Shown here: positions 1 through 64,000 of the stretch, piece by piece
Position numbering within the stretch: position 1 is the stretch's first letter
Layout: the number at the start of each line of letters is the position of its first letter
Assembly: GCA_026707325.1 (NCBI GenBank)
Contig: JAPOXA010000110.1
Location: 1 to 64,000, forward strand
Source of the DNA: Acidobacteriota bacterium
GTDB taxonomy: Bacteria > Acidobacteriota > Thermoanaerobaculia > Multivoradales > Multivoraceae
DNA length: 64,000 nt
Direction: 5' to 3'
Notes under the pieces: generated by a model
What the model saw: only the letters and a program-made list of their open reading frames with translations
What the model was told of the DNA's origin: nothing
Database searches by the model: none
Position numbers and translations under genes: made by a program

Positions 1-154
1 CTCAGCGACTGCCTGCCGACTACCGCTCAACACCACTTCCACCACGGGCTGCTAGGGCGCGCGACCGGTTGCTTGTGACCGGAGTAGACCCGGCTTCAGA
101 GTTCCTCGACGACCTCGCGTGAGGCGCAGAGAAAGCTCCCGGTTGTAGGCTGTC
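1..154. other. Window edge, no assignable gene
   Basis: Frame 1 stays open from the window edge to a TGA at 76-78 and could be the last codons of a gene cut by the edge, but 25 codons are too few to recognise anything. The short minus-strand ORF across 52-258 mostly lies opposite the ATPase start and looks like a shadow. A TAGGCT hexamer at 146-151 could be the -10 box of the ATPase gene. Confidence 0.3.
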
Positions 155-160
155 GTGGTC

Positions 161-1258
161 ATGGCCGCGATCAGCAGTCTCAGCATCGAGGGGTTCAAGA
201 GCTTCCGACGTCTGGAGCGCCTGGAGCTAGGCCCGCTGAACGTCCTGATTGGCGCCAACGGTTCTGGGAAGTCGAACTTCCTGGCTGCCTTCGAGTTGCT
301 GGCGAAGGCTTGCTCCGCTCGACAGATCGCCTTCCATGTAGGGGAAGCGGCCGGTGCAGACCGCCTGTTGCACTACGGCCCCAAGGTGACCCGGAGCATC
401 CGTTTCAAGGTCAACTTCGTGGACGGACAGGCCGACTTCACGCTTCTTCTTCGGCACGCCGCAGAGAACACCCTCCATTCCGGTCTGCAGATCGAGACCG
501 ACGGTTTGCCGGCGAACTACGCCGAACAGTTCGAGCCGGAGCCAGGTCTGGCGCCGGCGGTTGAGTTCCTTCGTCCGAGGCTGGATGGTTGGCGGGCGTA
601 CCACTTTGCCGACACAGGTCGGACCTCGCGCATGAAGGGGGCACCGGAGGTGGACGACAACCGGCATCTACGGCCAGACGGCGCCAATCTGGCCGCCTAT
701 CTCTACCTCCTGCGCGCCAGGAACAAGAGGGCTTACTCGCAGATCCGCCGTACCGTCCAGTTGGCCGCCCCTTTCTTCGAGGACTTCGTTCTCAAGCCGC
801 GGTCTCTGTGCCCCGACACCATCCAACTCGAGTGGCGGCATCGTCACTCGGATGCCCACTTCGGCACCTCCTCGCTGTCGGACGGCACCCTGCGGTTCAT
901 GGCCCTTGCGACACTGCTCCTACAGCCTGTCGCGATGCGGCCCAAGGTGATCCTGATCGATGAACCGGAACTGGGCCTCCATCCCTATGCGGTGACGCTC
1001 CTGGCGGCCATGCTCCGGGAGGCGTCGGTGGACTCGCAGATCATCGTAGCGACCCAGTCCCCGCTTCTTCTTGATCACTTCGAACCGGAGGAGGTTCTGG
1101 TGACCGACCGGCAGGAGGGCGCCACGACCGTCCGAAGGCTCAGCGCCGAGACTCTCCGGGTGTGGTTGGAGGACTACAGCCTCGGTGAACTCTGGCAGAA
1201 GAACGAGTTTAGCGGCCGGCCCGCGCCCGAGATCGTCGGCGGAAGATCGCCCGCGTGA
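161..1258 (+). CDS. ABC-type/AAA_21 ATPase, probable defence ATPase (PARIS/OLD-like)
   Basis: 365-residue cytoplasmic ATPase of the RecF/Rad50/OLD type. Visible motifs are a Walker A (GANGSGKSN, about residues 31-39), an ABC signature (SLSDGTL) in the C-terminal half, a Walker B (VILIDEPELGLHP), and a following switch segment (ATQSPLL). Such ATPases typically act as DNA- or phage-protein-sensing scaffolds. ATG 161 is preferred over GTG 155 because it directly opens the beta strand SSLSIEGF and lies 9 bases after a TAGGCT hexamer. The stop overlaps the GTG of the next gene (GTGA), so the two are translationally coupled. ATPase plus DUF4276 resembles AriA/AriB of PARIS and split OLD systems. 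ATPase identity is sure; the defence role is inferred from the pairing. Confidence 0.85.
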   Translation: MAAISSLSIEGFKSFRRLERLELGPLNVLIGANGSGKSNFLAAFELLAKACSARQIAFHVGEAAGADRLLHYGPKVTRSIRFKVNFVDGQADFTLLLRHAAENTLHSGLQIETDGLPANYAEQFEPEPGLAPAVEFLRPRLDGWRAYHFADTGRTSRMKGAPEVDDNRHLRPDGANLAAYLYLLRARNKRAYSQIRRTVQLAAPFFEDFVLKPRSLCPDTIQLEWRHRHSDAHFGTSSLSDGTLRFMALATLLLQPVAMRPKVILIDEPELGLHPYAVTLLAAMLREASVDSQIIVATQSPLLLDHFEPEEVLVTDRQEGATTVRRLSAETLRVWLEDYSLGELWQKNEFSGRPAPEIVGGRSPA

Positions 1259-1974
1259 CACGGCTACTGGTCCTCGTGGAGGGGCCGACCGAAGAGAACT
1301 TCGTCAACCGCCTGCTCAGTCCTCATCTCGGGCGCCACGGCGTCTGGGCCTCCGCCCGGCTGATGGGGCGTGCCAGGCCGCGAGCGCGGCGCGGCGGCAT
1401 CGTCGGCTGGCCGCAGGCGCGCCGCGAGATCGCCCACCATTTGAAGGAGGATCGCGAGCGGTGCGTGACGACGATGGTGGACTACTACGGGTTGCCCCAA
1501 GAGGGTACGACTGCTTGGCCCAGCCGGGCGCAAGCCGCGACCGCTCGAGTCGTCTCCGAACGACCGGTCGTCGTCGAGACGGCGATGCATCGAGACGTCA
1601 GCAGGGACATGGGTTCCGGTTTCCTCGCCTCGCGTTTCGTGCCGTTCGTGATGTTCCACGAGTTCGAGGCGTTGTTGTTCAGTGACTGCAGCGCCTTCGC
1701 GGCGGCGATCGGTCGGCCGGCCTTGGCGACGGACTTCCAGAAGATCCGCGACCAGTTATCGAGCCCCGAGGAGATCAACGACTCGAAGAACACGGCACCG
1801 TCGAAACGAGTAAGCGCACTGGTAAGGGGCTACTCGAAGCCACGTATGGGACAGCTTGCTGCCAACGCGATCGGCTTGGACGCGATGCTCTTGCAGTGCG
1901 CGTGTTTCGAAGACTGGCTGGGCCAGCTTGAACGGCTGCCCGGCGGAGGGGCGAGCCGCCAAGGCAACCCGTAG
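1255..1974 (+). CDS. DUF4276 family protein, probable TOPRIM-like effector
   Basis: 239-residue protein starting at a GTG inside the stop of the ATPase gene. The N-terminus has the acidic TOPRIM-like strand-turn (LVLVEGPTEENFV), followed by a conserved MVDYYGLP segment and FVPFVMFHEFEALLFSD, both characteristic of DUF4276. In the related PARIS arrangement the DUF4435 partner AriB is a TOPRIM nuclease released by its ATPase. By analogy this protein would be the nuclease and the upstream protein its regulator. The TOPRIM acidic set looks like E near residue 9 and D near residue 80, but a full DxD is not evident (DYY), so nuclease activity is uncertain. A separate terminator is not visible. Confidence 0.75.
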   Translation: MTRLLVLVEGPTEENFVNRLLSPHLGRHGVWASARLMGRARPRARRGGIVGWPQARREIAHHLKEDRERCVTTMVDYYGLPQEGTTAWPSRAQAATARVVSERPVVVETAMHRDVSRDMGSGFLASRFVPFVMFHEFEALLFSDCSAFAAAIGRPALATDFQKIRDQLSSPEEINDSKNTAPSKRVSALVRGYSKPRMGQLAANAIGLDAMLLQCACFEDWLGQLERLPGGGASRQGNP

Positions 1975-2094
1975 AGGCCTTCAAGGAGATCGGTGGTCGC
2001 TCTGCACGCCGGGTCTGACGTAAGCTCGCCGCCGCCCCGCGGCCGGACGAGTGAGCGTAGTTCGCGTGCCGGCCTGACTCAAGGGAGTACATTC

Positions 2095-2514
2095 ATGGCG
2101 CTCAGCACCTATCTGACCTTCGACGGCAACTGCCGGGAGGCATTCGAGTTCTACCGGTCCGTCTTCGGCGGGGAGTTCTCGGACTTCAACACCTTCGGCG
2201 AAGGCCCGGAGGGGCTGCCGCTCGCCGAGGGTCAGGAGGAGCAGATCATGCACGTGTCCCTGCCGGTCGGCGACAGCGTGCTGATGGGGAGCGACAGCAC
2301 GACGTTCGGCCCGCCGCTCGAGGTCGGCAACAACTTCTCGATCTCGGTGGAGGCCGAGAGCCGGGAACGGGCCGACGAACTGATCGCGAAGCTGTCGGAC
2401 GGCGGCGTGGTGACGCTGCCGATGGAGGACCAGTTCTGGGGCGCCTACTTCGGCATGTGCGCCGACCGCTTCGGCGTCAACTGGATGCTGGTCTACGCAC
2501 CGCCGCAGGAGTAG
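2095..2514 (+). CDS. VOC (glyoxalase/PhnB-like) family protein
   Basis: 139-residue single-domain VOC-superfamily protein of the PhnB/3-demethylubiquinone-methyltransferase-like subgroup. Typical features are the start LSTYLTFDGNCREAFEFYRSVFGG, here quoted in part as YLTFDGNCREAFEFY, the middle strand VGDSVLMGSD, and the C-terminal FGMCADRFGVNWMLVY. These small cytoplasmic proteins are mostly of unknown substrate. The ORF is open from GTG 1993, but ATG 2095 is chosen because it begins exactly at the family N-terminus and has a GGGAG ribosome binding site about 9 bases upstream. It is followed after 48 bases by a short-chain dehydrogenase on the same strand; no functional link is evident. Confidence 0.85.
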   Translation: MALSTYLTFDGNCREAFEFYRSVFGGEFSDFNTFGEGPEGLPLAEGQEEQIMHVSLPVGDSVLMGSDSTTFGPPLEVGNNFSISVEAESRERADELIAKLSDGGVVTLPMEDQFWGAYFGMCADRFGVNWMLVYAPPQE

Positions 2515-2562
2515 CCGGGAAGCACGGCTTCCACTACCGGGGAGTTTCGAGGAGCCATCACG

Positions 2563-3663
2563 ATGACCGCCATTTCTGCACACGACGGCCCGGTCGCCGT
2601 CACCGGTGTTTCCGGTTTCACCGGCGGCCACATGGTGCGCGAACTCGTCCTCCAGGGTTACACGGTCCGGGCCTGCCTGCGCAACGCCGATTCCTGGCGC
2701 GGCCGGGACTGCGTCGAGTACCTGAACCGGCTGCCCAATGTCGAGATCGTGGACGGTTGCGACCTGTTCGTGCCGGGCTCGTACGACGAGGCGTTCGCGG
2801 GATGCTCGGGCGTGTTCCACGTGGCCGCGGTGCTCGGCAACTCGGCCGACGGCAAGTCGCAGCCGCTCGGCTCCGGCAACGTCTCGACGGACGTCTACGA
2901 GGGCGGCATGGCCGGGACGCGGAACGTCATCGACGCGGTCAACCGGAGCGGCAGCGTGAAGCGCGTCGTCTACACGAGTTCCCTGGCGGCCGTCGCGGGC
3001 CTGGGGGCGCCGGCGATGCCTCCGGGCTACGCGTGGACGGAGACGGACTGGGCTTCCGGTAACTTCCCGGAGGAAGTCTGGAACCACCTGCGGATGTCCT
3101 ATGCCCGCAGCAAGGTGGACACGGAGCATCTGCTGAATCAGGCCGCCGACGACAGCGGCGGCCGCTGGGACGTGGTCACGCTGAACCCGGCGATGATCTG
3201 CGGGCCGATCCTGTTCAAGGCCCAGGTCGGCCAGTGGATCGAGCAGATCGGCCGGCTCGCCGCGGGACAGGCGACGTCGTGGCCGACGCCGTACGACATG
3301 TACTACAACATCATCGACGTGCGTGACCTGGTGAAGGCGGAGCGCCTGGCGGCCGAGTCGAACGTCGATCACCGGGCCACGAACGGCGGCAGCCGCTACC
3401 TCCTCCACGGCAGCGGTGGGCGTTCCGCTCTCCGGCTCGGCACGGAAGTTCGCGGGATCATCCAGGAGCTCTTCCCGGGCTTCGTGGTGGGCGAAGCGGA
3501 AGTTCCTGAGGGCGGCACGCCACCCCCGGCGGCGATCAACCACAGCAAGAAGGCGGTGTCCGTGCTGGGCGCCACCCTCCGCCCGGTTGAGGACACGATC
3601 CAGGCGGTCGTCGAGACCTCCATCGAGCTCGGCGTGATCGAGCCGCGGCTCAAGAGCCGCTGA
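2563..3663 (+). CDS. NAD(P)-dependent extended SDR (epimerase / dihydroflavonol-reductase-like)
   Basis: 366-residue extended short-chain dehydrogenase. The Rossmann motif TGVSGFTGGH is at residues 14-23 and the catalytic YxxxK is seen as SYARSK near residue 180; VVYTSSLAAV supplies the catalytic serine strand. The family layout (dihydroflavonol reductase, cinnamoyl-CoA reductase, methylglyoxal reductase) indicates carbonyl reduction or epimerisation with NAD(P)H, but the substrate cannot be read from sequence. The start ATG has GAGG-like purines upstream. It lies between the VOC gene and the PQQ-like genes, same strand, with small gaps. Confidence 0.85.
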   Translation: MTAISAHDGPVAVTGVSGFTGGHMVRELVLQGYTVRACLRNADSWRGRDCVEYLNRLPNVEIVDGCDLFVPGSYDEAFAGCSGVFHVAAVLGNSADGKSQPLGSGNVSTDVYEGGMAGTRNVIDAVNRSGSVKRVVYTSSLAAVAGLGAPAMPPGYAWTETDWASGNFPEEVWNHLRMSYARSKVDTEHLLNQAADDSGGRWDVVTLNPAMICGPILFKAQVGQWIEQIGRLAAGQATSWPTPYDMYYNIIDVRDLVKAERLAAESNVDHRATNGGSRYLLHGSGGRSALRLGTEVRGIIQELFPGFVVGEAEVPEGGTPPPAAINHSKKAVSVLGATLRPVEDTIQAVVETSIELGVIEPRLKSR

Positions 3664-3676
3664 CAACGACCCGGCG

Positions 3677-5095
3677 GTGGACGGCTGCCGGACGGCTTCG
3701 GCTCGGAGAGGTTCGAGGGTGGCTTTCGCCACGCTGCTCCTGCGGGCGGCTCTCGCCACCCTGGCCATGGGCGTTCCGCTTGCCGCCGACGACCCGAACC
3801 CGGCGCGCAACCGCGTGGCGGAGGCCGCGGATCTTCCGGTGTTCTGGGATGTCGCGTCCGGCGAGGGCATTCTGTGGTCAGCCAACCTCGGCAAGACGAC
3901 CTACGGCGGCCCGACGATCGCGGGCGATCTCATCGTTGTCGGCACGAACAACGAACAGCCACGCGATCCGGCGGTGACCGGCGACCGCGGAGTCGTGATG
4001 GCCTTCGACCATCGTGACGGCGGTTTCCGCTGGCAGATCGTTCACGAGAAGCTCGAGACCGGGGACGCGAACGACTGGCCGCTCCAGGGCGTGTGTTCGA
4101 CGCCGTCGTTCGATGGCGAGCGGCTCTACTACGTTTCGAACCGGGGGGAGATCGTGGCCGCGGATCGCGCCGGCAACGTCTCCTGGTCGTTCGACATGGT
4201 CACGGAGTGGGGAGTGTTCCCGAAGCACATGGCGGCGTCGACGCCGCTCGCCATAGGCGATCTGGTCTTCGTGTCGACCAGCAACGGGATCACGGACGAC
4301 GGCCGGGTGCCGGCGGCCGGGGCGCCGAGCTTCGCGGCCTTCGAGCGTGCGACGGGGCGTCCCGTCTGGCGCGACGGCAGCCCCGGCGCGGCCCTCGTGG
4401 ACGGACAGTGGGGGAGCCCTTCGTACGGGCGCGTCGGCGGCCGGGACCAGGTCGTTTTCCCGGGCGGCGACGGCTGGCTCTACGGCTTCGAGCCCTCGAC
4501 GGGACGGGCGCTGTGGCGGTTCGACGGCAACTCGGCGCTCGGTGCCGAGGAGGTCGGCCGTGCGCAGTTCATGAATGCGTTCGTGGCGACGCCGGTACTT
4601 CACGAGGGCGTGGTCTTCGCCGCCGTGGGGCGGGACCCGGAGGTCTCCCTGCGGCCGGGCGTCGTCTGGGCAGTCGACGCGGGCGGCCGCGGCGACGTGA
4701 CCTCGACCGGCGTCCGCTGGCGCTTCCAGGACCCGGATCTCGGCCGTGCGATCGCCACGGCGGCGGTGGCGGACGGCATCGTCTACGCCGCGGATCTCAA
4801 CGGCTTCCTGTTCGCGATAGACGCTTCGACGGGAGAGAAGCTCTGGACCTACGACGCGCTGGCGCCGTTCTGGAGCTCGCCCCTGGTCGCCGACGGCAAG
4901 GTGTACGTCGCCGACACGGAGGGCGATATCGCGGTGCTGAGGCATGGCCGAACGCTCGAGGTTCTGGCCGAAATCTCGATGCCGCGGCCGGTGTACACTT
5001 CGCCGTCCACGGATGGCTCGGTCGTCTATCTGGCGACCAGCGAAACACTGTACGCGCTGGTTGCCCGGGCATCGGGCGGCGGCGCGGACGCCTGA
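3677..5095 (+). CDS. Secreted PQQ-like beta-propeller protein, copy 1
   Basis: 472-residue exported protein made of repeated PQQ-like propeller blades (for example TGRPVWR, TGRALWRFDG, TGEKLWTYD). An Arg-rich n-region and hydrophobic stretch (VAFATLLLRAALATLAMG) ending near AAD form a signal peptide. GTG 3677 gives the basic n-region; GTG 3719 is an alternative with a GGAGAG ribosome binding site but loses those arginines. It is clearly paralogous to the next gene: both share N-terminal NPARN/TPARN, GE(G/N)I(L/V)W and GTNNE. The blades indicate a scaffold or quinone-dehydrogenase-like fold; I do not see a cytochrome c motif. Periplasmic redox or oligosaccharide-related roles are possible but unproven. 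Confidence 0.75.
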   Translation: MDGCRTASARRGSRVAFATLLLRAALATLAMGVPLAADDPNPARNRVAEAADLPVFWDVASGEGILWSANLGKTTYGGPTIAGDLIVVGTNNEQPRDPAVTGDRGVVMAFDHRDGGFRWQIVHEKLETGDANDWPLQGVCSTPSFDGERLYYVSNRGEIVAADRAGNVSWSFDMVTEWGVFPKHMAASTPLAIGDLVFVSTSNGITDDGRVPAAGAPSFAAFERATGRPVWRDGSPGAALVDGQWGSPSYGRVGGRDQVVFPGGDGWLYGFEPSTGRALWRFDGNSALGAEEVGRAQFMNAFVATPVLHEGVVFAAVGRDPEVSLRPGVVWAVDAGGRGDVTSTGVRWRFQDPDLGRAIATAAVADGIVYAADLNGFLFAIDASTGEKLWTYDALAPFWSSPLVADGKVYVADTEGDIAVLRHGRTLEVLAEISMPRPVYTSPSTDGSVVYLATSETLYALVARASGGGADA

Positions 5096-5125
5096 CAGCG
5101 ACGGACCCCCTGACAGCCACGGACC
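5091..5125 (+). repeat. 17-bp imperfect direct repeat between PQQ-like paralogues
   Basis: CCTGACAGCGACGGACC at 5091-5107 is repeated with one mismatch at 5109-5125. The first copy contains the stop codon of copy 1 and the second lies just before copy 2. It may be a local slippage product or a trace of the duplication that made the two neighbouring paralogues. Confidence 0.6.
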
Positions 5126-5131
5126 AAGCTC

Positions 5132-6571
5132 ATGAAGACCCGAATCTCCCTTTCCTTCCTACTCGTCCTGGCGTCCCTGGTGGCGGGCGCCGCGGTCGCC
5201 GCGGCGAACGAACCGCCGGCAATGTTCGGCAACACGCCGGCCCGGAACATGGTGTCCGACGCCAGCAACCTGCCCACCGAATGGGACGTCCGATCCGGCG
5301 AGAACATCGTCTGGCGGGCCAAGGTGGGTTCGCAGACCTACGCCGGCCCCGTGATCCACGGCGGTCGGGTGTACGCCGGCACGAACAACGAGGGGCTTCG
5401 CCGTCCGGGCATCGAGGGCGACAAGGGTGTCCTCATCGCGCTCGACAAGGAGACGGGCGCCCTTCTCTGGCAGGCCACGCACGACAAGCTGGGGGCCGGG
5501 AGAGTCAACGACTGGCCGCTCCAGGGCATCTGTTCGACGCCGTACGTGGAGGACGAACGGGTCTACTACGTGTCCAACCGGGCCACGGTCGTGGCCGTCG
5601 ACGTGGACGGCTTCCGCGACGGCGTGAACGACGGCATGACGGACGAGCAGTACAGGCAGGAACTCGATGCCGACATCGTGTGGGAGTACGACATGATCGG
5701 CGAACTCGACGTGTTCCCGCACAACCTGGCTGCCGGTTCGCCCCTGGTCATCGGAGACCTCCTGTTCACCGTCACCGGCGCCGGCGTAGACGAGGGGCAC
5801 ATCAACCTGCCCTCGCCGGCCTCGCCGGCCTTCATCGCGCTGAACAAGAACACGGGCGAACTGGTCTGGGAGAGCCTCGACAGCAGCGACGCGGTTCTTC
5901 ACGGCTCCTGGTCGAACCCGGGCTACGGAGTGGTCGACGGCCAGCCGCAGATCGCCTTTCCGGGCGGCGACGGTTGGCTCTACACCTACGAGCCGGCGAC
6001 CGGCAACCTGCTGTGGAAGTTCGACCTGAACCCCAAGGACTCGATCTGGGAACTCGGCGGCGCCGGCACCCGCAACAACATCATCTCGACGCCGGTCTTC
6101 TACAACAACCGCTTCTACCTCGGAGTCGGCCAGGACCCCGAGCATGGAGAAGGCCCCGGCCACTTCTACGCCATGGACGCCAACGTCGAAGGCGACGCGA
6201 CCGGCAGCGCCGCCGTCTGGCACTTCGGCAACGAGGACTTCAACCGGACGATCTCGACGGCGGCGATCTCCGACGGCCTGCTCTACATCCCCGATCTGAG
6301 CGGCTTCCTCTACGTCCTGGACGTGGAGACCGGTGAGCATCTCTGGACGCACGACACCTTCGCGGCGGTCTGGGGTTCGGCGTTCGTGGCGGACGGCAAG
6401 GTCTACCTTGGCGACGAGGACGGGGACATCGTCGTGCTCGAAGCGGGACGCGAAGAGAAGGTGATCGCGGAGCAGAACATGGGCTCGGCGGTGTACACGA
6501 CGCCGGTCGCGGAGGACGGGAGAATCTACGTGGCGACACGCTCGGACGTGTTCGCGATCGGTTCCGACTGA
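5132..6571 (+). CDS. Secreted PQQ-like beta-propeller protein, copy 2
   Basis: 479 residues with a standard signal peptide (MKTRISLSFLLVLASLVAGA, cleavage near AAA-NE). The body is a series of PQQ-like blades (TGALLWQ, TGELVWES, TGNLLWKFD, TGEHLWTHD). The order of blades and linking motifs matches copy 1 along the whole length, with an extra insertion of about 15 residues (DGFRDGVNDGMTDEQ region) in the middle that copy 1 lacks. Found 36 bases downstream of copy 1 and followed by an alcohol dehydrogenase, so the cluster may be one transcription unit. Its enzymatic activity, if any, cannot be decided from sequence. Confidence 0.8.
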   Translation: MKTRISLSFLLVLASLVAGAAVAAANEPPAMFGNTPARNMVSDASNLPTEWDVRSGENIVWRAKVGSQTYAGPVIHGGRVYAGTNNEGLRRPGIEGDKGVLIALDKETGALLWQATHDKLGAGRVNDWPLQGICSTPYVEDERVYYVSNRATVVAVDVDGFRDGVNDGMTDEQYRQELDADIVWEYDMIGELDVFPHNLAAGSPLVIGDLLFTVTGAGVDEGHINLPSPASPAFIALNKNTGELVWESLDSSDAVLHGSWSNPGYGVVDGQPQIAFPGGDGWLYTYEPATGNLLWKFDLNPKDSIWELGGAGTRNNIISTPVFYNNRFYLGVGQDPEHGEGPGHFYAMDANVEGDATGSAAVWHFGNEDFNRTISTAAISDGLLYIPDLSGFLYVLDVETGEHLWTHDTFAAVWGSAFVADGKVYLGDEDGDIVVLEAGREEKVIAEQNMGSAVYTTPVAEDGRIYVATRSDVFAIGSD

Positions 6572-6594
6572 GGCGCCTTCGCGCTCCCCGGGTC

Positions 6595-7827
6595 GTGGCG
6601 ATCAAGCGAGGCCAGCGACCGCTGAAAGCGGGCGACTCCTGGAGCATCGACACCGCGCCGGGGCGGGTGCTCTACGGCGCGGGCGTCATCGACCTCGTCG
6701 GCGAGGTCGTGCGGGAACTCGGCGGCCGGCGGGTGCTGGTGGTCACCGATCCGGGAGTCGCCGCCGCCGGCCACGTGCATCGTGCCTCCGTTTCCCTTCG
6801 CGAAGCCGGTCTCGAGCTTGCCGTCTTCTACGGCGTTGGTGAGAACCCGGGCGAGCGCCACGTGGCGGCCGCGGCGTCTGCGGCACGGGTCCACGAGGCC
6901 GACTTCCTGATCGGCCTGGGCGGCGGTTCGGCGATGGACTGCGCCAAGGGCGCGAACTTCGTGTTCACGAACGGCGGCCGGATGGAGGACTACTGGGGCT
7001 TCGGCAAGGCCAGCCGGCCGATGCTGCCTTCGATCGGGGTTCCATGCACCGCGGGGACCGGCAGCGAGGCGCAGTCGTTTGCCGTGATCTCGCGCGAGGA
7101 CGACCACCGGAAGATGGCCTGCGGTGACCCGAAGGCACGGTTCCTGGCCACCCTGCTCGATCCGGAACTGGTCCGCACGGCGCCGGCCCGCGTCATGGCC
7201 GCCACGGGTCTGGACGCCTTCTCCCACGCGATGGAGAGCTTCGTGGCGACCGCGGCCAACCCCTATTCGCGGATGTTCGCCTCGGAGGGTTTCCGCCGGC
7301 TTCTGCGCGGCTTCGAGGTGGTCGTCGAAGTTCAGTGCCCCGACTCCCGGGCGGGCTCGAAGCCCAAACCGAAGACGGACGCGGAGATCAACGAGTCGTG
7401 GGGCGACATGCTGTTGGGAGCGCACCTTGCCGGGGCGGCGATCGAGGCGTCGATGCTGGGAGCCGCCCACGGCTTGGCGAATCCGCTGACCGCTCGCTAC
7501 GACATCACGCATGGCGTGGCCGTTGCGGTCATGCTGGATCACGTGGTTCGCTACAACGGCGAGACCGGCGACACGGGCTACAGGGGCCTCGTCCGCCTGC
7601 TCGGCGGCGAAGGAACGCATGACGGGTCAGCGAGTACGCGGCTTGCCGATTCCTGGACCGGTCTTCGCCGCAGCGCCGGAGTGGCAGGGCGCCTGCGGGA
7701 TCTGGGTGTCGAAGAGGCGGATCTCGAGGTGCTGGCGACCCAGGCGTCCAAGCAGTGGACGGCTCAGTTCAATCCGCGCGCCGTGAATGCCTCCGATATG
7801 CTGAGCCTCTACGAGGCGGCCTTCTGA
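6595..7827 (+). CDS. Iron-containing alcohol dehydrogenase
   Basis: 410-residue group III (Fe-type) alcohol dehydrogenase. The NAD-binding GGGSAMDCAK motif is near residues 106-115. Metal ligands can be assigned to GLDAFSHAMES (Asp and His) and to the two histidines in GAAHGLANPL and ITHGVAVAVM. This family oxidises or reduces alcohols and aldehydes with NAD(P) in the cytoplasm, using Fe(II) or Zn. GTG start at 6595 lies only 23 bases after the stop of PQQ-like copy 2, with a weak ribosome binding site. The C-terminal part contains a short low-similarity insertion after ARLLGGEG-type residues (THDGSAST), typical variation. Substrate unknown. Confidence 0.9.
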   Translation: MAIKRGQRPLKAGDSWSIDTAPGRVLYGAGVIDLVGEVVRELGGRRVLVVTDPGVAAAGHVHRASVSLREAGLELAVFYGVGENPGERHVAAAASAARVHEADFLIGLGGGSAMDCAKGANFVFTNGGRMEDYWGFGKASRPMLPSIGVPCTAGTGSEAQSFAVISREDDHRKMACGDPKARFLATLLDPELVRTAPARVMAATGLDAFSHAMESFVATAANPYSRMFASEGFRRLLRGFEVVVEVQCPDSRAGSKPKPKTDAEINESWGDMLLGAHLAGAAIEASMLGAAHGLANPLTARYDITHGVAVAVMLDHVVRYNGETGDTGYRGLVRLLGGEGTHDGSASTRLADSWTGLRRSAGVAGRLRDLGVEEADLEVLATQASKQWTAQFNPRAVNASDMLSLYEAAF

Positions 7828-7880
7828 CGGGTACGGAACCGGTTCGCCTCGAGCCGCCGATCACTGTCCTGGTAACTGCC

Positions 7881-9110
7881 ATGTTTGAGTTCGTTCAGCT
7901 TCGAAACCTCCGGCGCCGCAAAGCGGTGAAACGGGCGCTTCCGCGGCCGTTGGAGAATCTGGCGGCGGTCGCGGTCCTGCTGCTTTTCGGACTCGTGGCC
8001 GCCGGAACCGTGGCGAAGGCTGGAGACCGCGCGAATCCGGATCCGGCTGCGAAGAGCGACCTGTTCCGGCCGTCCGCCGACGCCTGGCCGGTGTTTCGGG
8101 GCAACTTGCTCGGCACCGGCGTTGCCGGCACGACGCTGCCGGAGAACCCGAAGCTCCTGTGGACCTTCGACACGGAGAGCGAGATCGAGGGCACGGCGGC
8201 GATCGCCGGCGGCGTCGTCTACTTCGGCGACTACGAGGGCCGGGTCTACGCGCTGACCCTTGCCGACGGCAAGGAGCTCTGGCGGTTCGACGCCGGCACG
8301 CCCATCAAGGCGCCCGTGTCCGTGTTCGACGACGTGGTCTACGTCGGCGACGAGTACGGCTACGTCTACGCACTGGACGCCGGCAGCGGCGAGCAGAAGT
8401 GGAAGTTCGAGACGCTTGGGGAGATCTACGCCGGCGTATCTCTCCATGAAGACCGGTTGCTTGTCGGTTCCTACGACAATTCGCTCTACTGCCTCGATCG
8501 GGCGAGTGGCGAGAAGGTCTGGCAGGTGGAGACGGAAGGCTACGTCCATGGCACGCCGGCGGTGGCCGACGGGCTGACCACGGTCTCCGGCTGCGACGGC
8601 TTCATGTGGCTGATCGACATAGAGACGGGTGAGACGGTTCAGAAGATCGACCTTCGCGGGCAGGCGGCCTCGAGCCCGGCGGTGGTCGGCGACATGGCGT
8701 ACGTCGCCACGTACGAGAACGAAGTGCTGGGTATCGACCTCGCGAAACGCCAGGTCGCCTGGGCCTACGAGCACGAGATCCGGAAGTTCCCCTTCTACGC
8801 CTCGGCCGCGGCCGACGATGAGATCGTCGTCATCGGCGGACGCGACAAGATCGTCCACGCCCTCGACCCGGCGACGGGCGAGCGGAAGTGGGAGTGGAAC
8901 AGCGGCGCGCGGCTCGACTCATCGCCGGTCATCGTGGGCGATCGGGTCTTCCTGGGCTCCAAGCGTGGCCCGCTGCTCGCGCTGCACAAGGCAACGGGAG
9001 AGCCCGTCTGGGAGTTCGACACCGGTTCGGCGATCATGGCCTCGCCGGCGGTGGCCTCCGAGCGGCTGGTCATCGGCAGCCTGGACGGCATCCTGTACTG
9101 CTTCGGGTAA
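7881..9110 (+). CDS. Membrane-anchored or secreted PQQ-like beta-propeller protein, copy 3
   Basis: 409 residues from ATG 7881. The ORF is open from 7755, but that earlier start would overlap the alcohol dehydrogenase by 73 bases. A very basic n-region (RNLRRRKAVKR) precedes a hydrophobic segment (LAAVAVLLLFGLVAAG), so it is either an uncleaved anchor or a signal peptide. The rest is a regular propeller with about seven blades of the form YALDAGSGEQKWKF / YCLDRASGEKVWQV. It is more regular than copies 1 and 2 and looks like BamB-type or quinone-enzyme-like repeats (starts WPVFRGN). Stop lies 11 bases before the radical SAM gene. Confidence 0.8.
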   Translation: MFEFVQLRNLRRRKAVKRALPRPLENLAAVAVLLLFGLVAAGTVAKAGDRANPDPAAKSDLFRPSADAWPVFRGNLLGTGVAGTTLPENPKLLWTFDTESEIEGTAAIAGGVVYFGDYEGRVYALTLADGKELWRFDAGTPIKAPVSVFDDVVYVGDEYGYVYALDAGSGEQKWKFETLGEIYAGVSLHEDRLLVGSYDNSLYCLDRASGEKVWQVETEGYVHGTPAVADGLTTVSGCDGFMWLIDIETGETVQKIDLRGQAASSPAVVGDMAYVATYENEVLGIDLAKRQVAWAYEHEIRKFPFYASAAADDEIVVIGGRDKIVHALDPATGERKWEWNSGARLDSSPVIVGDRVFLGSKRGPLLALHKATGEPVWEFDTGSAIMASPAVASERLVIGSLDGILYCFG

Positions 9111-9121
9111 GGCGCCGCGGA

Positions 9122-10507
9122 ATGAACGAAGCGGCGCCACGGAGCGACGGGACGAGCGTGGCCGAGCCCGAGCCGGTCAGGGCCGAGCCGGCGACCGGCC
9201 TTCTCGACCTCGAAGCGACGGACATCGGTTCCGTCTTCGTCTCGAACTATCCGCCGTACTCGGCGTGGAACGAGGCCGCGGTCCCGGAGGCCTTCGCCGC
9301 GCTCGACCGGGCGCCCGCCTCAGGCACGTCTCTCGGTCTCTACATCCACATTCCGTTCTGCCGGAAGCGCTGCAAATTCTGCTACTTCCGCGTCTACATC
9401 GACAAGAACCACGAGCAGATCGGCCGCTACCTGGACGCCCTGGGCGCCGAGCTGGAGCGTTACGCGGCGCGGGCTGCGGTCGAGGGCCGCAGCCTCGACT
9501 TCGTGTACTTCGGCGGCGGCACGCCGTCCTACATCGCCGCCAAGCAATTGATCCCCTTGGCCGAGCGGCTCCAGGGCGTGATTCCTTGGGACGGCGCCGA
9601 GGAGGTGGCTTTCGAGTGCGAGCCGGGGACGTTGACGCAGTCCAAGCTGGAGGCGATCCGGAGCATCGGCGTCACCCGGCTGAGTCTCGGCGTCGAGAAC
9701 TTCGACGACGGGATCCTGCAGGAGAACGGCCGCGCCCACGTGTCGAAGGAGATCTATCGGGTGCGCGACTGGATCCGCGCCCAGGAGTTCAGGCAACTGA
9801 ACGTCGACTTGATCGCCGGCATGGTCGGCGAGACCTGGGAGAGCTGGAAGCGGACGGTGGACCTGACGATCGAATACGACCCGGACTCGATCACCCTCTA
9901 CCAGATGGAACTGCCGTTCAACACGGTCTACTCGAAGGCCAAGCTGCGTGGCGAGGAGGACGTGCCGCCCTTCGCCGACTGGCGCACGAAGCGGGAGTGG
10001 CACGCCTATGCCTTCGAGCAGTTCGAGCGCGCCGGCTTCGAGCGCTGGAGCGCCTACACGATGATGCGCCGCGACCGGGGCTGCAAGTTCGTCTACGCCC
10101 GGGAGGTGTGGAGCGGCGCCGACATGATCCCGATCGGGGTGTCGTCGTTCGGCCATATGGGCGGCGTCCACATGCAGAACCACGACCGCTGGGACGGCTA
10201 TCTGGCTGCGGTCGACGCCGGCGGCCTGGCCACGCGCCGGGCCCTGGTCACGACGGAGCGCGAGCGGCTGACGCGGGAGGTCATCCTCCAGTTGAAGCGG
10301 GGCTGGCTCGAGCGCGGCGCCTTCGAGCGGAGGTTCGGCGTCGACGTGGTGGAAGACTACGCCGAGGCCTTCGGCAGCCTGACTGAGCAGGGGCTGGCAA
10401 CGGTCGGTCAGGACCGGGTGGAACTCAGCGAAGGCGGCCTTCTGCGTGTCGATCAGCTACTGCCGCGCTTTTACGACGAGCAATACCGGGGCGCCCGCTA
10501 CACGTAG
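9122..10507 (+). CDS. Radical SAM protein, coproporphyrinogen III oxidase (HemN/HemW) family
   Basis: 461 residues from ATG 9122. The SAM-binding 4Fe-4S motif is CRKRCKFC (CxxxCxxC) within YIHIPFCRKRCKFCYF, followed by the family's FGGGTPS and LSLGVENFDD. The C-terminus (GLLRVDQLLPRFY) matches the HemN C-terminal domain. The residue after the third cysteine is Tyr-Phe rather than the extra cysteine of true HemN, so it is closer to HemW/ChuW-like proteins, which act in heme handling rather than always in porphyrin oxidation. The N-terminus has about 70 extra residues before the barrel. The upstream ORF extension to 8888 overlaps copy 3 and is rejected. It ends facing the TonB receptor. Confidence 0.85.
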   Translation: MNEAAPRSDGTSVAEPEPVRAEPATGLLDLEATDIGSVFVSNYPPYSAWNEAAVPEAFAALDRAPASGTSLGLYIHIPFCRKRCKFCYFRVYIDKNHEQIGRYLDALGAELERYAARAAVEGRSLDFVYFGGGTPSYIAAKQLIPLAERLQGVIPWDGAEEVAFECEPGTLTQSKLEAIRSIGVTRLSLGVENFDDGILQENGRAHVSKEIYRVRDWIRAQEFRQLNVDLIAGMVGETWESWKRTVDLTIEYDPDSITLYQMELPFNTVYSKAKLRGEEDVPPFADWRTKREWHAYAFEQFERAGFERWSAYTMMRRDRGCKFVYAREVWSGADMIPIGVSSFGHMGGVHMQNHDRWDGYLAAVDAGGLATRRALVTTERERLTREVILQLKRGWLERGAFERRFGVDVVEDYAEAFGSLTEQGLATVGQDRVELSEGGLLRVDQLLPRFYDEQYRGARYT

Positions 10508-10532
10508 CGGCAGACGCGGACCCCGGGGTGGC

Positions 10533-12920
10533 TCAGAAGTCGAAGCCGAGCTGGACGCCGACTTCTCGCGGCGGCGCCCACACGCGCAGGGAACCCGTGT
10601 AGGTGGTGAAGAACTCCGTCAGGCGGTACTCCTCGTCGCCGAGATTGCGTCCGTACAGACCGACGAACAGCGGCGCGTTCGCCGCCGTCCAGCGCAGTTG
10701 CGCGTGCAGCAAACCGCGTGACGGCTGGACGAAGTTCTCGAAGGGGTCGAAGGCCAGGTCGTCCGTGTACTGGTATTCGGCACGGGCCAGGAGCGACCCC
10801 GCGGGCCCCAGATCGAACGCGTAGCGAACCGCGGCGGCGGCGGAAAAGTCGGGCGCGCGCGGCAGTCCCTTGCCGGTCTGGTCGGTCGGTTCGAGTAGCA
10901 CGCCCGCCCCCAGCAGGGTCGCGATGTCCAGCGTGCCGCCCGCCACGAACCGGTCCAGAAGCGAGGCCACGTCGGTCGGGTTCTGGGAGGTGAATTCGCG
11001 AAACTCGTCGTCCAGGACCTCGAAGGAGAGATCGAAACCGAAGCGCGGGTTCGGGCGCAGCAGCAGTTCTACGTCCAGGCCCTGGATGCGGGCGCTCGCC
11101 GCGTTCTCGACCGTGGAGCGGTCGGGAAACAGCACGGCGACCTGGAGGTCGTCGTAGTCGTAGGCGAAGGCCGATGCGTTGAAGGTGACGCCGCGCGCCG
11201 GACGGGACTTGACGCCGACTTCGTAGCTGGTGATCGTCTCTTCGTCGAAGGATGGCTGGAGCGAGATGGAGTTGAAGCCGCCGCTCTTGTAGCCGGTGGT
11301 CACCGCGCCGTAGACCATCACGCCGTCGCGGGGCCGGAACTCCAGGCCGAGCTTGGGGGTCACGGCGTTCCAGGAGTCCTTCAGCGTCTCGTTGGCGGGC
11401 TGAAAGGTGACGAAGTCGATCGTCGTCTGGCTGTGCTCCTTCGTGTCGCTGGTGTAGCGGAGGCCCGTCGTCAGCGTGGTGCGCTCGCCGAGACGCCAGT
11501 CGACCTGGCCGTAGCCGGCCCAGGACGACGTGTCGAGCACGGTGTCGAACACGTTGGCGGAAGCAACCGTGCCGGGCAGGGGCAGCCCCAGGAAGGGCGC
11601 CATGGCGCCGTAGTAGGCCGGCCCGCAGAGCGTTGGCGGTGCGAAGACGCCGAGCGAGCAGAAGTCGGCGGGGTTGAACAGGAAGATGCCCGGGTTGTTG
11701 GCGAACAGCCAGACTCCGAAGAGGGCCGGGTCCGACCGCGTGTCGGTCGCCGCCCGCGCTTCCTCGCCGAAGGCGTAGACCCCGGCGATCCAGCGCGCCC
11801 GGTCGCGGTCGCCGCTTACCTGGAACTCCTGGGACCACCACTCGGATTCGTACTCCCCGACGTTCTCGACGAAGTCGACCGGCATCGCGTCCACGTCGGC
11901 TCGGCGGTTGGAACCGAAGTCCCGCCAACTGCTGATCGAGGTCAGGTTCGCCGCGCCGCCGCTCAGCACTTTGTCCACATGGAGCGAGAACCCGTTCTCC
12001 TCGTAAAGGGACAGCGGGGCGATGTTGGCCGCGATCCGGTGGACGTCCAGCGGGTTCTCGAAGCCGTAGAACCGGCTGAGTGTGCCGACCAGGCTCAAAG
12101 GCGAGACGTCGCCCGGCTTCAGGTGGAAGTTGCCGTGGCTGTCGTCGTCCGTGCCGTCCGCCCGCAGCGTGAACGTCAGCGTGTCGGAGGGCAGGAACGT
12201 CAAACCGGCCCGGAAGGAAAGACCGTCGTTTGCGTCGCTGCCCTGGCCAAGATGATCGTTCCAGGTCGCGTCCTCGATCGTCGTCGCGGAGGCGGATGCC
12301 CGCGCCCAGACCTTCTCGGTCAGCGGCCCGGTCAGCGACAGGCCGTAGCGCTGACCGGATGCGCTCTCGGGCGCCGCGAAGTCGCTCGTCGAGGCGAAGA
12401 GACGCCCCTTGAACTGGCCCTCCGGGGCGCGGGTGACGAGGTTGATCGCGCCGCCGGTCGAGTTGCGGCCCCAAAGCGTGCCTTGCGGGCCGCGCAGGAT
12501 CTCCACCCGCTCCAGATCGAGGAAGGGGTTGACGAAACCCTGCGGCCGCGGCAGGTAAGCGCCATCGATGTAGTAGCCGACGGTCGACTCCGTGCCCAGC
12601 CCGAACGTGTTCGAGCCGATCCCGCGGATGACCAGGGATACCTCTCCGGTTGTCGAACTCTGACTCGAAACGACGACGCCAGGCGCCGCGTCGGCCAGCC
12701 CCTGAACGTCGAGGATCGCCTGCCGCTCCAGTTCCTCGCCGGAGACGGCGACGACGGAGACCGGCACGTCCTGCAGCGACTCCTCGATCCGCTGCGCGGT
12801 GACCGTGATCTCTTCGGTGACGGTGGATTCCGGGTCATCGGGCTCCTGCGCCGATGCTGTGCCGGCAAGGAGGGCCAGCGGAAGACTGACGGTCAGAAGA
12901 GGGGCAGAACTGAAGGGCAT
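10533..12920 (-). CDS. TonB-dependent outer-membrane receptor
   Basis: 795-residue receptor with signal peptide (MPFSSAPLLTVSLPLALLAG, cleavage SAQ), an N-terminal plug (EEITVTAQRIEESLQDVPVS, VIRGIGSN, GPQGTLWGRNSTGGAIN) and a long beta barrel ending in the terminal phenylalanine GVQLGFDF recognised by the BAM machinery. It imports a ligand too large for porins (siderophore, heme, vitamin B12, glycan or other) using ExbB/ExbD/TonB energy. Its plug resembles the broad receptor group common in Sphingomonads and Acidobacteria, so ligand assignment is not possible. Start at 12920 rather than 12983 because it opens the signal peptide and has an AGAGG site upstream. It converges on the radical SAM gene and diverges from the halogenase-like gene. 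Confidence 0.9.
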   Translation of the reverse strand: MPFSSAPLLTVSLPLALLAGTASAQEPDDPESTVTEEITVTAQRIEESLQDVPVSVVAVSGEELERQAILDVQGLADAAPGVVVSSQSSTTGEVSLVIRGIGSNTFGLGTESTVGYYIDGAYLPRPQGFVNPFLDLERVEILRGPQGTLWGRNSTGGAINLVTRAPEGQFKGRLFASTSDFAAPESASGQRYGLSLTGPLTEKVWARASASATTIEDATWNDHLGQGSDANDGLSFRAGLTFLPSDTLTFTLRADGTDDDSHGNFHLKPGDVSPLSLVGTLSRFYGFENPLDVHRIAANIAPLSLYEENGFSLHVDKVLSGGAANLTSISSWRDFGSNRRADVDAMPVDFVENVGEYESEWWSQEFQVSGDRDRARWIAGVYAFGEEARAATDTRSDPALFGVWLFANNPGIFLFNPADFCSLGVFAPPTLCGPAYYGAMAPFLGLPLPGTVASANVFDTVLDTSSWAGYGQVDWRLGERTTLTTGLRYTSDTKEHSQTTIDFVTFQPANETLKDSWNAVTPKLGLEFRPRDGVMVYGAVTTGYKSGGFNSISLQPSFDEETITSYEVGVKSRPARGVTFNASAFAYDYDDLQVAVLFPDRSTVENAASARIQGLDVELLLRPNPRFGFDLSFEVLDDEFREFTSQNPTDVASLLDRFVAGGTLDIATLLGAGVLLEPTDQTGKGLPRAPDFSAAAAVRYAFDLGPAGSLLARAEYQYTDDLAFDPFENFVQPSRGLLHAQLRWTAANAPLFVGLYGRNLGDEEYRLTEFFTTYTGSLRVWAPPREVGVQLGFDF

Positions 12921-13064
12921 TGGCGGGTACCTCTTGAGGCTGCGGACAGTCGGACTCGAACGACTCGAGCCCGACAAGAGCAAGTAAGGCGCGCAGGCTA
13001 CAACATAGGCACTACGTAGCCGAGGCCTTTCAGGTTGCCGGTGGTCGGCGTCGATTCCCTGCCG

Positions 13065-13077
13065 TAGACTCGCCGCG
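13065..13077 (+). promoter_or_regulatory. Candidate leaderless -10 element before the halogenase-like gene
   Basis: TAGACT at 13065-13070 is followed by 7 bases and then the ATG at 13078. There is no Shine-Dalgarno sequence. A -10 this close places the transcription start at or next to the A of the start codon. The same spacing recurs in this window at 39097, 45128 and 56712. No convincing -35 is visible. Confidence 0.45.
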
Positions 13078-14370
13078 ATGTTCGCCGCATCCTGCTACGA
13101 CGTGATCGTTGTTGGCGCCGGCCCGGGCGGTTCGGCGGCGGCGGCAATCGCCGCGCGTGGTGGCCTGCGAACGCTGCTGCTCGAGCGGGAGCCGGTGCCG
13201 ATCTTCAAGATCGGCGAATCGCTGATGCCGGACACCCATGGCGTGTTCGAGAAGATGGGAGCGCTCCGCGCGATGCAGAGGAGCCACTTCGTGGAGAAGC
13301 ACTCCGTCCAGTTCTTCACGAAGACCGGCAAGGCGTCCATGCCGTTCTACTTCGACAAGGAGCGGCCGGGGGACGACAGCGCCCGCACCTGGCAGGTGCG
13401 CCGCTCCGAGTTCGACCAACTGCTGATGGACACGGCGGCCGGGCAGGGCGCGGAAGTCCATCGCGGCGTCAACGTCCGCGACGTGCTGTTCAACGACGGT
13501 CGCGCGGTCGGCGTGCGTGCCGTCGCGGAGGGCAACGGCGGGCCGGTGGAGCTCCCGAGCCGGATCGTGATCGACGCCACCGGCCAGAGCGCGCTGCTCG
13601 CGAGGCGGCTCGATCTCGGCCGGGTCGACTACGGCCTGCGCCATGCCTCGATCTACACTCACTTCCGGGGCGCGATCCGGGATGAGGGGAAGGACGAGGG
13701 CGCGACCCTGATCCTGCACACGACGTCCGGAGAGTGCTGGTTCTGGTACATCCCGCTGGCCGGGGACGTGGTCAGCGTCGGCGTCGTCGGGCCGATGGAC
13801 CCACTGATCAGGAACCGCGACGGCAGGCCGCACGAGATCTTCTTCGAGGAGGTCAGGAACTGCGCCGAGATCGAGCGGCGGATCCGGCCGGCCCGCCAGT
13901 GCCGCCCGGTGTCCGTCATGAAGGACTTCTCCTACCGGATCGAGAAGATGGCGGGCGACGGCTGGATCGCGATCGGCGACGCGTTCTCCTTCATCGACCC
14001 GGTTTACTCGTCGGGTGTCTTCCTGGCGCTCAAGTCGGGCGAGATGGCGGCCGAAACCGCGATCGGGGCGATCGCCGCGGACGATCTCTCCGGCGAGCGC
14101 CTGGGCGCGTTTCAGCCGCTGCTGATGCGCGGCGTGGAAGCGGTGCGGCAACTGGTCAACGTCTTCTACGACCGGAACTTCAGTGTCGGCGCGTTCCTGC
14201 GGCTCTACCCGCAACACCAGAGCAAGGTCACGCGAATCCTGATCGGCGACGTGTTCGAGCTGGACTTCACCTCGATGTTCGAGGACATGGCGACCTTCGC
14301 GGCCGCCGGCGGCGGGAAGGCAGCGCGTGCCCCCGAGGCAGCCGCCGCGCAGCCGCTCCAGGCGCCCTGA
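13078..14370 (+). CDS. FAD-dependent oxidoreductase, flavin-dependent halogenase-like
   Basis: 430-residue flavoprotein with the N-terminal dinucleotide motif VVGAGPGGSAAA (residues 9-20). It carries both signatures used for flavin-dependent halogenases: WxWxIP (WFWYIP, near residue 222) and FxxPxxSxG (FIDPVYSSG, near residue 305). The IGESLMP loop followed by a lysine-containing VEKHSVQFF segment resembles the phenol/pyrrole (PltA-like) halogenase group, where a lysine guides hypohalous acid. An alternative is a related geranylgeranyl-reductase-like or monooxygenase flavoprotein. No carrier protein, flavin reductase or biosynthetic cluster lies beside it. Start follows a TAGACT hexamer at 7 bases without a ribosome binding site. 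Confidence 0.75.
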   Translation: MFAASCYDVIVVGAGPGGSAAAAIAARGGLRTLLLEREPVPIFKIGESLMPDTHGVFEKMGALRAMQRSHFVEKHSVQFFTKTGKASMPFYFDKERPGDDSARTWQVRRSEFDQLLMDTAAGQGAEVHRGVNVRDVLFNDGRAVGVRAVAEGNGGPVELPSRIVIDATGQSALLARRLDLGRVDYGLRHASIYTHFRGAIRDEGKDEGATLILHTTSGECWFWYIPLAGDVVSVGVVGPMDPLIRNRDGRPHEIFFEEVRNCAEIERRIRPARQCRPVSVMKDFSYRIEKMAGDGWIAIGDAFSFIDPVYSSGVFLALKSGEMAAETAIGAIAADDLSGERLGAFQPLLMRGVEAVRQLVNVFYDRNFSVGAFLRLYPQHQSKVTRILIGDVFELDFTSMFEDMATFAAAGGGKAARAPEAAAAQPLQAP

Positions 14371-14394
14371 GCCGGAAGGCCACCGAGCGGATTC

Positions 14395-14646
14395 ATGGCG
14401 GCACGAGCGGCCCGAGTCACGGCCTACGCGGCACTGCCGGCGCTGTACGCGCTGCACAACGATCTCTGGCTCTGGGACGACCCGAGCCGGCTTTTGGGTC
14501 TGCCCGTCGGATTGACGTACCACATCCTGTTCTCCGCGGCGGTGGTGCTCGTCATGTGGCGGCTGGTCCGGGTCGCCTGGCCCGGAGACGCACTCAGGAA
14601 GCTGGCCGCGCGGAGTGACGGCGCCGGCGGGGAGGAGACGGGATGA
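14395..14646 (+). CDS. DUF3311 small membrane protein, symporter partner
   Basis: 83-residue membrane protein with two hydrophobic segments (about residues 10-25 and 42-62). The motif HNDLWLWDDPSRLLGLPVG is typical of DUF3311 proteins, which are regularly encoded directly before sodium:solute symporters and are thought to be accessory subunits. Its stop codon overlaps the ATG of the symporter (ATGA), so the pair is translationally coupled. Short, but the motif and the context make it convincing. Confidence 0.85.
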   Translation: MAARAARVTAYAALPALYALHNDLWLWDDPSRLLGLPVGLTYHILFSAAVVLVMWRLVRVAWPGDALRKLAARSDGAGGEETG

Positions 14647-16100
14647 CCCTCGCCGTCATCTTCGCCTACCTCGGGGCGGTCCTGCTGATCGGCGTCTGGA
14701 GCAACCGACGTCTGGCGGCGACCGGCGAGGACTTCTTCGTCGCCGGCCGGACGATCGGTCCGTTCGTGCTGCTGATGACCCTGTTCGGCACGCACATGAC
14801 CTCGTTCGCCCTGCTCGGCGCTTCGGCGGAGTCGTACCGGATCGGCATCGGCGTCTTCTCCCTGATGGCGTCGTCGTCCGCCCTGATGGTGCCGATCGTC
14901 TTCTTCTTCGTCGGCACCCGGGTCTGGGCGGTCGGGAGCCGGCTCGGACTCCTGACCCAGGTGCAGTTCGTTCGGGCCCGCTGGGGTTCGGACGGGGTGG
15001 GCCTGCTGCTCTTCGTCGTGCTCGTCCTGCTGCTCCTGCCGTACCTGCTGATCGGCGTCATGGGAGGCGGCGTCGTCCTCGGGCAGATCACCGACGGGGC
15101 GGCCCCGTCCTGGCTCGGCAGTCTGCTCGTGTCCGTGGTCGTGATCGGCTATGTGACGAGCGGCGGCCTCCGCGGGACGGCCTGGGTGAACACGTTCCAG
15201 ACCGCGATGTTCATGCTGCTTGGCGCGGTGACCGCGATCCTGATCGTGACGAAGCTGGGCGGCGTCGGTGCGGCGCTCGACCGGGTCGCGGAGAGCCGGC
15301 CGGAGCTGCTGGTCCGGGGCGAGGCGATCCATCCGCTGCGTTTGCTCAGCTACACCCTGATCCCGCTGTCCGTGGGCACCTTTCCCCACATCTTCGCGCA
15401 CTGGCTGTCGGCGAAGCGGGCGGCGACCTTCAAGGCGCCGGTCGTGCTGTATCCGGTCTGCATCGCCGTGGTGTGGATACCGAGCGTGTTGCTCGGTCTG
15501 TTCGGGAACATCGACTTTCCGGGGCTCGACGGCGCGGCCTCGAACTCGGTTCTGGTCCGGATGATCGGGTTGTACGCTCCGGACCTGCTCGCGGGCCTCC
15601 TGGGCGCGGGCGTCTTCGCCGCCATCATGTCGTCGCTCGACTCCCAGTCGCTTTCCCTGGGCACGATGTTCACGCAGGACGTCGTCAGGCACTATCGCTG
15701 GGGCGGCGACCTGAACGAGGCGCGTCAGGTACGGCTGGGCAGACTGTTCGTCGTCGCCGTCGTGGCGACGGTGTTTCTTCTGTCCCTGGTCGCCGAGCGG
15801 AGCATCTTCGCCCTCTCGGTGTGGTCGTTCACCGGATTCGCCTCCCTGCTGCCGGTCGTGGTCGCGGCGCTCTACTGGCGGCGCAGCACGGCGGCAGGGG
15901 CCTGCGCGGCCATCCTCACCGTAATCGCGCTCTGGACCTGGTTCTTCGTGCGCGGCATCGGCAACCCGGACTACAGCGTCGGCGGCACCGGCATCATGCC
16001 GGTCGCCGTTGTTTTCGCCGGCTCCACCCTGGCCATGGTCGTCGTCTCGCTTCTGAGCAGACCGCCCGCGCCCGAGCGGGTAGCGCGCTTTTTCCCGTGA
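14643..16100 (+). CDS. Sodium:solute symporter (SSS family)
   Basis: 485-residue inner-membrane transporter with about 13 hydrophobic segments. SSS-type features include the N-terminal DFFVAGRTIGPF segment, GTHMTSFALLGASAESY, and FAAIMSSLDSQSLSLGTMFTQD, which corresponds to the family Na+-site helix with Ser-rich residues. It should couple Na+ entry to uptake of an organic solute; PanF/YhdT-like and other carboxylate symporters often pair with a DUF3311-type small protein, but the substrate cannot be predicted. It begins in the overlap with the DUF3311 gene and is followed after 16 bases by a glycosyltransferase. Confidence 0.9.
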   Translation: MTLAVIFAYLGAVLLIGVWSNRRLAATGEDFFVAGRTIGPFVLLMTLFGTHMTSFALLGASAESYRIGIGVFSLMASSSALMVPIVFFFVGTRVWAVGSRLGLLTQVQFVRARWGSDGVGLLLFVVLVLLLLPYLLIGVMGGGVVLGQITDGAAPSWLGSLLVSVVVIGYVTSGGLRGTAWVNTFQTAMFMLLGAVTAILIVTKLGGVGAALDRVAESRPELLVRGEAIHPLRLLSYTLIPLSVGTFPHIFAHWLSAKRAATFKAPVVLYPVCIAVVWIPSVLLGLFGNIDFPGLDGAASNSVLVRMIGLYAPDLLAGLLGAGVFAAIMSSLDSQSLSLGTMFTQDVVRHYRWGGDLNEARQVRLGRLFVVAVVATVFLLSLVAERSIFALSVWSFTGFASLLPVVVAALYWRRSTAAGACAAILTVIALWTWFFVRGIGNPDYSVGGTGIMPVAVVFAGSTLAMVVVSLLSRPPAPERVARFFP

Positions 16101-16116
16101 GCGGCAGGTTCTCTTC

Positions 16117-17473
16117 GTGAGCGATTCGGGCCAGCCGCTGCGGATCGCCTATCTGGCGGCCGGCGCCGGCGGGATGATCTGCGGGAGCTGCATTCACGAC
16201 AACGCCCTGGTCCGCGAACTCCAGCACAGGGGGCACAACGCGCTGCTGCTGCCGATTTACACCCCTCTGCGGACGGACGAGGAGAACGTGAGCTACGGCC
16301 GCGTGTTCTACGGCGCGGTGAACATCTACCTGGAGCAGAAGCTGCGACTGTGGAGCCGGGCGCCGGCAGCGATTCGCCGCCTGCTCGACAACCCCGGGCT
16401 GCTGTCCCGGGTGACGCGTTCGGCCTCGGCGACGGACGCTCACCAGCTCGGCGAACTCGCGCTGTCGATGGTGCGGGGCGAGGAGGGTCGTCAACTGGCG
16501 GAGCTCCAGGGCCTGGCGAAGTGGCTCGCCGGCGAGTTCCGGCCGGACGTCGTCCACCTGACGAACTCGATGTTGGTGGGAATGGCCCACCGGTTGCGGG
16601 AGGCGCTCCCCGAGGCGCTGATCGTCTGCGGCCTCCAGGGCGAGGACATCTTCCTGCAGGACCTGGACGAACCCCACAGTTCCCTGGTGGTGGAGGAGAT
16701 GCGGAAGCGGGTGCGCGAGGTCGACGTGCTGGTGGCCCCGAACGACTACTACGCGGCGACCATGGCGGAACTGCTCGAACTGCCCCTGTCCGGCATCGAC
16801 GTCGCGCGCCTGGGGATCGAACTCGAGGGGCACGGTGAGCGCGACGCGGAACCTCCGGAGTCGCCTCTGGTCATCGGCTACCTGGCGCGGATATGTCCCG
16901 AGAAGGGCTTTCACCTCGCTGCCGAGGCGTTTCGCGAGCTGAGCGACCGCCTGGGGGCCGGCCGGGTCCGCTTTCGCGTCGCGGGTTATCTGGGCGGCCG
17001 TGACCGCGCGTACTTCGAGGAACAGCGCCGGCGGATCGCCGACTGGGGCCTCGAAGCGCACTTCGATTGGCTCGGCGAAGTCTCCCGGGAGGAGAAGATC
17101 GAGCTGCTGTGCAGCCTGCATGCGCTCGTGCTGCCGACGGTCTACCGCGAGGCCAAGGGCCTGCCGGCGCTCGAGGCGATGGCGAACGGGGTCCCCGTCC
17201 TGCTGCCCGACCATGGATCGTTTCCTGAAATGCTCGAGCGGACGGGCGGCGGGGTGCTGGTGCCGGCCGGCGATCCGGCGGCCCTGGCGGACGCCGTCGA
17301 ACAGTTGGCCCAGGACGCGGAACGAAGGAGCCACCTCGGCCGTTCGGGGATGGACGGCGTGCGCCGTCACTACTCGGCCGAACTGATGGCGGCGGACACG
17401 CTCGCCTCGTACCGACGGGGACTGGCACGGCGCCGGAGCGGCGACCTCGGGCCGGCGGTAGCATCGGCCGGTC

Positions 17474-17481
<8 letters not shown>
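16117..17481 (+). CDS. Glycosyltransferase family 4
   Basis: 454-residue GT-B fold retaining glycosyltransferase. The N-terminal domain begins with a Gly-rich loop (AYLAAGAGGMICGSC) and the C-terminal domain carries IGYLARICPEKGFHL and the nucleotide-sugar motif EAKGLPALEAMANGVPV (E-x7-E). Acts on the cytoplasmic side of the membrane, building an unidentified glycan or glycolipid. GTG start at 16117. The last 8 bases overlap the start of the following ABC ATPase in another frame, so the three genes from here to 21620 are probably one operon, suggesting a link to envelope lipid or glycan export. Confidence 0.88.
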
Positions 17482-18175
<694 letters not shown>

Positions 18176-18179
18176 GACG

Positions 18180-21100
18180 ATGGGCGCCGCGCGTCCGGGC
18201 GGACCCCTGCCGAGCCTTCGTCACTACTGGCGGTCGAACGTCGCCGTGGTGCTGACCGCGGCGGTCGCGACCTCCGTTCTGACCGGCGCGTTGATGGTTG
18301 GCGACTCGGTGCGGGGAAGCCTGCGCCAGCTCACCCTCGACCGGCTGGGCGGCATCGATCACGCGCTGCTCGGCGCCGGCTTCTTCCGTGAGCGCCTGCG
18401 GGACGAGCTGGCGGCCTACGGGCAGTTCTCGGCCCGCTACGGGCCGGTGTCGGCAGCCATCCTCATGCAGGGCAGCGTGGTCGAACCCGAGAGCGGTCGG
18501 CGTGCCGCCCGGGTCAACGTGCAGGGGATCGACGACGAGTTCGCCGCCTTCTTCCCGGGCCGCGAGGAGGCGCTCGACCTGTCCCGGCCCGAGGGCCAGC
18601 TCTTCGCGTCGCTGGCGGTCAATCGTTCGCTCGCCGAGGCACTCGCCGTCGAGCCGGGCGATTCGGTCGTGCTCTATCTGGAGCGACCGAGCGAGGCGCC
18701 GCGGGCCAGCCTGATGGGGGAGAAGGACCCGGAGGACCAGTTGGAGAGCGTGCGGCTGAGCGTCGTCTCGGTGCTCGACGACGCCGGCCCGGGGAGCTTC
18801 GGGCTGGCGCCGCACCAGAACCAACCGCTGGTCGGCTACGCGCGGCTGCGCGATCTCCAGCGGGAGCTGGATCGCCGCGGGCTGGCGAACGCGCTGCTCG
18901 TCGGCGAGCGCGCCGGGGCGGGAGACGGCGCCGAGGCCGATCCCGAGGCCGCGGTCCTGGACCTTGAGCGGTGGATCCGCTCCCAGGCCCGGGCGGAGGA
19001 CTTCAGCCTCGCGTTCGTCGAGGCGGAGGACCACCTGCGGGTCGCCACGTCGCAGATCGTGTTCGGGGAGGAGCTCGCCGCGGCCGTAGAGGTATTGGCG
19101 GCCGACGCGGGCGTCGAGGCGCTCGGCGTCTCGACCTACCTCGCCAACCGCGCCGCGGCGGAGAACGGCTCGGCGGCACCGTACTCGACGATCGCCGCGC
19201 TCGACACCGGGAGAGCCGGGGAACTCGGCGTGCTGCGGCTCGCCGACGGTCGAGCTGCGCCCGCGCTCGGGCCGGGCGAGGTGCTCGTCAACACGTTCCT
19301 GGCGGAAGACCTCGAGATCGGAGAGGGCGACCGGCTGGAGGTCGACTACTTCGTCGTCGGCGACCGCGAACAGTTGGTCGAGCGGACAGTGCGGACCACG
19401 GTCGCCGGAGTCGTCGAGATGGCGGGCTGGGCCGCGGACCGCGACCTGACACCCGATTTTCCCGGCGTCGCCGACGCCGACAACATGAGCGACTGGGACC
19501 CGACCTTTCCGGTGAATCTCGGCCGCATCCGGGACCGGGACGAGGCGTACTGGGACGAGTACCGCGGCACACCGAAGCTGTTCGTCGACCTGGACTACGG
19601 CGCCGAGCTCTGGTCCAGCCGCTTCGGCCTCCTGACCTCGTTGCGGTTGCTGCCGGCCGAAGGGAGCGATCCGGCTCGGCTCCGGATCGCCCTTGAAGCG
19701 GAGGCGCCGGCCAGCATCGCGCTCCACGCGGCGGGCCTGGCGGTCGAGCCGGTCAAGGCCGCGGGCCTGCGCGGCGCCACCGGCGCTACGGACTTCGGAG
19801 GCCTGTTCATCGGTTTCAGCCTGTTCCTGATCGTCTCCGCGGCGCTGCTGGTGGGCCTGTTCTTCCGTCTGGGAACGGAGAGCCGCGCCAGCGAGATGGG
19901 CCTCCTGCTGGCCCTCGGCCACGGCATCAGGCGGGTGCGGCGTCGCTTCCTGCTGGAAGGCGCTCTGCTCGGCGGTGCGGGCGTCCTGCTCGGCCTGGGC
20001 GGAGCGGTGCTCTACGCCGGCGCGATGATGGCCGCGCTCCGCACCCTGTGGCGCTCGGCCGTGGGTTCGAGCCACCTGTACCTGCATGTCGAGCCGCTGA
20101 CTCTGGCGCTGGGCGGGGCGGGCTCGCTCCTCGTCGTGTTCTTCGCGATCCGGGGCGCGGTTGGCCGGCTGGCGGCGGTCTCGCCCATCCGGCTGCTGCG
20201 GGGAGAAACCGCCGAACTGCCGGCGACGGTTTCCGCGCCGGGCCGCAGGGCGCGCTGGACGAGGGGAATCGCCGGCGGCCTCGCGGTGGCCCTGCTGGGC
20301 GGGTCGGCGGCCGCCCCGGCGTCGGCGGCCGCCTACCTGTTCTTCTCGGGCGGGGCCTGCCTGCTGGTCGCGGGGCTCGCCGGCTTCACGCTGTGGCTCC
20401 GCCGCCGCCCCGAGGCGCCCCTTCGCGGCTGGTCCTGGCGGACCGGGTCGAGCATGGCGGCCGCGAACGCTTCGCTCAACCCGGGCCGGAGCCTGCTCTG
20501 CGCCGCTCTGGTTGCGAGCGCGTCGTTCGTCATCGTGGCCGTGGGCGCCTATGGGCTCCGCTTCGGCGAGGAGACGCGGAACCTGGATTCGGGCGCCGGG
20601 GGATTCGACCTGGTCGCCGAGTCCGACGTCTCCATCCTCGCCGACCTGGCCAGCGTGGAGGGCCGCTACGACCTGGGTTTCGGGAGGGAGGCGTCGGACC
20701 TCGTCGGCGGGAACGAGATCGTCGCTTTCCGGACGGTGCCCGGGGACGACATCAGTTGCCTGAACCTGTTCCAGCCGGAGCGGCCGCGGCTGCTCGGCGC
20801 GCCGCCGGAGTTCGTCGAGCGCGGGGGCTTCCGCTTCCAGTCGCTCGTCGACCGGGCGGGGGACAATCCGTGGGCGCTGCTGGAGGAGGACCTGGGCCCC
20901 GGCGTGGTGCCGGCGATCGGAGACTTCAACTCGGTCATGTGGATCCTGCACTCGGGGTTGGGCCAGAGCATCGAGATGGAGACTGAGCGGGGCGAGACGA
21001 TCGAGCTGCGGCTGGTCGGGCTCCTGCGCAAGAGCGTGTTCCAGAGCGAACTCGTGATCTCCGAGGCGAACCTGGCGGAGCACTTCCCGAGCCGGACCGG

Positions 21101-21620
21101 AGCGTCGTACTTCCTCCTGCGGACGCCGGCAGGCGAGCGGGAGCGGACGATGCAGGAGCTCGAACGGACGCTCTCGGGTTTCGGCTTCGACGCCGTTCCC
21201 ATCGCCCAGCGCCTCCAGGCGTACCAGGCGGTCGAGAACACCTACCTCGGCACCTTCCAGACCCTGGGCGGCCTTGGCCTGCTGCTCGGCACGCTGGGCC
21301 TCTCGGTCGTCCTGCTGCGCAACCTGCTCGAACGCCGCGGCGAACTCGCGACCATGCAGGCGATCGGCTTCTGGCGGCGCGCCCTGGCGTGGCTGGTAGT
21401 GGCCGAGAACGGTCTGCTCCTGGCCGCGGGCGTCACCGTGGGCGCCGCTTCCGCGCTCGTCGCGGTGAGTCCGCACCTTCTTGGAGGTCACGCGCTGGTG
21501 CCGTGGTTCTCGCTTGGCCTCACCCTGCTTCTGGTGCTGGCGGCCGGCACGCTGGCCAGCCTTGCGGCGGTGAGGCGCGTCACTCGGGAGGACCTGCTGC
21601 CGGCGCTGCGCGGCGGCTAG
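18180..21620 (+). CDS. FtsX/MacB-type ABC transporter permease (large)
   Basis: 1146-residue permease with a first transmembrane helix near residues 20-38 followed by a long periplasmic region (MacB_PCD-like), a central membrane block with several helices (about residues 540-760), a second periplasmic domain, and C-terminal FtsX helices (about residues 1020-1140). The final block (TLGLSVVLLRNLLERRGELATMQAIGF) is the FtsX domain with the typical RRxELA(T/L) segment. This double-FtsX layout resembles lipoprotein releasers and secretion ABC systems. It pairs with the preceding ATPase. About twice the length of MacB, owing to the second periplasmic region. Substrate not predictable. Confidence 0.85.
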   Translation: MGAARPGGPLPSLRHYWRSNVAVVLTAAVATSVLTGALMVGDSVRGSLRQLTLDRLGGIDHALLGAGFFRERLRDELAAYGQFSARYGPVSAAILMQGSVVEPESGRRAARVNVQGIDDEFAAFFPGREEALDLSRPEGQLFASLAVNRSLAEALAVEPGDSVVLYLERPSEAPRASLMGEKDPEDQLESVRLSVVSVLDDAGPGSFGLAPHQNQPLVGYARLRDLQRELDRRGLANALLVGERAGAGDGAEADPEAAVLDLERWIRSQARAEDFSLAFVEAEDHLRVATSQIVFGEELAAAVEVLAADAGVEALGVSTYLANRAAAENGSAAPYSTIAALDTGRAGELGVLRLADGRAAPALGPGEVLVNTFLAEDLEIGEGDRLEVDYFVVGDREQLVERTVRTTVAGVVEMAGWAADRDLTPDFPGVADADNMSDWDPTFPVNLGRIRDRDEAYWDEYRGTPKLFVDLDYGAELWSSRFGLLTSLRLLPAEGSDPARLRIALEAEAPASIALHAAGLAVEPVKAAGLRGATGATDFGGLFIGFSLFLIVSAALLVGLFFRLGTESRASEMGLLLALGHGIRRVRRRFLLEGALLGGAGVLLGLGGAVLYAGAMMAALRTLWRSAVGSSHLYLHVEPLTLALGGAGSLLVVFFAIRGAVGRLAAVSPIRLLRGETAELPATVSAPGRRARWTRGIAGGLAVALLGGSAAAPASAAAYLFFSGGACLLVAGLAGFTLWLRRRPEAPLRGWSWRTGSSMAAANASLNPGRSLLCAALVASASFVIVAVGAYGLRFGEETRNLDSGAGGFDLVAESDVSILADLASVEGRYDLGFGREASDLVGGNEIVAFRTVPGDDISCLNLFQPERPRLLGAPPEFVERGGFRFQSLVDRAGDNPWALLEEDLGPGVVPAIGDFNSVMWILHSGLGQSIEMETERGETIELRLVGLLRKSVFQSELVISEANLAEHFPSRTGASYFLLRTPAGERERTMQELERTLSGFGFDAVPIAQRLQAYQAVENTYLGTFQTLGGLGLLLGTLGLSVVLLRNLLERRGELATMQAIGFWRRALAWLVVAENGLLLAAGVTVGAASALVAVSPHLLGGHALVPWFSLGLTLLLVLAAGTLASLAAVRRVTREDLLPALRGG

Positions 21621-21644
21621 GAGCCTGCGACGGTTTTGGCGGCT

Positions 21645-24293
21645 CTAGCCCTGGGGTTTCAGGTGGGTCTCGAACAGCTTGAGAATGCGGCGGTACTCGT
21701 CGAGCCAGCTTGAGGGTTCGACGAAGCCGTGGGCTTCGGCCGGATAGACGGCGAGTTCCCAGTCCTCCTTGCCGAGTTCGATCAGGCGCTGAACGAGGCG
21801 AACCGAGTCCTGGAACAGGACGTTGTCGTCCAGCATGCCGGTGCAGATGAGGAGGGGTTCCCGCAGGCCCTCGGCAAACTCGATCGGCGAGCTCCGCTCG
21901 TAGGCTTCGGGGTCGAGTTCCGGCGTGTTCAGGATGTTCGACGTGTAGCGGTGGTTGTAGTGGGCCCAGTCCGTCACCGGCCGGAGCGCCGCACCCGCCG
22001 CGAACAGTTCGGGGCGGCGGAACATCGCCATGAACGTGACGAAGCCACCATAGGAGCCGCCGTAGACGCCGATCCGTTCCCGGTCGACCCCGTGCTCGGC
22101 GACCAGGTAGTCGATGCCGTCGGCGAGATCCTCGACCTCGGGAGTGCCCATCTGCCGGTAGATCGCCGTGCGCCAGTCGCGGCCGTAGCCGGCGGAGGCG
22201 CGGAAGTCCATGTCGAGCACGACGTAGCCGCGACGGGCGAGCAGGGTGTGGAACATGAACTCACGGAAGTAGGAGGACCAACCCTGGTGGGCATTCTGGA
22301 GGTAGCCGGCGCCGTGCACGAAAACGACGGCGGGTCGTGGAGCTTCCGTGGGGCCGGGAGGCAGGTAGAGGCGGGCATGGACCGGGCGTTCGACGTGCGA
22401 GGAAGGCACCTCGACGAAGCGGGGCGGGACCCAGTCGATGGCGAGGAACTCCGGCGACGCCGTGTCGGTCAGGGGGATGGCCTCGGCGCCCGGCGATGCC
22501 TCCTGGAGCCAGAGTTCGGGCGGCCGGGTGGCGGTGGAATGGACGATCAGGAGATGGCGATCGTCCGGCGAGAGGAGGAAGGAGTTGAGCCCGCCGAGTG
22601 CGGTGACCTGTTCGATCGCGCCGGCGGCTGATTCCTGGACCGGCGCGCGGAAGATCTCGAAGACGCCCGGGTGATTCCGGTTCGCCTCGAAGTAGAGGAA
22701 GGCGCCGTCGGCCGAGAGCCGGGGCGAACGGACGACGAAGTCCCCGTCCGTGATCCGACGTCCTTCGCCGGTCGCCGTGTCCATCAGGTTGAGATGCGAG
22801 TAGCCGGTTTCCTCCGACAGGAAGAAGATCGTCCGGTCGTCCCGCAGCCAGCCGAGATCGCGAAAGGCGTAGTTGATCCAGGCCGGGTCGGTCATCCGGT
22901 GCAGGGGACGCAGTTCGCCGGCTTCGAGGTCGTCGGTTCCGAGGTCGATTCCGGCGATCCAGCGGTCCTTGTTGTCCACCGAGTAGACCTGCACGACGGC
23001 CCGTGTGCCGTCGCGGTTGAAGGACACCGGGCCGAAGCGGACCGGCCGGGGTCCGGGCTTCTCCTCACCGGTCTCCTCGTGGTTCTGTTCGACGGATTCC
23101 GGTTCGGCCTCGTCGGCGCCTTCGCCGCTGGCTGCTTGCTTCGCTGCCGCTTCCCGGGCCTCCTTCCGCTCGCGCGCCGCCTCGCGCAGGTCGGCCAACG
23201 GATCGTCCGCGATGCCCGGCAGCACGGAGAGGTCCACCGTCGCGGGCTCCGGGTCCTCGGCACGCAACAGGAGCAGCGTTTCGCCGGCAGCCTCCGACGT
23301 GCCGACCTTCGGCCGCACCTCCTCGACGTCCACCATCCCCGTGGCGGTGACGTAGTTCGGCATCCTGTCCCGGAGACCCTCGTCGCGCTCTTTCGGACGG
23401 GTTCGCACGATGAGGCGGTCGAGCGCGGGTGACAGCGTTGAGCCGGCGACTTCCACCTCCCTGCCCAGGTAGTGGGGAAGGGCCGGCCGGCTGGAGTCGC
23501 CGGTCTGCCGCTCCCTGAAGACCTCGAGGCTTCGTTCCTCGCGCTGGCGCCGCAGGCGGACGATCTCGAGCAGTCGCGGCTGCTGGCGCTCCAGGTAGCC
23601 GGCCCTGGCGTCCTGCTCGGAGCGCGCCTGCTCGGGCTCGTCTTCCGTGCGAACGTCGAACGGCTGCCACAGAAGGCCGGTTCTCCGCTCCCGCACGAAC
23701 CACACACCGATCCGCCGGAAGGCGAGGTCGCCGCCGACGGTGAAGAAGGGCGCGCTTTCCGGGGCGACGGTGCGGGTGATCTGGATCAGCCCGCCGTCAC
23801 GGTCCAGGTCGCGGACGAAGAGATCCCCGGCCTTGACGAAGACCCGGCGGCGTTGTTCGCGGTCCCAGTTGCCGCCGGCGCCGTCCGCGCCCGCGCGGTC
23901 GCGGTCGGAGACCCGGATCGTCTCGCGCGTGTCGAGGTCGACCCGGTAGAGGTCGCGGGTTTCCTCGCCCTCCCGCTTGCGCTGGAAGTAGACGCTGCCG
24001 CCCTCGCTGCTCCAGTACGGGCCCTCCGGCTGGCGGCCCAGCCAGTCGGGATGGGCCATGATCCGTTCGAGGGTGAGGTCGTCCTGGGCCCCCAGGGGAA
24101 GAACAGGCAGGAACAGGCCCGCGGCCAGGGCGGCCGCGCCAAAGCGGTGCCGGCCTTGCGGCCGGCACCTTGTCTCCCGGGGGTCAGAAGACCCCCGGAC
24201 ACGCGCCTTCGGCGCGCTCTCTCCGCGGGTCAGAAGACCCGCGGCAACAGACCCGCGCACCCAGTGGGCGGCCGCGGGCGGTCGAACGGGCAA
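21645..24293 (-). CDS. S9 family prolyl oligopeptidase (DPP IV-like)
   Basis: Serine peptidase with an N-terminal beta-propeller and C-terminal alpha/beta hydrolase. The nucleophile is in GGSYGGFVTF, the aspartate in GMLDDNVLFQ and the histidine in AEAHGFVEP, all in order. The secretion signal appears as FGAAALAAGLFLPVLPLGAQ, so the protein is probably periplasmic or outer-membrane associated and cleaves short peptides after Pro or Ala. The start is a problem: no ATG, GTG or TTG is in frame between the signal core and the hairpin array at 24146-24244. The only visible starts are GTG 24260 and TTG 24293, both without a ribosome binding site, so translation would have to run through all four hairpins. 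Confidence 0.85.
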   Translation of the reverse strand: MPVRPPAAAHWVRGSVAAGLLTRGESAPKARVRGSSDPRETRCRPQGRHRFGAAALAAGLFLPVLPLGAQDDLTLERIMAHPDWLGRQPEGPYWSSEGGSVYFQRKREGEETRDLYRVDLDTRETIRVSDRDRAGADGAGGNWDREQRRRVFVKAGDLFVRDLDRDGGLIQITRTVAPESAPFFTVGGDLAFRRIGVWFVRERRTGLLWQPFDVRTEDEPEQARSEQDARAGYLERQQPRLLEIVRLRRQREERSLEVFRERQTGDSSRPALPHYLGREVEVAGSTLSPALDRLIVRTRPKERDEGLRDRMPNYVTATGMVDVEEVRPKVGTSEAAGETLLLLRAEDPEPATVDLSVLPGIADDPLADLREAARERKEAREAAAKQAASGEGADEAEPESVEQNHEETGEEKPGPRPVRFGPVSFNRDGTRAVVQVYSVDNKDRWIAGIDLGTDDLEAGELRPLHRMTDPAWINYAFRDLGWLRDDRTIFFLSEETGYSHLNLMDTATGEGRRITDGDFVVRSPRLSADGAFLYFEANRNHPGVFEIFRAPVQESAAGAIEQVTALGGLNSFLLSPDDRHLLIVHSTATRPPELWLQEASPGAEAIPLTDTASPEFLAIDWVPPRFVEVPSSHVERPVHARLYLPPGPTEAPRPAVVFVHGAGYLQNAHQGWSSYFREFMFHTLLARRGYVVLDMDFRASAGYGRDWRTAIYRQMGTPEVEDLADGIDYLVAEHGVDRERIGVYGGSYGGFVTFMAMFRRPELFAAGAALRPVTDWAHYNHRYTSNILNTPELDPEAYERSSPIEFAEGLREPLLICTGMLDDNVLFQDSVRLVQRLIELGKEDWELAVYPAEAHGFVEPSSWLDEYRRILKLFETHLKPQG
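24146..24244. repeat. Array of four tandem perfect hairpins
   Basis: Four adjacent inverted repeats. The first (24146-24169) has 10-bp arms (GGTGCCGGCC) and loop TTGC. The second (24177-24198) has 9-bp arms (CCGGGGGTC) and loop AGAA. The third (24202-24216) has 6-bp arms (CGCGCC) and loop TTC. The fourth (24223-24244) has 9-bp arms (CCGCGGGTC) and loop AGAA. Hairpins two and four share the core GGGTC-AGAA-GACCC. They lie 53 bases past the stop of the minus-strand TPR gene and before the S9 signal peptide. They have no U-tract, so a simple intrinsic terminator is not shown; REP/BIME-like elements, mRNA-stability structures or an attenuator are alternatives. Confidence 0.85.
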
Positions 24294-24297
24294 GCTG

Positions 24298-25374
24298 TTA
24301 CAGGGACTCGAAGTACTCGATCATCGCCTGGGCGGTGGCTCCTTCCGGATGGTTGGGGGCCACTTCCAGGAACTTCCTGAACGTCTCGAGCGCCTTGTCG
24401 TTTTCCGACTGGGCGGCGTAGCAGAGGCCGAGCATGTTGAGCGCTTCGGGGTGATTCGGATTGAACCCGACGACCTGCTCCAGCTTCGACAGGGCTTCGG
24501 GAATCTTGCCGGCGTTGTAGAGGTCCGCTGCCTCGTTGTAGAGGTTCTTCGCGGCTTTCTCCGGATCCGTGTTCTGGAGGGACGCCAGGGCGGCTGCGGC
24601 CTTGTCGTCCATTCCCAGCGCGTTGTAGCCGGCGTAGAGGATCTGGTTCATGTTCTCCAGGTCCTCTCCCTCCGCGGCCACCTTCTCGGCGTACTCCACG
24701 GCCCGGACGTGGTCCTCCCGGAACGAGTAGACGCGGGCGAGTCCGCCCATCGCCGAGGTCAGGTCCGCCTTCCTCTCGAGGGCGCTCTGGAACATGAACT
24801 CGGCGGTCTCGTAGTCGCCCGAGTTCAGGGCGTTGCTGCCCTGGTTGTAGAGCTTGATCGCGCTGCCCCGGGCCTCGGCTTCCAAGTCCACGGCCTGATC
24901 GGGCTGCGGGATGCCGGCGGCCTCGAACTGCGCCGCCTGCTGCTTCAGGGCCTCGTCTTCCGAGGTCAGGTTCCAGTCACCGCCGCCGGGGAGCTGGCTG
25001 AGCCTGGTCTCGTTCCGGGCGGGGATGCGGACGTTGCCAACTCGCCGGGTCACGTAGCCTTCCTTCTTCAACTCGACGGTGAAACCGCCGCGCTCGTGCG
25101 TGACGACGTTCTTGATCATGATCCGGAACCGGCCGTTCTTTCCGGAGTGGTGCACCTCCCGGAAGGTGGGCGCCTCGGGGTTCGTGAAGATGATCTCCAC
25201 GCCCTCGATCGTTTCTCCGGTTGTGGCGTCGAAGATCTGACCCCACACGGTGCCCGGGAGCTGCGCCGCCGCGGGCGCGACGAGGGCGAGCGAAAGGCAG
25301 ATGCCGAGGGCGGCAGCGAAGAGTCCGGGCCGCGCCGGCTGCTCCAGGGTCCACGGTTCGCGAATCGGCTTCAT
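24298..25374 (-). CDS. Secreted TPR protein with carboxypeptidase-regulatory-like domain
   Basis: 358-residue exported protein. A signal peptide (hydrophobic core LFAAALGICLSLALVAPAA, cleavage near AAAQ) is followed by a CarboxypepD_reg-like beta-sandwich (TVWGQIFDATTGETIEG, about residues 45-130) and then several TPR repeats to the C-terminus (for example YNQGSNALNSGDYETAEFMF, ALSKLEQVVGFNPNHPEALN). Such proteins in Acidobacteria and Bacteroidota act as periplasmic or outer-membrane scaffolds. ATG 25374 is chosen over the longer ORF because of a GGAG ribosome binding site and an ideal signal peptide. The hairpin array and S9 peptidase gene follow on the same strand. Confidence 0.85.
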   Translation of the reverse strand: MKPIREPWTLEQPARPGLFAAALGICLSLALVAPAAAQLPGTVWGQIFDATTGETIEGVEIIFTNPEAPTFREVHHSGKNGRFRIMIKNVVTHERGGFTVELKKEGYVTRRVGNVRIPARNETRLSQLPGGGDWNLTSEDEALKQQAAQFEAAGIPQPDQAVDLEAEARGSAIKLYNQGSNALNSGDYETAEFMFQSALERKADLTSAMGGLARVYSFREDHVRAVEYAEKVAAEGEDLENMNQILYAGYNALGMDDKAAAALASLQNTDPEKAAKNLYNEAADLYNAGKIPEALSKLEQVVGFNPNHPEALNMLGLCYAAQSENDKALETFRKFLEVAPNHPEGATAQAMIEYFESL

Positions 25375-25483
25375 TGTCTTCTCCTTCGGCCGCACGGGCT
25401 CATGGCGGATCTGCTGGCGCGCGACGGGCCTCCTCCCGCCGGCGGACCTGGTTCCCGGAAGGGGCACTTAGAATAACAGAGCC

Positions 25484-26896
25484 GTGGTTGCGGATCCTGG
25501 CTCTCGCCTCGCGCGCCATCCGGCCTGGCCGAGGGTGCTGCAGATCTGCCGCGCAGCGGCGGAACGGGGCGGCTGCGTTCGCGTGGTGGGGGGCTGCGTA
25601 CGGGACGCGCTCCTCGACAGGTCGTTCGAGGAGTTCGATCTCGAAGCCTTCGGGATCGAGCCCGACGATCTCGACCGCATGCTGGAGGATCTGGGCATGC
25701 GGGTGGACCGGGTCGGCCGTGCCTTTTCGGTTCTCAAGCTCCGGGACATCCTCGTCGACATCGCCTTGCCGCGCCGGGAAGTCAGCATCGGGTCGGGCCA
25801 CCGCGACTTCCTCGTGGATGCGGACCCGCACATGACGGTCGAAGAGGCGGCTGAACGCCGCGACTACACGATCAACGCGATCTCCTACGAACCGCTGGCG
25901 GGCCGCGTCGACGATCCGCTGGGCGGCGCGGCCGATCTCGAGCGCGGCCGGCTTCGTCACGCCTCGCACCGGTTCTCGGAGGATCCCCTCCGGGTGCTGC
26001 GGGGGATGCAGCTAGTGGCCCGGCTGGGGCTCGAACCGGACCCGGATACGGCGGGTCTCTGTTCCGGGATCGACTGGCGCGAGCTGAGCGTCGAACGCGT
26101 GTTCGAGGAGTGGCGGAAGCTGCTCGTCCTGGGGGTCGAGATCGGACGAGGTCTTCGCTTCCTGCAGGCGACCGGTTGGATCGAGGCCTACCCGGAGCTC
26201 AAGGCCACCGTCGGCTGCGGGCAGGATCCGGAATGGCATCCCGAGGGCGACGTCTGGACCCATACGGGTCATGTCCTGGACGCTTTCGCGGTCGAGCGCC
26301 TGGGCGACGACGAGGAGGACCTGGTCGTCGGCCTGGCCTGTCTCTGCCACGACCTGGGCAAGCCCGCGACGACGCGCTTCGCCGACGGCCGGCTTCGTTC
26401 ACGGGGCCATGAGGCGGCCGGCGAGGCGCCCACGAGGAGTTTTCTGGCGCGGCTCACGAACCGCCGCAGCCTGGCGGACGACGTGGTGCGGCTGGTCGTC
26501 GATCACCTGAAACCGCGCCAGCTCTACCAGGGCGGCGCGGGGGACGCCGCCGTGCGCCGCCTGGCCCACCGGGTCAAGCGGATCGACCGGCTGGTGCGGC
26601 TTGCCCGTGCCGATGCCCGGGGCCGTCCGCCGCTGCCGCCGACGGACTGCGACGACTGCGACTGGCTGCTCGCCCGCGCGGAAGCGCTGCGGATCAGGGA
26701 TCAGGCGCCGCGGAAGCTGATCCTCGGCCGCGACCTGATCGACCGCGGTCTGACCCCCGGCCCCGAGATCGGGGACCTGGTGGATCGCTGCTATCAGGCA
26801 CAACTCGACGGGGCCTTCGAGGACCGGACCGCGGGCCTGCGTTTCCTCGATTCGCTGCTCCGGCGCCGGCCGGCTGCCTGGCGGGCGGAACCATGA
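25484..26896 (+). CDS. CCA tRNA nucleotidyltransferase with HD domain
   Basis: 470-residue class II nucleotidyltransferase. The N-terminal head contains GGCVRDALL and the metal-binding FEEFDLEAFG (DxE, common in this subgroup), followed by RRDYTINAI and the SEDPLRVLRGMQL segment. The C-terminal half has an HD phosphohydrolase motif (LCHDLGKP). It adds or repairs the 3'-CCA of tRNAs and hydrolyses terminal phosphates. GTG start at 25484 follows a TAGAAT hexamer by 9 bases. The gene overlaps the sigma factor gene by ATGA at its end, so the sigma factor may be co-expressed with it, an unusual partner. Function is confident; the nearby tRNA-Leu and tRNA-Pro genes already encode CCA. Confidence 0.9.
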   Translation: MVADPGSRLARHPAWPRVLQICRAAAERGGCVRVVGGCVRDALLDRSFEEFDLEAFGIEPDDLDRMLEDLGMRVDRVGRAFSVLKLRDILVDIALPRREVSIGSGHRDFLVDADPHMTVEEAAERRDYTINAISYEPLAGRVDDPLGGAADLERGRLRHASHRFSEDPLRVLRGMQLVARLGLEPDPDTAGLCSGIDWRELSVERVFEEWRKLLVLGVEIGRGLRFLQATGWIEAYPELKATVGCGQDPEWHPEGDVWTHTGHVLDAFAVERLGDDEEDLVVGLACLCHDLGKPATTRFADGRLRSRGHEAAGEAPTRSFLARLTNRRSLADDVVRLVVDHLKPRQLYQGGAGDAAVRRLAHRVKRIDRLVRLARADARGRPPLPPTDCDDCDWLLARAEALRIRDQAPRKLILGRDLIDRGLTPGPEIGDLVDRCYQAQLDGAFEDRTAGLRFLDSLLRRRPAAWRAEP

Positions 26897-27600
26897 CCGG
26901 CTCCTCCGGTGGCCGGACGAGCGAAACAAGGGCCGCCAGCGAGTCGTCCCTGCACCGAGAGGACGATGGCTTGCCCGCACAGAAACCGTCTGACGGGGAA
27001 TCGACCCGCGAGTCGACCGGTCTTCCCGAAGACGCCGAGTTCGTTCGACGTGCGGCGGCGGGTGACGGCAGCGCGTTCGAAGCCCTGGTGCTTCGCTACG
27101 AGACACCGCTCCGCAAGCTGGTCTACGGCTACGTCCTCAACTGGGAGGTCGCCGAGGACGTGGCCCAGGACGCGTTCCTGGTGGCCTACCGGAAGCTCGG
27201 CGATCTGGGAGAGTCGGCCGCGTTCAAGAGCTGGCTCTACCGGATCGCGATCAACCGGGCTCACGACGAGCTGCGCCGGTCGGCGCGTTGGGGCAGGCGG
27301 CTGGACCGGAACGTGGGGGAGGAGGCCCTCGCGGAGTTGCCGGCGGCCGGCGCGGAGTCGGCCGTCGAGTCGCGGCTGCTGCGGCGCGCCCTCGTGCGCG
27401 AGCTGGCGCGGCTGCCGAAGAGGCAGCGGACGGCGGTCGTGCTGAAGGACGTGGTGGGAATGAAGTACGTGGAGATAGCGGAGCTTCTGGGCTGTCCGAT
27501 CGGCACGGCGCAGATCCGGGTCCATCGGGGCCGCCGGAAGCTCCGGCGCCGGCTCGGCGAGCCGGGCTCCAGGGAAGAAGGAGGTAGAGGAGGTACCTGA
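26893..27600 (+). CDS. ECF-type RNA polymerase sigma factor
   Basis: 235 residues. After a disordered N-terminus of about 50 residues come region 2 (FEALVLRYETPLRKLVYGYV, EDVAQDAFLVAYRKL, WLYRIAINRAHDELRR) and region 4 (LPKRQRTAVVLKDVVGMKYVEIAELL, here quoted in part: LPKRQRTAVVLKDVVG; helix-turn-helix CPIGTAQIRVHRGRRKL). No region 1 or 3 is present. ECF factors redirect RNA polymerase to stress or metal-response genes and are usually held by a co-transcribed membrane regulator; the next ORF fits that position. Start overlaps the CCA-enzyme stop. The module leads straight into RND efflux genes, so control of efflux is likely. Confidence 0.9.
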   Translation: MTGSSGGRTSETRAASESSLHREDDGLPAQKPSDGESTRESTGLPEDAEFVRRAAAGDGSAFEALVLRYETPLRKLVYGYVLNWEVAEDVAQDAFLVAYRKLGDLGESAAFKSWLYRIAINRAHDELRRSARWGRRLDRNVGEEALAELPAAGAESAVESRLLRRALVRELARLPKRQRTAVVLKDVVGMKYVEIAELLGCPIGTAQIRVHRGRRKLRRRLGEPGSREEGGRGGT

Positions 27601-28022
27601 TGAGGGAGGAGAAGAGGTCGAGGCGTCCGGAGGAAGGCGGAGGCAAGCTCGATGCGCTGTTCGATGCGCTGCGTGAGGAGTGCGCGGCGCCGCCGGCGGC
27701 GCGCGGTTTCCTGGCGGGTTTCAGAGCCCGGCGCGAGGCTTGGCTGAAGCGTACGGATCAGGCCGCGCCATGGCGGCTTCTTGCCCTGCGCCTGTCGCCC
27801 GTCGGGGCGCTTGCGGCCGGCGCCGCGCTGGTCATGACGCTCGGCGGCGGCACCCAGCCCACGGCTCCGGAGACTGTTCCGGAAACACCGGTTGCCGCCG
27901 AGTACCCGGATCCGTTCGTGGCCGGGCTGGAAGAGGCTGGTGTGGCGACCCTGGCGATGAACGACGATGACGCCGGCTACGAACTGCTGGCCGTTCTCTA
28001 CGAGCCAATGGGGACACGGTGA
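27600..28022 (+). CDS. Small membrane protein, possible anti-sigma partner
   Basis: 140-residue protein not assignable to a family by eye. It has a charged cytoplasmic N-terminus (about residues 1-58, including KLDALFDALREECAAPPAARGF), one transmembrane segment near residues 62-82 (LSPVGALAAGAALVMTLGGG) and a short C-terminal domain of about 55 residues presumably outside. A zinc-binding HxxxCxxC motif of classical anti-sigma factors is not present. Its position immediately after the sigma factor (TGATG junction, 1-base overlap) and its topology support an anti-sigma role by inference only. Stop overlaps the start of the sensor gene. Confidence 0.7.
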   Translation: MREEKRSRRPEEGGGKLDALFDALREECAAPPAARGFLAGFRARREAWLKRTDQAAPWRLLALRLSPVGALAAGAALVMTLGGGTQPTAPETVPETPVAAEYPDPFVAGLEEAGVATLAMNDDDAGYELLAVLYEPMGTR

Positions 28023-28606
28023 TGTCGAACGGCCCCACGAAGTTATGGATGAGTGTCGCGCTGGGTTCCGTGCTGGTCGTGGGCCTGTCAGCCGGTCTGG
28101 TGGCGGACCGGCTCCTGCCCGAACGCCGGGCCGCCGAGAAGAAGCAGGACGCTCCGGCGGAGGCGCACACTGCCGGATCGTCGTCGATGTTCCACTTCGA
28201 CTGCCGAGGCTGGGAGGAAGACACGAACCAAACGGCGGCGAGTTCGGCGCCGGAAGCCGCGGCCGGTGCGGCGCGTTCCGAGGCCTTCGCCGAGCACAGG
28301 TTGAAGATGACCCACCGCATGGCGCGTCGCCTCGAACTCGATGCGGAGCAGATCGAGGCGCTGGAGCCGATTGTCGGCGAGGCGATGGTGCGAGGCCGGC
28401 GCTACTGGACCGGTGCGCGCGACGAGTTCTGCGCCATGCAGAGGGACTTCCACCGGCAGGTGGGAGAGCTGCTTCGTCCGGACCAGGCGGCCCGTTTCGA
28501 CGAGATGAGCCGGGAGCTCTGGCAGCGGGGCCGGCGGCACGAAGATCGAGACCAGGACGGCCGCGGCCGCCGTGGTGACGGCGGCGCGCCGGGTGAGTGC
28601 CGGTGA
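28022..28606 (+). CDS. Periplasmic Spy/CpxP/CnrX-like sensor protein
   Basis: 194 residues from ATG 28022 (a GTG at 28019 is also possible). One N-terminal transmembrane segment (SVALGSVLVVGLSAGLVADRL) is followed by a periplasmic helical domain of the Spy/CpxP/heavy-metal-resistance type: RMARRLELDAEQIEALEPIV and LLRPDQAARFDEMSRELW, a helix-turn pattern seen in metal- and envelope-stress sensors. A short FHFDCRGWEED segment before it has potential metal ligands (His, Asp, Cys). The arrangement sigma factor / membrane partner / sensor / RND pump matches the logic of cnrYXH-CBA metal resistance loci. Signal sensed is unknown. Confidence 0.75.
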   Translation: MSNGPTKLWMSVALGSVLVVGLSAGLVADRLLPERRAAEKKQDAPAEAHTAGSSSMFHFDCRGWEEDTNQTAASSAPEAAAGAARSEAFAEHRLKMTHRMARRLELDAEQIEALEPIVGEAMVRGRRYWTGARDEFCAMQRDFHRQVGELLRPDQAARFDEMSRELWQRGRRHEDRDQDGRGRRGDGGAPGECR

Positions 28607-28629
28607 GCGTCGAGGAGAAGGAGGCCGCG

Positions 28630-31600
28630 ATGGAAGGGCAGGCAACCGGCTTGCGCGGGGGACCAGAGGAGCAGGAGGCGGCACTGCAGGAGGCGGCGGC
28701 GCACGTCCCCGTCCACCCGCTCATCCGCTTCGCCGTCGAGCGCCGCGTGACCATGTTCATGGCGACTCTGGGCGTGCTTGTGCTCGGCTGGTTGTCGCTC
28801 ACGCGCCTGCCGCTGGAGTTCCTGCCCCTCTTCCAGTCGTCCAACATCTCGGTCCGGGTGCCGTACCAGTCGTCCTCACCGGAGGAGATCGCGCGGTCGA
28901 TCATCTGGCCGCTGGAGGACAGCCTGGGAACGATCAACGGCGTCCGGCTGCTCAGCTCGCGGGCCAGCGGCAGCTCGGCTTCGGTCGACATCGAGTTCCA
29001 GGACGGGACGGACATGGAGCTGGCGGCCGTCGACGTCCGTGACCGGATCGACCGCGTGCGCAACGAACTGCCGAGCGATGTGGAGCAGATCTACGTCCGG
29101 CGTTTCGAGAGCACGGACATTCCGGTCCTCCGCAGCAGCCTCAGCGCGCCCTGGACCCAGGACGAGTTGAACGACTTCGTCGAGGACGTGCTCCTGCCGC
29201 GGATCGAGCGGCTGGAGGGCGTGGCGCAGGCGGAAGTCTGGGGCATGCTGAGCCGAGAGCTCCGGATCGAACTGCTGCCCGACCGCATGGCCGCCCACGG
29301 CGTGGACATCCGCGAGTTGCGGCAGATCCTGCAGAGCAACCACGTGAACGTATCGGGCGGCTATCTGCGCGAAGGCAGCCGCCGCCTGCTGGTGCGCACG
29401 ATCGGGGAGTTCCGGACGCCGGACGAGATCCGCGATCTGCCGATCCGCGGCGACGGCCTGCGCGTGGGCGATGTCGCCGACGTGAAGTTCGGCTACCCCG
29501 ACAAGTACGAGTACAGCTTCCTGAACGGGTCGGAGGCGATCAGCCTGAGCGTGAACAAGGCCTCCGACGCCAATCTCCTGGAGGTCGTCGGCCGGGTCAA
29601 GGCCGAGTTCCAGGCAATCCAGGAGACGCCCGAGGGCGAAGGCCTGGAGTTCCGCCACTTCCACGACACCTCGGTCGACGTGCGCCAGGGCCTGACCGAG
29701 CTCGGCCGCAGCGGGCTCATCGGCGGCGGTCTGGCGATCGTCTTCATGTTCCTGTTTCTGCGCAAGTTCCGGACCACGTTGCTGGTGGCCCTGGCGGTGC
29801 CGCTGTCACTGGTCATGACCTTCGTGATGATGTACCTCGGCCGTCAGGCGGGCGTCACCGAGATCACCCTGAACGTGATGAGCCTGATGGGGCTGATGCT
29901 GGCGATCGGGATGCTGCTCGACAACTCGATCGTGGTCATCGAGTCGATCTTCCGGCACCGCCAGGACCTCGGGGCCAGCGCGAAGTACGCCGCCCTGGGC
30001 GGCGCCAGCGACGTGGCGATGCCGATCATCTGTTCGACCATGACCACGATGTGCGTGTTCGTGCCGCTCATCTTCTTCGGCAGCGGCGGCGGCGGACCGG
30101 GCAGTTTCTCACGCTTCATGGGGGACATCGGTACGACCGTCTGCGTCGTCATGCTCGGTTCCCTGGTCATCTCCCTGACCGTGGTGCCGATGATCGCGGC
30201 GATCCTGCTCAGGTCGGAAAGCAAGCGCCGGTTCAAGCTGCTCGACCGGATCAGCGACCTCTACGGGGCCACGCTGGGCTTCACTCTCCGCCACCGCTTC
30301 ATCTTCACGATGATCATCGGCGCGCTGCTCTACGGTTCGTGGGAGCTGTACAACAGCATCGAACGGAGCTTCAACCAGCCGTCTCAGGGCCGGGCGTTGA
30401 CCATCTTCGTCGAAACGCCGCGGCAGATGGGGATGGACGACCGCCTGGCTCTCTATGACGAGGTTTACGGGCTGCTCGACTCCAGGCGCGACGAGTGGGA
30501 GATCGCCGACATCGCCCACCAGGTTCGGCGGGGCGGCGGTCGCAGCCGGGGGTACGGCGGCGGCAACCGCTTCGAGGTCTATCTCAAGCCGGAGGAGGTC
30601 TCGGAGATGTCCACGGACGAGGTCACCGAACTCATTCGGGAGGCGATGCCGCAGAAGGTCGGCGTTCTCTTCAAGCTCGCCCGGACCGAGTTCGGGCCTC
30701 CGGGTTCCGGGAGATCCGGGATGGACGTGGAGCTGATCGGCGACGACATGGGCACCCTCGAACTCTTGGTGCCGCGGATCACCGACCGGCTGCGTCAGAT
30801 CCCCATCGTCGGCGACATCGACAACTCGTTCGAGAGCGGCGACGACGAGATCCGGGTTTCGGTGAACCGTGAACGCGCCCTGCAGGGCGGCCTGTCGAGC
30901 CAGGCCGTGGCGATGACCGTGAACGGCGCGCTGTCGAGCCGCTCGCTGGCGTACTTCAAGACCGCGGAACGCGAGATCGGCATGGTCATGCAGTACCGGG
31001 AGGAGGACCGGGAGACGCTCGATCAGTTGAAGAAGATGCCGGTGCTCGTGTCGGACCCGAACGGCCAGGACCCGGACGGCGCGTCGGGAGCGGTGACCCT
31101 GCCGATCTCCAGCCTCGCCTCGTTCCGGGTCCAGAGCGGACCGTCCGAAGTCGAGCGGGAGAACCGCCGCTCCAAGGTGGAGATCGACATCACGGCCGCG
31201 GGCGGTACCCCGGGCTTCATGCTGCGGCGGCCGGTCCAGATGGCCCTCGCGGATGTTCCGCTGCCGCCAGGCTACGAGTGGTCGCTAGGCAGGAGGTTCA
31301 TGGAGGCCGAGGAGGACGCGTCGCGCGCCGTCCTGGCGATGATCCTGGCCGTCGTGCTGATCTACATGATCATGGCGGCCCTGTTCGAGGACTTCCTCCA
31401 GCCGTTCACGATCATGCTGTCGATTCCCTTCGCCTTCATCGGCGTCGGCCTGATCATGTATCTGGCCGGCCAGCCGCGGTCTGACTCGTCGAACATGGGA
31501 CTCCTCATCCTGGCCGGGATCGTGGTGAACAACGCGATCGTCCTGATCGACCACATCAACCGGCTGCGGCGCGAAGGCATCGCCCGAGACAAGGCGATCG

Positions 31601-31893
31601 TCCTCGGCGGGAAGAATCGCCTGCGGCCCATCCTGATGACGGCCGTGACGACGATTCTCGGCCTGTCACCCATGGTGGCGCCCTTCTTCCTGCCCCAGGT
31701 GTTCGGGCAGCCCGAGGGCCGGGCCGCCTTCTGGGCGCCCGTGGGCCTCGTCATCCTGGGCGGGCTCACGACGTCCACCTTCCTGACCCTGCTTGTGATT
31801 CCGACGGTCTATTCCCTGGTCGACGACGTGAAGCTCTTCGTCCAGCGGGTTGTGCGGGCGGTCACGACCGTTCCGCGGAGAAAGATGGCATGA
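28630..31893 (+). CDS. RND efflux permease, first
   Basis: 1087-residue inner-membrane RND transporter with twelve predicted helices in the usual 1+5+1+5 pattern and two large periplasmic loops. The proton-relay helix 4 reads GMLLDNSIVVIESIF (one Asp, Asn at the second relay position), and helix 10-12 motifs (GLLILAGIVVNNAIVLIDHIN, in part GIVVNNAIVLIDH) are typical. ATG 28630 is chosen because a perfect AAGGAGG lies 5 bases upstream; GTG 28603 or 28597 would add about 10 residues and overlap the sensor gene. Overlaps the adaptor by ATGA. Drug or metal substrate cannot be told from sequence. Confidence 0.92.
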   Translation: MEGQATGLRGGPEEQEAALQEAAAHVPVHPLIRFAVERRVTMFMATLGVLVLGWLSLTRLPLEFLPLFQSSNISVRVPYQSSSPEEIARSIIWPLEDSLGTINGVRLLSSRASGSSASVDIEFQDGTDMELAAVDVRDRIDRVRNELPSDVEQIYVRRFESTDIPVLRSSLSAPWTQDELNDFVEDVLLPRIERLEGVAQAEVWGMLSRELRIELLPDRMAAHGVDIRELRQILQSNHVNVSGGYLREGSRRLLVRTIGEFRTPDEIRDLPIRGDGLRVGDVADVKFGYPDKYEYSFLNGSEAISLSVNKASDANLLEVVGRVKAEFQAIQETPEGEGLEFRHFHDTSVDVRQGLTELGRSGLIGGGLAIVFMFLFLRKFRTTLLVALAVPLSLVMTFVMMYLGRQAGVTEITLNVMSLMGLMLAIGMLLDNSIVVIESIFRHRQDLGASAKYAALGGASDVAMPIICSTMTTMCVFVPLIFFGSGGGGPGSFSRFMGDIGTTVCVVMLGSLVISLTVVPMIAAILLRSESKRRFKLLDRISDLYGATLGFTLRHRFIFTMIIGALLYGSWELYNSIERSFNQPSQGRALTIFVETPRQMGMDDRLALYDEVYGLLDSRRDEWEIADIAHQVRRGGGRSRGYGGGNRFEVYLKPEEVSEMSTDEVTELIREAMPQKVGVLFKLARTEFGPPGSGRSGMDVELIGDDMGTLELLVPRITDRLRQIPIVGDIDNSFESGDDEIRVSVNRERALQGGLSSQAVAMTVNGALSSRSLAYFKTAEREIGMVMQYREEDRETLDQLKKMPVLVSDPNGQDPDGASGAVTLPISSLASFRVQSGPSEVERENRRSKVEIDITAAGGTPGFMLRRPVQMALADVPLPPGYEWSLGRRFMEAEEDASRAVLAMILAVVLIYMIMAALFEDFLQPFTIMLSIPFAFIGVGLIMYLAGQPRSDSSNMGLLILAGIVVNNAIVLIDHINRLRREGIARDKAIVLGGKNRLRPILMTAVTTILGLSPMVAPFFLPQVFGQPEGRAAFWAPVGLVILGGLTTSTFLTLLVIPTVYSLVDDVKLFVQRVVRAVTTVPRRKMA

Positions 31894-33428
31894 AACTCAA
31901 GAGACGCTTGGGCAAGGCGCGGTCGGCCGGCGCCCTTCTGTTGATAGCGGCCGTGGCGACCGCGGGTATCGGCTGCGGGCAGTCCAACGCCGAAGCGGGC
32001 GGCGACAACCCCCGCGCCGGCCGGGGCGGACCCGGAGGCGGCCCCGGGGGCCGGGGCGGCGGACCGCCGGGTGGCTTTCCGGGATTCCCGGGCTTCGGAG
32101 GCTCGCCGAACGCCGCCGTGATTCCGGTCGCGGTAACGAGCGCTATTCGACGCGACATCGCGGACTACCTGGAGACGAACGGTTCGCTCGAAGCCGAGAA
32201 CGAGGTCGACATCGTGGCCCGGACGACCGGTCCGATCGTCGAACTGAACGTGGAGGAAGGCGACTTCGTGCGGGAGGGCCAGGTGCTGGCGCGCATCGAC
32301 GCCGCCGAAATCGAGGCGCAGTTGGGCATTGCCCGGGTCAATCTGGCCGAGGCGGAACTGTCCTGGAACCGGGCCCAGTCGTCCTACCGCGAGGAAGTGA
32401 TCAGCCAGGAGGCCTACGACCTCGCCAGGTCGACGTTCGAAAGCGCCGCTGCCCAGATCGTCGGTACCGAGATTCTCCTCGACTACACCGTGATCAGGGC
32501 GCCGTTCGACGGCCTGATCATCGAGCGCGTGATCAAGAACGCGGAGTATGTCGCGACCAACACGAGGCTGTTCCGGATCTCCGACTTCGACCCGCTGCTC
32601 TGTCCGATTCAGCTTCCCGAGAAGGACCTGCCGCGGCTCAAGCTGGACCAGCCCGCCCACCTGACGGTCGAGGCCTGGCCCGGCGTGCGCTTTCCGGCCC
32701 GGGTGCTGCGGATCAGCCCGGTCGTCGAGGCGGCGACCGGTACGGTCAAGGTCACGCTGGAAGTGCAGGCCCAGGGCCGCCTGCGGCCCGGGATGTTCGC
32801 CAGCGTGTTCGTCGAGACGGACGTTCACGAGAACGCCATCGTCGTGCCGAAGCAGGCCCTGGTCCTGGAAAGCACCTCCGACACGGTTTACGTGGCGGTC
32901 GACGACGGGCAGGGCGGTACCGTCGCCCAGCGCCGCGAACTCGAGCTCGGCTACGAGGAGAGCGACAGTCTGGAAGTGCTCTCCGGCCTCCGCGAGGGCG
33001 AGGACGTCGTGATCGTCGGGCAGGACGGACTGTCGGACCAAACGCCGATTTCGGTCGACGAGCGGGAGGGGCCGGCCGCGGCGCCCGCGATGTTCACTTC
33101 CATGCCGGCCGGCGCCGAGGGCGCGGTCGGTCCGTCGCCTGCCGCGGCTGGCGGTGCCGCCGCCGCCGGGCAGGCCGTACCGGGGCGGCCCGGACCAGGC
33201 GGCCCCGGAGGCTTCCGCGCTGGACCTCCCGGCGGTTTCGACCCCAGCCAGATGACGCCCGAACGGATGGAGATGATGCGGGCCCGCATGAAGGAGCGGG
33301 GCATGAGCGACGAGCAGATCGACCAGATGATGGAGCGCATCCGGAGCGGCCAGGGGCCGCCGGGAAGGCCGCCTGGCGGTCCGGCGGGCAGGCAGCAGGG
33401 CGGACCGCCCGGCCGACCGCAAGGTTGA
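31890..33428 (+). CDS. RND periplasmic adaptor (membrane fusion) lipoprotein
   Basis: 512 residues. A lipobox (AGIGC near residues 25-29) indicates lipid anchoring. A Gly-Pro-rich stretch (residues about 40-70) precedes the biotinyl-lipoyl-like domain (ETNGSLEAENEVDIVARTTG, in part EAENEVDIVARTTG), a coiled-coil hairpin, and a beta-barrel domain. The C-terminal tail is Met/Glu/Arg-rich (QMTPERMEMMRARMKERGMS, about residues 440-480) and ends in a Gly-Pro-Arg-Gln repeat. It links the RND permeases to an outer-membrane factor, none of which is encoded here. The gene overlaps the first permease by four bases and is 35 bases from the second. Confidence 0.9.
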   Translation: MKLKRRLGKARSAGALLLIAAVATAGIGCGQSNAEAGGDNPRAGRGGPGGGPGGRGGGPPGGFPGFPGFGGSPNAAVIPVAVTSAIRRDIADYLETNGSLEAENEVDIVARTTGPIVELNVEEGDFVREGQVLARIDAAEIEAQLGIARVNLAEAELSWNRAQSSYREEVISQEAYDLARSTFESAAAQIVGTEILLDYTVIRAPFDGLIIERVIKNAEYVATNTRLFRISDFDPLLCPIQLPEKDLPRLKLDQPAHLTVEAWPGVRFPARVLRISPVVEAATGTVKVTLEVQAQGRLRPGMFASVFVETDVHENAIVVPKQALVLESTSDTVYVAVDDGQGGTVAQRRELELGYEESDSLEVLSGLREGEDVVIVGQDGLSDQTPISVDEREGPAAAPAMFTSMPAGAEGAVGPSPAAAGGAAAAGQAVPGRPGPGGPGGFRAGPPGGFDPSQMTPERMEMMRARMKERGMSDEQIDQMMERIRSGQGPPGRPPGGPAGRQQGGPPGRPQG

Positions 33429-33463
33429 CCGGGAACCGGGGCGCCTGACCAGGTAACGCGACA

Positions 33464-36400
33464 ATGCGGGTTGTTTCCTTCGCCACCCGGCGACCGGTCA
33501 CCGTGTTCATCTTCGCCCTCGCGGCGGTGGTCTTCGGCGGCGTCGCCTTCCGCGATCTGGCGGTCGACCTGCTGCCGGACATCACCTATCCGTCGCTGAC
33601 CGTTCAGACGGGGTATGAAGGCGCGGCGCCGGTCGAGATGGAGACCCTGATCACGCGGCCGGTCGAGGACGCGGTCGGTGTGGTCAACGGGGTCAACCGG
33701 GTCATCTCGAGTTCCCGGGCGGACATCAGCGAGGTCACGCTGGAGTTTTCCTGGGGCACGAACATGGACTTCGCGTCGCTCGACGTGCGCGAGCGTCTGG
33801 ATCAGGTGCGGTTGCCGATCGCGGCCGACCGCCCGGTCCTGCTGCGCTACGACCCCTCGCTCGACCCCATCCTGCGGATGGGGCTCGCCGGCGGCGGCAG
33901 CGACCTGATCGCGCTGCGCCTGCTGGCGGAGGAGGATCTGAAGCGGAAGCTGGAGCGTCTGGAAGGCGTGGCGGCCGTCGTCGTCAGCGGCGGTCTGGAG
34001 GAGGAGATCCAGGTCGAGATCGACGAACGGAGACTGACCTCCCTGGGCCTGACGATGAACCAGGTCATGAACCGCCTGGCGCAGGAGAACGTGAATCTCA
34101 CGGGCGGGCGGCTGCGCGACGGCCAGACCGACTATCTGGTGCGCACGATCAACGAACTGCTGCGTCCGGAGGAGATGCGGGAGATCGTGATCGACCGCTC
34201 CCAAGGGGCGATCGTGCGCCTCGAGGACATCGCCCGCGTCTACCAGGGCGCCAGGGAACGCGAGGTGATCACCCGGATCGACGGCAACGAGGCCGTGGAG
34301 ATCGCGGTCTACAAGGAGGGGGGCACGAACACGGTCACCGTCGCATCCGCCGTTCTCGATCGGGTGAACGGGCTCGTGGAGGAGATCAGGCAGATCGATC
34401 CTCAGCTCGAACTGAGCGTTCTCACCGACCAGTCGCGCTACATCCGCGACTCCGTGTCGGCGGTGATCGAAACCGCCCTGATCGGCGGCTCGCTGGCGAT
34501 CGTCGTCCTGTTCCTGTTCCTGCGCAGCGCGCCGAAGACGCTGATCATCGGGATCTCCATCCCGGTCTCGGTCGTGGCCACCTTCTTCCTGATGTACGTC
34601 GCCGGCGTGTCCCTCAACATCATGTCGCTGGGCGGTATCACGCTCGGCATCGGTCTCCTGCTGGACAACTCGATCGTCGTCCTGGAGGCGATCCAGCGCC
34701 GCCGGGACCAGGGCCTGGGGGTCGTCGAGGCGGCCCGGGCCGGCGCCTCCGAGGTCGGCCGGGCGGTGATCGCGAGCACGATCACGACCGTCTGCGTGTT
34801 CGTGCCGATCGTGTTCGTCGAGGGTGTCGCCGGCCAGATGTTCGGCGACCAGGCCCTGACCGTGACGTTCTCCCTGCTGGTGTCGCTAGGGGTCGCGCTG
34901 ACCGTGATCCCGATGCTCGCGTCGCGAAGGTTCTTCGCTGCAGGAGACCCGGTCGAGACGGTCCGGAGCGCGGGGCGTTCCAATCCTGTGACCCGGGCCC
35001 TTTCGGCATTCTTCAGCGCCATAGGCGTCGGCATCGCCTTGGTCGTCAAGCACGTGTTTCGCGCCGTCGCCACGGTCATGTCCGTGCTGCTGCGGCCGGT
35101 GCTGGCCGCCTTCGACGCGCTGCTCCGGGGCATTACCGCGGTGTACGCCCGTGTCCTTCGCGGTGCCCTTCGCCACCCCGCTCTGGTCGTCCTGGTGGCG
35201 GTCGTGCTCCTCGCGGGGAGTGTCCAGCTCGTGGGCTCGCTGGGTAGCGAACTCGTGCCGGAGCTGATCCAGGGCGAGTTCTACGTCGACGCCGAACTGG
35301 CGCCCGGGAGCCGGCTGGAGGTCACGGACCGGCGGCTGAAGAACATTGACAAATGGGTGCGCGACTTTCGCGAGGAGCTCGGCGTGCAGTCGGTCTACAC
35401 GGTGGTCGGCACCTCGAACGAGCAGGGAGGCGCGGCCGGCGAGAGACGGGAGAACATCGGCCAGGTCAACGTGCGGATGGAACCGCCGATCGACGCCGAG
35501 CGCGAGGAACTCGTGATGAGCCGGATCCGGAACCTGATCGACGCGGAGAACGCATCCTTCGCCGGTCAGGCGGCGCCCGTCGCCGGCGCGGCGTCGGCTC
35601 CGGCTGGCGCCGGATCGCTGCTAGGGGACGACTCGTTGAAGTACCGCTTCGGCCGTCCGACCTACTTCAGCTTCAGGAGCCCGGTCGAGGTGCAGATCCG
35701 CGGCCACAACCTGGCCCTGCTGGAGGTGCTTGCCGACCAGGTGGCGGCGCGGATGCGCGAAGTCGAAGGGCTGGTAGACGTCAAGTCGTCGACGGAGGGC
35801 GGAAATCCGGAACTGCAGATCATCTTCGACCGGGAGCGGCTGTCGACGCTGAACTACACCGTTGCCGAACTCGGCGCCGTGATCCGGTCCAAGGTGCAGG
35901 GCGACATCGCGACGGACATCGTGCGCGAGGATCGGAACATCGAGGTCCGGATGCGGGCCGACGAGGGCTACCGCGACTCGGTCCGCGATCTTCGCAACCT
36001 GAACATCCGCCAGAACGGCGCCACGCCACTGCCTCTCTCGGCGGTGGCGGAAGTGATCGAGACGGAAGGGCCGGCCGAGATTCGCCGCAGCGACGGGGGC
36101 CGGGTGGCGCTGATCGAGGCGAACATCGTCGGCCGCGACCTGGGCAGCGTCTCCGACGACATTCAGGCGATCCTGGACACGACCCGGTTCCCGGTCGGCT
36201 TCGACTACTCGGTCGGCGGGCAGCGCCAGGAGATGGAGCGCTCTTTCGACAGCATGCGACTGGCGATCCTGCTCGCCGTGTTCATGGTCTACCTGGTCAT
36301 GGCGTCCCAGTTCGAGTCGCTGCTGCACCCCTTCGTCATCCTCTTCGCGGTGCCGTTCTCGATCATCGGCGCGATCGGCATCCTCTATCTGACCCGGACG

Positions 36401-36775
36401 CCGGTCAGCATCGTCGTGCTGATCGGCGGCATCCTGCTGGCCGGCATCGTCGTGAACAACGCGATCATCCTGATCGACTACACGAACCGCTTGCGGCGCG
36501 CCGGCAAGGCCAAGGTGGACGCCCTGCGCGAGGCCTGCCTGGTCCGCCTGCGGCCGATCCTGATGACGACGTCGACGACCGTGCTGGGCCTGCTGCCGAT
36601 GGCCCTGGGCCTGGGCGAGGGTGCGGAACTCAGAACTCCCATGGCCCTGACCGTTGTCGGCGGGCTGCTGACCTCGACGCTGCTGACGCTCGTCGTGATT
36701 CCGGCGCTCTATCTGCTGCTGGACTTCCACGAGCGCGACGCCGACCCTGAGGCCGTCGCCGAAGCCGCTACGTAG
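33464..36775 (+). CDS. RND efflux permease, second
   Basis: 1103-residue RND transporter, clearly a different family member from the first permease (starts MRVVSFATRRPVTVFIFALA). Helix 4 reads IGLLLDNSIVVLEAIQ, and the C-terminal membrane block has GIVVNNAIILIDYTNRLRR. A long non-conserved loop around residues 485-570 links the two halves, with an extra hydrophobic stretch. It could work with the same adaptor as the first pump, either as a heteromeric pair (as in MdtBC) or as an alternative pump. Convergent with the cytochrome-type gene, separated by 7 bases. Confidence 0.92.
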   Translation: MRVVSFATRRPVTVFIFALAAVVFGGVAFRDLAVDLLPDITYPSLTVQTGYEGAAPVEMETLITRPVEDAVGVVNGVNRVISSSRADISEVTLEFSWGTNMDFASLDVRERLDQVRLPIAADRPVLLRYDPSLDPILRMGLAGGGSDLIALRLLAEEDLKRKLERLEGVAAVVVSGGLEEEIQVEIDERRLTSLGLTMNQVMNRLAQENVNLTGGRLRDGQTDYLVRTINELLRPEEMREIVIDRSQGAIVRLEDIARVYQGAREREVITRIDGNEAVEIAVYKEGGTNTVTVASAVLDRVNGLVEEIRQIDPQLELSVLTDQSRYIRDSVSAVIETALIGGSLAIVVLFLFLRSAPKTLIIGISIPVSVVATFFLMYVAGVSLNIMSLGGITLGIGLLLDNSIVVLEAIQRRRDQGLGVVEAARAGASEVGRAVIASTITTVCVFVPIVFVEGVAGQMFGDQALTVTFSLLVSLGVALTVIPMLASRRFFAAGDPVETVRSAGRSNPVTRALSAFFSAIGVGIALVVKHVFRAVATVMSVLLRPVLAAFDALLRGITAVYARVLRGALRHPALVVLVAVVLLAGSVQLVGSLGSELVPELIQGEFYVDAELAPGSRLEVTDRRLKNIDKWVRDFREELGVQSVYTVVGTSNEQGGAAGERRENIGQVNVRMEPPIDAEREELVMSRIRNLIDAENASFAGQAAPVAGAASAPAGAGSLLGDDSLKYRFGRPTYFSFRSPVEVQIRGHNLALLEVLADQVAARMREVEGLVDVKSSTEGGNPELQIIFDRERLSTLNYTVAELGAVIRSKVQGDIATDIVREDRNIEVRMRADEGYRDSVRDLRNLNIRQNGATPLPLSAVAEVIETEGPAEIRRSDGGRVALIEANIVGRDLGSVSDDIQAILDTTRFPVGFDYSVGGQRQEMERSFDSMRLAILLAVFMVYLVMASQFESLLHPFVILFAVPFSIIGAIGILYLTRTPVSIVVLIGGILLAGIVVNNAIILIDYTNRLRRAGKAKVDALREACLVRLRPILMTTSTTVLGLLPMALGLGEGAELRTPMALTVVGGLLTSTLLTLVVIPALYLLLDFHERDADPEAVAEAAT

Positions 36776-36782
36776 GCGGTGA

Positions 36783-39086
36783 CTAGGGGAAGACCTCTGC
36801 GAGTTCGGAGGCAGTCCAGGGGTCGATGCGGTCGCTTGTGCGTTCGCGGATTGCGGTGACGAGTTCGGGCGAAACCGGATCGGCGGTGTTGCCCCAGCTT
36901 CGGCGGATGTAGGTGAGGAGGGCGGCGATGGCGGTGTCGGGGAGGCGGGGGTCGGCGGCGAAACCGGGCATCAGGTCGTCCCACGCCTGGCCGTGGACTT
37001 CGATCGGCCCCTCGAGGCCATGGAGCACCAGGGCGGCCAGGCGCTCCGGGGATCCCAGAACCCACGGAGTGTTGACCAGAGTCGGGCCCAAGCCCTCCTG
37101 GCCCCGGCCGTCGTTGTTGTGGCAGGAGCGGCAGGCGCGGTAGTGGCGGCGGCCACGGTTGAACTGGGCGGCTTCGGCGGCGGTCAGGGCAGGGGCCGAT
37201 TCCGGTGTATCCGGGGGTTCGCCCGTAGTGGTTCCGGCCAGGTTCGCGGCGAGGCCGACCTGGCGGTGGAAGGGGTCGTCGGCCTGCGCCGCCACGCGCT
37301 CGGCCAGGACGTTCTTCGCCCAGGTCGACTGCCGGGCCATGGCGCCGACGGTCAACAGCGCCTGGGCGCGCACCTCGGCCGACGGGGAGTCGAGCAGTTC
37401 GGCGATCGTGGCCTCGCCGGCGGCGCTTCCTGCCAGCATTTCCTCGCCGACTCGCAGAGCGTGAACGACTAGCCAGGGATCCCGGGCTCGCAGCCCCCTC
37501 TGCACGGTCGCGTCATCCAGCTCGCCGCGGCCATGGAGCGTCCACAGGGCGTGGATCCGGGAGAGCGGGTCGTCGCCGGAGCGGGCGAGCTCGCGCAGGG
37601 CGCTGCGGCCCGCGTCGTCGAGTTCGTTCTCGACGAGCAGCCGCTGGGCCGCGTCACGCAACCAGCCGTTCGGGTGGGACAGGGCGGCAATGCGGTCAGC
37701 CGCGGTCGCAAGGCCCGGTACGTCGCGACGGACGGAGGCGGGGTCCTCGACGTCTCCCTCCCAGACCACGCGGTAGATGCGGCCCATGCCGACCGGGCGG
37801 TCGAGTCCGTGCTCGAGGATGTACTCGCGCAGATAGGTCGTCACATACCGGACGTGCTGGAGGATGCCGCGGTACATGTCGATCACATAGAGCGCGCCAT
37901 CCGGTCCGACCTTCGCATCGACCGGACGGAAGCGCTCGTCGGTCGAGGCCAGGAACTCGCGCTCGACCCAGTTCGGATCGCCGTAGCGACGGTGCTCGGC
38001 CACCAGTGTCGGAATTCCGTTCGTCGCCGTACCGGGCGCCAGATCGAAGTGGGCGACGACGTTGCCGGCTGGTTCCGGCACGAAGACATCGCCGCGGAAG
38101 GTGGCGGGGAACTGGTCGCCGCGATAGACCACGAGGCCGCTGACCGAGGTCGTGACCGCGAGCCTGCCGTCCTCGCGCAGCATGCTGTTTACGTAGCCGC
38201 GGTTGATGCCGGGATTCACGCGGATCGAGTAGACCGTCTCGTCATGCACGAGCCGTTCGCTGGCGCCGATGCCGCCGTTTCTCGGCTGGTGCTCGGCGTT
38301 GGCCAGCGCGTAGTCGGCCGGGATCAGGTCGGCGAACAGGTAGCGCGAGTTCGTGTTGTAGTAGAGGCGGCCGACGTCGTCCTGGGCGATGCCCCACTGG
38401 CCCCGGAACAGCGTCGGATCGACCTCGATCGAGGCGCCCTCGGGACCCTGGCGCAGCCGAAAGCGCCGGTCGGACTTGGCGTTGTAGATCCAGTTGTCGA
38501 GCGCCCACAGCAGCCCGTTCTCCGTGTGTTCCAGGAGATCGGGGTCCGGGTCGCCGTAAGCGAGCAGCCGCTTCCGGCTTACGCAGCGGGGCAGCCCGCC
38601 GGCCTCGGCTTCGCTGCGGCACAGCCACAGGTTCGGCGGTTCGCCGATCAGGATGCCGCCTGAGACGGCGGCGATCGCGCGCGGGCTGACCAGGCCGTCC
38701 AGGTAGACCGCGTTCCGGTCCATCGCGCCGTCCGCGTCCGTGTCCTCGAGCACGACGACCCGCCCCACAGGCTCCTGTTCGCCCTCGCCGTCGACGGTCG
38801 GCATGAAGCCCCGCATCTCGACGACGTAGAGGAGTCCCCGCTCGTCCCAGGCCATTGCGACCGGGTCTTCGACCAGGGGTTCGGCGGCCACCAGCTCGAC
38901 ACGGAAGCCGGGGGCCACGCGTAGCGTCGCCATCGCCTCGGCCGGCGCGAGTGGAGGCGATTCGGGCACCTTGAACCGGCGCCACACCTGATCCATCACG
39001 TGGCCCTCGCGGTCGCCTCGCTGGGCGTCCGCCGAAGGTGACACGGACAGGGCGAGCGCGATCAGGGAAGGAACTCGCCAGCGCAT
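36783..39086 (-). CDS. PVC-type heme-binding dehydrogenase-like protein (NHL/propeller plus cytochrome c)
   Basis: 767-residue secreted protein: signal peptide (MRWRVPSLIALALSVSPSADA), an N-terminal six-bladed propeller resembling soluble glucose/sorbosone dehydrogenase (PGFRVELVAAEPLVEDPVAMAWD, in part VAAEPLVEDPVAMAWD), a HEAT-like helical middle (residues about 440-610) and a C-terminal cytochrome c domain with CRSCH heme motif near residue 655 and a distal methionine candidate further on (LMPGFAADPRLPD). Such proteins are abundant in Planctomycetes, Verrucomicrobia and Acidobacteria and probably oxidise sugars or related compounds in the periplasm. It starts only 23 bases from the divergent transporter gene. 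Confidence 0.88.
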   Translation of the reverse strand: MRWRVPSLIALALSVSPSADAQRGDREGHVMDQVWRRFKVPESPPLAPAEAMATLRVAPGFRVELVAAEPLVEDPVAMAWDERGLLYVVEMRGFMPTVDGEGEQEPVGRVVVLEDTDADGAMDRNAVYLDGLVSPRAIAAVSGGILIGEPPNLWLCRSEAEAGGLPRCVSRKRLLAYGDPDPDLLEHTENGLLWALDNWIYNAKSDRRFRLRQGPEGASIEVDPTLFRGQWGIAQDDVGRLYYNTNSRYLFADLIPADYALANAEHQPRNGGIGASERLVHDETVYSIRVNPGINRGYVNSMLREDGRLAVTTSVSGLVVYRGDQFPATFRGDVFVPEPAGNVVAHFDLAPGTATNGIPTLVAEHRRYGDPNWVEREFLASTDERFRPVDAKVGPDGALYVIDMYRGILQHVRYVTTYLREYILEHGLDRPVGMGRIYRVVWEGDVEDPASVRRDVPGLATAADRIAALSHPNGWLRDAAQRLLVENELDDAGRSALRELARSGDDPLSRIHALWTLHGRGELDDATVQRGLRARDPWLVVHALRVGEEMLAGSAAGEATIAELLDSPSAEVRAQALLTVGAMARQSTWAKNVLAERVAAQADDPFHRQVGLAANLAGTTTGEPPDTPESAPALTAAEAAQFNRGRRHYRACRSCHNNDGRGQEGLGPTLVNTPWVLGSPERLAALVLHGLEGPIEVHGQAWDDLMPGFAADPRLPDTAIAALLTYIRRSWGNTADPVSPELVTAIRERTSDRIDPWTASELAEVFP

Positions 39087-39096
39087 CGCGGTGAAG

Positions 39097-39109
39097 TAGC
39101 CTAGCTGAG
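39097..39109 (+). promoter_or_regulatory. Candidate leaderless -10 element before the Nramp-fold transporter
   Basis: TAGCCT at 39097-39102 is followed by 7 bases and the ATG at 39110, with no ribosome binding site between. The reverse complement (TAGGCT) lies 10-11 bases upstream of the divergent minus-strand start at 39086. Both promoters must therefore lie inside or across this 23-bp gap. Confidence 0.4.
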
Positions 39110-40531
39110 ATGCCGGAACAGTTGTCCGCCGCCGAGCGGGACGACCTGCGGGTCGGCCTGCGGATGGCCCATCCGCCCGACCCGGCGGCGCTGGCCGCGG
39201 AACGGCGGGAACTCGCTGAACTCGAGGGCAAACCCCGGACGGCCCGCTGGCGAGCGTTCGCGGGACTGATCGGTCCGGGCTACATGCAGAGCGCGATGAC
39301 GCTCGGCAGCGGCACGGCGGCTTCCGCCCTGTTCGCCGGGGCCGTGTTCGGCTACCAGCTCCTGTGGGTGGCGCCGCTCGCCATGCTGCTTGGGCTCGTC
39401 ATGCTCTCGGCGGTCGCCCATCAGACCCTGTCGACCGGCATGCGGCCGTTCGACGCGATGCGCCGCTTCGCGGGAGCGCCGCTGGCCTGGAGCTGGGCCC
39501 TGGGCGCGCTCATCGCGTCGATCGTCTGGCACTTCCCGCAGTACTCGCTGGCCTCCGCGGTCCTGGTCGACCTCGGAGAAGCGGCGGGGATCGAGGGGTT
39601 GCCGGCGGCGGGCCTCGGCTTCGTCGTCCTCGTCTGGGCCGTGCTCATCTCGTCGCTCTACGGTCGCCGGCCGGAGTTGATTCGCGTCTACGAGCGGCTC
39701 CTGCGCTACATGGTGTGGGGGATCGTCGTCTGTTTCGCCTGGGTGGTGATCCGCACGGGAATCTCGGACTGGGGCGGCCTCTTTCGCGGTTTCGTCGGTT
39801 TCGCGGTGCCCGGGGAACGGAACGGAGTGCTCGGCGTGACGGTGATCCTGAGCGGCTTGTCGGCCGCCGTCGGGATCAACATGGTGTTCCTCTACCCGTA
39901 CTCGCTGCTCGCCCGCGGCTGGTCGCGCGAGCACAGATCGCTGGCCCGTTTCGACCTGTGGACCGGGACCTTCGTGCCCTACGTCCTGGCCGCGAGCCTG
40001 ATGGTCATCGCTGCGGCGAACACGATTCACCTCGACCCCGCCTACGACGGCGTGCGGCTGAGTCCGGTCGAGGCGGCCCAGTCGCTGGCGGCCGTCGCGG
40101 GACCCGCGGTGGGACGGGTGGTATTCGATCTGGGCGTGCTCGGCATGGCGCTGTCGACGATCACCCTGCACATGCTGGCGACCGGCTTCGTGGCCTGCGA
40201 ACTGTTCGGGTGGGACTTCGGCAGCAGGAAGCACCGGCTGGCCATGCTGCTTCCGGCGCCCGGCGTGCTCGGGCCGGTGTTCTGGGGCGACATCGCGGTC
40301 TGGCTGGCGGTGCCCACGAACATCGTCTGCGGGCTCTTCCTGCCCGCGGCCTACGTCGGCTTCGTCATGCTCCAGAAGAACCGCGGCTACCTGGGCGAGG
40401 ACCGTCCGTCCGGCGGTCGGGGCTGGGTGTGGTGGGGAGCGATGGTCGCCGTCACCGTCTTTCTGACGGGCTTCATGGCCTGGTACGTCTTGACGCAGGG
40501 TCCGTCCTACTTCGAGCGCTTCGCCGGTTGA
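39110..40531 (+). CDS. Nramp-fold transporter lacking canonical metal ligands
   Basis: 473 residues, about 11 hydrophobic segments, N-terminal cytoplasmic tail of about 45 residues. Helix 1 starts GPGYMQSAMTLGSGTAAS, matching the Nramp helix 1 (GPG...DPGN) at the GPG but with Gly and Thr in place of the metal-binding Asp and Asn. Helix 6 reads FLYPYSLLARG where Nramps have MPHN, so the metal-binding Met, His and Asn are also replaced. It is thus a member of the Nramp-related (APC-fold) group unlikely to carry transition metals in the usual way. It lies before a ribose-type ABC importer and divergent from a cytochrome c protein. Confidence 0.7.
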   Translation: MPEQLSAAERDDLRVGLRMAHPPDPAALAAERRELAELEGKPRTARWRAFAGLIGPGYMQSAMTLGSGTAASALFAGAVFGYQLLWVAPLAMLLGLVMLSAVAHQTLSTGMRPFDAMRRFAGAPLAWSWALGALIASIVWHFPQYSLASAVLVDLGEAAGIEGLPAAGLGFVVLVWAVLISSLYGRRPELIRVYERLLRYMVWGIVVCFAWVVIRTGISDWGGLFRGFVGFAVPGERNGVLGVTVILSGLSAAVGINMVFLYPYSLLARGWSREHRSLARFDLWTGTFVPYVLAASLMVIAAANTIHLDPAYDGVRLSPVEAAQSLAAVAGPAVGRVVFDLGVLGMALSTITLHMLATGFVACELFGWDFGSRKHRLAMLLPAPGVLGPVFWGDIAVWLAVPTNIVCGLFLPAAYVGFVMLQKNRGYLGEDRPSGGRGWVWWGAMVAVTVFLTGFMAWYVLTQGPSYFERFAG

Positions 40532-40550
40532 GCCGGCTCACCGCCTGGCG

Positions 40551-41285
40551 ATGCTGGAACTGAAGTCGGTCGGCATGCGCTTCGGCGCCGTCGAGGCGCT
40601 GCTCGACGTTGACCTGGAGGTCGGCGCCGGAGAAGTCGTGGGGCTCATGGGCGACAACGGCGCCGGCAAGTCGACCCTGCTGAAGATCGTCGCCGGGAAC
40701 TTCGCTCCGACGTCGGGCCGGGTGCTGTGGGGCGGCGCCGATGTCGATCTCTCGCCGCTGTCGGCGCGGGAACTCGGCATCGAGGCCGTCTACCAGGATC
40801 TGGCGCTTTGCGACAACCTCTCGGCGGCCGCCAACGTGTTTCTGGGGCGCGAGTTGAGCCGCCGGCTGTTGGGGATTCTGCCGGTGCTGGACCACGCGGC
40901 GATGCGGCGGAGATCGACGGAGCTGTTCGAGGAACTCGGCTCGGACACCCGTGCGGACGACCTGGTGCGGCGAATGTCCGGCGGCCAGCGCCAGGCCGTG
41001 GCCATCGCGCGGGCGCGGTTGAGCTCTCCCCGGCTCATGCTGCTCGACGAACCGACCGCGGCGATCAGCGTGCGCCAGATCGCCGAAGTGCTGGAACTGA
41101 TCCGGGGACTGAAGGAGCAGGGCGTGGGCATCCTGCTCGTCTCGCACCGGATGTCGGACGTGTTCGCGGTTGCCGATCGCATCGTCGTTCTGCGACGCGG
41201 ACGCAAGGTGGCGGACAAGCCGACGGCCGAGTCGTCGCCCGAGGAGGTCACGGCCCTGATCACCGGCGCGATCGAAGCCGCGTGA
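40551..41285 (+). CDS. Sugar ABC importer ATPase (single nucleotide-binding domain)
   Basis: 244 residues with Walker A GDNGAGKST (about residues 36-44), signature MSGGQRQAVAIARA, Walker B LMLLDEPTAAIS and H-loop LLVSHRMSD. The sequence is closest to the first domain of RbsA/XylG/MglA-type ATPases, but those are normally about 500 residues with two fused ATPase domains; here only one domain is present, so the protein probably works as a homodimer. The stop overlaps the start of the permease (GTGA). Cytoplasmic energy-coupling subunit. Confidence 0.9.
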   Translation: MLELKSVGMRFGAVEALLDVDLEVGAGEVVGLMGDNGAGKSTLLKIVAGNFAPTSGRVLWGGADVDLSPLSARELGIEAVYQDLALCDNLSAAANVFLGRELSRRLLGILPVLDHAAMRRRSTELFEELGSDTRADDLVRRMSGGQRQAVAIARARLSSPRLMLLDEPTAAISVRQIAEVLELIRGLKEQGVGILLVSHRMSDVFAVADRIVVLRRGRKVADKPTAESSPEEVTALITGAIEAA

Positions 41286-42226
41286 AGAGCCTCCGCCGAG
41301 CACCCCAGTCGCTGTGGGTGACGCTGACGGTTGCCGCCCTCGCCGGCGTGATGAGCCTGGTCTCGGAGCCGTTCGCGAGCAGCGACAACATCTTCAACGT
41401 CAGCCGGAACTTCGCCTTCATCGGCCTGATCGCCCTGGGCCAGACGGCCGTGATCGCGACCGGCGGCATCGATCTCTCGGTTGGCTCGGTGATGGGGCTC
41501 GCGGGGATCGTGACCGGACTCGTTCTGGGTTCGGGCCAGCCCCTGGTGCTGGCCGCGGCCGCCGGCCTGGCTTGCGCGCTCCTGTGCGGCGTCGTGAACG
41601 GCGCGCTCGTGGGGTATCTCCGGCTGTCGCCCTTCGTGGTCACGCTCGGCATGCTGAGCATCGCCCGGTCGCTTGCGCTCGTCATCTCGAACAACAGGAT
41701 GGTCCACGATTTCGGGCCGGACGAGGATCTCCTGCTTGGCCTGGGCGGCGGCCGTTTCCTGGGGCTGGCCAACCCGGTCTGGCTTTTGCTGGTTGCCGCG
41801 CTCGGCGCCGCGGCCTGGTTCCGGTACAGCCGGCTGGCCCGGCACGTCCTGGCGGTCGGCGGTAACGAGGTGTCGGCACGGCTGGCCGGGGTGCCGGTGG
41901 CCCGGGTCCGACTCACGGTCTACGTCCTGAGTTCCCTGCTCGCCGGGGCATCGGCGATTCTGATGATCGGCTGGCTGGGAGCGGTCACGAACGCGTTGGG
42001 GCAGGGCTACGAACTGCGCGTCATTGCCTCCGCGGTCATCGGCGGCGCCAACCTGATGGGCGGGGAGGGCGGCGCGTTCGGAGCGGTCGCCGGTGCGGCG
42101 CTGATCGAGCTGATCCGGAACAGCCTGCTTCTGCTCGGCGTCGATCCGTACTGGCAGGGCGCTTTCGTCGGGGGCTCCATCGTCGTCGCTATGCTCGTCG
42201 AACGAGTGAGAAGGACCGGTCGATGA
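41282..42226 (+). CDS. Sugar ABC importer permease (RbsC-like)
   Basis: 314 residues from GTG 41282, which overlaps the stop of the ATPase gene by four bases. The track ORF from 40727 is much longer, but its first 185 codons lie inside the ATPase gene in another frame. It has about 9-10 hydrophobic segments and BPD_transp_2 motifs: IALGQTAVIATGGIDLSVGS, LRLSPFVVTLGMLSI and the C-terminal GGANLMGGEGGAFGAVAG. Forms the transmembrane pathway together with the ATPase and the following lipoprotein. Stop overlaps the next start (ATGA). Confidence 0.9.
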   Translation: MKSLRRAPQSLWVTLTVAALAGVMSLVSEPFASSDNIFNVSRNFAFIGLIALGQTAVIATGGIDLSVGSVMGLAGIVTGLVLGSGQPLVLAAAAGLACALLCGVVNGALVGYLRLSPFVVTLGMLSIARSLALVISNNRMVHDFGPDEDLLLGLGGGRFLGLANPVWLLLVAALGAAAWFRYSRLARHVLAVGGNEVSARLAGVPVARVRLTVYVLSSLLAGASAILMIGWLGAVTNALGQGYELRVIASAVIGGANLMGGEGGAFGAVAGAALIELIRNSLLLLGVDPYWQGAFVGGSIVVAMLVERVRRTGR

Positions 42227-43230
42227 AGCTCCGCGTGGTTGGGTTCCTGGTTCTGGTGCTGGCGGTCGGAGGCTGTGCCCGGGAGCGGGCCGGCTACACC
42301 TTCGCCCTGGTGCCGAAGGCGATGAACAACCCGTTCTTCGACCTGGCCCGCGACGGCTGCATGCAGGCGGCCGCGGACCTCGAGGATGTCGAATGTCTGT
42401 ACATCGGCCCCAGCGAACACACGGAGGCGGATCAGATCCAGGTGGTGGAGGACCTGATCACCCGCCGCGTGGATGGACTGGCCGTATCGCCCTCGAACGC
42501 GACCGCGATGGCGCGGGCACTGACCCGCGCGAACGAGGTCGGTATCCCCGTGATCACCTGGGACTCGGACCTGCTGGCGGAAGACGCGGAGTTGAGGACG
42601 ACGTACATTGGCACGGAGAACCGCGCCATGGGCGTCGAGCAGGCGAAGCTGCTCCAGGAACTGAAACCGGACGGCGGCACGATCTGCATCCAGTCGGGCG
42701 GCCCGGCGGCGATGAACCACAACGAGCGGATGCAGGGGCTCCGCGAGACCCTCGCGGGAGTCGAGTCCGCCGGTCCTCCCGGTGACCGCCTCGAGAACCG
42801 GAACGGCTGGACCGAGGTCGCGGCCTGCCCGCTCTACACGAACGACGACTTTCCGCTCGCCGTCCAGCAGATGGCCGACGTGCTGGCCTCGGAGCCGGAA
42901 CTCGACGTGTTCTCGATCACCGGGGGGTTCCCGCAGTTTGTCGATCAGGCGTATCGGCAGGCGGTCGAGCCCTACCGGGCGCGGATCGAGTCACTGGATC
43001 TCGTGATCATCGGCGCCGACGTGCTGCCGATGCAACTGGACCTGCTGGTCGAGGGGCTGAGTCACGGCCAGGTGGGGCAGCGGCCCTACGCCATGGGCTA
43101 TCGGTCGATGGAGGTACTGCTGCAGTTGACTCGGGGCGAGAACGTGGAAGACCCGATCTACACTGGCCTGGACGTGTTGACCGGCGCCGCGGACGTCGAG
43201 GCCTTCCGGGCCCGCGTCACCGGCCCCTGA
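42223..43230 (+). CDS. Sugar-binding lipoprotein of the ABC importer (RbsB-like)
   Basis: 335-residue periplasmic binding protein of the Peripla_BP_4 type. The signal ends in a lipobox (LAVGGC, cysteine at residue 18), so it is lipid-anchored. Domain features are FALVPKAMNNPFFDLARDGC, VDGLAVSPSNATAMA, GIPVITWDSD and the hinge-side TYIGTENRAMG. Together with the two preceding genes it makes a complete three-gene importer for a sugar or sugar-like ligand (ribose, autoinducer-2 or inositol class); the ligand is not identifiable. No regulator or kinase gene is beside it. Confidence 0.88.
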   Translation: MKLRVVGFLVLVLAVGGCARERAGYTFALVPKAMNNPFFDLARDGCMQAAADLEDVECLYIGPSEHTEADQIQVVEDLITRRVDGLAVSPSNATAMARALTRANEVGIPVITWDSDLLAEDAELRTTYIGTENRAMGVEQAKLLQELKPDGGTICIQSGGPAAMNHNERMQGLRETLAGVESAGPPGDRLENRNGWTEVAACPLYTNDDFPLAVQQMADVLASEPELDVFSITGGFPQFVDQAYRQAVEPYRARIESLDLVIIGADVLPMQLDLLVEGLSHGQVGQRPYAMGYRSMEVLLQLTRGENVEDPIYTGLDVLTGAADVEAFRARVTGP

Positions 43231-43301
43231 ACCCGCGCACCGACACCCGGACCTGCACCGGAGGGCCGGCCGCAGGTTCCGTTGGCCTGCTCAGGTTGCC
43301 T

Positions 43302-45119
43302 TCAGCCGCCCGGAAGTTCGACGACCGCTTCGCGGACGAGATAGCTGCCGCTGCCGGAGGCCTCGTCCCGGACGCCGACCGCGACGTCGAACCGACCGGG
43401 CGGCAGATCGACGTTCACGACCACGAGGGCGCTCTCGAGTTCCGGTGCCAACTGCGCGTCGCTCAGTGTCACGGCCTTCTGCCGTATCGGTGTCCGCTCG
43501 CCCTTGTCGTTGCCGGCGACCAGAAAGATCCGGACCGTGCCGCTCGAGCCGGAAGGCCCCGGCAGCCGTGTGACGGCGGCTACCGGCACCTGAACTTCCA
43601 CCGGCAGCGTGACCTGTCCCTGGCCGGCCCCGTCCCGGACCTCGCCAAAGGTCACATCGGCCCCAAGGGCGTTCGACTGCTCCCCAAGCTTCAGGGCGGC
43701 GTACAGACGGTCGGCGAGGCGCTGTTCCTCGGATTTCAGAATGTAGGAGCGGCGGTACCGCACCCGCCAGCCGTTCTTCGGGTTCGTCAACCGGACCTCG
43801 ATCTGGCGGATCGGGTGGCGCCGGTGGGGCGGAGCGGCGTAGCCAAGGGAATAGTAGGAACCGAAGTCGGCGGCAATCTCCTCCAGCGCCTCGGCCGGGC
43901 GCGCCTGGTTGAACACGGCGCGGCCTCCCGTCTCGTCCGCCAACAGGCTCAAGGGCGCCTGCAGGTTGTCGGTTCTCAATCGGTCGTTCTGGTGGCTCGG
44001 TACCAGGACGTTGGCAAGGCGGAGGCCGCCGGCGCCGCCGCCGTCATCTGCGCCCACCGGTCCCGCGACACTGACGTCCGAGGAAGAGGATGCGCGGATG
44101 CCGGCGGCGTCCACCGGGTAGATGGTCACCCGGTTCGCGTTGCTGAAGGCGCTCAAGTGATTGAAACGCGTCGTCTCGTCCCGGTCGAACTGTCGCCTTT
44201 CCATTTCCTGTTGGCGCTCTGGGCATAGCTCCCCCAGAAAGTGGAACAACTCGGCACCCGGCCGCAGCGGAAGGCCGTCACTGACGTGAACCAGCGCTTT
44301 GGGACCGGGCAGGCCACCGAGGGCCACCGCCAGTTCGCCGAGAGCCGAAAGCGAGTCCGCGACCCTCAACTGCGTCTCCGCCGCGTACTCGTCCGCCGAA
44401 CCCAGGAGGTCGGCCCACATGTCCTGACAAGGTTCGCAGTCCGGCACGAAGGCGCCCCTGCTCTCGCCGAGGGCGCAGTTCTCGTAGCTGGACCGGATTC
44501 TCCGGAGTGCCTGGCGGCGAAGAAGATCCGGGTCGTGCATGGGCTTCAGGGCACGAAGCGCCGCCACGAGGTCGCTCGGATCCTCGGTGAAGGGTACACG
44601 GATGTTCAGGCCTGGGTCCCCGGTGGCGAGCAGATAGCGGCGCCCGGCCGGATGATCCGTTCGTTCGCCCAGGAAAGCGGCGAAGTCGCTCTCGATCCGG
44701 CGCAGGCTTCCCAGACTGATCCGGAAGCGGTCGACGTACAGCGCCACCAGGAGGGGCGCGTCCGTCCCCTGCGGGCTGGCGAGTTCCTCGACTTCGCTCT
44801 CCAGCCACTCCCGGTCTTCGGTCTGGCGGGCGCTTCGATCGGTCTGGCGGGCGCTTCGAGATGCGGCGTTCAGGAAGTTCGTAATCGCCATCGGCTCGCC
44901 TTCCTCGAAGATCTCGAAGTCCTCGACGGAGAGGTCGGAGACCGGGCGGCCGCGGCGGTCCGTGACGTGGACGTCGATGTTCACGACGTTGACCGTGACC
45001 TCCTCGACGACGGTCGCCGCGGGGTCCTGGGCGGGCCGGGCCTGGGCCAGGGCCGCGGGCGCCCCGAGCGCCACGATCAGGGCGGCGGAGCAGGCCGGAA
45101 CCGGCGGTAGCGGGCGCAT
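43302..45119 (-). CDS. VWFA-related domain protein, secreted
   Basis: 605 residues with a signal peptide (SAALIVALGAPAALAQ). The N-terminal segment VNVVNIDVHVTDRRGRPVSD followed by DFEIFEEGEPMAITNF is the characteristic leader of the VWFA-related family common in Acidobacteria. The von Willebrand A region begins with LLVALYVDRFRIS where the metal-ion-dependent adhesion site would read DxSxS, so the site appears degenerate. A tandem pair of seven-residue units (SARQTDR / SARQTED) sits between the two domains. The C-terminal half contains beta-sandwich-like segments (VTLPVEVQVPVAAVTR). Location is periplasmic or extracellular. Shares a 21-bp promoter gap with the PIG-L gene. Confidence 0.8.
   Translation of the reverse strand: MRPLPPVPACSAALIVALGAPAALAQARPAQDPAATVVEEVTVNVVNIDVHVTDRRGRPVSDLSVEDFEIFEEGEPMAITNFLNAASRSARQTDRSARQTEDREWLESEVEELASPQGTDAPLLVALYVDRFRISLGSLRRIESDFAAFLGERTDHPAGRRYLLATGDPGLNIRVPFTEDPSDLVAALRALKPMHDPDLLRRQALRRIRSSYENCALGESRGAFVPDCEPCQDMWADLLGSADEYAAETQLRVADSLSALGELAVALGGLPGPKALVHVSDGLPLRPGAELFHFLGELCPERQQEMERRQFDRDETTRFNHLSAFSNANRVTIYPVDAAGIRASSSSDVSVAGPVGADDGGGAGGLRLANVLVPSHQNDRLRTDNLQAPLSLLADETGGRAVFNQARPAEALEEIAADFGSYYSLGYAAPPHRRHPIRQIEVRLTNPKNGWRVRYRRSYILKSEEQRLADRLYAALKLGEQSNALGADVTFGEVRDGAGQGQVTLPVEVQVPVAAVTRLPGPSGSSGTVRIFLVAGNDKGERTPIRQKAVTLSDAQLAPELESALVVVNVDLPPGRFDVAVGVRDEASGSGSYLVREAVVELPGG
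44820..44860 (-). repeat. Tandem 21-bp coding repeat in the VWA gene
   Basis: Two adjacent copies of GGTCTGGCGGGCGCTTCGA(T/G) on the plus strand (44820-44840 and 44841-44860). On the minus strand they encode repeated Ser-Ala-Arg-Gln-Thr units in the linker between the N-terminal segment and the VWFA region. Unit count is prone to slippage and may vary between strains. Confidence 0.8.
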
Positions 45120-45140
45120 CGCTTCACTATACTGGCGCGG
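45120..45140. promoter_or_regulatory. Bidirectional, probably leaderless promoter (VWA / PIG-L)
   Basis: The whole space between the two divergent start codons is 21 bases. It contains ACTATACT at 45126-45133. Read on the plus strand this gives TATACT (45128-45133), 7 bases before the PIG-L ATG at 45141. Read on the minus strand it gives TATAGT (45131-45126), 6 bases before the VWA ATG at 45119. The two -10 boxes share the TATA core, and neither gene has room for a ribosome binding site, so both mRNAs should start at or next to their ATG. Any -35 elements would lie in the opposite gene. Confidence 0.5.
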
Positions 45141-45992
45141 ATGTCCCGGGTCCCGGCGCCGCTCTTTTCGGCTCTCGCTCTCGCGGTCGCCGGAGCGGCG
45201 GCGCCGGCCGCGGCTCAGGTGTCCCGGCCGGAACCGGTCTACGAGGGTTCAGACCGAATCGAAGAGTGGTCGGCCCGCCGCATCCTGGTCGTGACGCCGC
45301 ACCCGGACGACGAGACCTTCACCTCCGGCGGCACCCTCGCGATGCTGGCGGCGAACGGTAACGAGATCCGCGTCGTGGTCTACACGACGGACAACGCCGG
45401 CTCCCGGGATCCTTCGATGACGAAAGACCGCCTGAAGGCGATCCGGCGGGCCGAAGAGGAGGAGGCATGCCGGATCCTCGGCATTCCGAAGGAGAACATC
45501 GTCTGGCTCGGCCATGACGACGGCATGCTGGAGTACGTCGACCGCCGGGAGCTGACGCGCCAGGTGGCCCGCGAGATCCGGCGGTTCAAGCCCGATGCCC
45601 TGTTCTCCGTCGATCCCGGCTCGCCATACGAGCAGTACCACAAGTCGGACCATCGTTCGGGCGCGATCATCACGGTCGACGCGATCCGCGCGGCGCGCTG
45701 GCGGCTGTACTTTCCGGAACTCGAGGCTGAGGGCTTCGAGGCCTGGAGCGTGCCGCTCGTGTTCTTCTACTACAGCGCCAGCCCGAACTACACCGTCGAC
45801 ATCACGGACGTTGCGGAGACGAAGGCCCGGGCCTCGGCGGCGCACATCAGCCAGTTCGGATCGATGGTGGATCGCTACGATCCGGCCGCCGTCGACGAGC
45901 AGCGCAAGGAGTGGGCGGCGCGGCTCCTGGAACGTGCCGAGCGCGAGAACGGCAGGGTGGTGGAGCGGTTCCGGCGTTCCACGGCATACTGA
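45141..45992 (+). CDS. PIG-L family deacetylase, secreted
   Basis: 283 residues with a signal peptide (LFSALALAVAGAAAPAAAQ). The zinc-binding and catalytic motif TPHPDDE is near residues 52-58 and a second histidine pair occurs in YHKSDHR near residue 170, as in LmbE/MshB-type N-acetylglucosamine deacetylases. Likely removes an acetyl or other acyl group from an amino-sugar-containing substrate in the periplasm. It is followed without a gap by a GTG-started flavin oxidoreductase, so the two are an operon. Preceded by the bidirectional promoter. Confidence 0.9.
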   Translation: MSRVPAPLFSALALAVAGAAAPAAAQVSRPEPVYEGSDRIEEWSARRILVVTPHPDDETFTSGGTLAMLAANGNEIRVVVYTTDNAGSRDPSMTKDRLKAIRRAEEEEACRILGIPKENIVWLGHDDGMLEYVDRRELTRQVAREIRRFKPDALFSVDPGSPYEQYHKSDHRSGAIITVDAIRAARWRLYFPELEAEGFEAWSVPLVFFYYSASPNYTVDITDVAETKARASAAHISQFGSMVDRYDPAAVDEQRKEWAARLLERAERENGRVVERFRRSTAY

Positions 45993-47015
45993 GTGGTTGA
46001 GGCGCCGCCGCTGCTGGCGCTCAGCGTTCTCGACCAGTGCCCGGTCCGGGCCGGCAGCACGCCGGCGGAGGCCATCCGGGAGGCGGTGCGGCTCGCTCGG
46101 GCGACCGACCGTCTCGGCTATCGGCGCTACTGGCTGGCGGAGCACCACAACTCGCAGTCGCTGGCCTGCGCCGCGCCCGAGGCCCTGATCGGCCAGGTGG
46201 CCGCGGCGACCAGCCGCATGCGGGTGGGCTCGGGCGGCGTCATGTTGAGCCACTACAGCGCACTCAAGGTGGCCGAGGTGTTCCGCATGCTGGAGACCCT
46301 GTATCCGGGCCGGATCGACCTGGGTATCGGCAGGGCGCCCGGATCGGACCGGTTCACTGCCCACCTGCTCGCACACGGGCCGGGACGCCTCGGCGTGCAG
46401 CACTACCCGGAGCAGGTGGCCGACCTCCTCGGCTATCTGGGCCGGGGTCACGAGGACGCCCGGTTGAACGGCGTCCGGGCGATGCCCCAGGGCGAAACCC
46501 AGCCGGAGGTCTGGCTGCTTGGCTCGAGCCTCGGCTCCGCGCGGTTCGCGGCCCACTTCGGTTGCCCCTACAGCTTCGCCCACTTCATCCAGCCCCGCGA
46601 TGCCGAGGCCGCGCTCGAGCTCTACCGGAGCGAGTACCGACCGTCGGAGGGCCACCCCGAGCCGCGGGCGAGCGTCGGCGTCAGCGCGATGGTCGCGGAC
46701 ACGGAGGAGGAAGCGCGGCGCCAGTCGCTGAGCCGGTTCCTCTGGTGGATCCGGCTGACGCAGGGTCGACCCGGGCCGTTCCCGAGCCTGGAGGAAGCGG
46801 AGGCGTACGAGTTCACGGACGCCGACAGGGTCGTGATCCAGAGGATGCGGGCCCGCAGCCTGGTCGGGGAGCCGGACGCGGTGGCCGCGCGGGCGCGGGA
46901 GCTCGCCGAACGGCTCGGAGTCGGCGAACTCGTCGTGCTGACGATCTGTCCGAGCTTCGAGGCCCGGCTGCGGTCCTACGAACTGTTCGCCGACGCCGTG
47001 GGGCTGGCCGGTTGA
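45993..47015 (+). CDS. LLM class flavin-dependent oxidoreductase (MsnO8-like)
   Basis: 340-residue luciferase-like monooxygenase. Typical strand-helix motifs are LSVLDQCPVRAGSTPAEAI, YRRYWLAEHHNSQSLACAAP, VGSGGVMLSHYSALKVAEVF and GRIDLGIGRAPGSD, which closely follow the MsnO8 subgroup that uses FMNH2. GTG start at 45993 directly abuts the TGA of the deacetylase gene, so translation is probably coupled. Substrate unknown; a partner flavin reductase is not in this window. Confidence 0.88.
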   Translation: MVEAPPLLALSVLDQCPVRAGSTPAEAIREAVRLARATDRLGYRRYWLAEHHNSQSLACAAPEALIGQVAAATSRMRVGSGGVMLSHYSALKVAEVFRMLETLYPGRIDLGIGRAPGSDRFTAHLLAHGPGRLGVQHYPEQVADLLGYLGRGHEDARLNGVRAMPQGETQPEVWLLGSSLGSARFAAHFGCPYSFAHFIQPRDAEAALELYRSEYRPSEGHPEPRASVGVSAMVADTEEEARRQSLSRFLWWIRLTQGRPGPFPSLEEAEAYEFTDADRVVIQRMRARSLVGEPDAVAARARELAERLGVGELVVLTICPSFEARLRSYELFADAVGLAG

Positions 47016-47053
47016 CAGCCCGGCCCTCAAGCCTGAGGATCCCATCAGCCGAA

Positions 47054-47139
47054 GGCGGAGTGAGAGTCGCCGCGCGCGTACTCACCGCCGGAACCCTGGC
47101 CGATGCCGACGATTGACCGCGGACCCGCTCTTCGGGTCC
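47054..47139 (+). promoter_or_regulatory. Structured leader of ahcY (two hairpins)
   Basis: Between the LLM oxidoreductase stop and the ahcY ATG are two predicted hairpins: 47054-47089, with arms GGCG-GA-GTGAG and CTCACCGCC (a two-base bulge), and 47121-47139, with perfect arms GGACCCG and CGGGTCC around a CTCTT loop. The second ends 16 bases before the ATG. The known SAH riboswitch core is not recognisable here. A terminator or attenuator is possible. Confidence 0.45.
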
Positions 47140-47155
47140 CTGGAGAGCCGAGACG

Positions 47156-48706
<1,551 letters not shown>

Positions 48707-48784
48707 TCGCTGCCGCTGGCGAATCCGACACGACGACCCTCGGAGATGCGTAAGTCCCTGTTTTTCAGTAAGATACGGGTCTCG

Positions 48785-50563
48785 ATGCGGAGTAACCGAA
48801 GGAGTGGCGCCCGGCTTCCCGGGCTGGTCCTGGTTTGCGCTGCGGCGCTGGTTCTGATCGCGTCGGTAACTGCGGCCGAGGAGCGCTACCACCCGGCGAT
48901 CGATCCGGAGCTGTTCCCGCTGCCGGAGAACCTCGAGGCTGCGGTCGAGTTCTGGAAAGACGTGTTCGCTACCTACAGCAGCGATCAGGTCATCCTGCAC
49001 GACGAGCGGCACCTGGACGTCGTCTACAGCGTCGTCGACATGGGCGACCTGCGGGCGATGGGTTCGTCCGAACTCGAGATCGACCGGACGCGGATCAGGC
49101 GCGTTCGCGCCGAGATGAACCGCATTGCCAAGGCGCTGCGCGATCTCGCGGCGGGACGGCCGGTGTCGGGTCTGCCGGCGGATCTCCGCGCCATACCCGG
49201 CCGCATGGAGCACATCGACGGGGGCAGGGCGAAGTACAGGAGAGCAGCCGGCCTGATCCGCTCGCAGCGCGGGCTGCGCAACCGTTTCGAAGAGGCGATC
49301 GAGATCTCGGGGATGTTCATGCCGGGAATCCGGCGAATCCTCACGGAGTACGGCCTGCCGGTCGAGATCCGCTGCCTCCCTTTCGTCGAGTCGATGTTCA
49401 ACTACCGCGCCCGTTCCAAAGTCGGTGCGTCGGGCGCATGGCAGTTTACCGCCTCGACCGGCCGGGCCTTCCTGCAGATGGACGAGGCCGTCGATGCCCG
49501 CTCGGATGTACTGCTTGCGGCTGAAGGCGCGGCTCGCAAGCTCCGCCAGGACCACGAGTCGCTGGAGGCGTGGCCGCTTGCGCTGACCGCGTACAACCAC
49601 GGCGCCGGCGGCATGGCGAGGGCCGTGCGGCGGCTGGAAACGCGGGACATCGGCGTGATCGCCGAGAAGTACCGGTCCAGGACGTTCGGCTTCGCCTCCC
49701 GGAACTTCTATCCCGAGTTCCTGGCGGCCGTGATCGTCTACGCGGAGCGTGAGAGGTACTTCCCCGGCGTCGAGCCGTTTCCCGAGATTCGGTTCGACGT
49801 CGTCGATCGGGACCGCTACGTCGCCCTGACCGACCTGGCGTCCGCCACCGGCGTGGACATGGACGATCTCGCGGAGCTGAACCCGGCGCTGGACCGCTCG
49901 GTGCTTGCCGGCTCCCTGCTGGTGCCGCCCCGGTATCCGTTGCGGGTGCCGGCGGGAACTGGGCAGGAGTTCGAACTGGCCTACGCCGAGTTGCCGTCCG
50001 AGCGCAAGCCCGATCGGCAGGCGGCGTTCGGCTATCGGGTGCAGAGGGGCGACACCCTGGGGGCGATCGCGCGGCGATTCGGATCCTCCGTTTCCGCGAT
50101 CCAGCGCGCCAACCGCCTGCCGCGGGCGGACCGGATCTACGTCGGCCAGCGACTCCGGATCCCGACACCCGGTTCCGGTCGGGCGGCGCCGCCGCCGATC
50201 CGGCGAGCCGTGGTCGATCCGCCCGAGGAGAGGGCTCCGGGGACGGAGCAACCTGCTCGGACTGAAATCGTCCACGTCGTGGTGCGCGGCGAGTCGGTGA
50301 ATCGCATCGCCCGCAAGTACGGCGTGACGGTCGCTACGGTGGTGGCGGCGAACGACCTGGGCCGGCCCGACCTGATCCATGCCGGGCAGCGCCTGCGGAT
50401 CCCGGCGGGTGGCAGGGACGTGGTCTACCGGGTCCGGCGCGGCGACACGCTGAGCCAGTTGGCGCGGACCTTCGGAACGTCCACGGCGAAGATCCAGCGG
50501 GCGAACGGCCTGCGGAACAGCCGGATCGTCGTCGGTCAGACGTTGCGCATCCCGGCGGGATGA
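48785..50563 (+). CDS. Lytic transglycosylase (MltD-like) with LysM repeats
   Basis: 592 residues from ATG 48785 (the track ORF starts at ATG 48746, adding 13 residues). The later start gives a clean signal peptide (MRSNRRSGARLPGLVLVCAA) and follows an AT-rich promoter-like patch (TAAGAT at 48769). The catalytic domain has the SLT motifs LPFVESMFN (catalytic Glu), GASGAWQF and ALTAYNHG. Three LysM domains follow in the C-terminal third (YRVQRGDTLGAIARRFG, VVRGESVNRIARKYG, YRVRRGDTLSQLARTFG). Cleaves peptidoglycan in the periplasm. Overlaps the amidohydrolase start by ATGA. Confidence 0.9.
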   Translation: MRSNRRSGARLPGLVLVCAAALVLIASVTAAEERYHPAIDPELFPLPENLEAAVEFWKDVFATYSSDQVILHDERHLDVVYSVVDMGDLRAMGSSELEIDRTRIRRVRAEMNRIAKALRDLAAGRPVSGLPADLRAIPGRMEHIDGGRAKYRRAAGLIRSQRGLRNRFEEAIEISGMFMPGIRRILTEYGLPVEIRCLPFVESMFNYRARSKVGASGAWQFTASTGRAFLQMDEAVDARSDVLLAAEGAARKLRQDHESLEAWPLALTAYNHGAGGMARAVRRLETRDIGVIAEKYRSRTFGFASRNFYPEFLAAVIVYAERERYFPGVEPFPEIRFDVVDRDRYVALTDLASATGVDMDDLAELNPALDRSVLAGSLLVPPRYPLRVPAGTGQEFELAYAELPSERKPDRQAAFGYRVQRGDTLGAIARRFGSSVSAIQRANRLPRADRIYVGQRLRIPTPGSGRAAPPPIRRAVVDPPEERAPGTEQPARTEIVHVVVRGESVNRIARKYGVTVATVVAANDLGRPDLIHAGQRLRIPAGGRDVVYRVRRGDTLSQLARTFGTSTAKIQRANGLRNSRIVVGQTLRIPAG

Positions 50564-52278
50564 TGGTCCTGAGTGCCGCTGAGCGTTGCGGCCCGGTCCT
50601 CGGGGCTCTGCTTGGAGCCGTCCTGGGCGGCTGTGGGGGAGGCGGTCCGGATCCGGCGGACCTGGTGGTCCTGAACGGCCGTCTGGTGACCCTGGCGAGC
50701 CCGTCCGAAGCGGAGGCGCTCGCCGCGGCCGGCGGCCGGATCGTCTTCGTCGGCTCGAGCGACGGCGCGCGCTCGTGGATCGGTCCGGACACGGAGGTCC
50801 TCGACCTGCAGGGGCGGCTGGGAGTTCCCGGGTTCATCGAAGGACACGGTCACTTCTGGAGTGTCGGGGAGGCCCGACTCCAGTTGGCGCTCGATGGAGC
50901 GCGAACCTGGGACGAGATCGTCGCGCAGGTCGCGGAGGCAGTAGCGGAGGCCGAGCCGGGAACCTGGATCCTGGGCAGGGGCTGGCACCAGTCGAAGTGG
51001 TCCGAGACGCCGGTTCCGGCCGTACAGGGACTGCCGACACACCATGGCCTGAGCGCCGTGTCTCCGGAGAACCCCGTGCTTCTCGGTCATGCCAGCGGTC
51101 ACATGGCGTTCGCGAACGCGAGGGCGATGGAGTTGGCCGGCATCGATGCCGCGACGGCCGATCCGGAAGGCGGGGAGATCGTGCGGGATGCGGACGGTCA
51201 GCCGACCGGCGCGCTCAGGGAGACCGCCGAGACCCTCGTCGCCGGGCTGCGTTCCGAGACTCTCGAGCCGAACTACGCGCGGCAGGTCGTGCGGCTTGCA
51301 GGCGAAGAGTGCCTGGCCAAGGGCATCACGAGCTTCCAGGACGCGGGCTCCAGTTTCGGGCTGATCGACGCCTATCGGCAGATGGCGGACGACGGCATCT
51401 TGCCATTGCGGCTTTGGGTGATGGTGAACGAGAGCAACGAGGCGTTGGCCAGGAGGTTGGGCCGCTATCGGATGATCGACCGCGGCGACGGCTTCCTCAC
51501 CGTCCGGGGAATCAAGCGGTTGATCGACGGGGCGTTGGGATCGCACGGCGCCTGGCTGCTCGATCCCTACGAGGACATGCCGCAGTCCACGGGTCTGAAC
51601 ACGACGAGTCTCGACGTGATGGAGGAAACCGCCCGGCTGGCGCGGGAGCATGACTTCCAGCTCTGTGTCCATGCGATCGGCGATCGGGCCAATCGCGAGA
51701 CGCTGGACCTGTTCGAGCGGGTGCTGGCGGGCGACCGTACGAGGCGCTGGCGCGTTGAGCACGCCCAGCACCTCCATCCGGACGATGTCCCCCGGTTCGC
51801 TCAGCTCGGAGTGATCGCGTCGATGCAGGCTGTGCACTGCACGTCTGACGGGCCCTGGGTGCCGGACCGACTCGGCGAGCAGCGGAGCGCCGAGGGCGCC
51901 TACGTCTGGCGGGACCTGATCGAGTCCGGGGCCGTGGTCACGAACGGCACGGACGCGCCGGTCGAGGATGTCGACCCGATCGCGTCGTTCCATGCCTCGG
52001 TGACTCGGCGGATGGCGAACGGCGAGGTCTTCTACGAGGAGCAACGGATGACCCGCGAAGAGGCCCTGCGCTCCTACACGATCGACGCCGCCTATGCGGC
52101 TTTTGAGGAGGGGGCGAAGGGAAGCCTGGAGGTCGGGAAGTACGCCGATCTGACCGTCCTGTCGCGAGACATCATGACCGTTCCGGAGGAGGAGATCCCG
52201 GGAACCCGGGTTGTCTACACCGTCGTCGGCGGCCGGCTTGCGTACCGCCTGCCGTCGCCCCCCTCGCCCGCCGGATGA
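50560..52278 (+). CDS. YtcJ-type metal-dependent amidohydrolase, lipoprotein
   Basis: 572 residues. A lipobox (AVLGGC, cysteine at residue 25) suggests a lipid anchor. The amidohydrolase-3 barrel shows the first metal motif VPGFIEGHGHF, then CVHAIGDRANR, RWRVEHAQHLHP and the closing NGTDAPVEDVDP. Such enzymes hydrolyse N-substituted formamides, amides or related compounds; the substrate is unknown and the periplasmic location would be unusual for the family. Starts inside the stop of the transglycosylase gene and ends inside the start of rsmD, so the three are translationally coupled. Confidence 0.87.
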   Translation: MMVLSAAERCGPVLGALLGAVLGGCGGGGPDPADLVVLNGRLVTLASPSEAEALAAAGGRIVFVGSSDGARSWIGPDTEVLDLQGRLGVPGFIEGHGHFWSVGEARLQLALDGARTWDEIVAQVAEAVAEAEPGTWILGRGWHQSKWSETPVPAVQGLPTHHGLSAVSPENPVLLGHASGHMAFANARAMELAGIDAATADPEGGEIVRDADGQPTGALRETAETLVAGLRSETLEPNYARQVVRLAGEECLAKGITSFQDAGSSFGLIDAYRQMADDGILPLRLWVMVNESNEALARRLGRYRMIDRGDGFLTVRGIKRLIDGALGSHGAWLLDPYEDMPQSTGLNTTSLDVMEETARLAREHDFQLCVHAIGDRANRETLDLFERVLAGDRTRRWRVEHAQHLHPDDVPRFAQLGVIASMQAVHCTSDGPWVPDRLGEQRSAEGAYVWRDLIESGAVVTNGTDAPVEDVDPIASFHASVTRRMANGEVFYEEQRMTREEALRSYTIDAAYAAFEEGAKGSLEVGKYADLTVLSRDIMTVPEEEIPGTRVVYTVVGGRLAYRLPSPPSPAG

Positions 52279-52847
52279 GCCGGCGCCGATCCGGCCCGGC
52301 GAAGCGCCCCGGCGAGGTCAAGGTGCTTGGCGGCTGCTGGCGCGGGCGCCGGCTGGCGGCGCCGGAGGGTGCCCGCCCGACGCAGGCGCGTGTGCGCGAG
52401 GCCCTGTTCTCCCACTGGGGCGACCGCGTCGCCGGCAGCCGCCTCCTGGAGCTCTATGCCGGCTCTGGAGCCGTCTCGTTCGAAGCCCTGTCTCGCGGCG
52501 CCGGGTTTGCCCTTGCGGTCGACCGGAGCCCACGCGCCCAGGCCTGCATGAGGAAGAGCCGGGAAGCGCTCGGAACCGACGATCTGCTTCTGGCCACAGC
52601 GGTTCTGCCGGGGGACCTCGAGAGCGTGGTGGATGGGGAAGCCGCGTTCGACCTCGTGTTCATCGATCCTCCCTACGATGCCGCCGGGCTTGCCGGGTTG
52701 CTCGCCGCCGTCTCCGCGGTCGTCGTGGACGGGGGCGAGATCGTCCTGGAACACTCCAGCCGGCGCCCGCCGCCGGCGGCGGCCGGGAGGCTCGGTTCGC
52801 GGCGGCACAGGCGCTACGGGGACAGCGCGCTGGCGTTCTACGCCTGA
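52275..52847 (+). CDS. rsmD: 16S rRNA (guanine966-N2)-methyltransferase
   Basis: 190-residue SAM-dependent methyltransferase. The N-terminus KVLGGCWRGRRLAAPEG and RPTQARVREALFS are characteristic of RsmD, the SAM-binding loop is LLELYAGSGAVSFEAL, and the catalytic motif is FIDPPYD. It modifies G966 of 16S rRNA (E. coli numbering) late in 30S assembly. Start overlaps the amidohydrolase stop (ATGA). It converges on the tRNA-Leu gene, which begins 8 bases beyond its stop on the other strand. Confidence 0.92.
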   Translation: MSRRRSGPAKRPGEVKVLGGCWRGRRLAAPEGARPTQARVREALFSHWGDRVAGSRLLELYAGSGAVSFEALSRGAGFALAVDRSPRAQACMRKSREALGTDDLLLATAVLPGDLESVVDGEAAFDLVFIDPPYDAAGLAGLLAAVSAVVVDGGEIVLEHSSRRPPPAAAGRLGSRRHRRYGDSALAFYA

Positions 52848-52854
52848 GCGGGCC

Positions 52855-52942
<88 letters not shown>

Positions 52943-52968
52943 GGATCACGGCAATCAGCCGGAGCCGG

Positions 52969-52974
52969 ATTCTA
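52969..52974 (-). promoter_or_regulatory. Candidate -10 element of tRNA-Leu
   Basis: TAGAAT on the minus strand, 26 bases upstream of the tRNA 5' end, which would give a short leader. A matching -35 is not clear. Confidence 0.35.
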
Positions 52975-53028
52975 TCCGCATATCGGCTCGTCGGCAGCAG
53001 AGTGGCAGCAGGCTGCTAGGCTCATCTC

Positions 53029-53556
53029 ATGAGCATCTCGACCCCGGTGTGTCCGCCCGCCTGTCTTCCCAGGGCCTCCGCCCGAACGGTGGTGGTTTCG
53101 GCGATTCTGCTCGCTGGTGGAGCGGTCGGTTGCGCCGAGTCGGGGCCGGACGGCGCCTCCGTGGAAGATCGGACGGCGATCGAGACCGTGCTGGCGGACT
53201 ACCTTCCCAAGCTCGGGAACGCCTACGCCAACGGCGACTTCGACGCGCTTGCTTCGGGCGCCGTACCCAAGGAGATCGCTACGGTCAGGAAGCGCGTCCA
53301 CGATCTCGAGATGGAGGCGAGCCGCACCTTGCGCCCGACCCTCAAGAGTTTCGAGATCGAACGGATCGACGTCTGGCGGTACTCCAACGCGGCGGTGACG
53401 ACGATCGAGGTCTGGGACATCGACTCGCTGGTCAGCGGGACGGAACGGTTGCTGTCGTCCGGCACGGATCGCTACCGCGTCCGCTACCAGTTCAAGCGCC
53501 GCGACGAGGGCTGGATGGTGATCGGGCGACTCATCGAGCATCAGTTCGAGTCCTAG
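53029..53556 (+). CDS. Lipoprotein with IMS/NTF2-like domain
   Basis: 175 residues. A hydrophobic signal (VVVSAILLAGGAVGC, cysteine near residue 36) contains a lipobox, so it is probably an outer-membrane or inner-membrane lipoprotein. The remaining 135 residues (ETVLADYLPKLGNAYANGD, and RYRVRYQFKRRDEGWMVIG) resemble the IMS-like / NTF2-like fold of ARC6- and Tim44-related domains that often bind partners rather than catalyse. No specific function is claimed. TAGGCT at 53017-53022 lies 6 bases before the ATG with no ribosome binding site. A long inverted repeat begins at its stop codon. Confidence 0.75.
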   Translation: MSISTPVCPPACLPRASARTVVVSAILLAGGAVGCAESGPDGASVEDRTAIETVLADYLPKLGNAYANGDFDALASGAVPKEIATVRKRVHDLEMEASRTLRPTLKSFEIERIDVWRYSNAAVTTIEVWDIDSLVSGTERLLSSGTDRYRVRYQFKRRDEGWMVIGRLIEHQFES

Positions 53557-53602
53557 GGACTTGCGCCGTAGACGCTACTCGTGAGTCGAGGCGCAAGTCC
53601 CT
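53555..53602 (+). terminator. Long inverted repeat after the lipoprotein gene
   Basis: Perfect 13-bp arms AGGGACTTGCGCC (53555-53567) and GGCGCAAGTCCCT (53590-53602), with a 22-base loop that holds a second small stem ACTC-GT-GAGT. The left arm overlaps the TAG stop. No U-tract follows, so it is either a factor-assisted terminator or an mRNA 3'-end stabiliser. Confidence 0.6.
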
Positions 53603-53679
53603 GGGAGAGGACGGGATGGGCCGAAGCACCGAGCCTGCGAGGTGGTTCGGGGCGGTAGCATCGCCGCCGTCTTTCCTCC

Positions 53680-55017
53680 ATGCCCGCCGCGATCGCCATC
53701 GTCGGCCGCCCCAACGTCGGCAAATCGACGCTCTTCAACCGGCTGATCGGTCGCCGGCAGGCGATCGTCCACGGCACGCCTGGGGTCACGCGAGACCGCC
53801 TCGTCGGGCGCTTCGAGCTGGAGGGGCAGGGCACGGTCGAGTTGATCGATACGGGCGGTCTGGTTCCGGGCGACGATCCTTTGGGCCTGAATGCCCAGGT
53901 CGAGTCCGCGGTCGAGGAAAGCGAACTCCTGTTGCTCGTCGTGGACGGCAGGGAAGGGCTGGCGGCCGCGGACGAACAGGTCATGGAACGTCTCCGGACC
54001 CGTGGCCGGCCGATCGTCGTGGTGGTCAACAAGGCCGATACCCGGGCCGCCAGGGAGGGCTACCACGAGTTCTACGCCCTGGGCGGAGAGGCCCTGGTGC
54101 TCCTGTCGGCGGAGCACGGCAGCGGCTTCGAGTCACTGCACAGCGAGATCGCCGCCCATCTTCCCGCAGCTTCCGGCGCGGTCCTGTCGACGGCGCCGCC
54201 CGTGGCGGTCGTGGGCCGGCCAAACGTCGGAAAGTCCTCCCTGGTCAACCGTCTTCTGGGCAGGGAACGGACGCTCGTCTCTCCGACCGCCGGAACAACC
54301 AGGGATCCGATCGACAGTCTGCTGGAGCGCGAAGGCGGTCAGGACTACCTGCTCGTCGACACGGCAGGCATCCGGCGGCGTTCCCAGGTCCAGGACACTC
54401 CCGAGGAGCTGGCCGTGATGCTCGCCCGCCGCCAGATCGAGCGCGCGGAACTCGTCGTCCTGGTCGTGGACGCGGGCGAGGGCATAGCTTCCGGAGACCT
54501 TGCGATCGCCGATGTCGCCTGGCAGGCGGGCCGGGCCGCCGTCGTCGTCTGCAACAAATGGGATCTGATGGACGACGGGAAGCGGGAGCGGCTGGAGTCG
54601 GGCTGGGAACGGGTTTCCGAGCTGTTCGCCAGACCGCCTCGAGTCAACGTCTCCGCCCTGACGGGCCGTGGAGTGGGGAACGTCGTGCCCGCGCTCGACC
54701 GGGTTGGCGAGCGGCATCGCCTGCGGGTGCCTACGCCTGAACTCAACCGGGAAGTGCGCCGCATGGTTGGTCGCCACCAGCCGCCGGCGGAGCGGGGGCG
54801 GCCGTGGAGGTTTCTCTACGCGACCCAGGTGGCCGGGGCGCCTCCCACCTTTCTCCTGTTCGCGAACCGGCGTCTCAAGCGTGGTCACAACTACCGGAGG
54901 TATCTCGAGAACAACCTCCGGCAGACCTTCGGGCTTGACGGTGTTCCGCTGCGGCTCGTGGTACGGGAACGGAGGGGAGACGCCGACGAAGTCCGCGGAT
55001 CTTCACGTTTCGTATAA
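53680..55017 (+). CDS. der: Ribosome biogenesis GTPase Der (EngA)
   Basis: 445 residues with two tandem GTPase domains and a C-terminal KH-like domain, the hallmark of Der. First domain: G1 GRPNVGKST at residues 8-16, G3 DTGG, G4 NKAD. Second: G1 GRPNVGKSS, G3 DTAG, G4 NKWD. The KH-like tail includes GVPLRLVVRERR. Required for 50S ribosomal subunit assembly. A TAGCAT hexamer at 53656-53661 could be the -10 of its promoter, 18 bases before the ATG. The preceding inverted repeat separates it from the lipoprotein. Confidence 0.96.
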   Translation: MPAAIAIVGRPNVGKSTLFNRLIGRRQAIVHGTPGVTRDRLVGRFELEGQGTVELIDTGGLVPGDDPLGLNAQVESAVEESELLLLVVDGREGLAAADEQVMERLRTRGRPIVVVVNKADTRAAREGYHEFYALGGEALVLLSAEHGSGFESLHSEIAAHLPAASGAVLSTAPPVAVVGRPNVGKSSLVNRLLGRERTLVSPTAGTTRDPIDSLLEREGGQDYLLVDTAGIRRRSQVQDTPEELAVMLARRQIERAELVVLVVDAGEGIASGDLAIADVAWQAGRAAVVVCNKWDLMDDGKRERLESGWERVSELFARPPRVNVSALTGRGVGNVVPALDRVGERHRLRVPTPELNREVRRMVGRHQPPAERGRPWRFLYATQVAGAPPTFLLFANRRLKRGHNYRRYLENNLRQTFGLDGVPLRLVVRERRGDADEVRGSSRFV

Positions 55018-55097
55018 TCCGCACCGCGGATCACCGCCCTCAAGCCCGGAATCGTCCCCCCTCGTCCGTTGCGCTCGGGTTCAGTTGACGCGTAGCC

Positions 55098-55112
55098 GGG
55101 GAGGCTCCCATT
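55098..55112 (+). promoter_or_regulatory. Strong ribosome binding site leading to an AUU start codon
   Basis: GGGGAGG at 55098-55104 is followed by 5 bases and then ATT at 55110-55112. The upstream in-frame stop is at 55086, and no ATG, GTG or TTG lies in frame between that stop and the TTG at 55146, which is inside the DNA-binding helix. ATT is therefore the only start that keeps the helix-turn-helix intact. Confidence 0.6.
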
Positions 55113-55571
55113 CCCAAGCAGTACAAGATCGCCGACGCGTGCAGGTTGCTGGATATCCAGCCCTACGTGTTGCGCTACTGGCAGACGGAGTTCCCGGCCC
55201 TGGCCTCGAGGAAGGCCGGCGGGGGCCGCCGTGACTTCGATGCCGAGGATCTCGAGACGATTCGTCGGATCAAGGAGCTCCTCTACGACGAGGGGTACAC
55301 GATCGCAAGGGCCAAGAAGAAGCTGGCTGCGGAACTGGAGGAAGGCCGGCTCCGGGGCCGGCCACTGATTCCGGCCACGGAAGACGGGCCGAACGGCGGT
55401 CAGGCGACGGCGGACGAGGCGGGGGAGGAGGCTCCGCCCGTCGACACGAGCGAGATCGGGGCGCTTGCCCGACGCGTCGAGCGGCTGGAAGGGGGAGTCG
55501 CGGCGCTGGTCGCTCAGGCTCGGCAGCTCGCCGCCGAACTCAAGCCGGAAGCGGGCAGGGAAAGCGACTGA
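55110..55571 (+). CDS. MerR family transcriptional regulator (AUU start)
   Basis: 153 residues from ATT 55110. The N-terminal winged helix-turn-helix reads PKQYKIADACRLLDIQPYVL followed by RYWQTEFPAL, as in the MerR regulators found beside ribosome and cell-division genes in Acidobacteria and Deltaproteobacteria. A central helix (KELLYDEGYTIARAKKKLA) is the dimerisation region and the C-terminal half is short and acidic (VERLEGGVAALVAQARQLAA). The TTG at 55146 given in the track would delete the first helix and start at LLDIQ, so it is rejected. It may autoregulate its rare start codon. Lies between der and tRNA-Pro. Confidence 0.75.
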   Translation: MPKQYKIADACRLLDIQPYVLRYWQTEFPALASRKAGGGRRDFDAEDLETIRRIKELLYDEGYTIARAKKKLAAELEEGRLRGRPLIPATEDGPNGGQATADEAGEEAPPVDTSEIGALARRVERLEGGVAALVAQARQLAAELKPEAGRESD

Positions 55572-55611
55572 CACGGAACGGCGCCGGCGTGTCGTTCCGG
55601 TCGCCGGAATC

Positions 55612-55640
55612 TTGCCAAGGGCCGCAAACCAATAGAGAAT
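55612..55640 (+). promoter_or_regulatory. Candidate promoter of tRNA-Pro
   Basis: TTGCCA at 55612-55617 and GAGAAT at 55635-55640 are 17 bases apart, placing a transcription start a few bases before the tRNA at 55651. The ribH-nusB genes downstream could be read from the same promoter. Confidence 0.4.
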
Positions 55641-55650
55641 GCCCTTCGGT

Positions 55651-55727
55651 CGGGACGTGGCGCAGTCTGGTAGCGTACCTGAATGGGGTTCAGGGGGTCG
55701 CGAGTTCGAATCTCGCCGTCCCGACCA
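55651..55727 (+). tRNA. tRNA-Pro (GGG)
   Basis: A 77-base cloverleaf. Acceptor arms CGGGACG/CGTCCCG, D arm with loop CAGTCTGGTAG, anticodon stem CCTGA/TCAGG around ATGGGGT (anticodon GGG), T loop TTCGAAT and encoded ACCA at the 3' end. It stands 18 bases before ribH on the same strand. Confidence 0.97.
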
Positions 55728-55745
55728 TTAGCAGCGTGATCGCCC

Positions 55746-56213
55746 GTGCACGACGTGAAGACCGCAGTCGATGCGGCTGGCTTCCGGATCGGCCTGGTCG
55801 CGGCGCGATTCAACGGCGCCATCGTTGAACGGCTGATCGCCGGTGCGCGGGACGCCCTGCTACAGAACGGTGTCCCGGACGAGCGCATCGAACTGGTCCG
55901 GGTCCCCGGCGCCTGGGAGCTGCCGGCCGCTCTGGACGCGATGGCGGATACCGGGAGGTTCGACGCCCTGGTGTCGCTTGGAGCGGTGATCCGGGGAGAG
56001 ACGCCGCACTTCGACTACATCTGCAAGGAGTGCGCGGCGGGATGTGCGCGGGTCACCGCACGAACCGGACTCGCCGTGGGATTCGGTGTTCTGACCTGCA
56101 ACGACGCGGAGCAGGCGGCCGCCCGGGCGGGCGGCAAGGCGGGAAACAAGGGCCAGGAGGCCGCGGAAGCTGCCCTGGAGATGGCGTGTCTGCTGCGGTC
56201 GTTGAGGTCATGA
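55746..56213 (+). CDS. ribH: 6,7-dimethyl-8-ribityllumazine synthase
   Basis: 155 residues, the usual length. The sequence shows GLVAARFN near the start, VPGAWELPAA, the catalytic histidine in GAVIRGETPHFDYIC, GFGVLTCND and GNKGQEAAEAAL. Condenses 3,4-dihydroxy-2-butanone 4-phosphate with the ribitylaminouracil to make the riboflavin precursor. GTG start at 55746 is 18 bases after the tRNA. Its end overlaps nusB by ATGA; ribH-nusB is a common pair in many bacteria. Confidence 0.97.
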   Translation: MHDVKTAVDAAGFRIGLVAARFNGAIVERLIAGARDALLQNGVPDERIELVRVPGAWELPAALDAMADTGRFDALVSLGAVIRGETPHFDYICKECAAGCARVTARTGLAVGFGVLTCNDAEQAAARAGGKAGNKGQEAAEAALEMACLLRSLRS

Positions 56214-56707
56214 CGAAGACCGGGGCGGCGGCGGCCGAGGTTCGCCGCCCGACGGGGAAACGCCGGCAGGCACGCGAGATGGCGCTTCAGATGCTCTACC
56301 AGCGAGAAATCGGCCGGCTGGAGCCGCCGCTGTTGGTCCGCGAGTTCGACGTCCATGCGTTCCGCGCGGAGACCGCCGACGCGGGCGCCACGCTGCGCGC
56401 CTCGAGGCTGGCGCTGGACTACGCACGCACGCTCCTGGAAGGCAGTCTCGTCAACCGGGAGTCGATCGACGCCCTGATCGACGAGCAGGCGGAGAACTGG
56501 CGGCTCGAGAGAATGCCGGTGGTCGACCGGAACGTCCTGCGGCTCGCCGTCTACGAACTCCGTCATCAGCCGGAGGTCCCTGCCGTCGTAGTGATCGACG
56601 AGGCGATCGAGCTGGCCAAGAAGTTCGGATCCGAGCAGTCGGGGAGGTTCGTCAACGGGATTCTGGATGCTCTACTGGCCACTTTGGGCCGGGATGCCAG
56701 CCGCTGA
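56210..56707 (+). CDS. nusB: Transcription antitermination factor NusB
   Basis: 165 residues from ATG 56210. The start is chosen over the longer ORF from 56030 because that lies inside ribH in another frame. NusB features are RQAREMALQMLYQRE at the N-terminus and PVVDRNVLRLAVYEL and AIELAKKFGSEQSGRFVNGI in the C-terminal helices. Binds the boxA RNA with NusE and supports antitermination of rRNA operons. Stop is 17 bases before lptE. Confidence 0.95.
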   Translation: MTKTGAAAAEVRRPTGKRRQAREMALQMLYQREIGRLEPPLLVREFDVHAFRAETADAGATLRASRLALDYARTLLEGSLVNRESIDALIDEQAENWRLERMPVVDRNVLRLAVYELRHQPEVPAVVVIDEAIELAKKFGSEQSGRFVNGILDALLATLGRDASR

Positions 56708-56711
56708 CTGC

Positions 56712-56724
56712 TAGGCTGCCGGCG
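56712..56724 (+). promoter_or_regulatory. Candidate leaderless -10 element before lptE
   Basis: TAGGCT at 56712-56717 followed by 7 bases and the ATG at 56725; no ribosome binding site is present. Confidence 0.45.
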
Positions 56725-57276
56725 ATGAAGGTGGCATGGCCGGTGCGATTCGTGGCGGCGGTTTCGGCACTTGCCGCCGGCCTGGCGCTGGTCGGCTGCG
56801 GTTACACCCTGGTGGGTAGAGCCTCCAACATCCCCGAGGACATACGGCGGGTGTTCCTGCAGCCGTTCGAGAACCAGACCACGCGGGTCGAGGTCGAGCA
56901 GTTCCTCACGCAGGCGATCGCCGACGAACTGGTGACGAGGCCGCGGTTCGAACTGGTGGCGACCGAGGGCGAGGCGGACGCGGTGATTCGCGGCGCGGTG
57001 ACGGCCTTCCGCGTGGCGCCGATCACGTTCACGAGCGACGGTCGCGCCCAGGAGTACGAACTGGCGATCATCACGGACGTCTCGTTCCGGCGGACTCCCT
57101 CGCCGACCGGGGAGGAAGGGGAGGTGATCTGGGCGAACGACCGCTACCAGTTCAAGGAGAGCTACGAGGTCGAGAGCGCCGACAGCGACTTCTTCGACCG
57201 TGAGAACCTCGCCATCGAAGACAGCGCCGAGCGCTTCGCCGACACGATGGTGACGGACCTGCTCGAGGGATTCTGA
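56725..57276 (+). CDS. lptE: LPS-assembly lipoprotein LptE
   Basis: 183 residues. The signal ends in a lipobox (LALVGC, cysteine at residue 28) followed by the family-typical CGYTLVG segment, then VFLQPFENQTTRVEVEQFLT and a region ending DSAERFADTMVTDLLEGF. LptE forms the outer-membrane plug of LptD and completes lipopolysaccharide export, supporting an LPS-bearing diderm. It could also be a generic LptE-family DUF protein, but the CGY start and length are convincing. Convergent with rpsT. Confidence 0.88.
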   Translation: MKVAWPVRFVAAVSALAAGLALVGCGYTLVGRASNIPEDIRRVFLQPFENQTTRVEVEQFLTQAIADELVTRPRFELVATEGEADAVIRGAVTAFRVAPITFTSDGRAQEYELAIITDVSFRRTPSPTGEEGEVIWANDRYQFKESYEVESADSDFFDRENLAIEDSAERFADTMVTDLLEGF

Positions 57277-57301
57277 GTTCGATCCCCCGCGCCGCGGACG
57301 A

Positions 57302-57601
57302 TCAGTCGGACGATTCGGCGGGAGCCGGTCCGGCGGCCGCCTCGGCGCGCCGGTTCACAAGCCTGGTCAGGCGCGACTTGCGTCGGGCGGCGGCGTTCGC
57401 GTGGATCACGCCTCTTCGGGCCGTCGCGTCGATCAGGCTGAGCGTCGAGGGGAGAAGCTCGCGTGCCTTCGTCACGTCGCTGTCCGCGGCGGTGCGAAGC
57501 TGCTTGATCGAGGTGCGGAGCCGGGACAGGGCAGCCCGGTTGCGGTCCCGCCGGATGAGGGACTGCCGGATGCGCTTCTCGGCCTGCTTGCTGTTCGCCA
57601 T
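57302..57601 (-). CDS. rpsT: 30S ribosomal protein S20
   Basis: 99 residues from ATG 57601; the longer ORF to 57955 is rejected because MANSKQAEKRIRQSLIRRDR is the standard S20 start. The rest is a basic three-helix protein (RLRTSIKQLRTA, GVIHANAAARRKSRL). Binds the 5' domain of 16S rRNA. GGAGAG lies 8 bases upstream. It follows the Tol-Pal cluster on the same strand, 76 bases after cpoB. Confidence 0.95.
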   Translation of the reverse strand: MANSKQAEKRIRQSLIRRDRNRAALSRLRTSIKQLRTAADSDVTKARELLPSTLSLIDATARRGVIHANAAARRKSRLTRLVNRRAEAAAGPAPAESSD

Positions 57602-57677
57602 TTGGTGTTCTCTCCGGGCTCGGGGCCGTAGGGTTCGTGTTGGCCGAGTTGGGGGTGACCGGCGCCGGCGGCGCAGT

Positions 57678-58514
57678 TTACAGTTGGTCGGCCGGGTTGT
57701 CGAGTTGCTGGAGGGCCAGGGCCGCCTCATCCGAGTCGGGATACTCCTGCGTGACCCGGAGCAGTATCTCGTTGGCCCGCTCACGTTCGCCGAGTTCGAT
57801 GTGAGCCATTCCAATGCGCAGCATGGAACTCGCGACCTTGTCGCTGGCCGGGTAGCGTTCAGCGACCCGGCCGAGTTCGTCGATCGCCGTGCGAAACCTC
57901 CCCTGTCCCATGCACGACTCTCCGAGCCAATACTGGGCGCTGTCCGCGTCCTCACCGTCGGGAAAGGTCTCGAGATAGCGCTCGAAGCCGGTGGCGGCCT
58001 GTTCGTAGTCTCCGCTCAGGTAGTGCTGGTAGGCGGCGTTGTACAGCGTCTTCGGCTCTACGGATTGGGCGGGACTCTGGCGGCTGGCCTCGAGCTGCTG
58101 GCTGAGAGTGGACAGGACCGTTTCCTGGCGCTCAAGCTGGCTCCGGAGGAGGTCGAGCTCGTCGCTCACCTGCCCGATGCGCTCGAGCGACGCGTTGAGG
58201 GCCCGTCGCTGTTCCTGGGTTGAGGTTTGCAGGGCTTCGACCTCGGCGAGGATCTGGCGGAGATCCTCTTTCAGGTCCGCCCTCGCGCTGACGTCGCTCT
58301 CAAGCAGTTCTTCCACGGCACGAGCTACGACGGTCAGGTCGTCGCGGGTGGGCGTTTGAGACCGGAACGAAGCGACCTGCTGCTCAAGGGCGGCGAGTCC
58401 GGCCTCCAGTTCCGTCAACTGGGTCGACGACGTGCAGGAAGGCAGCGTCACCAGGAGGACAGCCGCCAGCAGGAAAAGCCACCGGGATTCCCAGCCAACA
58501 GGACGGGGAATCAT
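57678..58514 (-). CDS. cpoB: Cell division coordinator CpoB (YbgF)
   Basis: 278 residues. A hydrophobic signal with lipobox-like LPSC precedes an N-terminal coiled coil (residues about 30-145: LTELEAGLAALEQQVA and similar heptads) and C-terminal TPR repeats (YNAAYQHYLSGDYEQAATGF, AQYWLGESCMGQGRF). CpoB links PBP1B activity to the Tol machine in outer-membrane constriction. It is the last gene of the tol cluster, directly after pal. The lipobox version would make it a lipoprotein, unlike the E. coli protein. Confidence 0.9.
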   Translation of the reverse strand: MIPRPVGWESRWLFLLAAVLLVTLPSCTSSTQLTELEAGLAALEQQVASFRSQTPTRDDLTVVARAVEELLESDVSARADLKEDLRQILAEVEALQTSTQEQRRALNASLERIGQVSDELDLLRSQLERQETVLSTLSQQLEASRQSPAQSVEPKTLYNAAYQHYLSGDYEQAATGFERYLETFPDGEDADSAQYWLGESCMGQGRFRTAIDELGRVAERYPASDKVASSMLRIGMAHIELGERERANEILLRVTQEYPDSDEAALALQQLDNPADQL

Positions 58515-58575
58515 GTTGGTGCAGCGGCCCGGCCCGGCCCGCGGCGAAGGACTCGCCAGAGCGCCGGGCCCCGAA

Positions 58576-59154
58576 TCACATGCGGTCGGTTACGCGGAAG
58601 TAGGCGCGCCGGTTCAGTTGCCAGCAGTCTTCGTTCGACTCCTCGCACTGTGGCCGCTCCTCTCCGTAGCTGATCGTTTTCAGGCGGTTGCCGGAAATGC
58701 CGAGCGAGGTGAGGTAGTCGCGAGCCGAGTTCGCTCTGCGGTCGCCAAGGGCCAGGTTGTAGTCGTTCGTGCCCCGTTCGTCGCAGTGACCTTCGATCGT
58801 GATGACGAAGTTCTCGCCGTCCTGGCTCTTGAGGAAGTCGGCGTTCTTGCCGAGTTGGGACCTTGTCGCGTCGGTCAGGGTCGCCTTGTCGAATTCGAAG
58901 TAGACATCGCCCAGGAGGCCCTTCTCATGGACTTCCTGGTTCGCCTCCACGATGTCCTCGGACCATGGCGAAACGTAGGCGGGCTCGACCGGCGGTTCCG
59001 GTGGCGGCGGTACGGGTTCCGGCGGCGGCGGGTCGGCCGCGGGAGCCGGCGGTGGCGGCGGTGGCGGCGGTTCCGGTTCCGCCTTCTTGCAGGCCCCGAT
59101 GGCCAGCAGGAGGAGAGCCGACAGGAAGAGTGCAGAGAAGCTTCTGGCCAACAT
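58576..59154 (-). CDS. pal: Peptidoglycan-associated lipoprotein Pal
   Basis: 192 residues from ATG 59154, chosen because it starts a lipoprotein signal (LFLSALLLLAIGAC). A proline-rich linker (PPPPPPPPAPAADPPPP and further) precedes the OmpA-like domain with the peptidoglycan-binding YFEFDKATL, IEGHCDERGTNDYNLALGD, RRANSARDYL and GEERPQ motifs. It ties the outer membrane to peptidoglycan and is recycled by TolB. The start gives a GGGAG site 10 bases upstream. Between tolB and cpoB. Confidence 0.94.
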   Translation of the reverse strand: MLARSFSALFLSALLLLAIGACKKAEPEPPPPPPPPAPAADPPPPEPVPPPPEPPVEPAYVSPWSEDIVEANQEVHEKGLLGDVYFEFDKATLTDATRSQLGKNADFLKSQDGENFVITIEGHCDERGTNDYNLALGDRRANSARDYLTSLGISGNRLKTISYGEERPQCEESNEDCWQLNRRAYFRVTDRM

Positions 59155-59263
59155 GCGGGGACTACTCCCAAAGTCTGGAAACTTGGATCGTTTCGGTTGT
59201 ACGGACACTACCAGAGCGCTGCTCGGGCGGCAACATCGGATTCTGCGGGGCATTCAACGCGCG

Positions 59264-60646
59264 TCAGTCGAAGTAGCCGGACCAGGAGGGCGAGTAGTTG
59301 TTGCCGCGCGTGGTCACCTGGCGCACGTAGCGGCCGTCTCCGCTCATGACGTAGATCTGGCGACCGCGGCCCCGCTGGCGCGACTCGAAGACGACCCACT
59401 CGCCGTTGGGAGAAAACGTCGGGTACTCGTGGCTGCCGGGCCCGGTCGTCAGCAGTTGATCGTGATCCGTGACCAGGTCGACGACCGCGATGTCGAAGCG
59501 GTCGCCGCGTTCGGTACGCCGGGCGTACACGAGCTTGCTGCCGTCCGGATGCCAGGAGGCCCCTTCGTTGTACCTGCCGTTGACGGTCACCCGGTCCAGA
59601 TTGCCGCCGTCCATGTCCATCACGTAGATCTGCGGGGTTCCGGAGCGGCTGGAGGTAAAGGCGATCCGGCTGCCGTCGGGTGAACACTCGGGGTTCGTGT
59701 CCTCGCCGCTCGAACGGGTGATCTGCCGGGGCGTGCCGCCGTCGCGCTCGACGGAGAAGATCTCGGTGCTGCTCTTCCCGCTGCGCCGGACCGGGCGGGA
59801 GAAGAGGACCGTTTCGCCGTCCGAACAGACGCTGGGCGAGTACGCGGGCTGCTCCTCGAAGACGACCGCCGTCTTGCGGCCGGTCGTGAGGTCGGCCCAG
59901 TAGACGCCGGGACGCCCCTGGAAGTACGAGAGATAGGCCAGTCCGCTGCCGTCGACGGCCCAGACCGGCGAGAGACTCGTCGAGATGTGGCCGGTGATCC
60001 GGCGCTGGGCGTGACCGTCGTAGTCCATCAGGAAGATCTCCTTGCTCCCCTGGCCTTCGCGGTCCGAGACAAAGGCGATCGAGGTCATCGCGATGCCGCG
60101 ACGACCGGTGAAGTAGAGGACGACCTCGTCGGAGAGGGCGTGCGCGATACGCCGCGCCAGGTCGATGGCGCCGCTGAACCGCTTGCCGAGAATGAACTGG
60201 CCGTTCGCCAGGTCGTAGACGCGTCCCTCGAGGATCAGCTCCTCTCCGTTCAGCTTGAACTCCGTCAGGAGAGCGACCTCGTTGCCGTATGCCCGGTACT
60301 GTTCCAGGTCCCTGGCGCGGTCGCCGCTCAGGCGGACGGCCGAGAGGACTTCCGGGCCCTGAACATCGAACAGTTGGGTGAACGCCAGATCCTCGCGGAG
60401 GGTCTGCTCGAGTTCGCCCATCGCGTCGAGGAACTCCGGCCTTGCGCCGGGAGGGCGTCCGGCGCGCGGCAGCGCGAGATTCAGACGCACCGACGCGTCG
60501 GGTTCGAGCACGAGCTGGAGGTCGGACGGAAGTGCCGCTGGATCCGCGGTGGCTGCTTCCGGCCCGGTCTGCGCCAGCACGGGGGACGCGGCGAGGAGGC
60601 AGGGCGCAGTCGCCAGAACGATCATGCGGAGGATAGGAACTCTCAT
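59264..60646 (-). CDS. tolB: Tol-Pal system protein TolB
   Basis: 460 residues from ATG 60646, with a GAGGAG ribosome binding site. Signal peptide (ILRMIVLATAPCLLAASPVL), the TolB N-terminal domain (residues about 45-160), then a six-bladed propeller of WD40-like TolB blades with SPD motifs (VWAVDGSGLAYLS, PECSPDGSRIAFTSSRSG, HPDGSKLVYARRTERG, SPNGEWVVFESRQRG). Periplasmic partner of Pal. Follows the TonB-like gene with 17 bases between. Confidence 0.95.
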   Translation of the reverse strand: MRVPILRMIVLATAPCLLAASPVLAQTGPEAATADPAALPSDLQLVLEPDASVRLNLALPRAGRPPGARPEFLDAMGELEQTLREDLAFTQLFDVQGPEVLSAVRLSGDRARDLEQYRAYGNEVALLTEFKLNGEELILEGRVYDLANGQFILGKRFSGAIDLARRIAHALSDEVVLYFTGRRGIAMTSIAFVSDREGQGSKEIFLMDYDGHAQRRITGHISTSLSPVWAVDGSGLAYLSYFQGRPGVYWADLTTGRKTAVVFEEQPAYSPSVCSDGETVLFSRPVRRSGKSSTEIFSVERDGGTPRQITRSSGEDTNPECSPDGSRIAFTSSRSGTPQIYVMDMDGGNLDRVTVNGRYNEGASWHPDGSKLVYARRTERGDRFDIAVVDLVTDHDQLLTTGPGSHEYPTFSPNGEWVVFESRQRGRGRQIYVMSGDGRYVRQVTTRGNNYSPSWSGYFD

Positions 60647-60663
60647 CGTCTGCTCCTCTGTCG

Positions 60664-61440
60664 TCATCGGATCGTCATCGTCACGCCCAGGCTGGGCTTC
60701 CGGAAGCTGACGGGAAGCGGCGGCACTGGCGACGCCAGCTCGATCGCCCGCAAACCGGCGTTGTCGAATCGCGTGACACCGGACGACCGGAGGAGGTCCA
60801 GGTCGCTGACGGTGCCGTCGGTCGCGATCCGGAAGAAGACGACGGCCTCCACCCCCTCGATCGGGGGCCTGGTCCAGCGGGCCTTGATGGCGGCCATCAG
60901 CCGGGACGTGTAGTAGGCGTAAGTGAAGTCCTCGCTGTCGTAGCCGATCACCGGCGCCTCGGCATCGTCGCTCCCAGCCAGCGAGTCGTCCACGGTGCGT
61001 GGGGGCTGAAACGGCCGCTCCAGCCGGGGACGCGGTTGGGGTTCCGGTTCGGGATCAGGCTCCGGAGGTGGCGGTTCCGGTTCGGGCTCTTCGGGAGCAA
61101 GGGTCGGAACGTCGGGTGGCGGCTCCTCGGGCTCCGGTTCCGGTTCGGGTTCGGGAACTGGCTCCGGTTCCGGTTCTTCCTGGGGCGGTGGCGGCGGAAT
61201 GGGCTCCGGCCTGATCGTCGGCAGGCGCACGATCTCGAGCGGCTGCCGTACCAGTTCCGTCCGCTCTGCAAACAGCCCCGGTCCGAACAGGAGGCCACCG
61301 ATCAGGGTGATGTGCAGGGTAAGGGACGCCGCCAGGCAAGGCCGGTTCAGACCCTGGCCGCGCCGTTCCCGGCCCGCGAGTGCGCGTTCGAGCGGAAGCG
61401 TGCGGTCGTCCTGGTTCTCCAAGAGGGTCTCGGTCCTCAA
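60664..61440 (-). CDS. TonB/TolA-like energy transducer
   Basis: 258 residues. One N-terminal transmembrane helix (LAASLTLHITLIGGLLFGPG), a periplasmic Pro-Glu repeat linker (residues about 78-145) and a TonB-type C-terminal domain (FFRIATDGTVSDLDLLRSSG, FDNAGLRAIELASPVPPLP). Placed where tolA belongs in the tol cluster, so it probably acts as TolA, although the C-terminal domain is of the TonB family. TTG start at 61440 overlaps the tolR stop (TTGA). An alternative is a TonB that serves the receptor at 10533-12920. Confidence 0.85.
   Translation of the reverse strand: MRTETLLENQDDRTLPLERALAGRERRGQGLNRPCLAASLTLHITLIGGLLFGPGLFAERTELVRQPLEIVRLPTIRPEPIPPPPPQEEPEPEPVPEPEPEPEPEEPPPDVPTLAPEEPEPEPPPPEPDPEPEPQPRPRLERPFQPPRTVDDSLAGSDDAEAPVIGYDSEDFTYAYYTSRLMAAIKARWTRPPIEGVEAVVFFRIATDGTVSDLDLLRSSGVTRFDNAGLRAIELASPVPPLPVSFRKPSLGVTMTIR
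61006..61209 (-). repeat. Pro-Glu repeat coding region of the TonB/TolA-like gene
   Basis: Low-complexity sequence of repeated CCGGAACCGGAACC-like units encoding (Glu-Pro)n and (Pro-Pro-Glu)n. It spans the periplasm as an extended rod. Repeat number is likely to vary and to be misassembled easily. Confidence 0.85.
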
Positions 61441-61856
61441 TCCGCTGGTTGTACGACGAGGGACACGCGATGGATGTCCGCACGCTCAAGAACGTCGAGC
61501 ACGTCGATGATTCTTCCGTAGGGGACGTCCTCGTCTCCCTTGACGAACACCGCTTCGTAGTCGCGCAGCTCGAGCATCGGGAGCAGGCGGTCGACCAGCA
61601 GCGCCGTGGCCACCGGTTCGTCCTTGATGTAGACGAGATCGTTCCGGGCGATCGTGAGAATCATCGGATCCTCGTCCCGGATGGCCAGCGACGCGGGAGA
61701 TTCCATCTCCGGCAGCGTCACTTCGACGCCCTGGTGGAGCATCGGCGTCGCGATCATGAAGATGATCAGCAGGACGAGCATGACGTCCACCAGGGGCGTG
61801 ACATTGATGTCGGCGAGGACGGAATCGTCGCTGTCGGTGTCCTGGAAGAACGCCAT
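61437..61856 (-). CDS. tolR: TolR/ExbD family protein
   Basis: 139 residues. A short cytoplasmic tail is followed by one membrane helix with the conserved aspartate (INVTPLVDVMLVLLIIFMIA, Asp near residue 24) and a periplasmic domain (DKEV-type end: RIIDVLDVLERADIHRVSLV). Works with TolQ as the proton-driven stator. ATG 61856 lies 22 bases after the tolQ stop, with GGAGGCAG upstream. Confidence 0.94.
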   Translation of the reverse strand: MAFFQDTDSDDSVLADINVTPLVDVMLVLLIIFMIATPMLHQGVEVTLPEMESPASLAIRDEDPMILTIARNDLVYIKDEPVATALLVDRLLPMLELRDYEAVFVKGDEDVPYGRIIDVLDVLERADIHRVSLVVQPAD

Positions 61857-61878
61857 GCTGCTGCCTCCGGACTCGGGC

Positions 61879-62571
61879 TCAGCCGAAGTTCCGTTCGGCC
61901 AGATTCAGGAACTCGAGCGTGAAGTCGTCCATTTCGGCGCGCAACTGCCGAAGCCTCGTGGCCAGGTAGTTGTAGCCGACCAGGGCGGGAATCGCGGCAA
62001 CCAGGCCGGCGGCCGTGTTCACCAGCGCCTCGGCGATGCCGGGCGCGACTGCGGTGATCGTGGCGGTGCCGGAAGTTCCAATGTCGTTGAAAGCGATCAT
62101 GATTCCCCACACCGTGCCGAACAGGCCGATGAACGGAGCCGCCGCGGCGGTCGTCGCCAGCCAGGACGTGTTGCGCGCGAGAACCCGGAGTTCGACGTTG
62201 GCAGCCCGCCGGAGAGTCCGTTCCAGGCCCATCAACGATTGCAGGCGCAGGCTCTCGTCGTCTCCGTGAGGCTCGCGCAACGCCTTGATCTGCGTGTCGA
62301 TCTCCAGGTAGCCGGCCTGGAACAGCCCGGCCAACGACGCAGCGCGGTGACCGGATGCGGCCTTGCCGATGTCGCTGAAGCGGGCGGCCTTGCGAAAGAG
62401 GCCCAGGAAGCTCCGATTCTGCCGGGCGGTGCGCCGGAAGAGCAGCAGACGCTGAAACAGCACGTACCAGGACGAAAGCGACATGAGCACCAGGATCCCG
62501 AGGACGATCTTCGCCACCGGACCCGAGCGGAGAAAGAAGTGGATGACCGCGGAGTCGCCGGGGGCCATCAT
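61879..62571 (-). CDS. tolQ: TolQ/ExbB family proton channel protein
   Basis: 230 residues from ATG 62571. The open frame runs far upstream to 63786, but that part is antisense to etfB. Three membrane helices are visible (IVLGILVLMSLSSWYVLFQR, APFIGLFGTVWGIMIAF, ALVNTAAGLVAAIPALVGYN), with the family motif GLFGTVWGIM and the TAAGL segment of the third helix. Stator of the Tol motor. No clear ribosome binding site is seen, and a start of a few residues either way is possible. First gene of the minus-strand tol operon; a palindrome at 62625-62640 lies upstream. Confidence 0.93.
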   Translation of the reverse strand: MMAPGDSAVIHFFLRSGPVAKIVLGILVLMSLSSWYVLFQRLLLFRRTARQNRSFLGLFRKAARFSDIGKAASGHRAASLAGLFQAGYLEIDTQIKALREPHGDDESLRLQSLMGLERTLRRAANVELRVLARNTSWLATTAAAAPFIGLFGTVWGIMIAFNDIGTSGTATITAVAPGIAEALVNTAAGLVAAIPALVGYNYLATRLRQLRAEMDDFTLEFLNLAERNFG

Positions 62572-62624
62572 CGTGGCGAGAGGTATGGCGAACGAAGGCA
62601 CCGTCACGAAAAGGTACCAGACAG

Positions 62625-62640
62625 ATAGACGGACGTCTAT
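62625..62640. promoter_or_regulatory. Palindrome in the tolQ / etfB intergenic region
   Basis: Perfect 7-bp arms ATAGACG and CGTCTAT separated by two bases, 54 bases upstream of the tolQ start and 112 bases before etfB. It is the most A/T-rich part of the gap. It could be an operator for a dimeric regulator or overlap a divergent promoter (CTATAG at 62637-62642). Confidence 0.4.
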
Positions 62641-62751
62641 AGCTTGGCTTACCCGGCGGACTGCCCGGTCGCCGGCTTCGGCGTCCGCGGATGCGGCGCT
62701 ATGCTCGCCCGCCCGGCGGAATGCCGCGACAACATGGGGCGGGAGGAACGT

Positions 62752-63558
62752 TTGAGGATCGGCGTCTGCATCAAACAGGTTCCGGACACGGATTCCCACC
62801 TGCGGATCGCGGACTCCGGACGAGGGATCGACGACAGCGATCTGAACTGGGTCATCTCCAGTTGTGACCTCTGCGCGCTGGAGGAAGCGCTCCTCCTGGC
62901 CGAAGCGGAGGCGTCGGGCGGCGAGGAACGACCCGAACTGGTCGTGTTCAGCCTCGGTCCGTCGCGGGTCGAGGAAGCGCTGAGGAAGGCCCTGGCGCTG
63001 GGCGCCGATCGCGCCGTTCACCTGGCCGGCGAGGCATTGCAGGGCGGCGACGCGCTCGCCGACGGATGCGCCCTGGCGTCGGCGCTGGCGAAAGAGCACT
63101 GCGACCTCGTGCTGACCGGTGCCCAGTCGGACGATCTCGGACAGGCGGCGACTCCGGCCGTGATCGCTGAAGTGCTGGGCTGTCCGTACGCCTGGCTGGT
63201 CATGGCGGTCGAACTGGACTCGCGGAGGGGCTCGCTGCGCATCGTGCGGGAGCTGGAGGGGGGCATGAACGAGGTTCTGAGGTTGGACCTGCCGGCCGTA
63301 CTGGCGATTCAGGCCGGCATCAACAAGCCGCGCTTCGCTTCCCTGCGGGGAACGCTTCAGGCCCGCAAGAAACCGCTCCGCCGCGAGGACTGCGCGGATG
63401 TGGATGTGGGCCTGGTGGGAACCGCGGGCGCCGGGACCGAGACGGAAGCCGTCGCCTTGCCGCCGGCCGGCGCCGGCGGCGTGGTGATCGAGGGCGTGTC
63501 GGCCGAGGCGGCAGCGGGAGAGCTGATCGCACATCTCGAGCGGGAGGCGGTGCTCTGA
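62752..63558 (+). CDS. etfB: Electron transfer flavoprotein beta subunit
   Basis: 268 residues from TTG 62752, which gives the family start RIGVCIKQVPDT, and has GGAGG 5 bases upstream; ATG 62734 would add six residues but has no ribosome binding site. ETF beta features are VFSLGPSRVEEALRKALALG, the VLTGAQSDDLGQAATPAVIA stretch and LEGGMNEVLRLDLPAVLAI. With the alpha subunit it accepts electrons from acyl-CoA dehydrogenases. The alpha subunit gene follows after two bases. Divergent from tolQ. Confidence 0.93.
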   Translation: MRIGVCIKQVPDTDSHLRIADSGRGIDDSDLNWVISSCDLCALEEALLLAEAEASGGEERPELVVFSLGPSRVEEALRKALALGADRAVHLAGEALQGGDALADGCALASALAKEHCDLVLTGAQSDDLGQAATPAVIAEVLGCPYAWLVMAVELDSRRGSLRIVRELEGGMNEVLRLDLPAVLAIQAGINKPRFASLRGTLQARKKPLRREDCADVDVGLVGTAGAGTETEAVALPPAGAGGVVIEGVSAEAAAGELIAHLEREAVL

Positions 63559-63560
63559 GC

Positions 63561-64000
63561 GTGGCGGCGCCCGTGGTATGGCTGGTCGAAGGCGCGGGCG
63601 GCGGACCGGGGACGCAGGAAGTGCGCGCTTGCGGACGGGCTCTCGGCGGCGACTCCCGGGTCGCCCTTCTGGAGGAAGAGCGTGTCGGTCCCTACTCGCC
63701 GGGGCTCTACGCCGAGGCGCTTCGTGTCCTGATCTCTCGGGAGAGCGGCGGCGAGCCGGCGGCGCCGACAGTGGTTCTCCTGCCACACACCTACCAGTCG
63801 GCCGAGTACGCGCCAGGGCTTGCGCTACGGCTCGGCGCCGCCTACATCGCCTCCGTCGGCTCGGCGATGGTCAACGATGGCGGCGGCCTCCGTTTCGGCC
63901 GGGCCATCCTCCAGGGCAGGCTCCGGGCCGAGGTTCGACCGAAGAGGCGCGTTGTGGTCGCCACGGTGCAGATCGGCGGGTTCGGCGGCGGCGAGCCGGT
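63561..64000 (+). CDS. etfA: Electron transfer flavoprotein alpha subunit, truncated by the window end
   Basis: Open for 146 codons to the end of the window from a GTG at 63561, two bases after the etfB stop; not in the ORF track because it has no stop. The translated start (VVWLVEGAGG) and LPHTYQSAEYAPGLALRLGA match the N-terminal domain of ETF alpha. The FAD-binding C-terminal domain is off the window. Partner of etfB in one operon. Confidence 0.8.
   Translation, partial: MAAPVVWLVEGAGGGPGTQEVRACGRALGGDSRVALLEEERVGPYSPGLYAEALRVLISRESGGEPAAPTVVLLPHTYQSAEYAPGLALRLGAAYIASVGSAMVNDGGGLRFGRAILQGRLRAEVRPKRRVVVATVQIGGFGGGEP

Follow-up and report, generated by a model that had tools for sequence, protein, structure and literature searches.

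Translation of a gene for a MerR-type regulator (merR) in a genus of Acidobacteriota starts at an AUU codon, a conclusion strongly supported by comparison of the sequences of 21 species. This codon is located at position 55110 of the window, i.e. the whole stretch of 64,000 nucleotides of DNA analyzed here. Our full reading, for which we estimate a probability of about 0.8, is that merR translation from this AUU is weak because IF3 rejects the codon, and that the resulting low dose of the regulator is held by selection in the genus. The protein would be initiated with methionine at AUU, and its translation may be weak by design and IF3-sensitive, by analogy with sigR of Streptomyces. Low dose would then be the selected benefit of the AUU codon.

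The AUU codon of merR and its conservation

The source genus belongs to the Thermoanaerobaculia and is known only from assembled genomes. It includes Candidatus Multivorans thiocomprendens, as placed by named relatives. The genus set comprised 21 species genomes (the source and 20 further), all of which have merR. Clade A contains 14 of these genomes, and clade B the 7 others, whose proteins have down to 56% identity to the query. The features of the locus, all on the + strand, are as follows.

55013..55018, +, TATAAT, probable -10 element of the merR promoter (TATAAT in all clade A, TATAGT or similar in clade B)
55086..55088, +, TGA, in-frame upstream stop that closes the frame (read from the sequence)
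55098..55104, +, Shine-Dalgarno site GGGGAGG, 5 nt before ATT (GGGAG, GGGGAGG or GGAAGG kept in all 21 genomes)
55110..55112, +, AUU start codon (ATT in 21/21 genus genomes, within invariant CATT[CT]CC)
55110..55571, +, coding sequence of the MerR-type regulator with AUU start, 153 aa (coding constraint sets in sharply at ATT when genomes are compared)
55146..55148, +, TTG, codon 13, rejected alternative start (TGG in genome G011; codons 3-12 under purifying selection in clade A)
55651..55727, +, tRNA-Pro(GGG), conserved downstream neighbour of merR (locus comparison)

The product of 55110..55571 belongs to the MerR family, with a match to Pfam MerR_1 (E 3.6e-18, 65.9 bits versus a cut-off of 21.6). 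Its DNA-binding domain is weakly similar to those of CarH, MlrA and HspR, and it resembles the CarH/MlrA type in having MerR_1. However, the scores of 23.8, 32.4 and 26 bits for CarH, MlrA and HspR, respectively, are far below the curated NCBIfam equivalog cut-offs of 400, 417 and 105. Moreover, the protein has only 153 residues and, unlike CarH and MlrA, did not match any domain for binding of a ligand or cobalamin.

The sequence-only reading of this DNA had proposed a MerR regulator starting at AUU. It pointed to a strong GGGGAGG that precedes ATT 55110 by five bases, and to the absence of any in-frame ATG, GTG or TTG from the stop at 55086 to TTG 55146. The Shine-Dalgarno site is indeed present, with a 5-nt spacer at 55105-55109. 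Reading of the codons that follow TGA (CGC GTA GCC GGG GAG GCT CCC ATT CCC AAG CAG TAC AAG ATC) also bore out the lack of a canonical start. In the oriented loci, ATT is found directly 5' of the conserved protein in all 21 genus genomes, and ATG, ATC or ATA in none. GGGGAGG mostly lies about 5-6 nt before ATT in clade A. In clade B, GGGAG is present about 7-8 nt before ATT and two extra codons follow it. Both codon and Shine-Dalgarno site are conserved across species (21/21), as expected for a conserved non-canonical start.

Outside the genus, merR has a canonical start in 105 of 105 distinct relatives (ATG in 69, GTG in 27 and TTG in 9). The genome G021, from the same family, reads ATG AGC AAG ACC TAC AAG where the genus has ATT CCC AAG CAG TAC AAG. 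With ATG at the same codon in G021, the simplest history is that an ancestral ATG became ATT in the common ancestor of the genus, where the change would have been fixed and then held by selection. The window belongs to a fragmented assembly (209 contigs), and a sequencing or assembly error could have made ATT. The alignment of relatives, suggested earlier as a check, excludes such a read error: the same ATT is present in 21 assemblies of different species and ATG occurs only outside the genus. The probability of this explanation is negligible.

Alternative starts and coding constraint

Gene finders would tend to choose TTG 55146 as the start, leaving ATT as an unused codon, and codon 13 is TTG, GTG or ATG in 20 of the 21 genus genomes. 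However, among the clade-A genomes it is TTG in 13 and TGG in G011. Furthermore, the pairwise differences in codons 3-12 of clade A are 115 synonymous versus 0 nonsynonymous. Together, these observations indicate that the region before TTG 55146 is translated in clade A, where coding constraint begins at ATT. The corresponding counts in clade B are equivocal, with 23 synonymous and 30 nonsynonymous differences. TTG 55146 also has no Shine-Dalgarno site at a useful distance. As anticipated in the sequence-only reading, a protein starting there would lack the beginning of its DNA-binding domain, since the MerR_1 match begins at the tyrosine of codon 5. The TTG start is thus ruled out for clade A, and we regard it as extremely improbable in general.

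Translation could also begin at an in-frame canonical codon further upstream, the position of which would differ between species; ATT would then be an internal isoleucine codon. The frame does remain open upstream in clade B and in five clade-A genomes, and it contains GTG or TTG there, but at non-homologous places. In nine of the 14 clade-A genomes such a start is impossible: the frame is closed by a stop 6 or 8 codons ahead of ATT, and the codons between the two include no ATG, GTG or TTG. Between the upstream stop and codon 13, these nine genomes contain no such codon, and in G011 codons 1-14 also lack one. At least some orthologues thus have no usable in-frame canonical start. Across species, the frame upstream of ATT is shifted by indels and is without coding constraint. 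Isoleucine codon usage provides another argument against this possibility. In 286 conserved coding pairs from two clade-A genomes, isoleucine is encoded by ATC (90.9%), ATT (8.1%) and ATA (1.0%), and ATT is common to both genomes at 140 of the 494 isoleucine sites with ATT in either (28%). An internal isoleucine codon would therefore mostly be ATC, and it is very unlikely that an internal ATT would stay constant over 21 species including the distant clade B. This usage suggests that ATT is invariant because it serves as a start signal. The stops in nine genomes and the indels across the clade led us to reject the upstream start, to which we leave only a slight chance.

A coarse screen was performed on 400 kb compared between two clade-A genomes, roughly a tenth of the genome. 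Of the AUU, AUC and AUA codons preceded by a shared Shine-Dalgarno site, only that of merR marked an abrupt transition from unconstrained to constrained sequence. The 12 columns before its ATT contain 0 synonymous and 8 nonsynonymous or gap differences in this two-genome comparison. From their coding context, the other AUU, AUC or AUA candidates seem to lie inside longer frames. A loose, similar start test was passed by 101 canonical codons of the same 400 kb, each with a Shine-Dalgarno-like site shared by both genomes. A filter that considers canonical codons as far as +10 or +12 misses merR owing to the TTG at codon 13. The version of the screen reported here recovers merR as its own positive control, earlier versions being too noisy. 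As far as tested, this lineage does not appear to have loose start rules. We also observed that an lpxB-like ORF of G009 (within G009:C1:1700001-2100000) has no in-frame canonical start near its conserved N-terminus, at the place where G017 has ATG, possibly because of a local mutation or error.

Probable promoter, leader and gene neighbourhood

TATAAT 55013-55018 sits just after der. From its sequence, it would be the -10 element of the merR promoter, and the leader would then measure about 85 nt. No good match for a -35 element was found in a promoter scan. An inverted repeat (TCCGCGG/CCGCGGA, 54992-55030) surrounds the -10 element; it was examined in one species and is given no weight here. 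Folding of the merR leader was no better than that of shuffled sequences in five genomes (z 0.5 to 1.8), and the only Rfam matches above threshold were to tRNA. A structure sequestering the Shine-Dalgarno site or a known riboswitch was rejected on these grounds. Control, if any, most likely resides in the codon itself. The 16S rRNA, sought with RF00177 for its anti-Shine-Dalgarno sequence, was not found in G000, G007, G009 and G019, although G019 is a single contig with 98% completeness. Since 5 of 14 control genomes were negative too, this is perhaps a limit of the search or the result of masked data.

In six relatives of the same class, merR has TATAAT 6-8 nt upstream of its ATG or GTG start; in a dozen other relatives, a TAGGAT motif precedes the merR start by 6-24 nt. 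These positions suggest leaderless or very short-leader merR mRNAs in such relatives, unlike the leader of about 85 nt in the genus.

The regulator had been described as lying next to der, tRNA-Pro, ribH and nusB, and this was confirmed at the locus, with der upstream and the three others downstream. Among 56 loci examined, 38 have merR with tRNA-Pro(GGG) close by, nearly always downstream of merR. These include loci from Nitrospirota, Myxococcales, Eisenbacteria and one alphaproteobacterium. On this gene order, merR and tRNA-Pro(GGG) appear to be an old gene pair across phyla.

Proposed regulation and comparison with known systems

Translation of merR would start at AUU 55110, guided by the strong Shine-Dalgarno site on the leader, which would make the weak codon easier to recognize, as in the Streptomyces and Staphylococcus cases described below. 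Pairing of AUU with the fMet-tRNA anticodon is imperfect, and IF3 would therefore reject most initiation complexes. The amount of regulator made would thus be low, and its synthesis would increase as the ratio of IF3 to ribosomes falls. The infC gene is known to be autoregulated by its own product, through its non-canonical start. In the genus studied here, infC is the other clear case of a non-canonical start, located elsewhere in the genome (near 103642-104124 of G000:C184). Its sequence is AGGAG...ATC GCA in 21 of 21 genomes, and the frame contains no canonical start. Such an ATC (AUC) start is expected if IF3 discriminates, and gives indirect support to control of merR by IF3. Standard gene finders would probably misplace it. 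More tentatively, the MerR regulator could be a sensor of the IF3-to-ribosome ratio that is co-controlled with infC, its regulon following translational capacity. AUU would then have been specifically selected, rather than any weak codon. We consider this extension possible, though doubtful.

AUU may also be the true start but merely weak, tolerated by drift and without regulatory meaning. Low expression suits many regulators, and the lack of a conserved leader structure fits with this explanation. On the other hand, ATT does not vary among the 21 species, whose protein identity falls to 56%, and switches from AUG to AUU are exceedingly rare. In a published survey, one such switch was reconstructed among 61,358 ancestral AUG starts, about 1 in 60,000, versus 2-4% for changes of GUG and UUG to AUG (PMC5622118). 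Drift thus seems unlikely, yet deserves attention, and we favor a weak AUU start held by selection.

The closest parallel is sigR of Streptomyces. Its GTC start, found in 32 of 34 species with GTT in the other 2, is repressed by IF3, and the stress response becomes deregulated when a canonical codon is put in its place; infC of Streptomyces starts with ATC (PMC5472188). Like sigR, merR encodes a transcription regulator and has, throughout its genus, a non-canonical start behind a strong Shine-Dalgarno site; infC starts with ATC in both genera. However, the codon is AUU instead of GTC or GTT, and SigR is a sigma factor, not a MerR protein. Moreover, repression by IF3 was shown by experiment for sigR, whereas we infer it for merR. 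In Staphylococcus aureus, the conserved AUU start of cvfC1 and AUA start of ccpN give about 10% of the expression obtained with AUG in poor medium (PMC13009471). These genes share with merR conserved non-canonical starts, strong Shine-Dalgarno sites and a known or putative regulatory function. They are from another phylum and other protein families, and their initiation was mapped and measured. In Escherichia coli, the AUU start of infC and pcnB limits translation (cited in PMC9410913). The start codon is the same as in merR, but neither of these two genes encodes a transcription regulator, and infC is autoregulated.

Genus-wide AUU starts are very rare, with infC, pcnB and a few recent cases. 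We know of no earlier case from Acidobacteriota besides infC. Gene finders limited to ATG, GTG and TTG misplace AUU starts, and for merR the consequence is that the beginning of the DNA-binding domain is lost. Many genera could be screened in the same way, for non-canonical codons that follow a Shine-Dalgarno site and at which divergence abruptly becomes synonymous-only. With merR, a MerR-type regulator joins the short list, including sigR and ccpN, of regulators whose dose is apparently set by a poor start codon. This list suggests a recurrent way of holding transcription factors at low, IF3-responsive levels.
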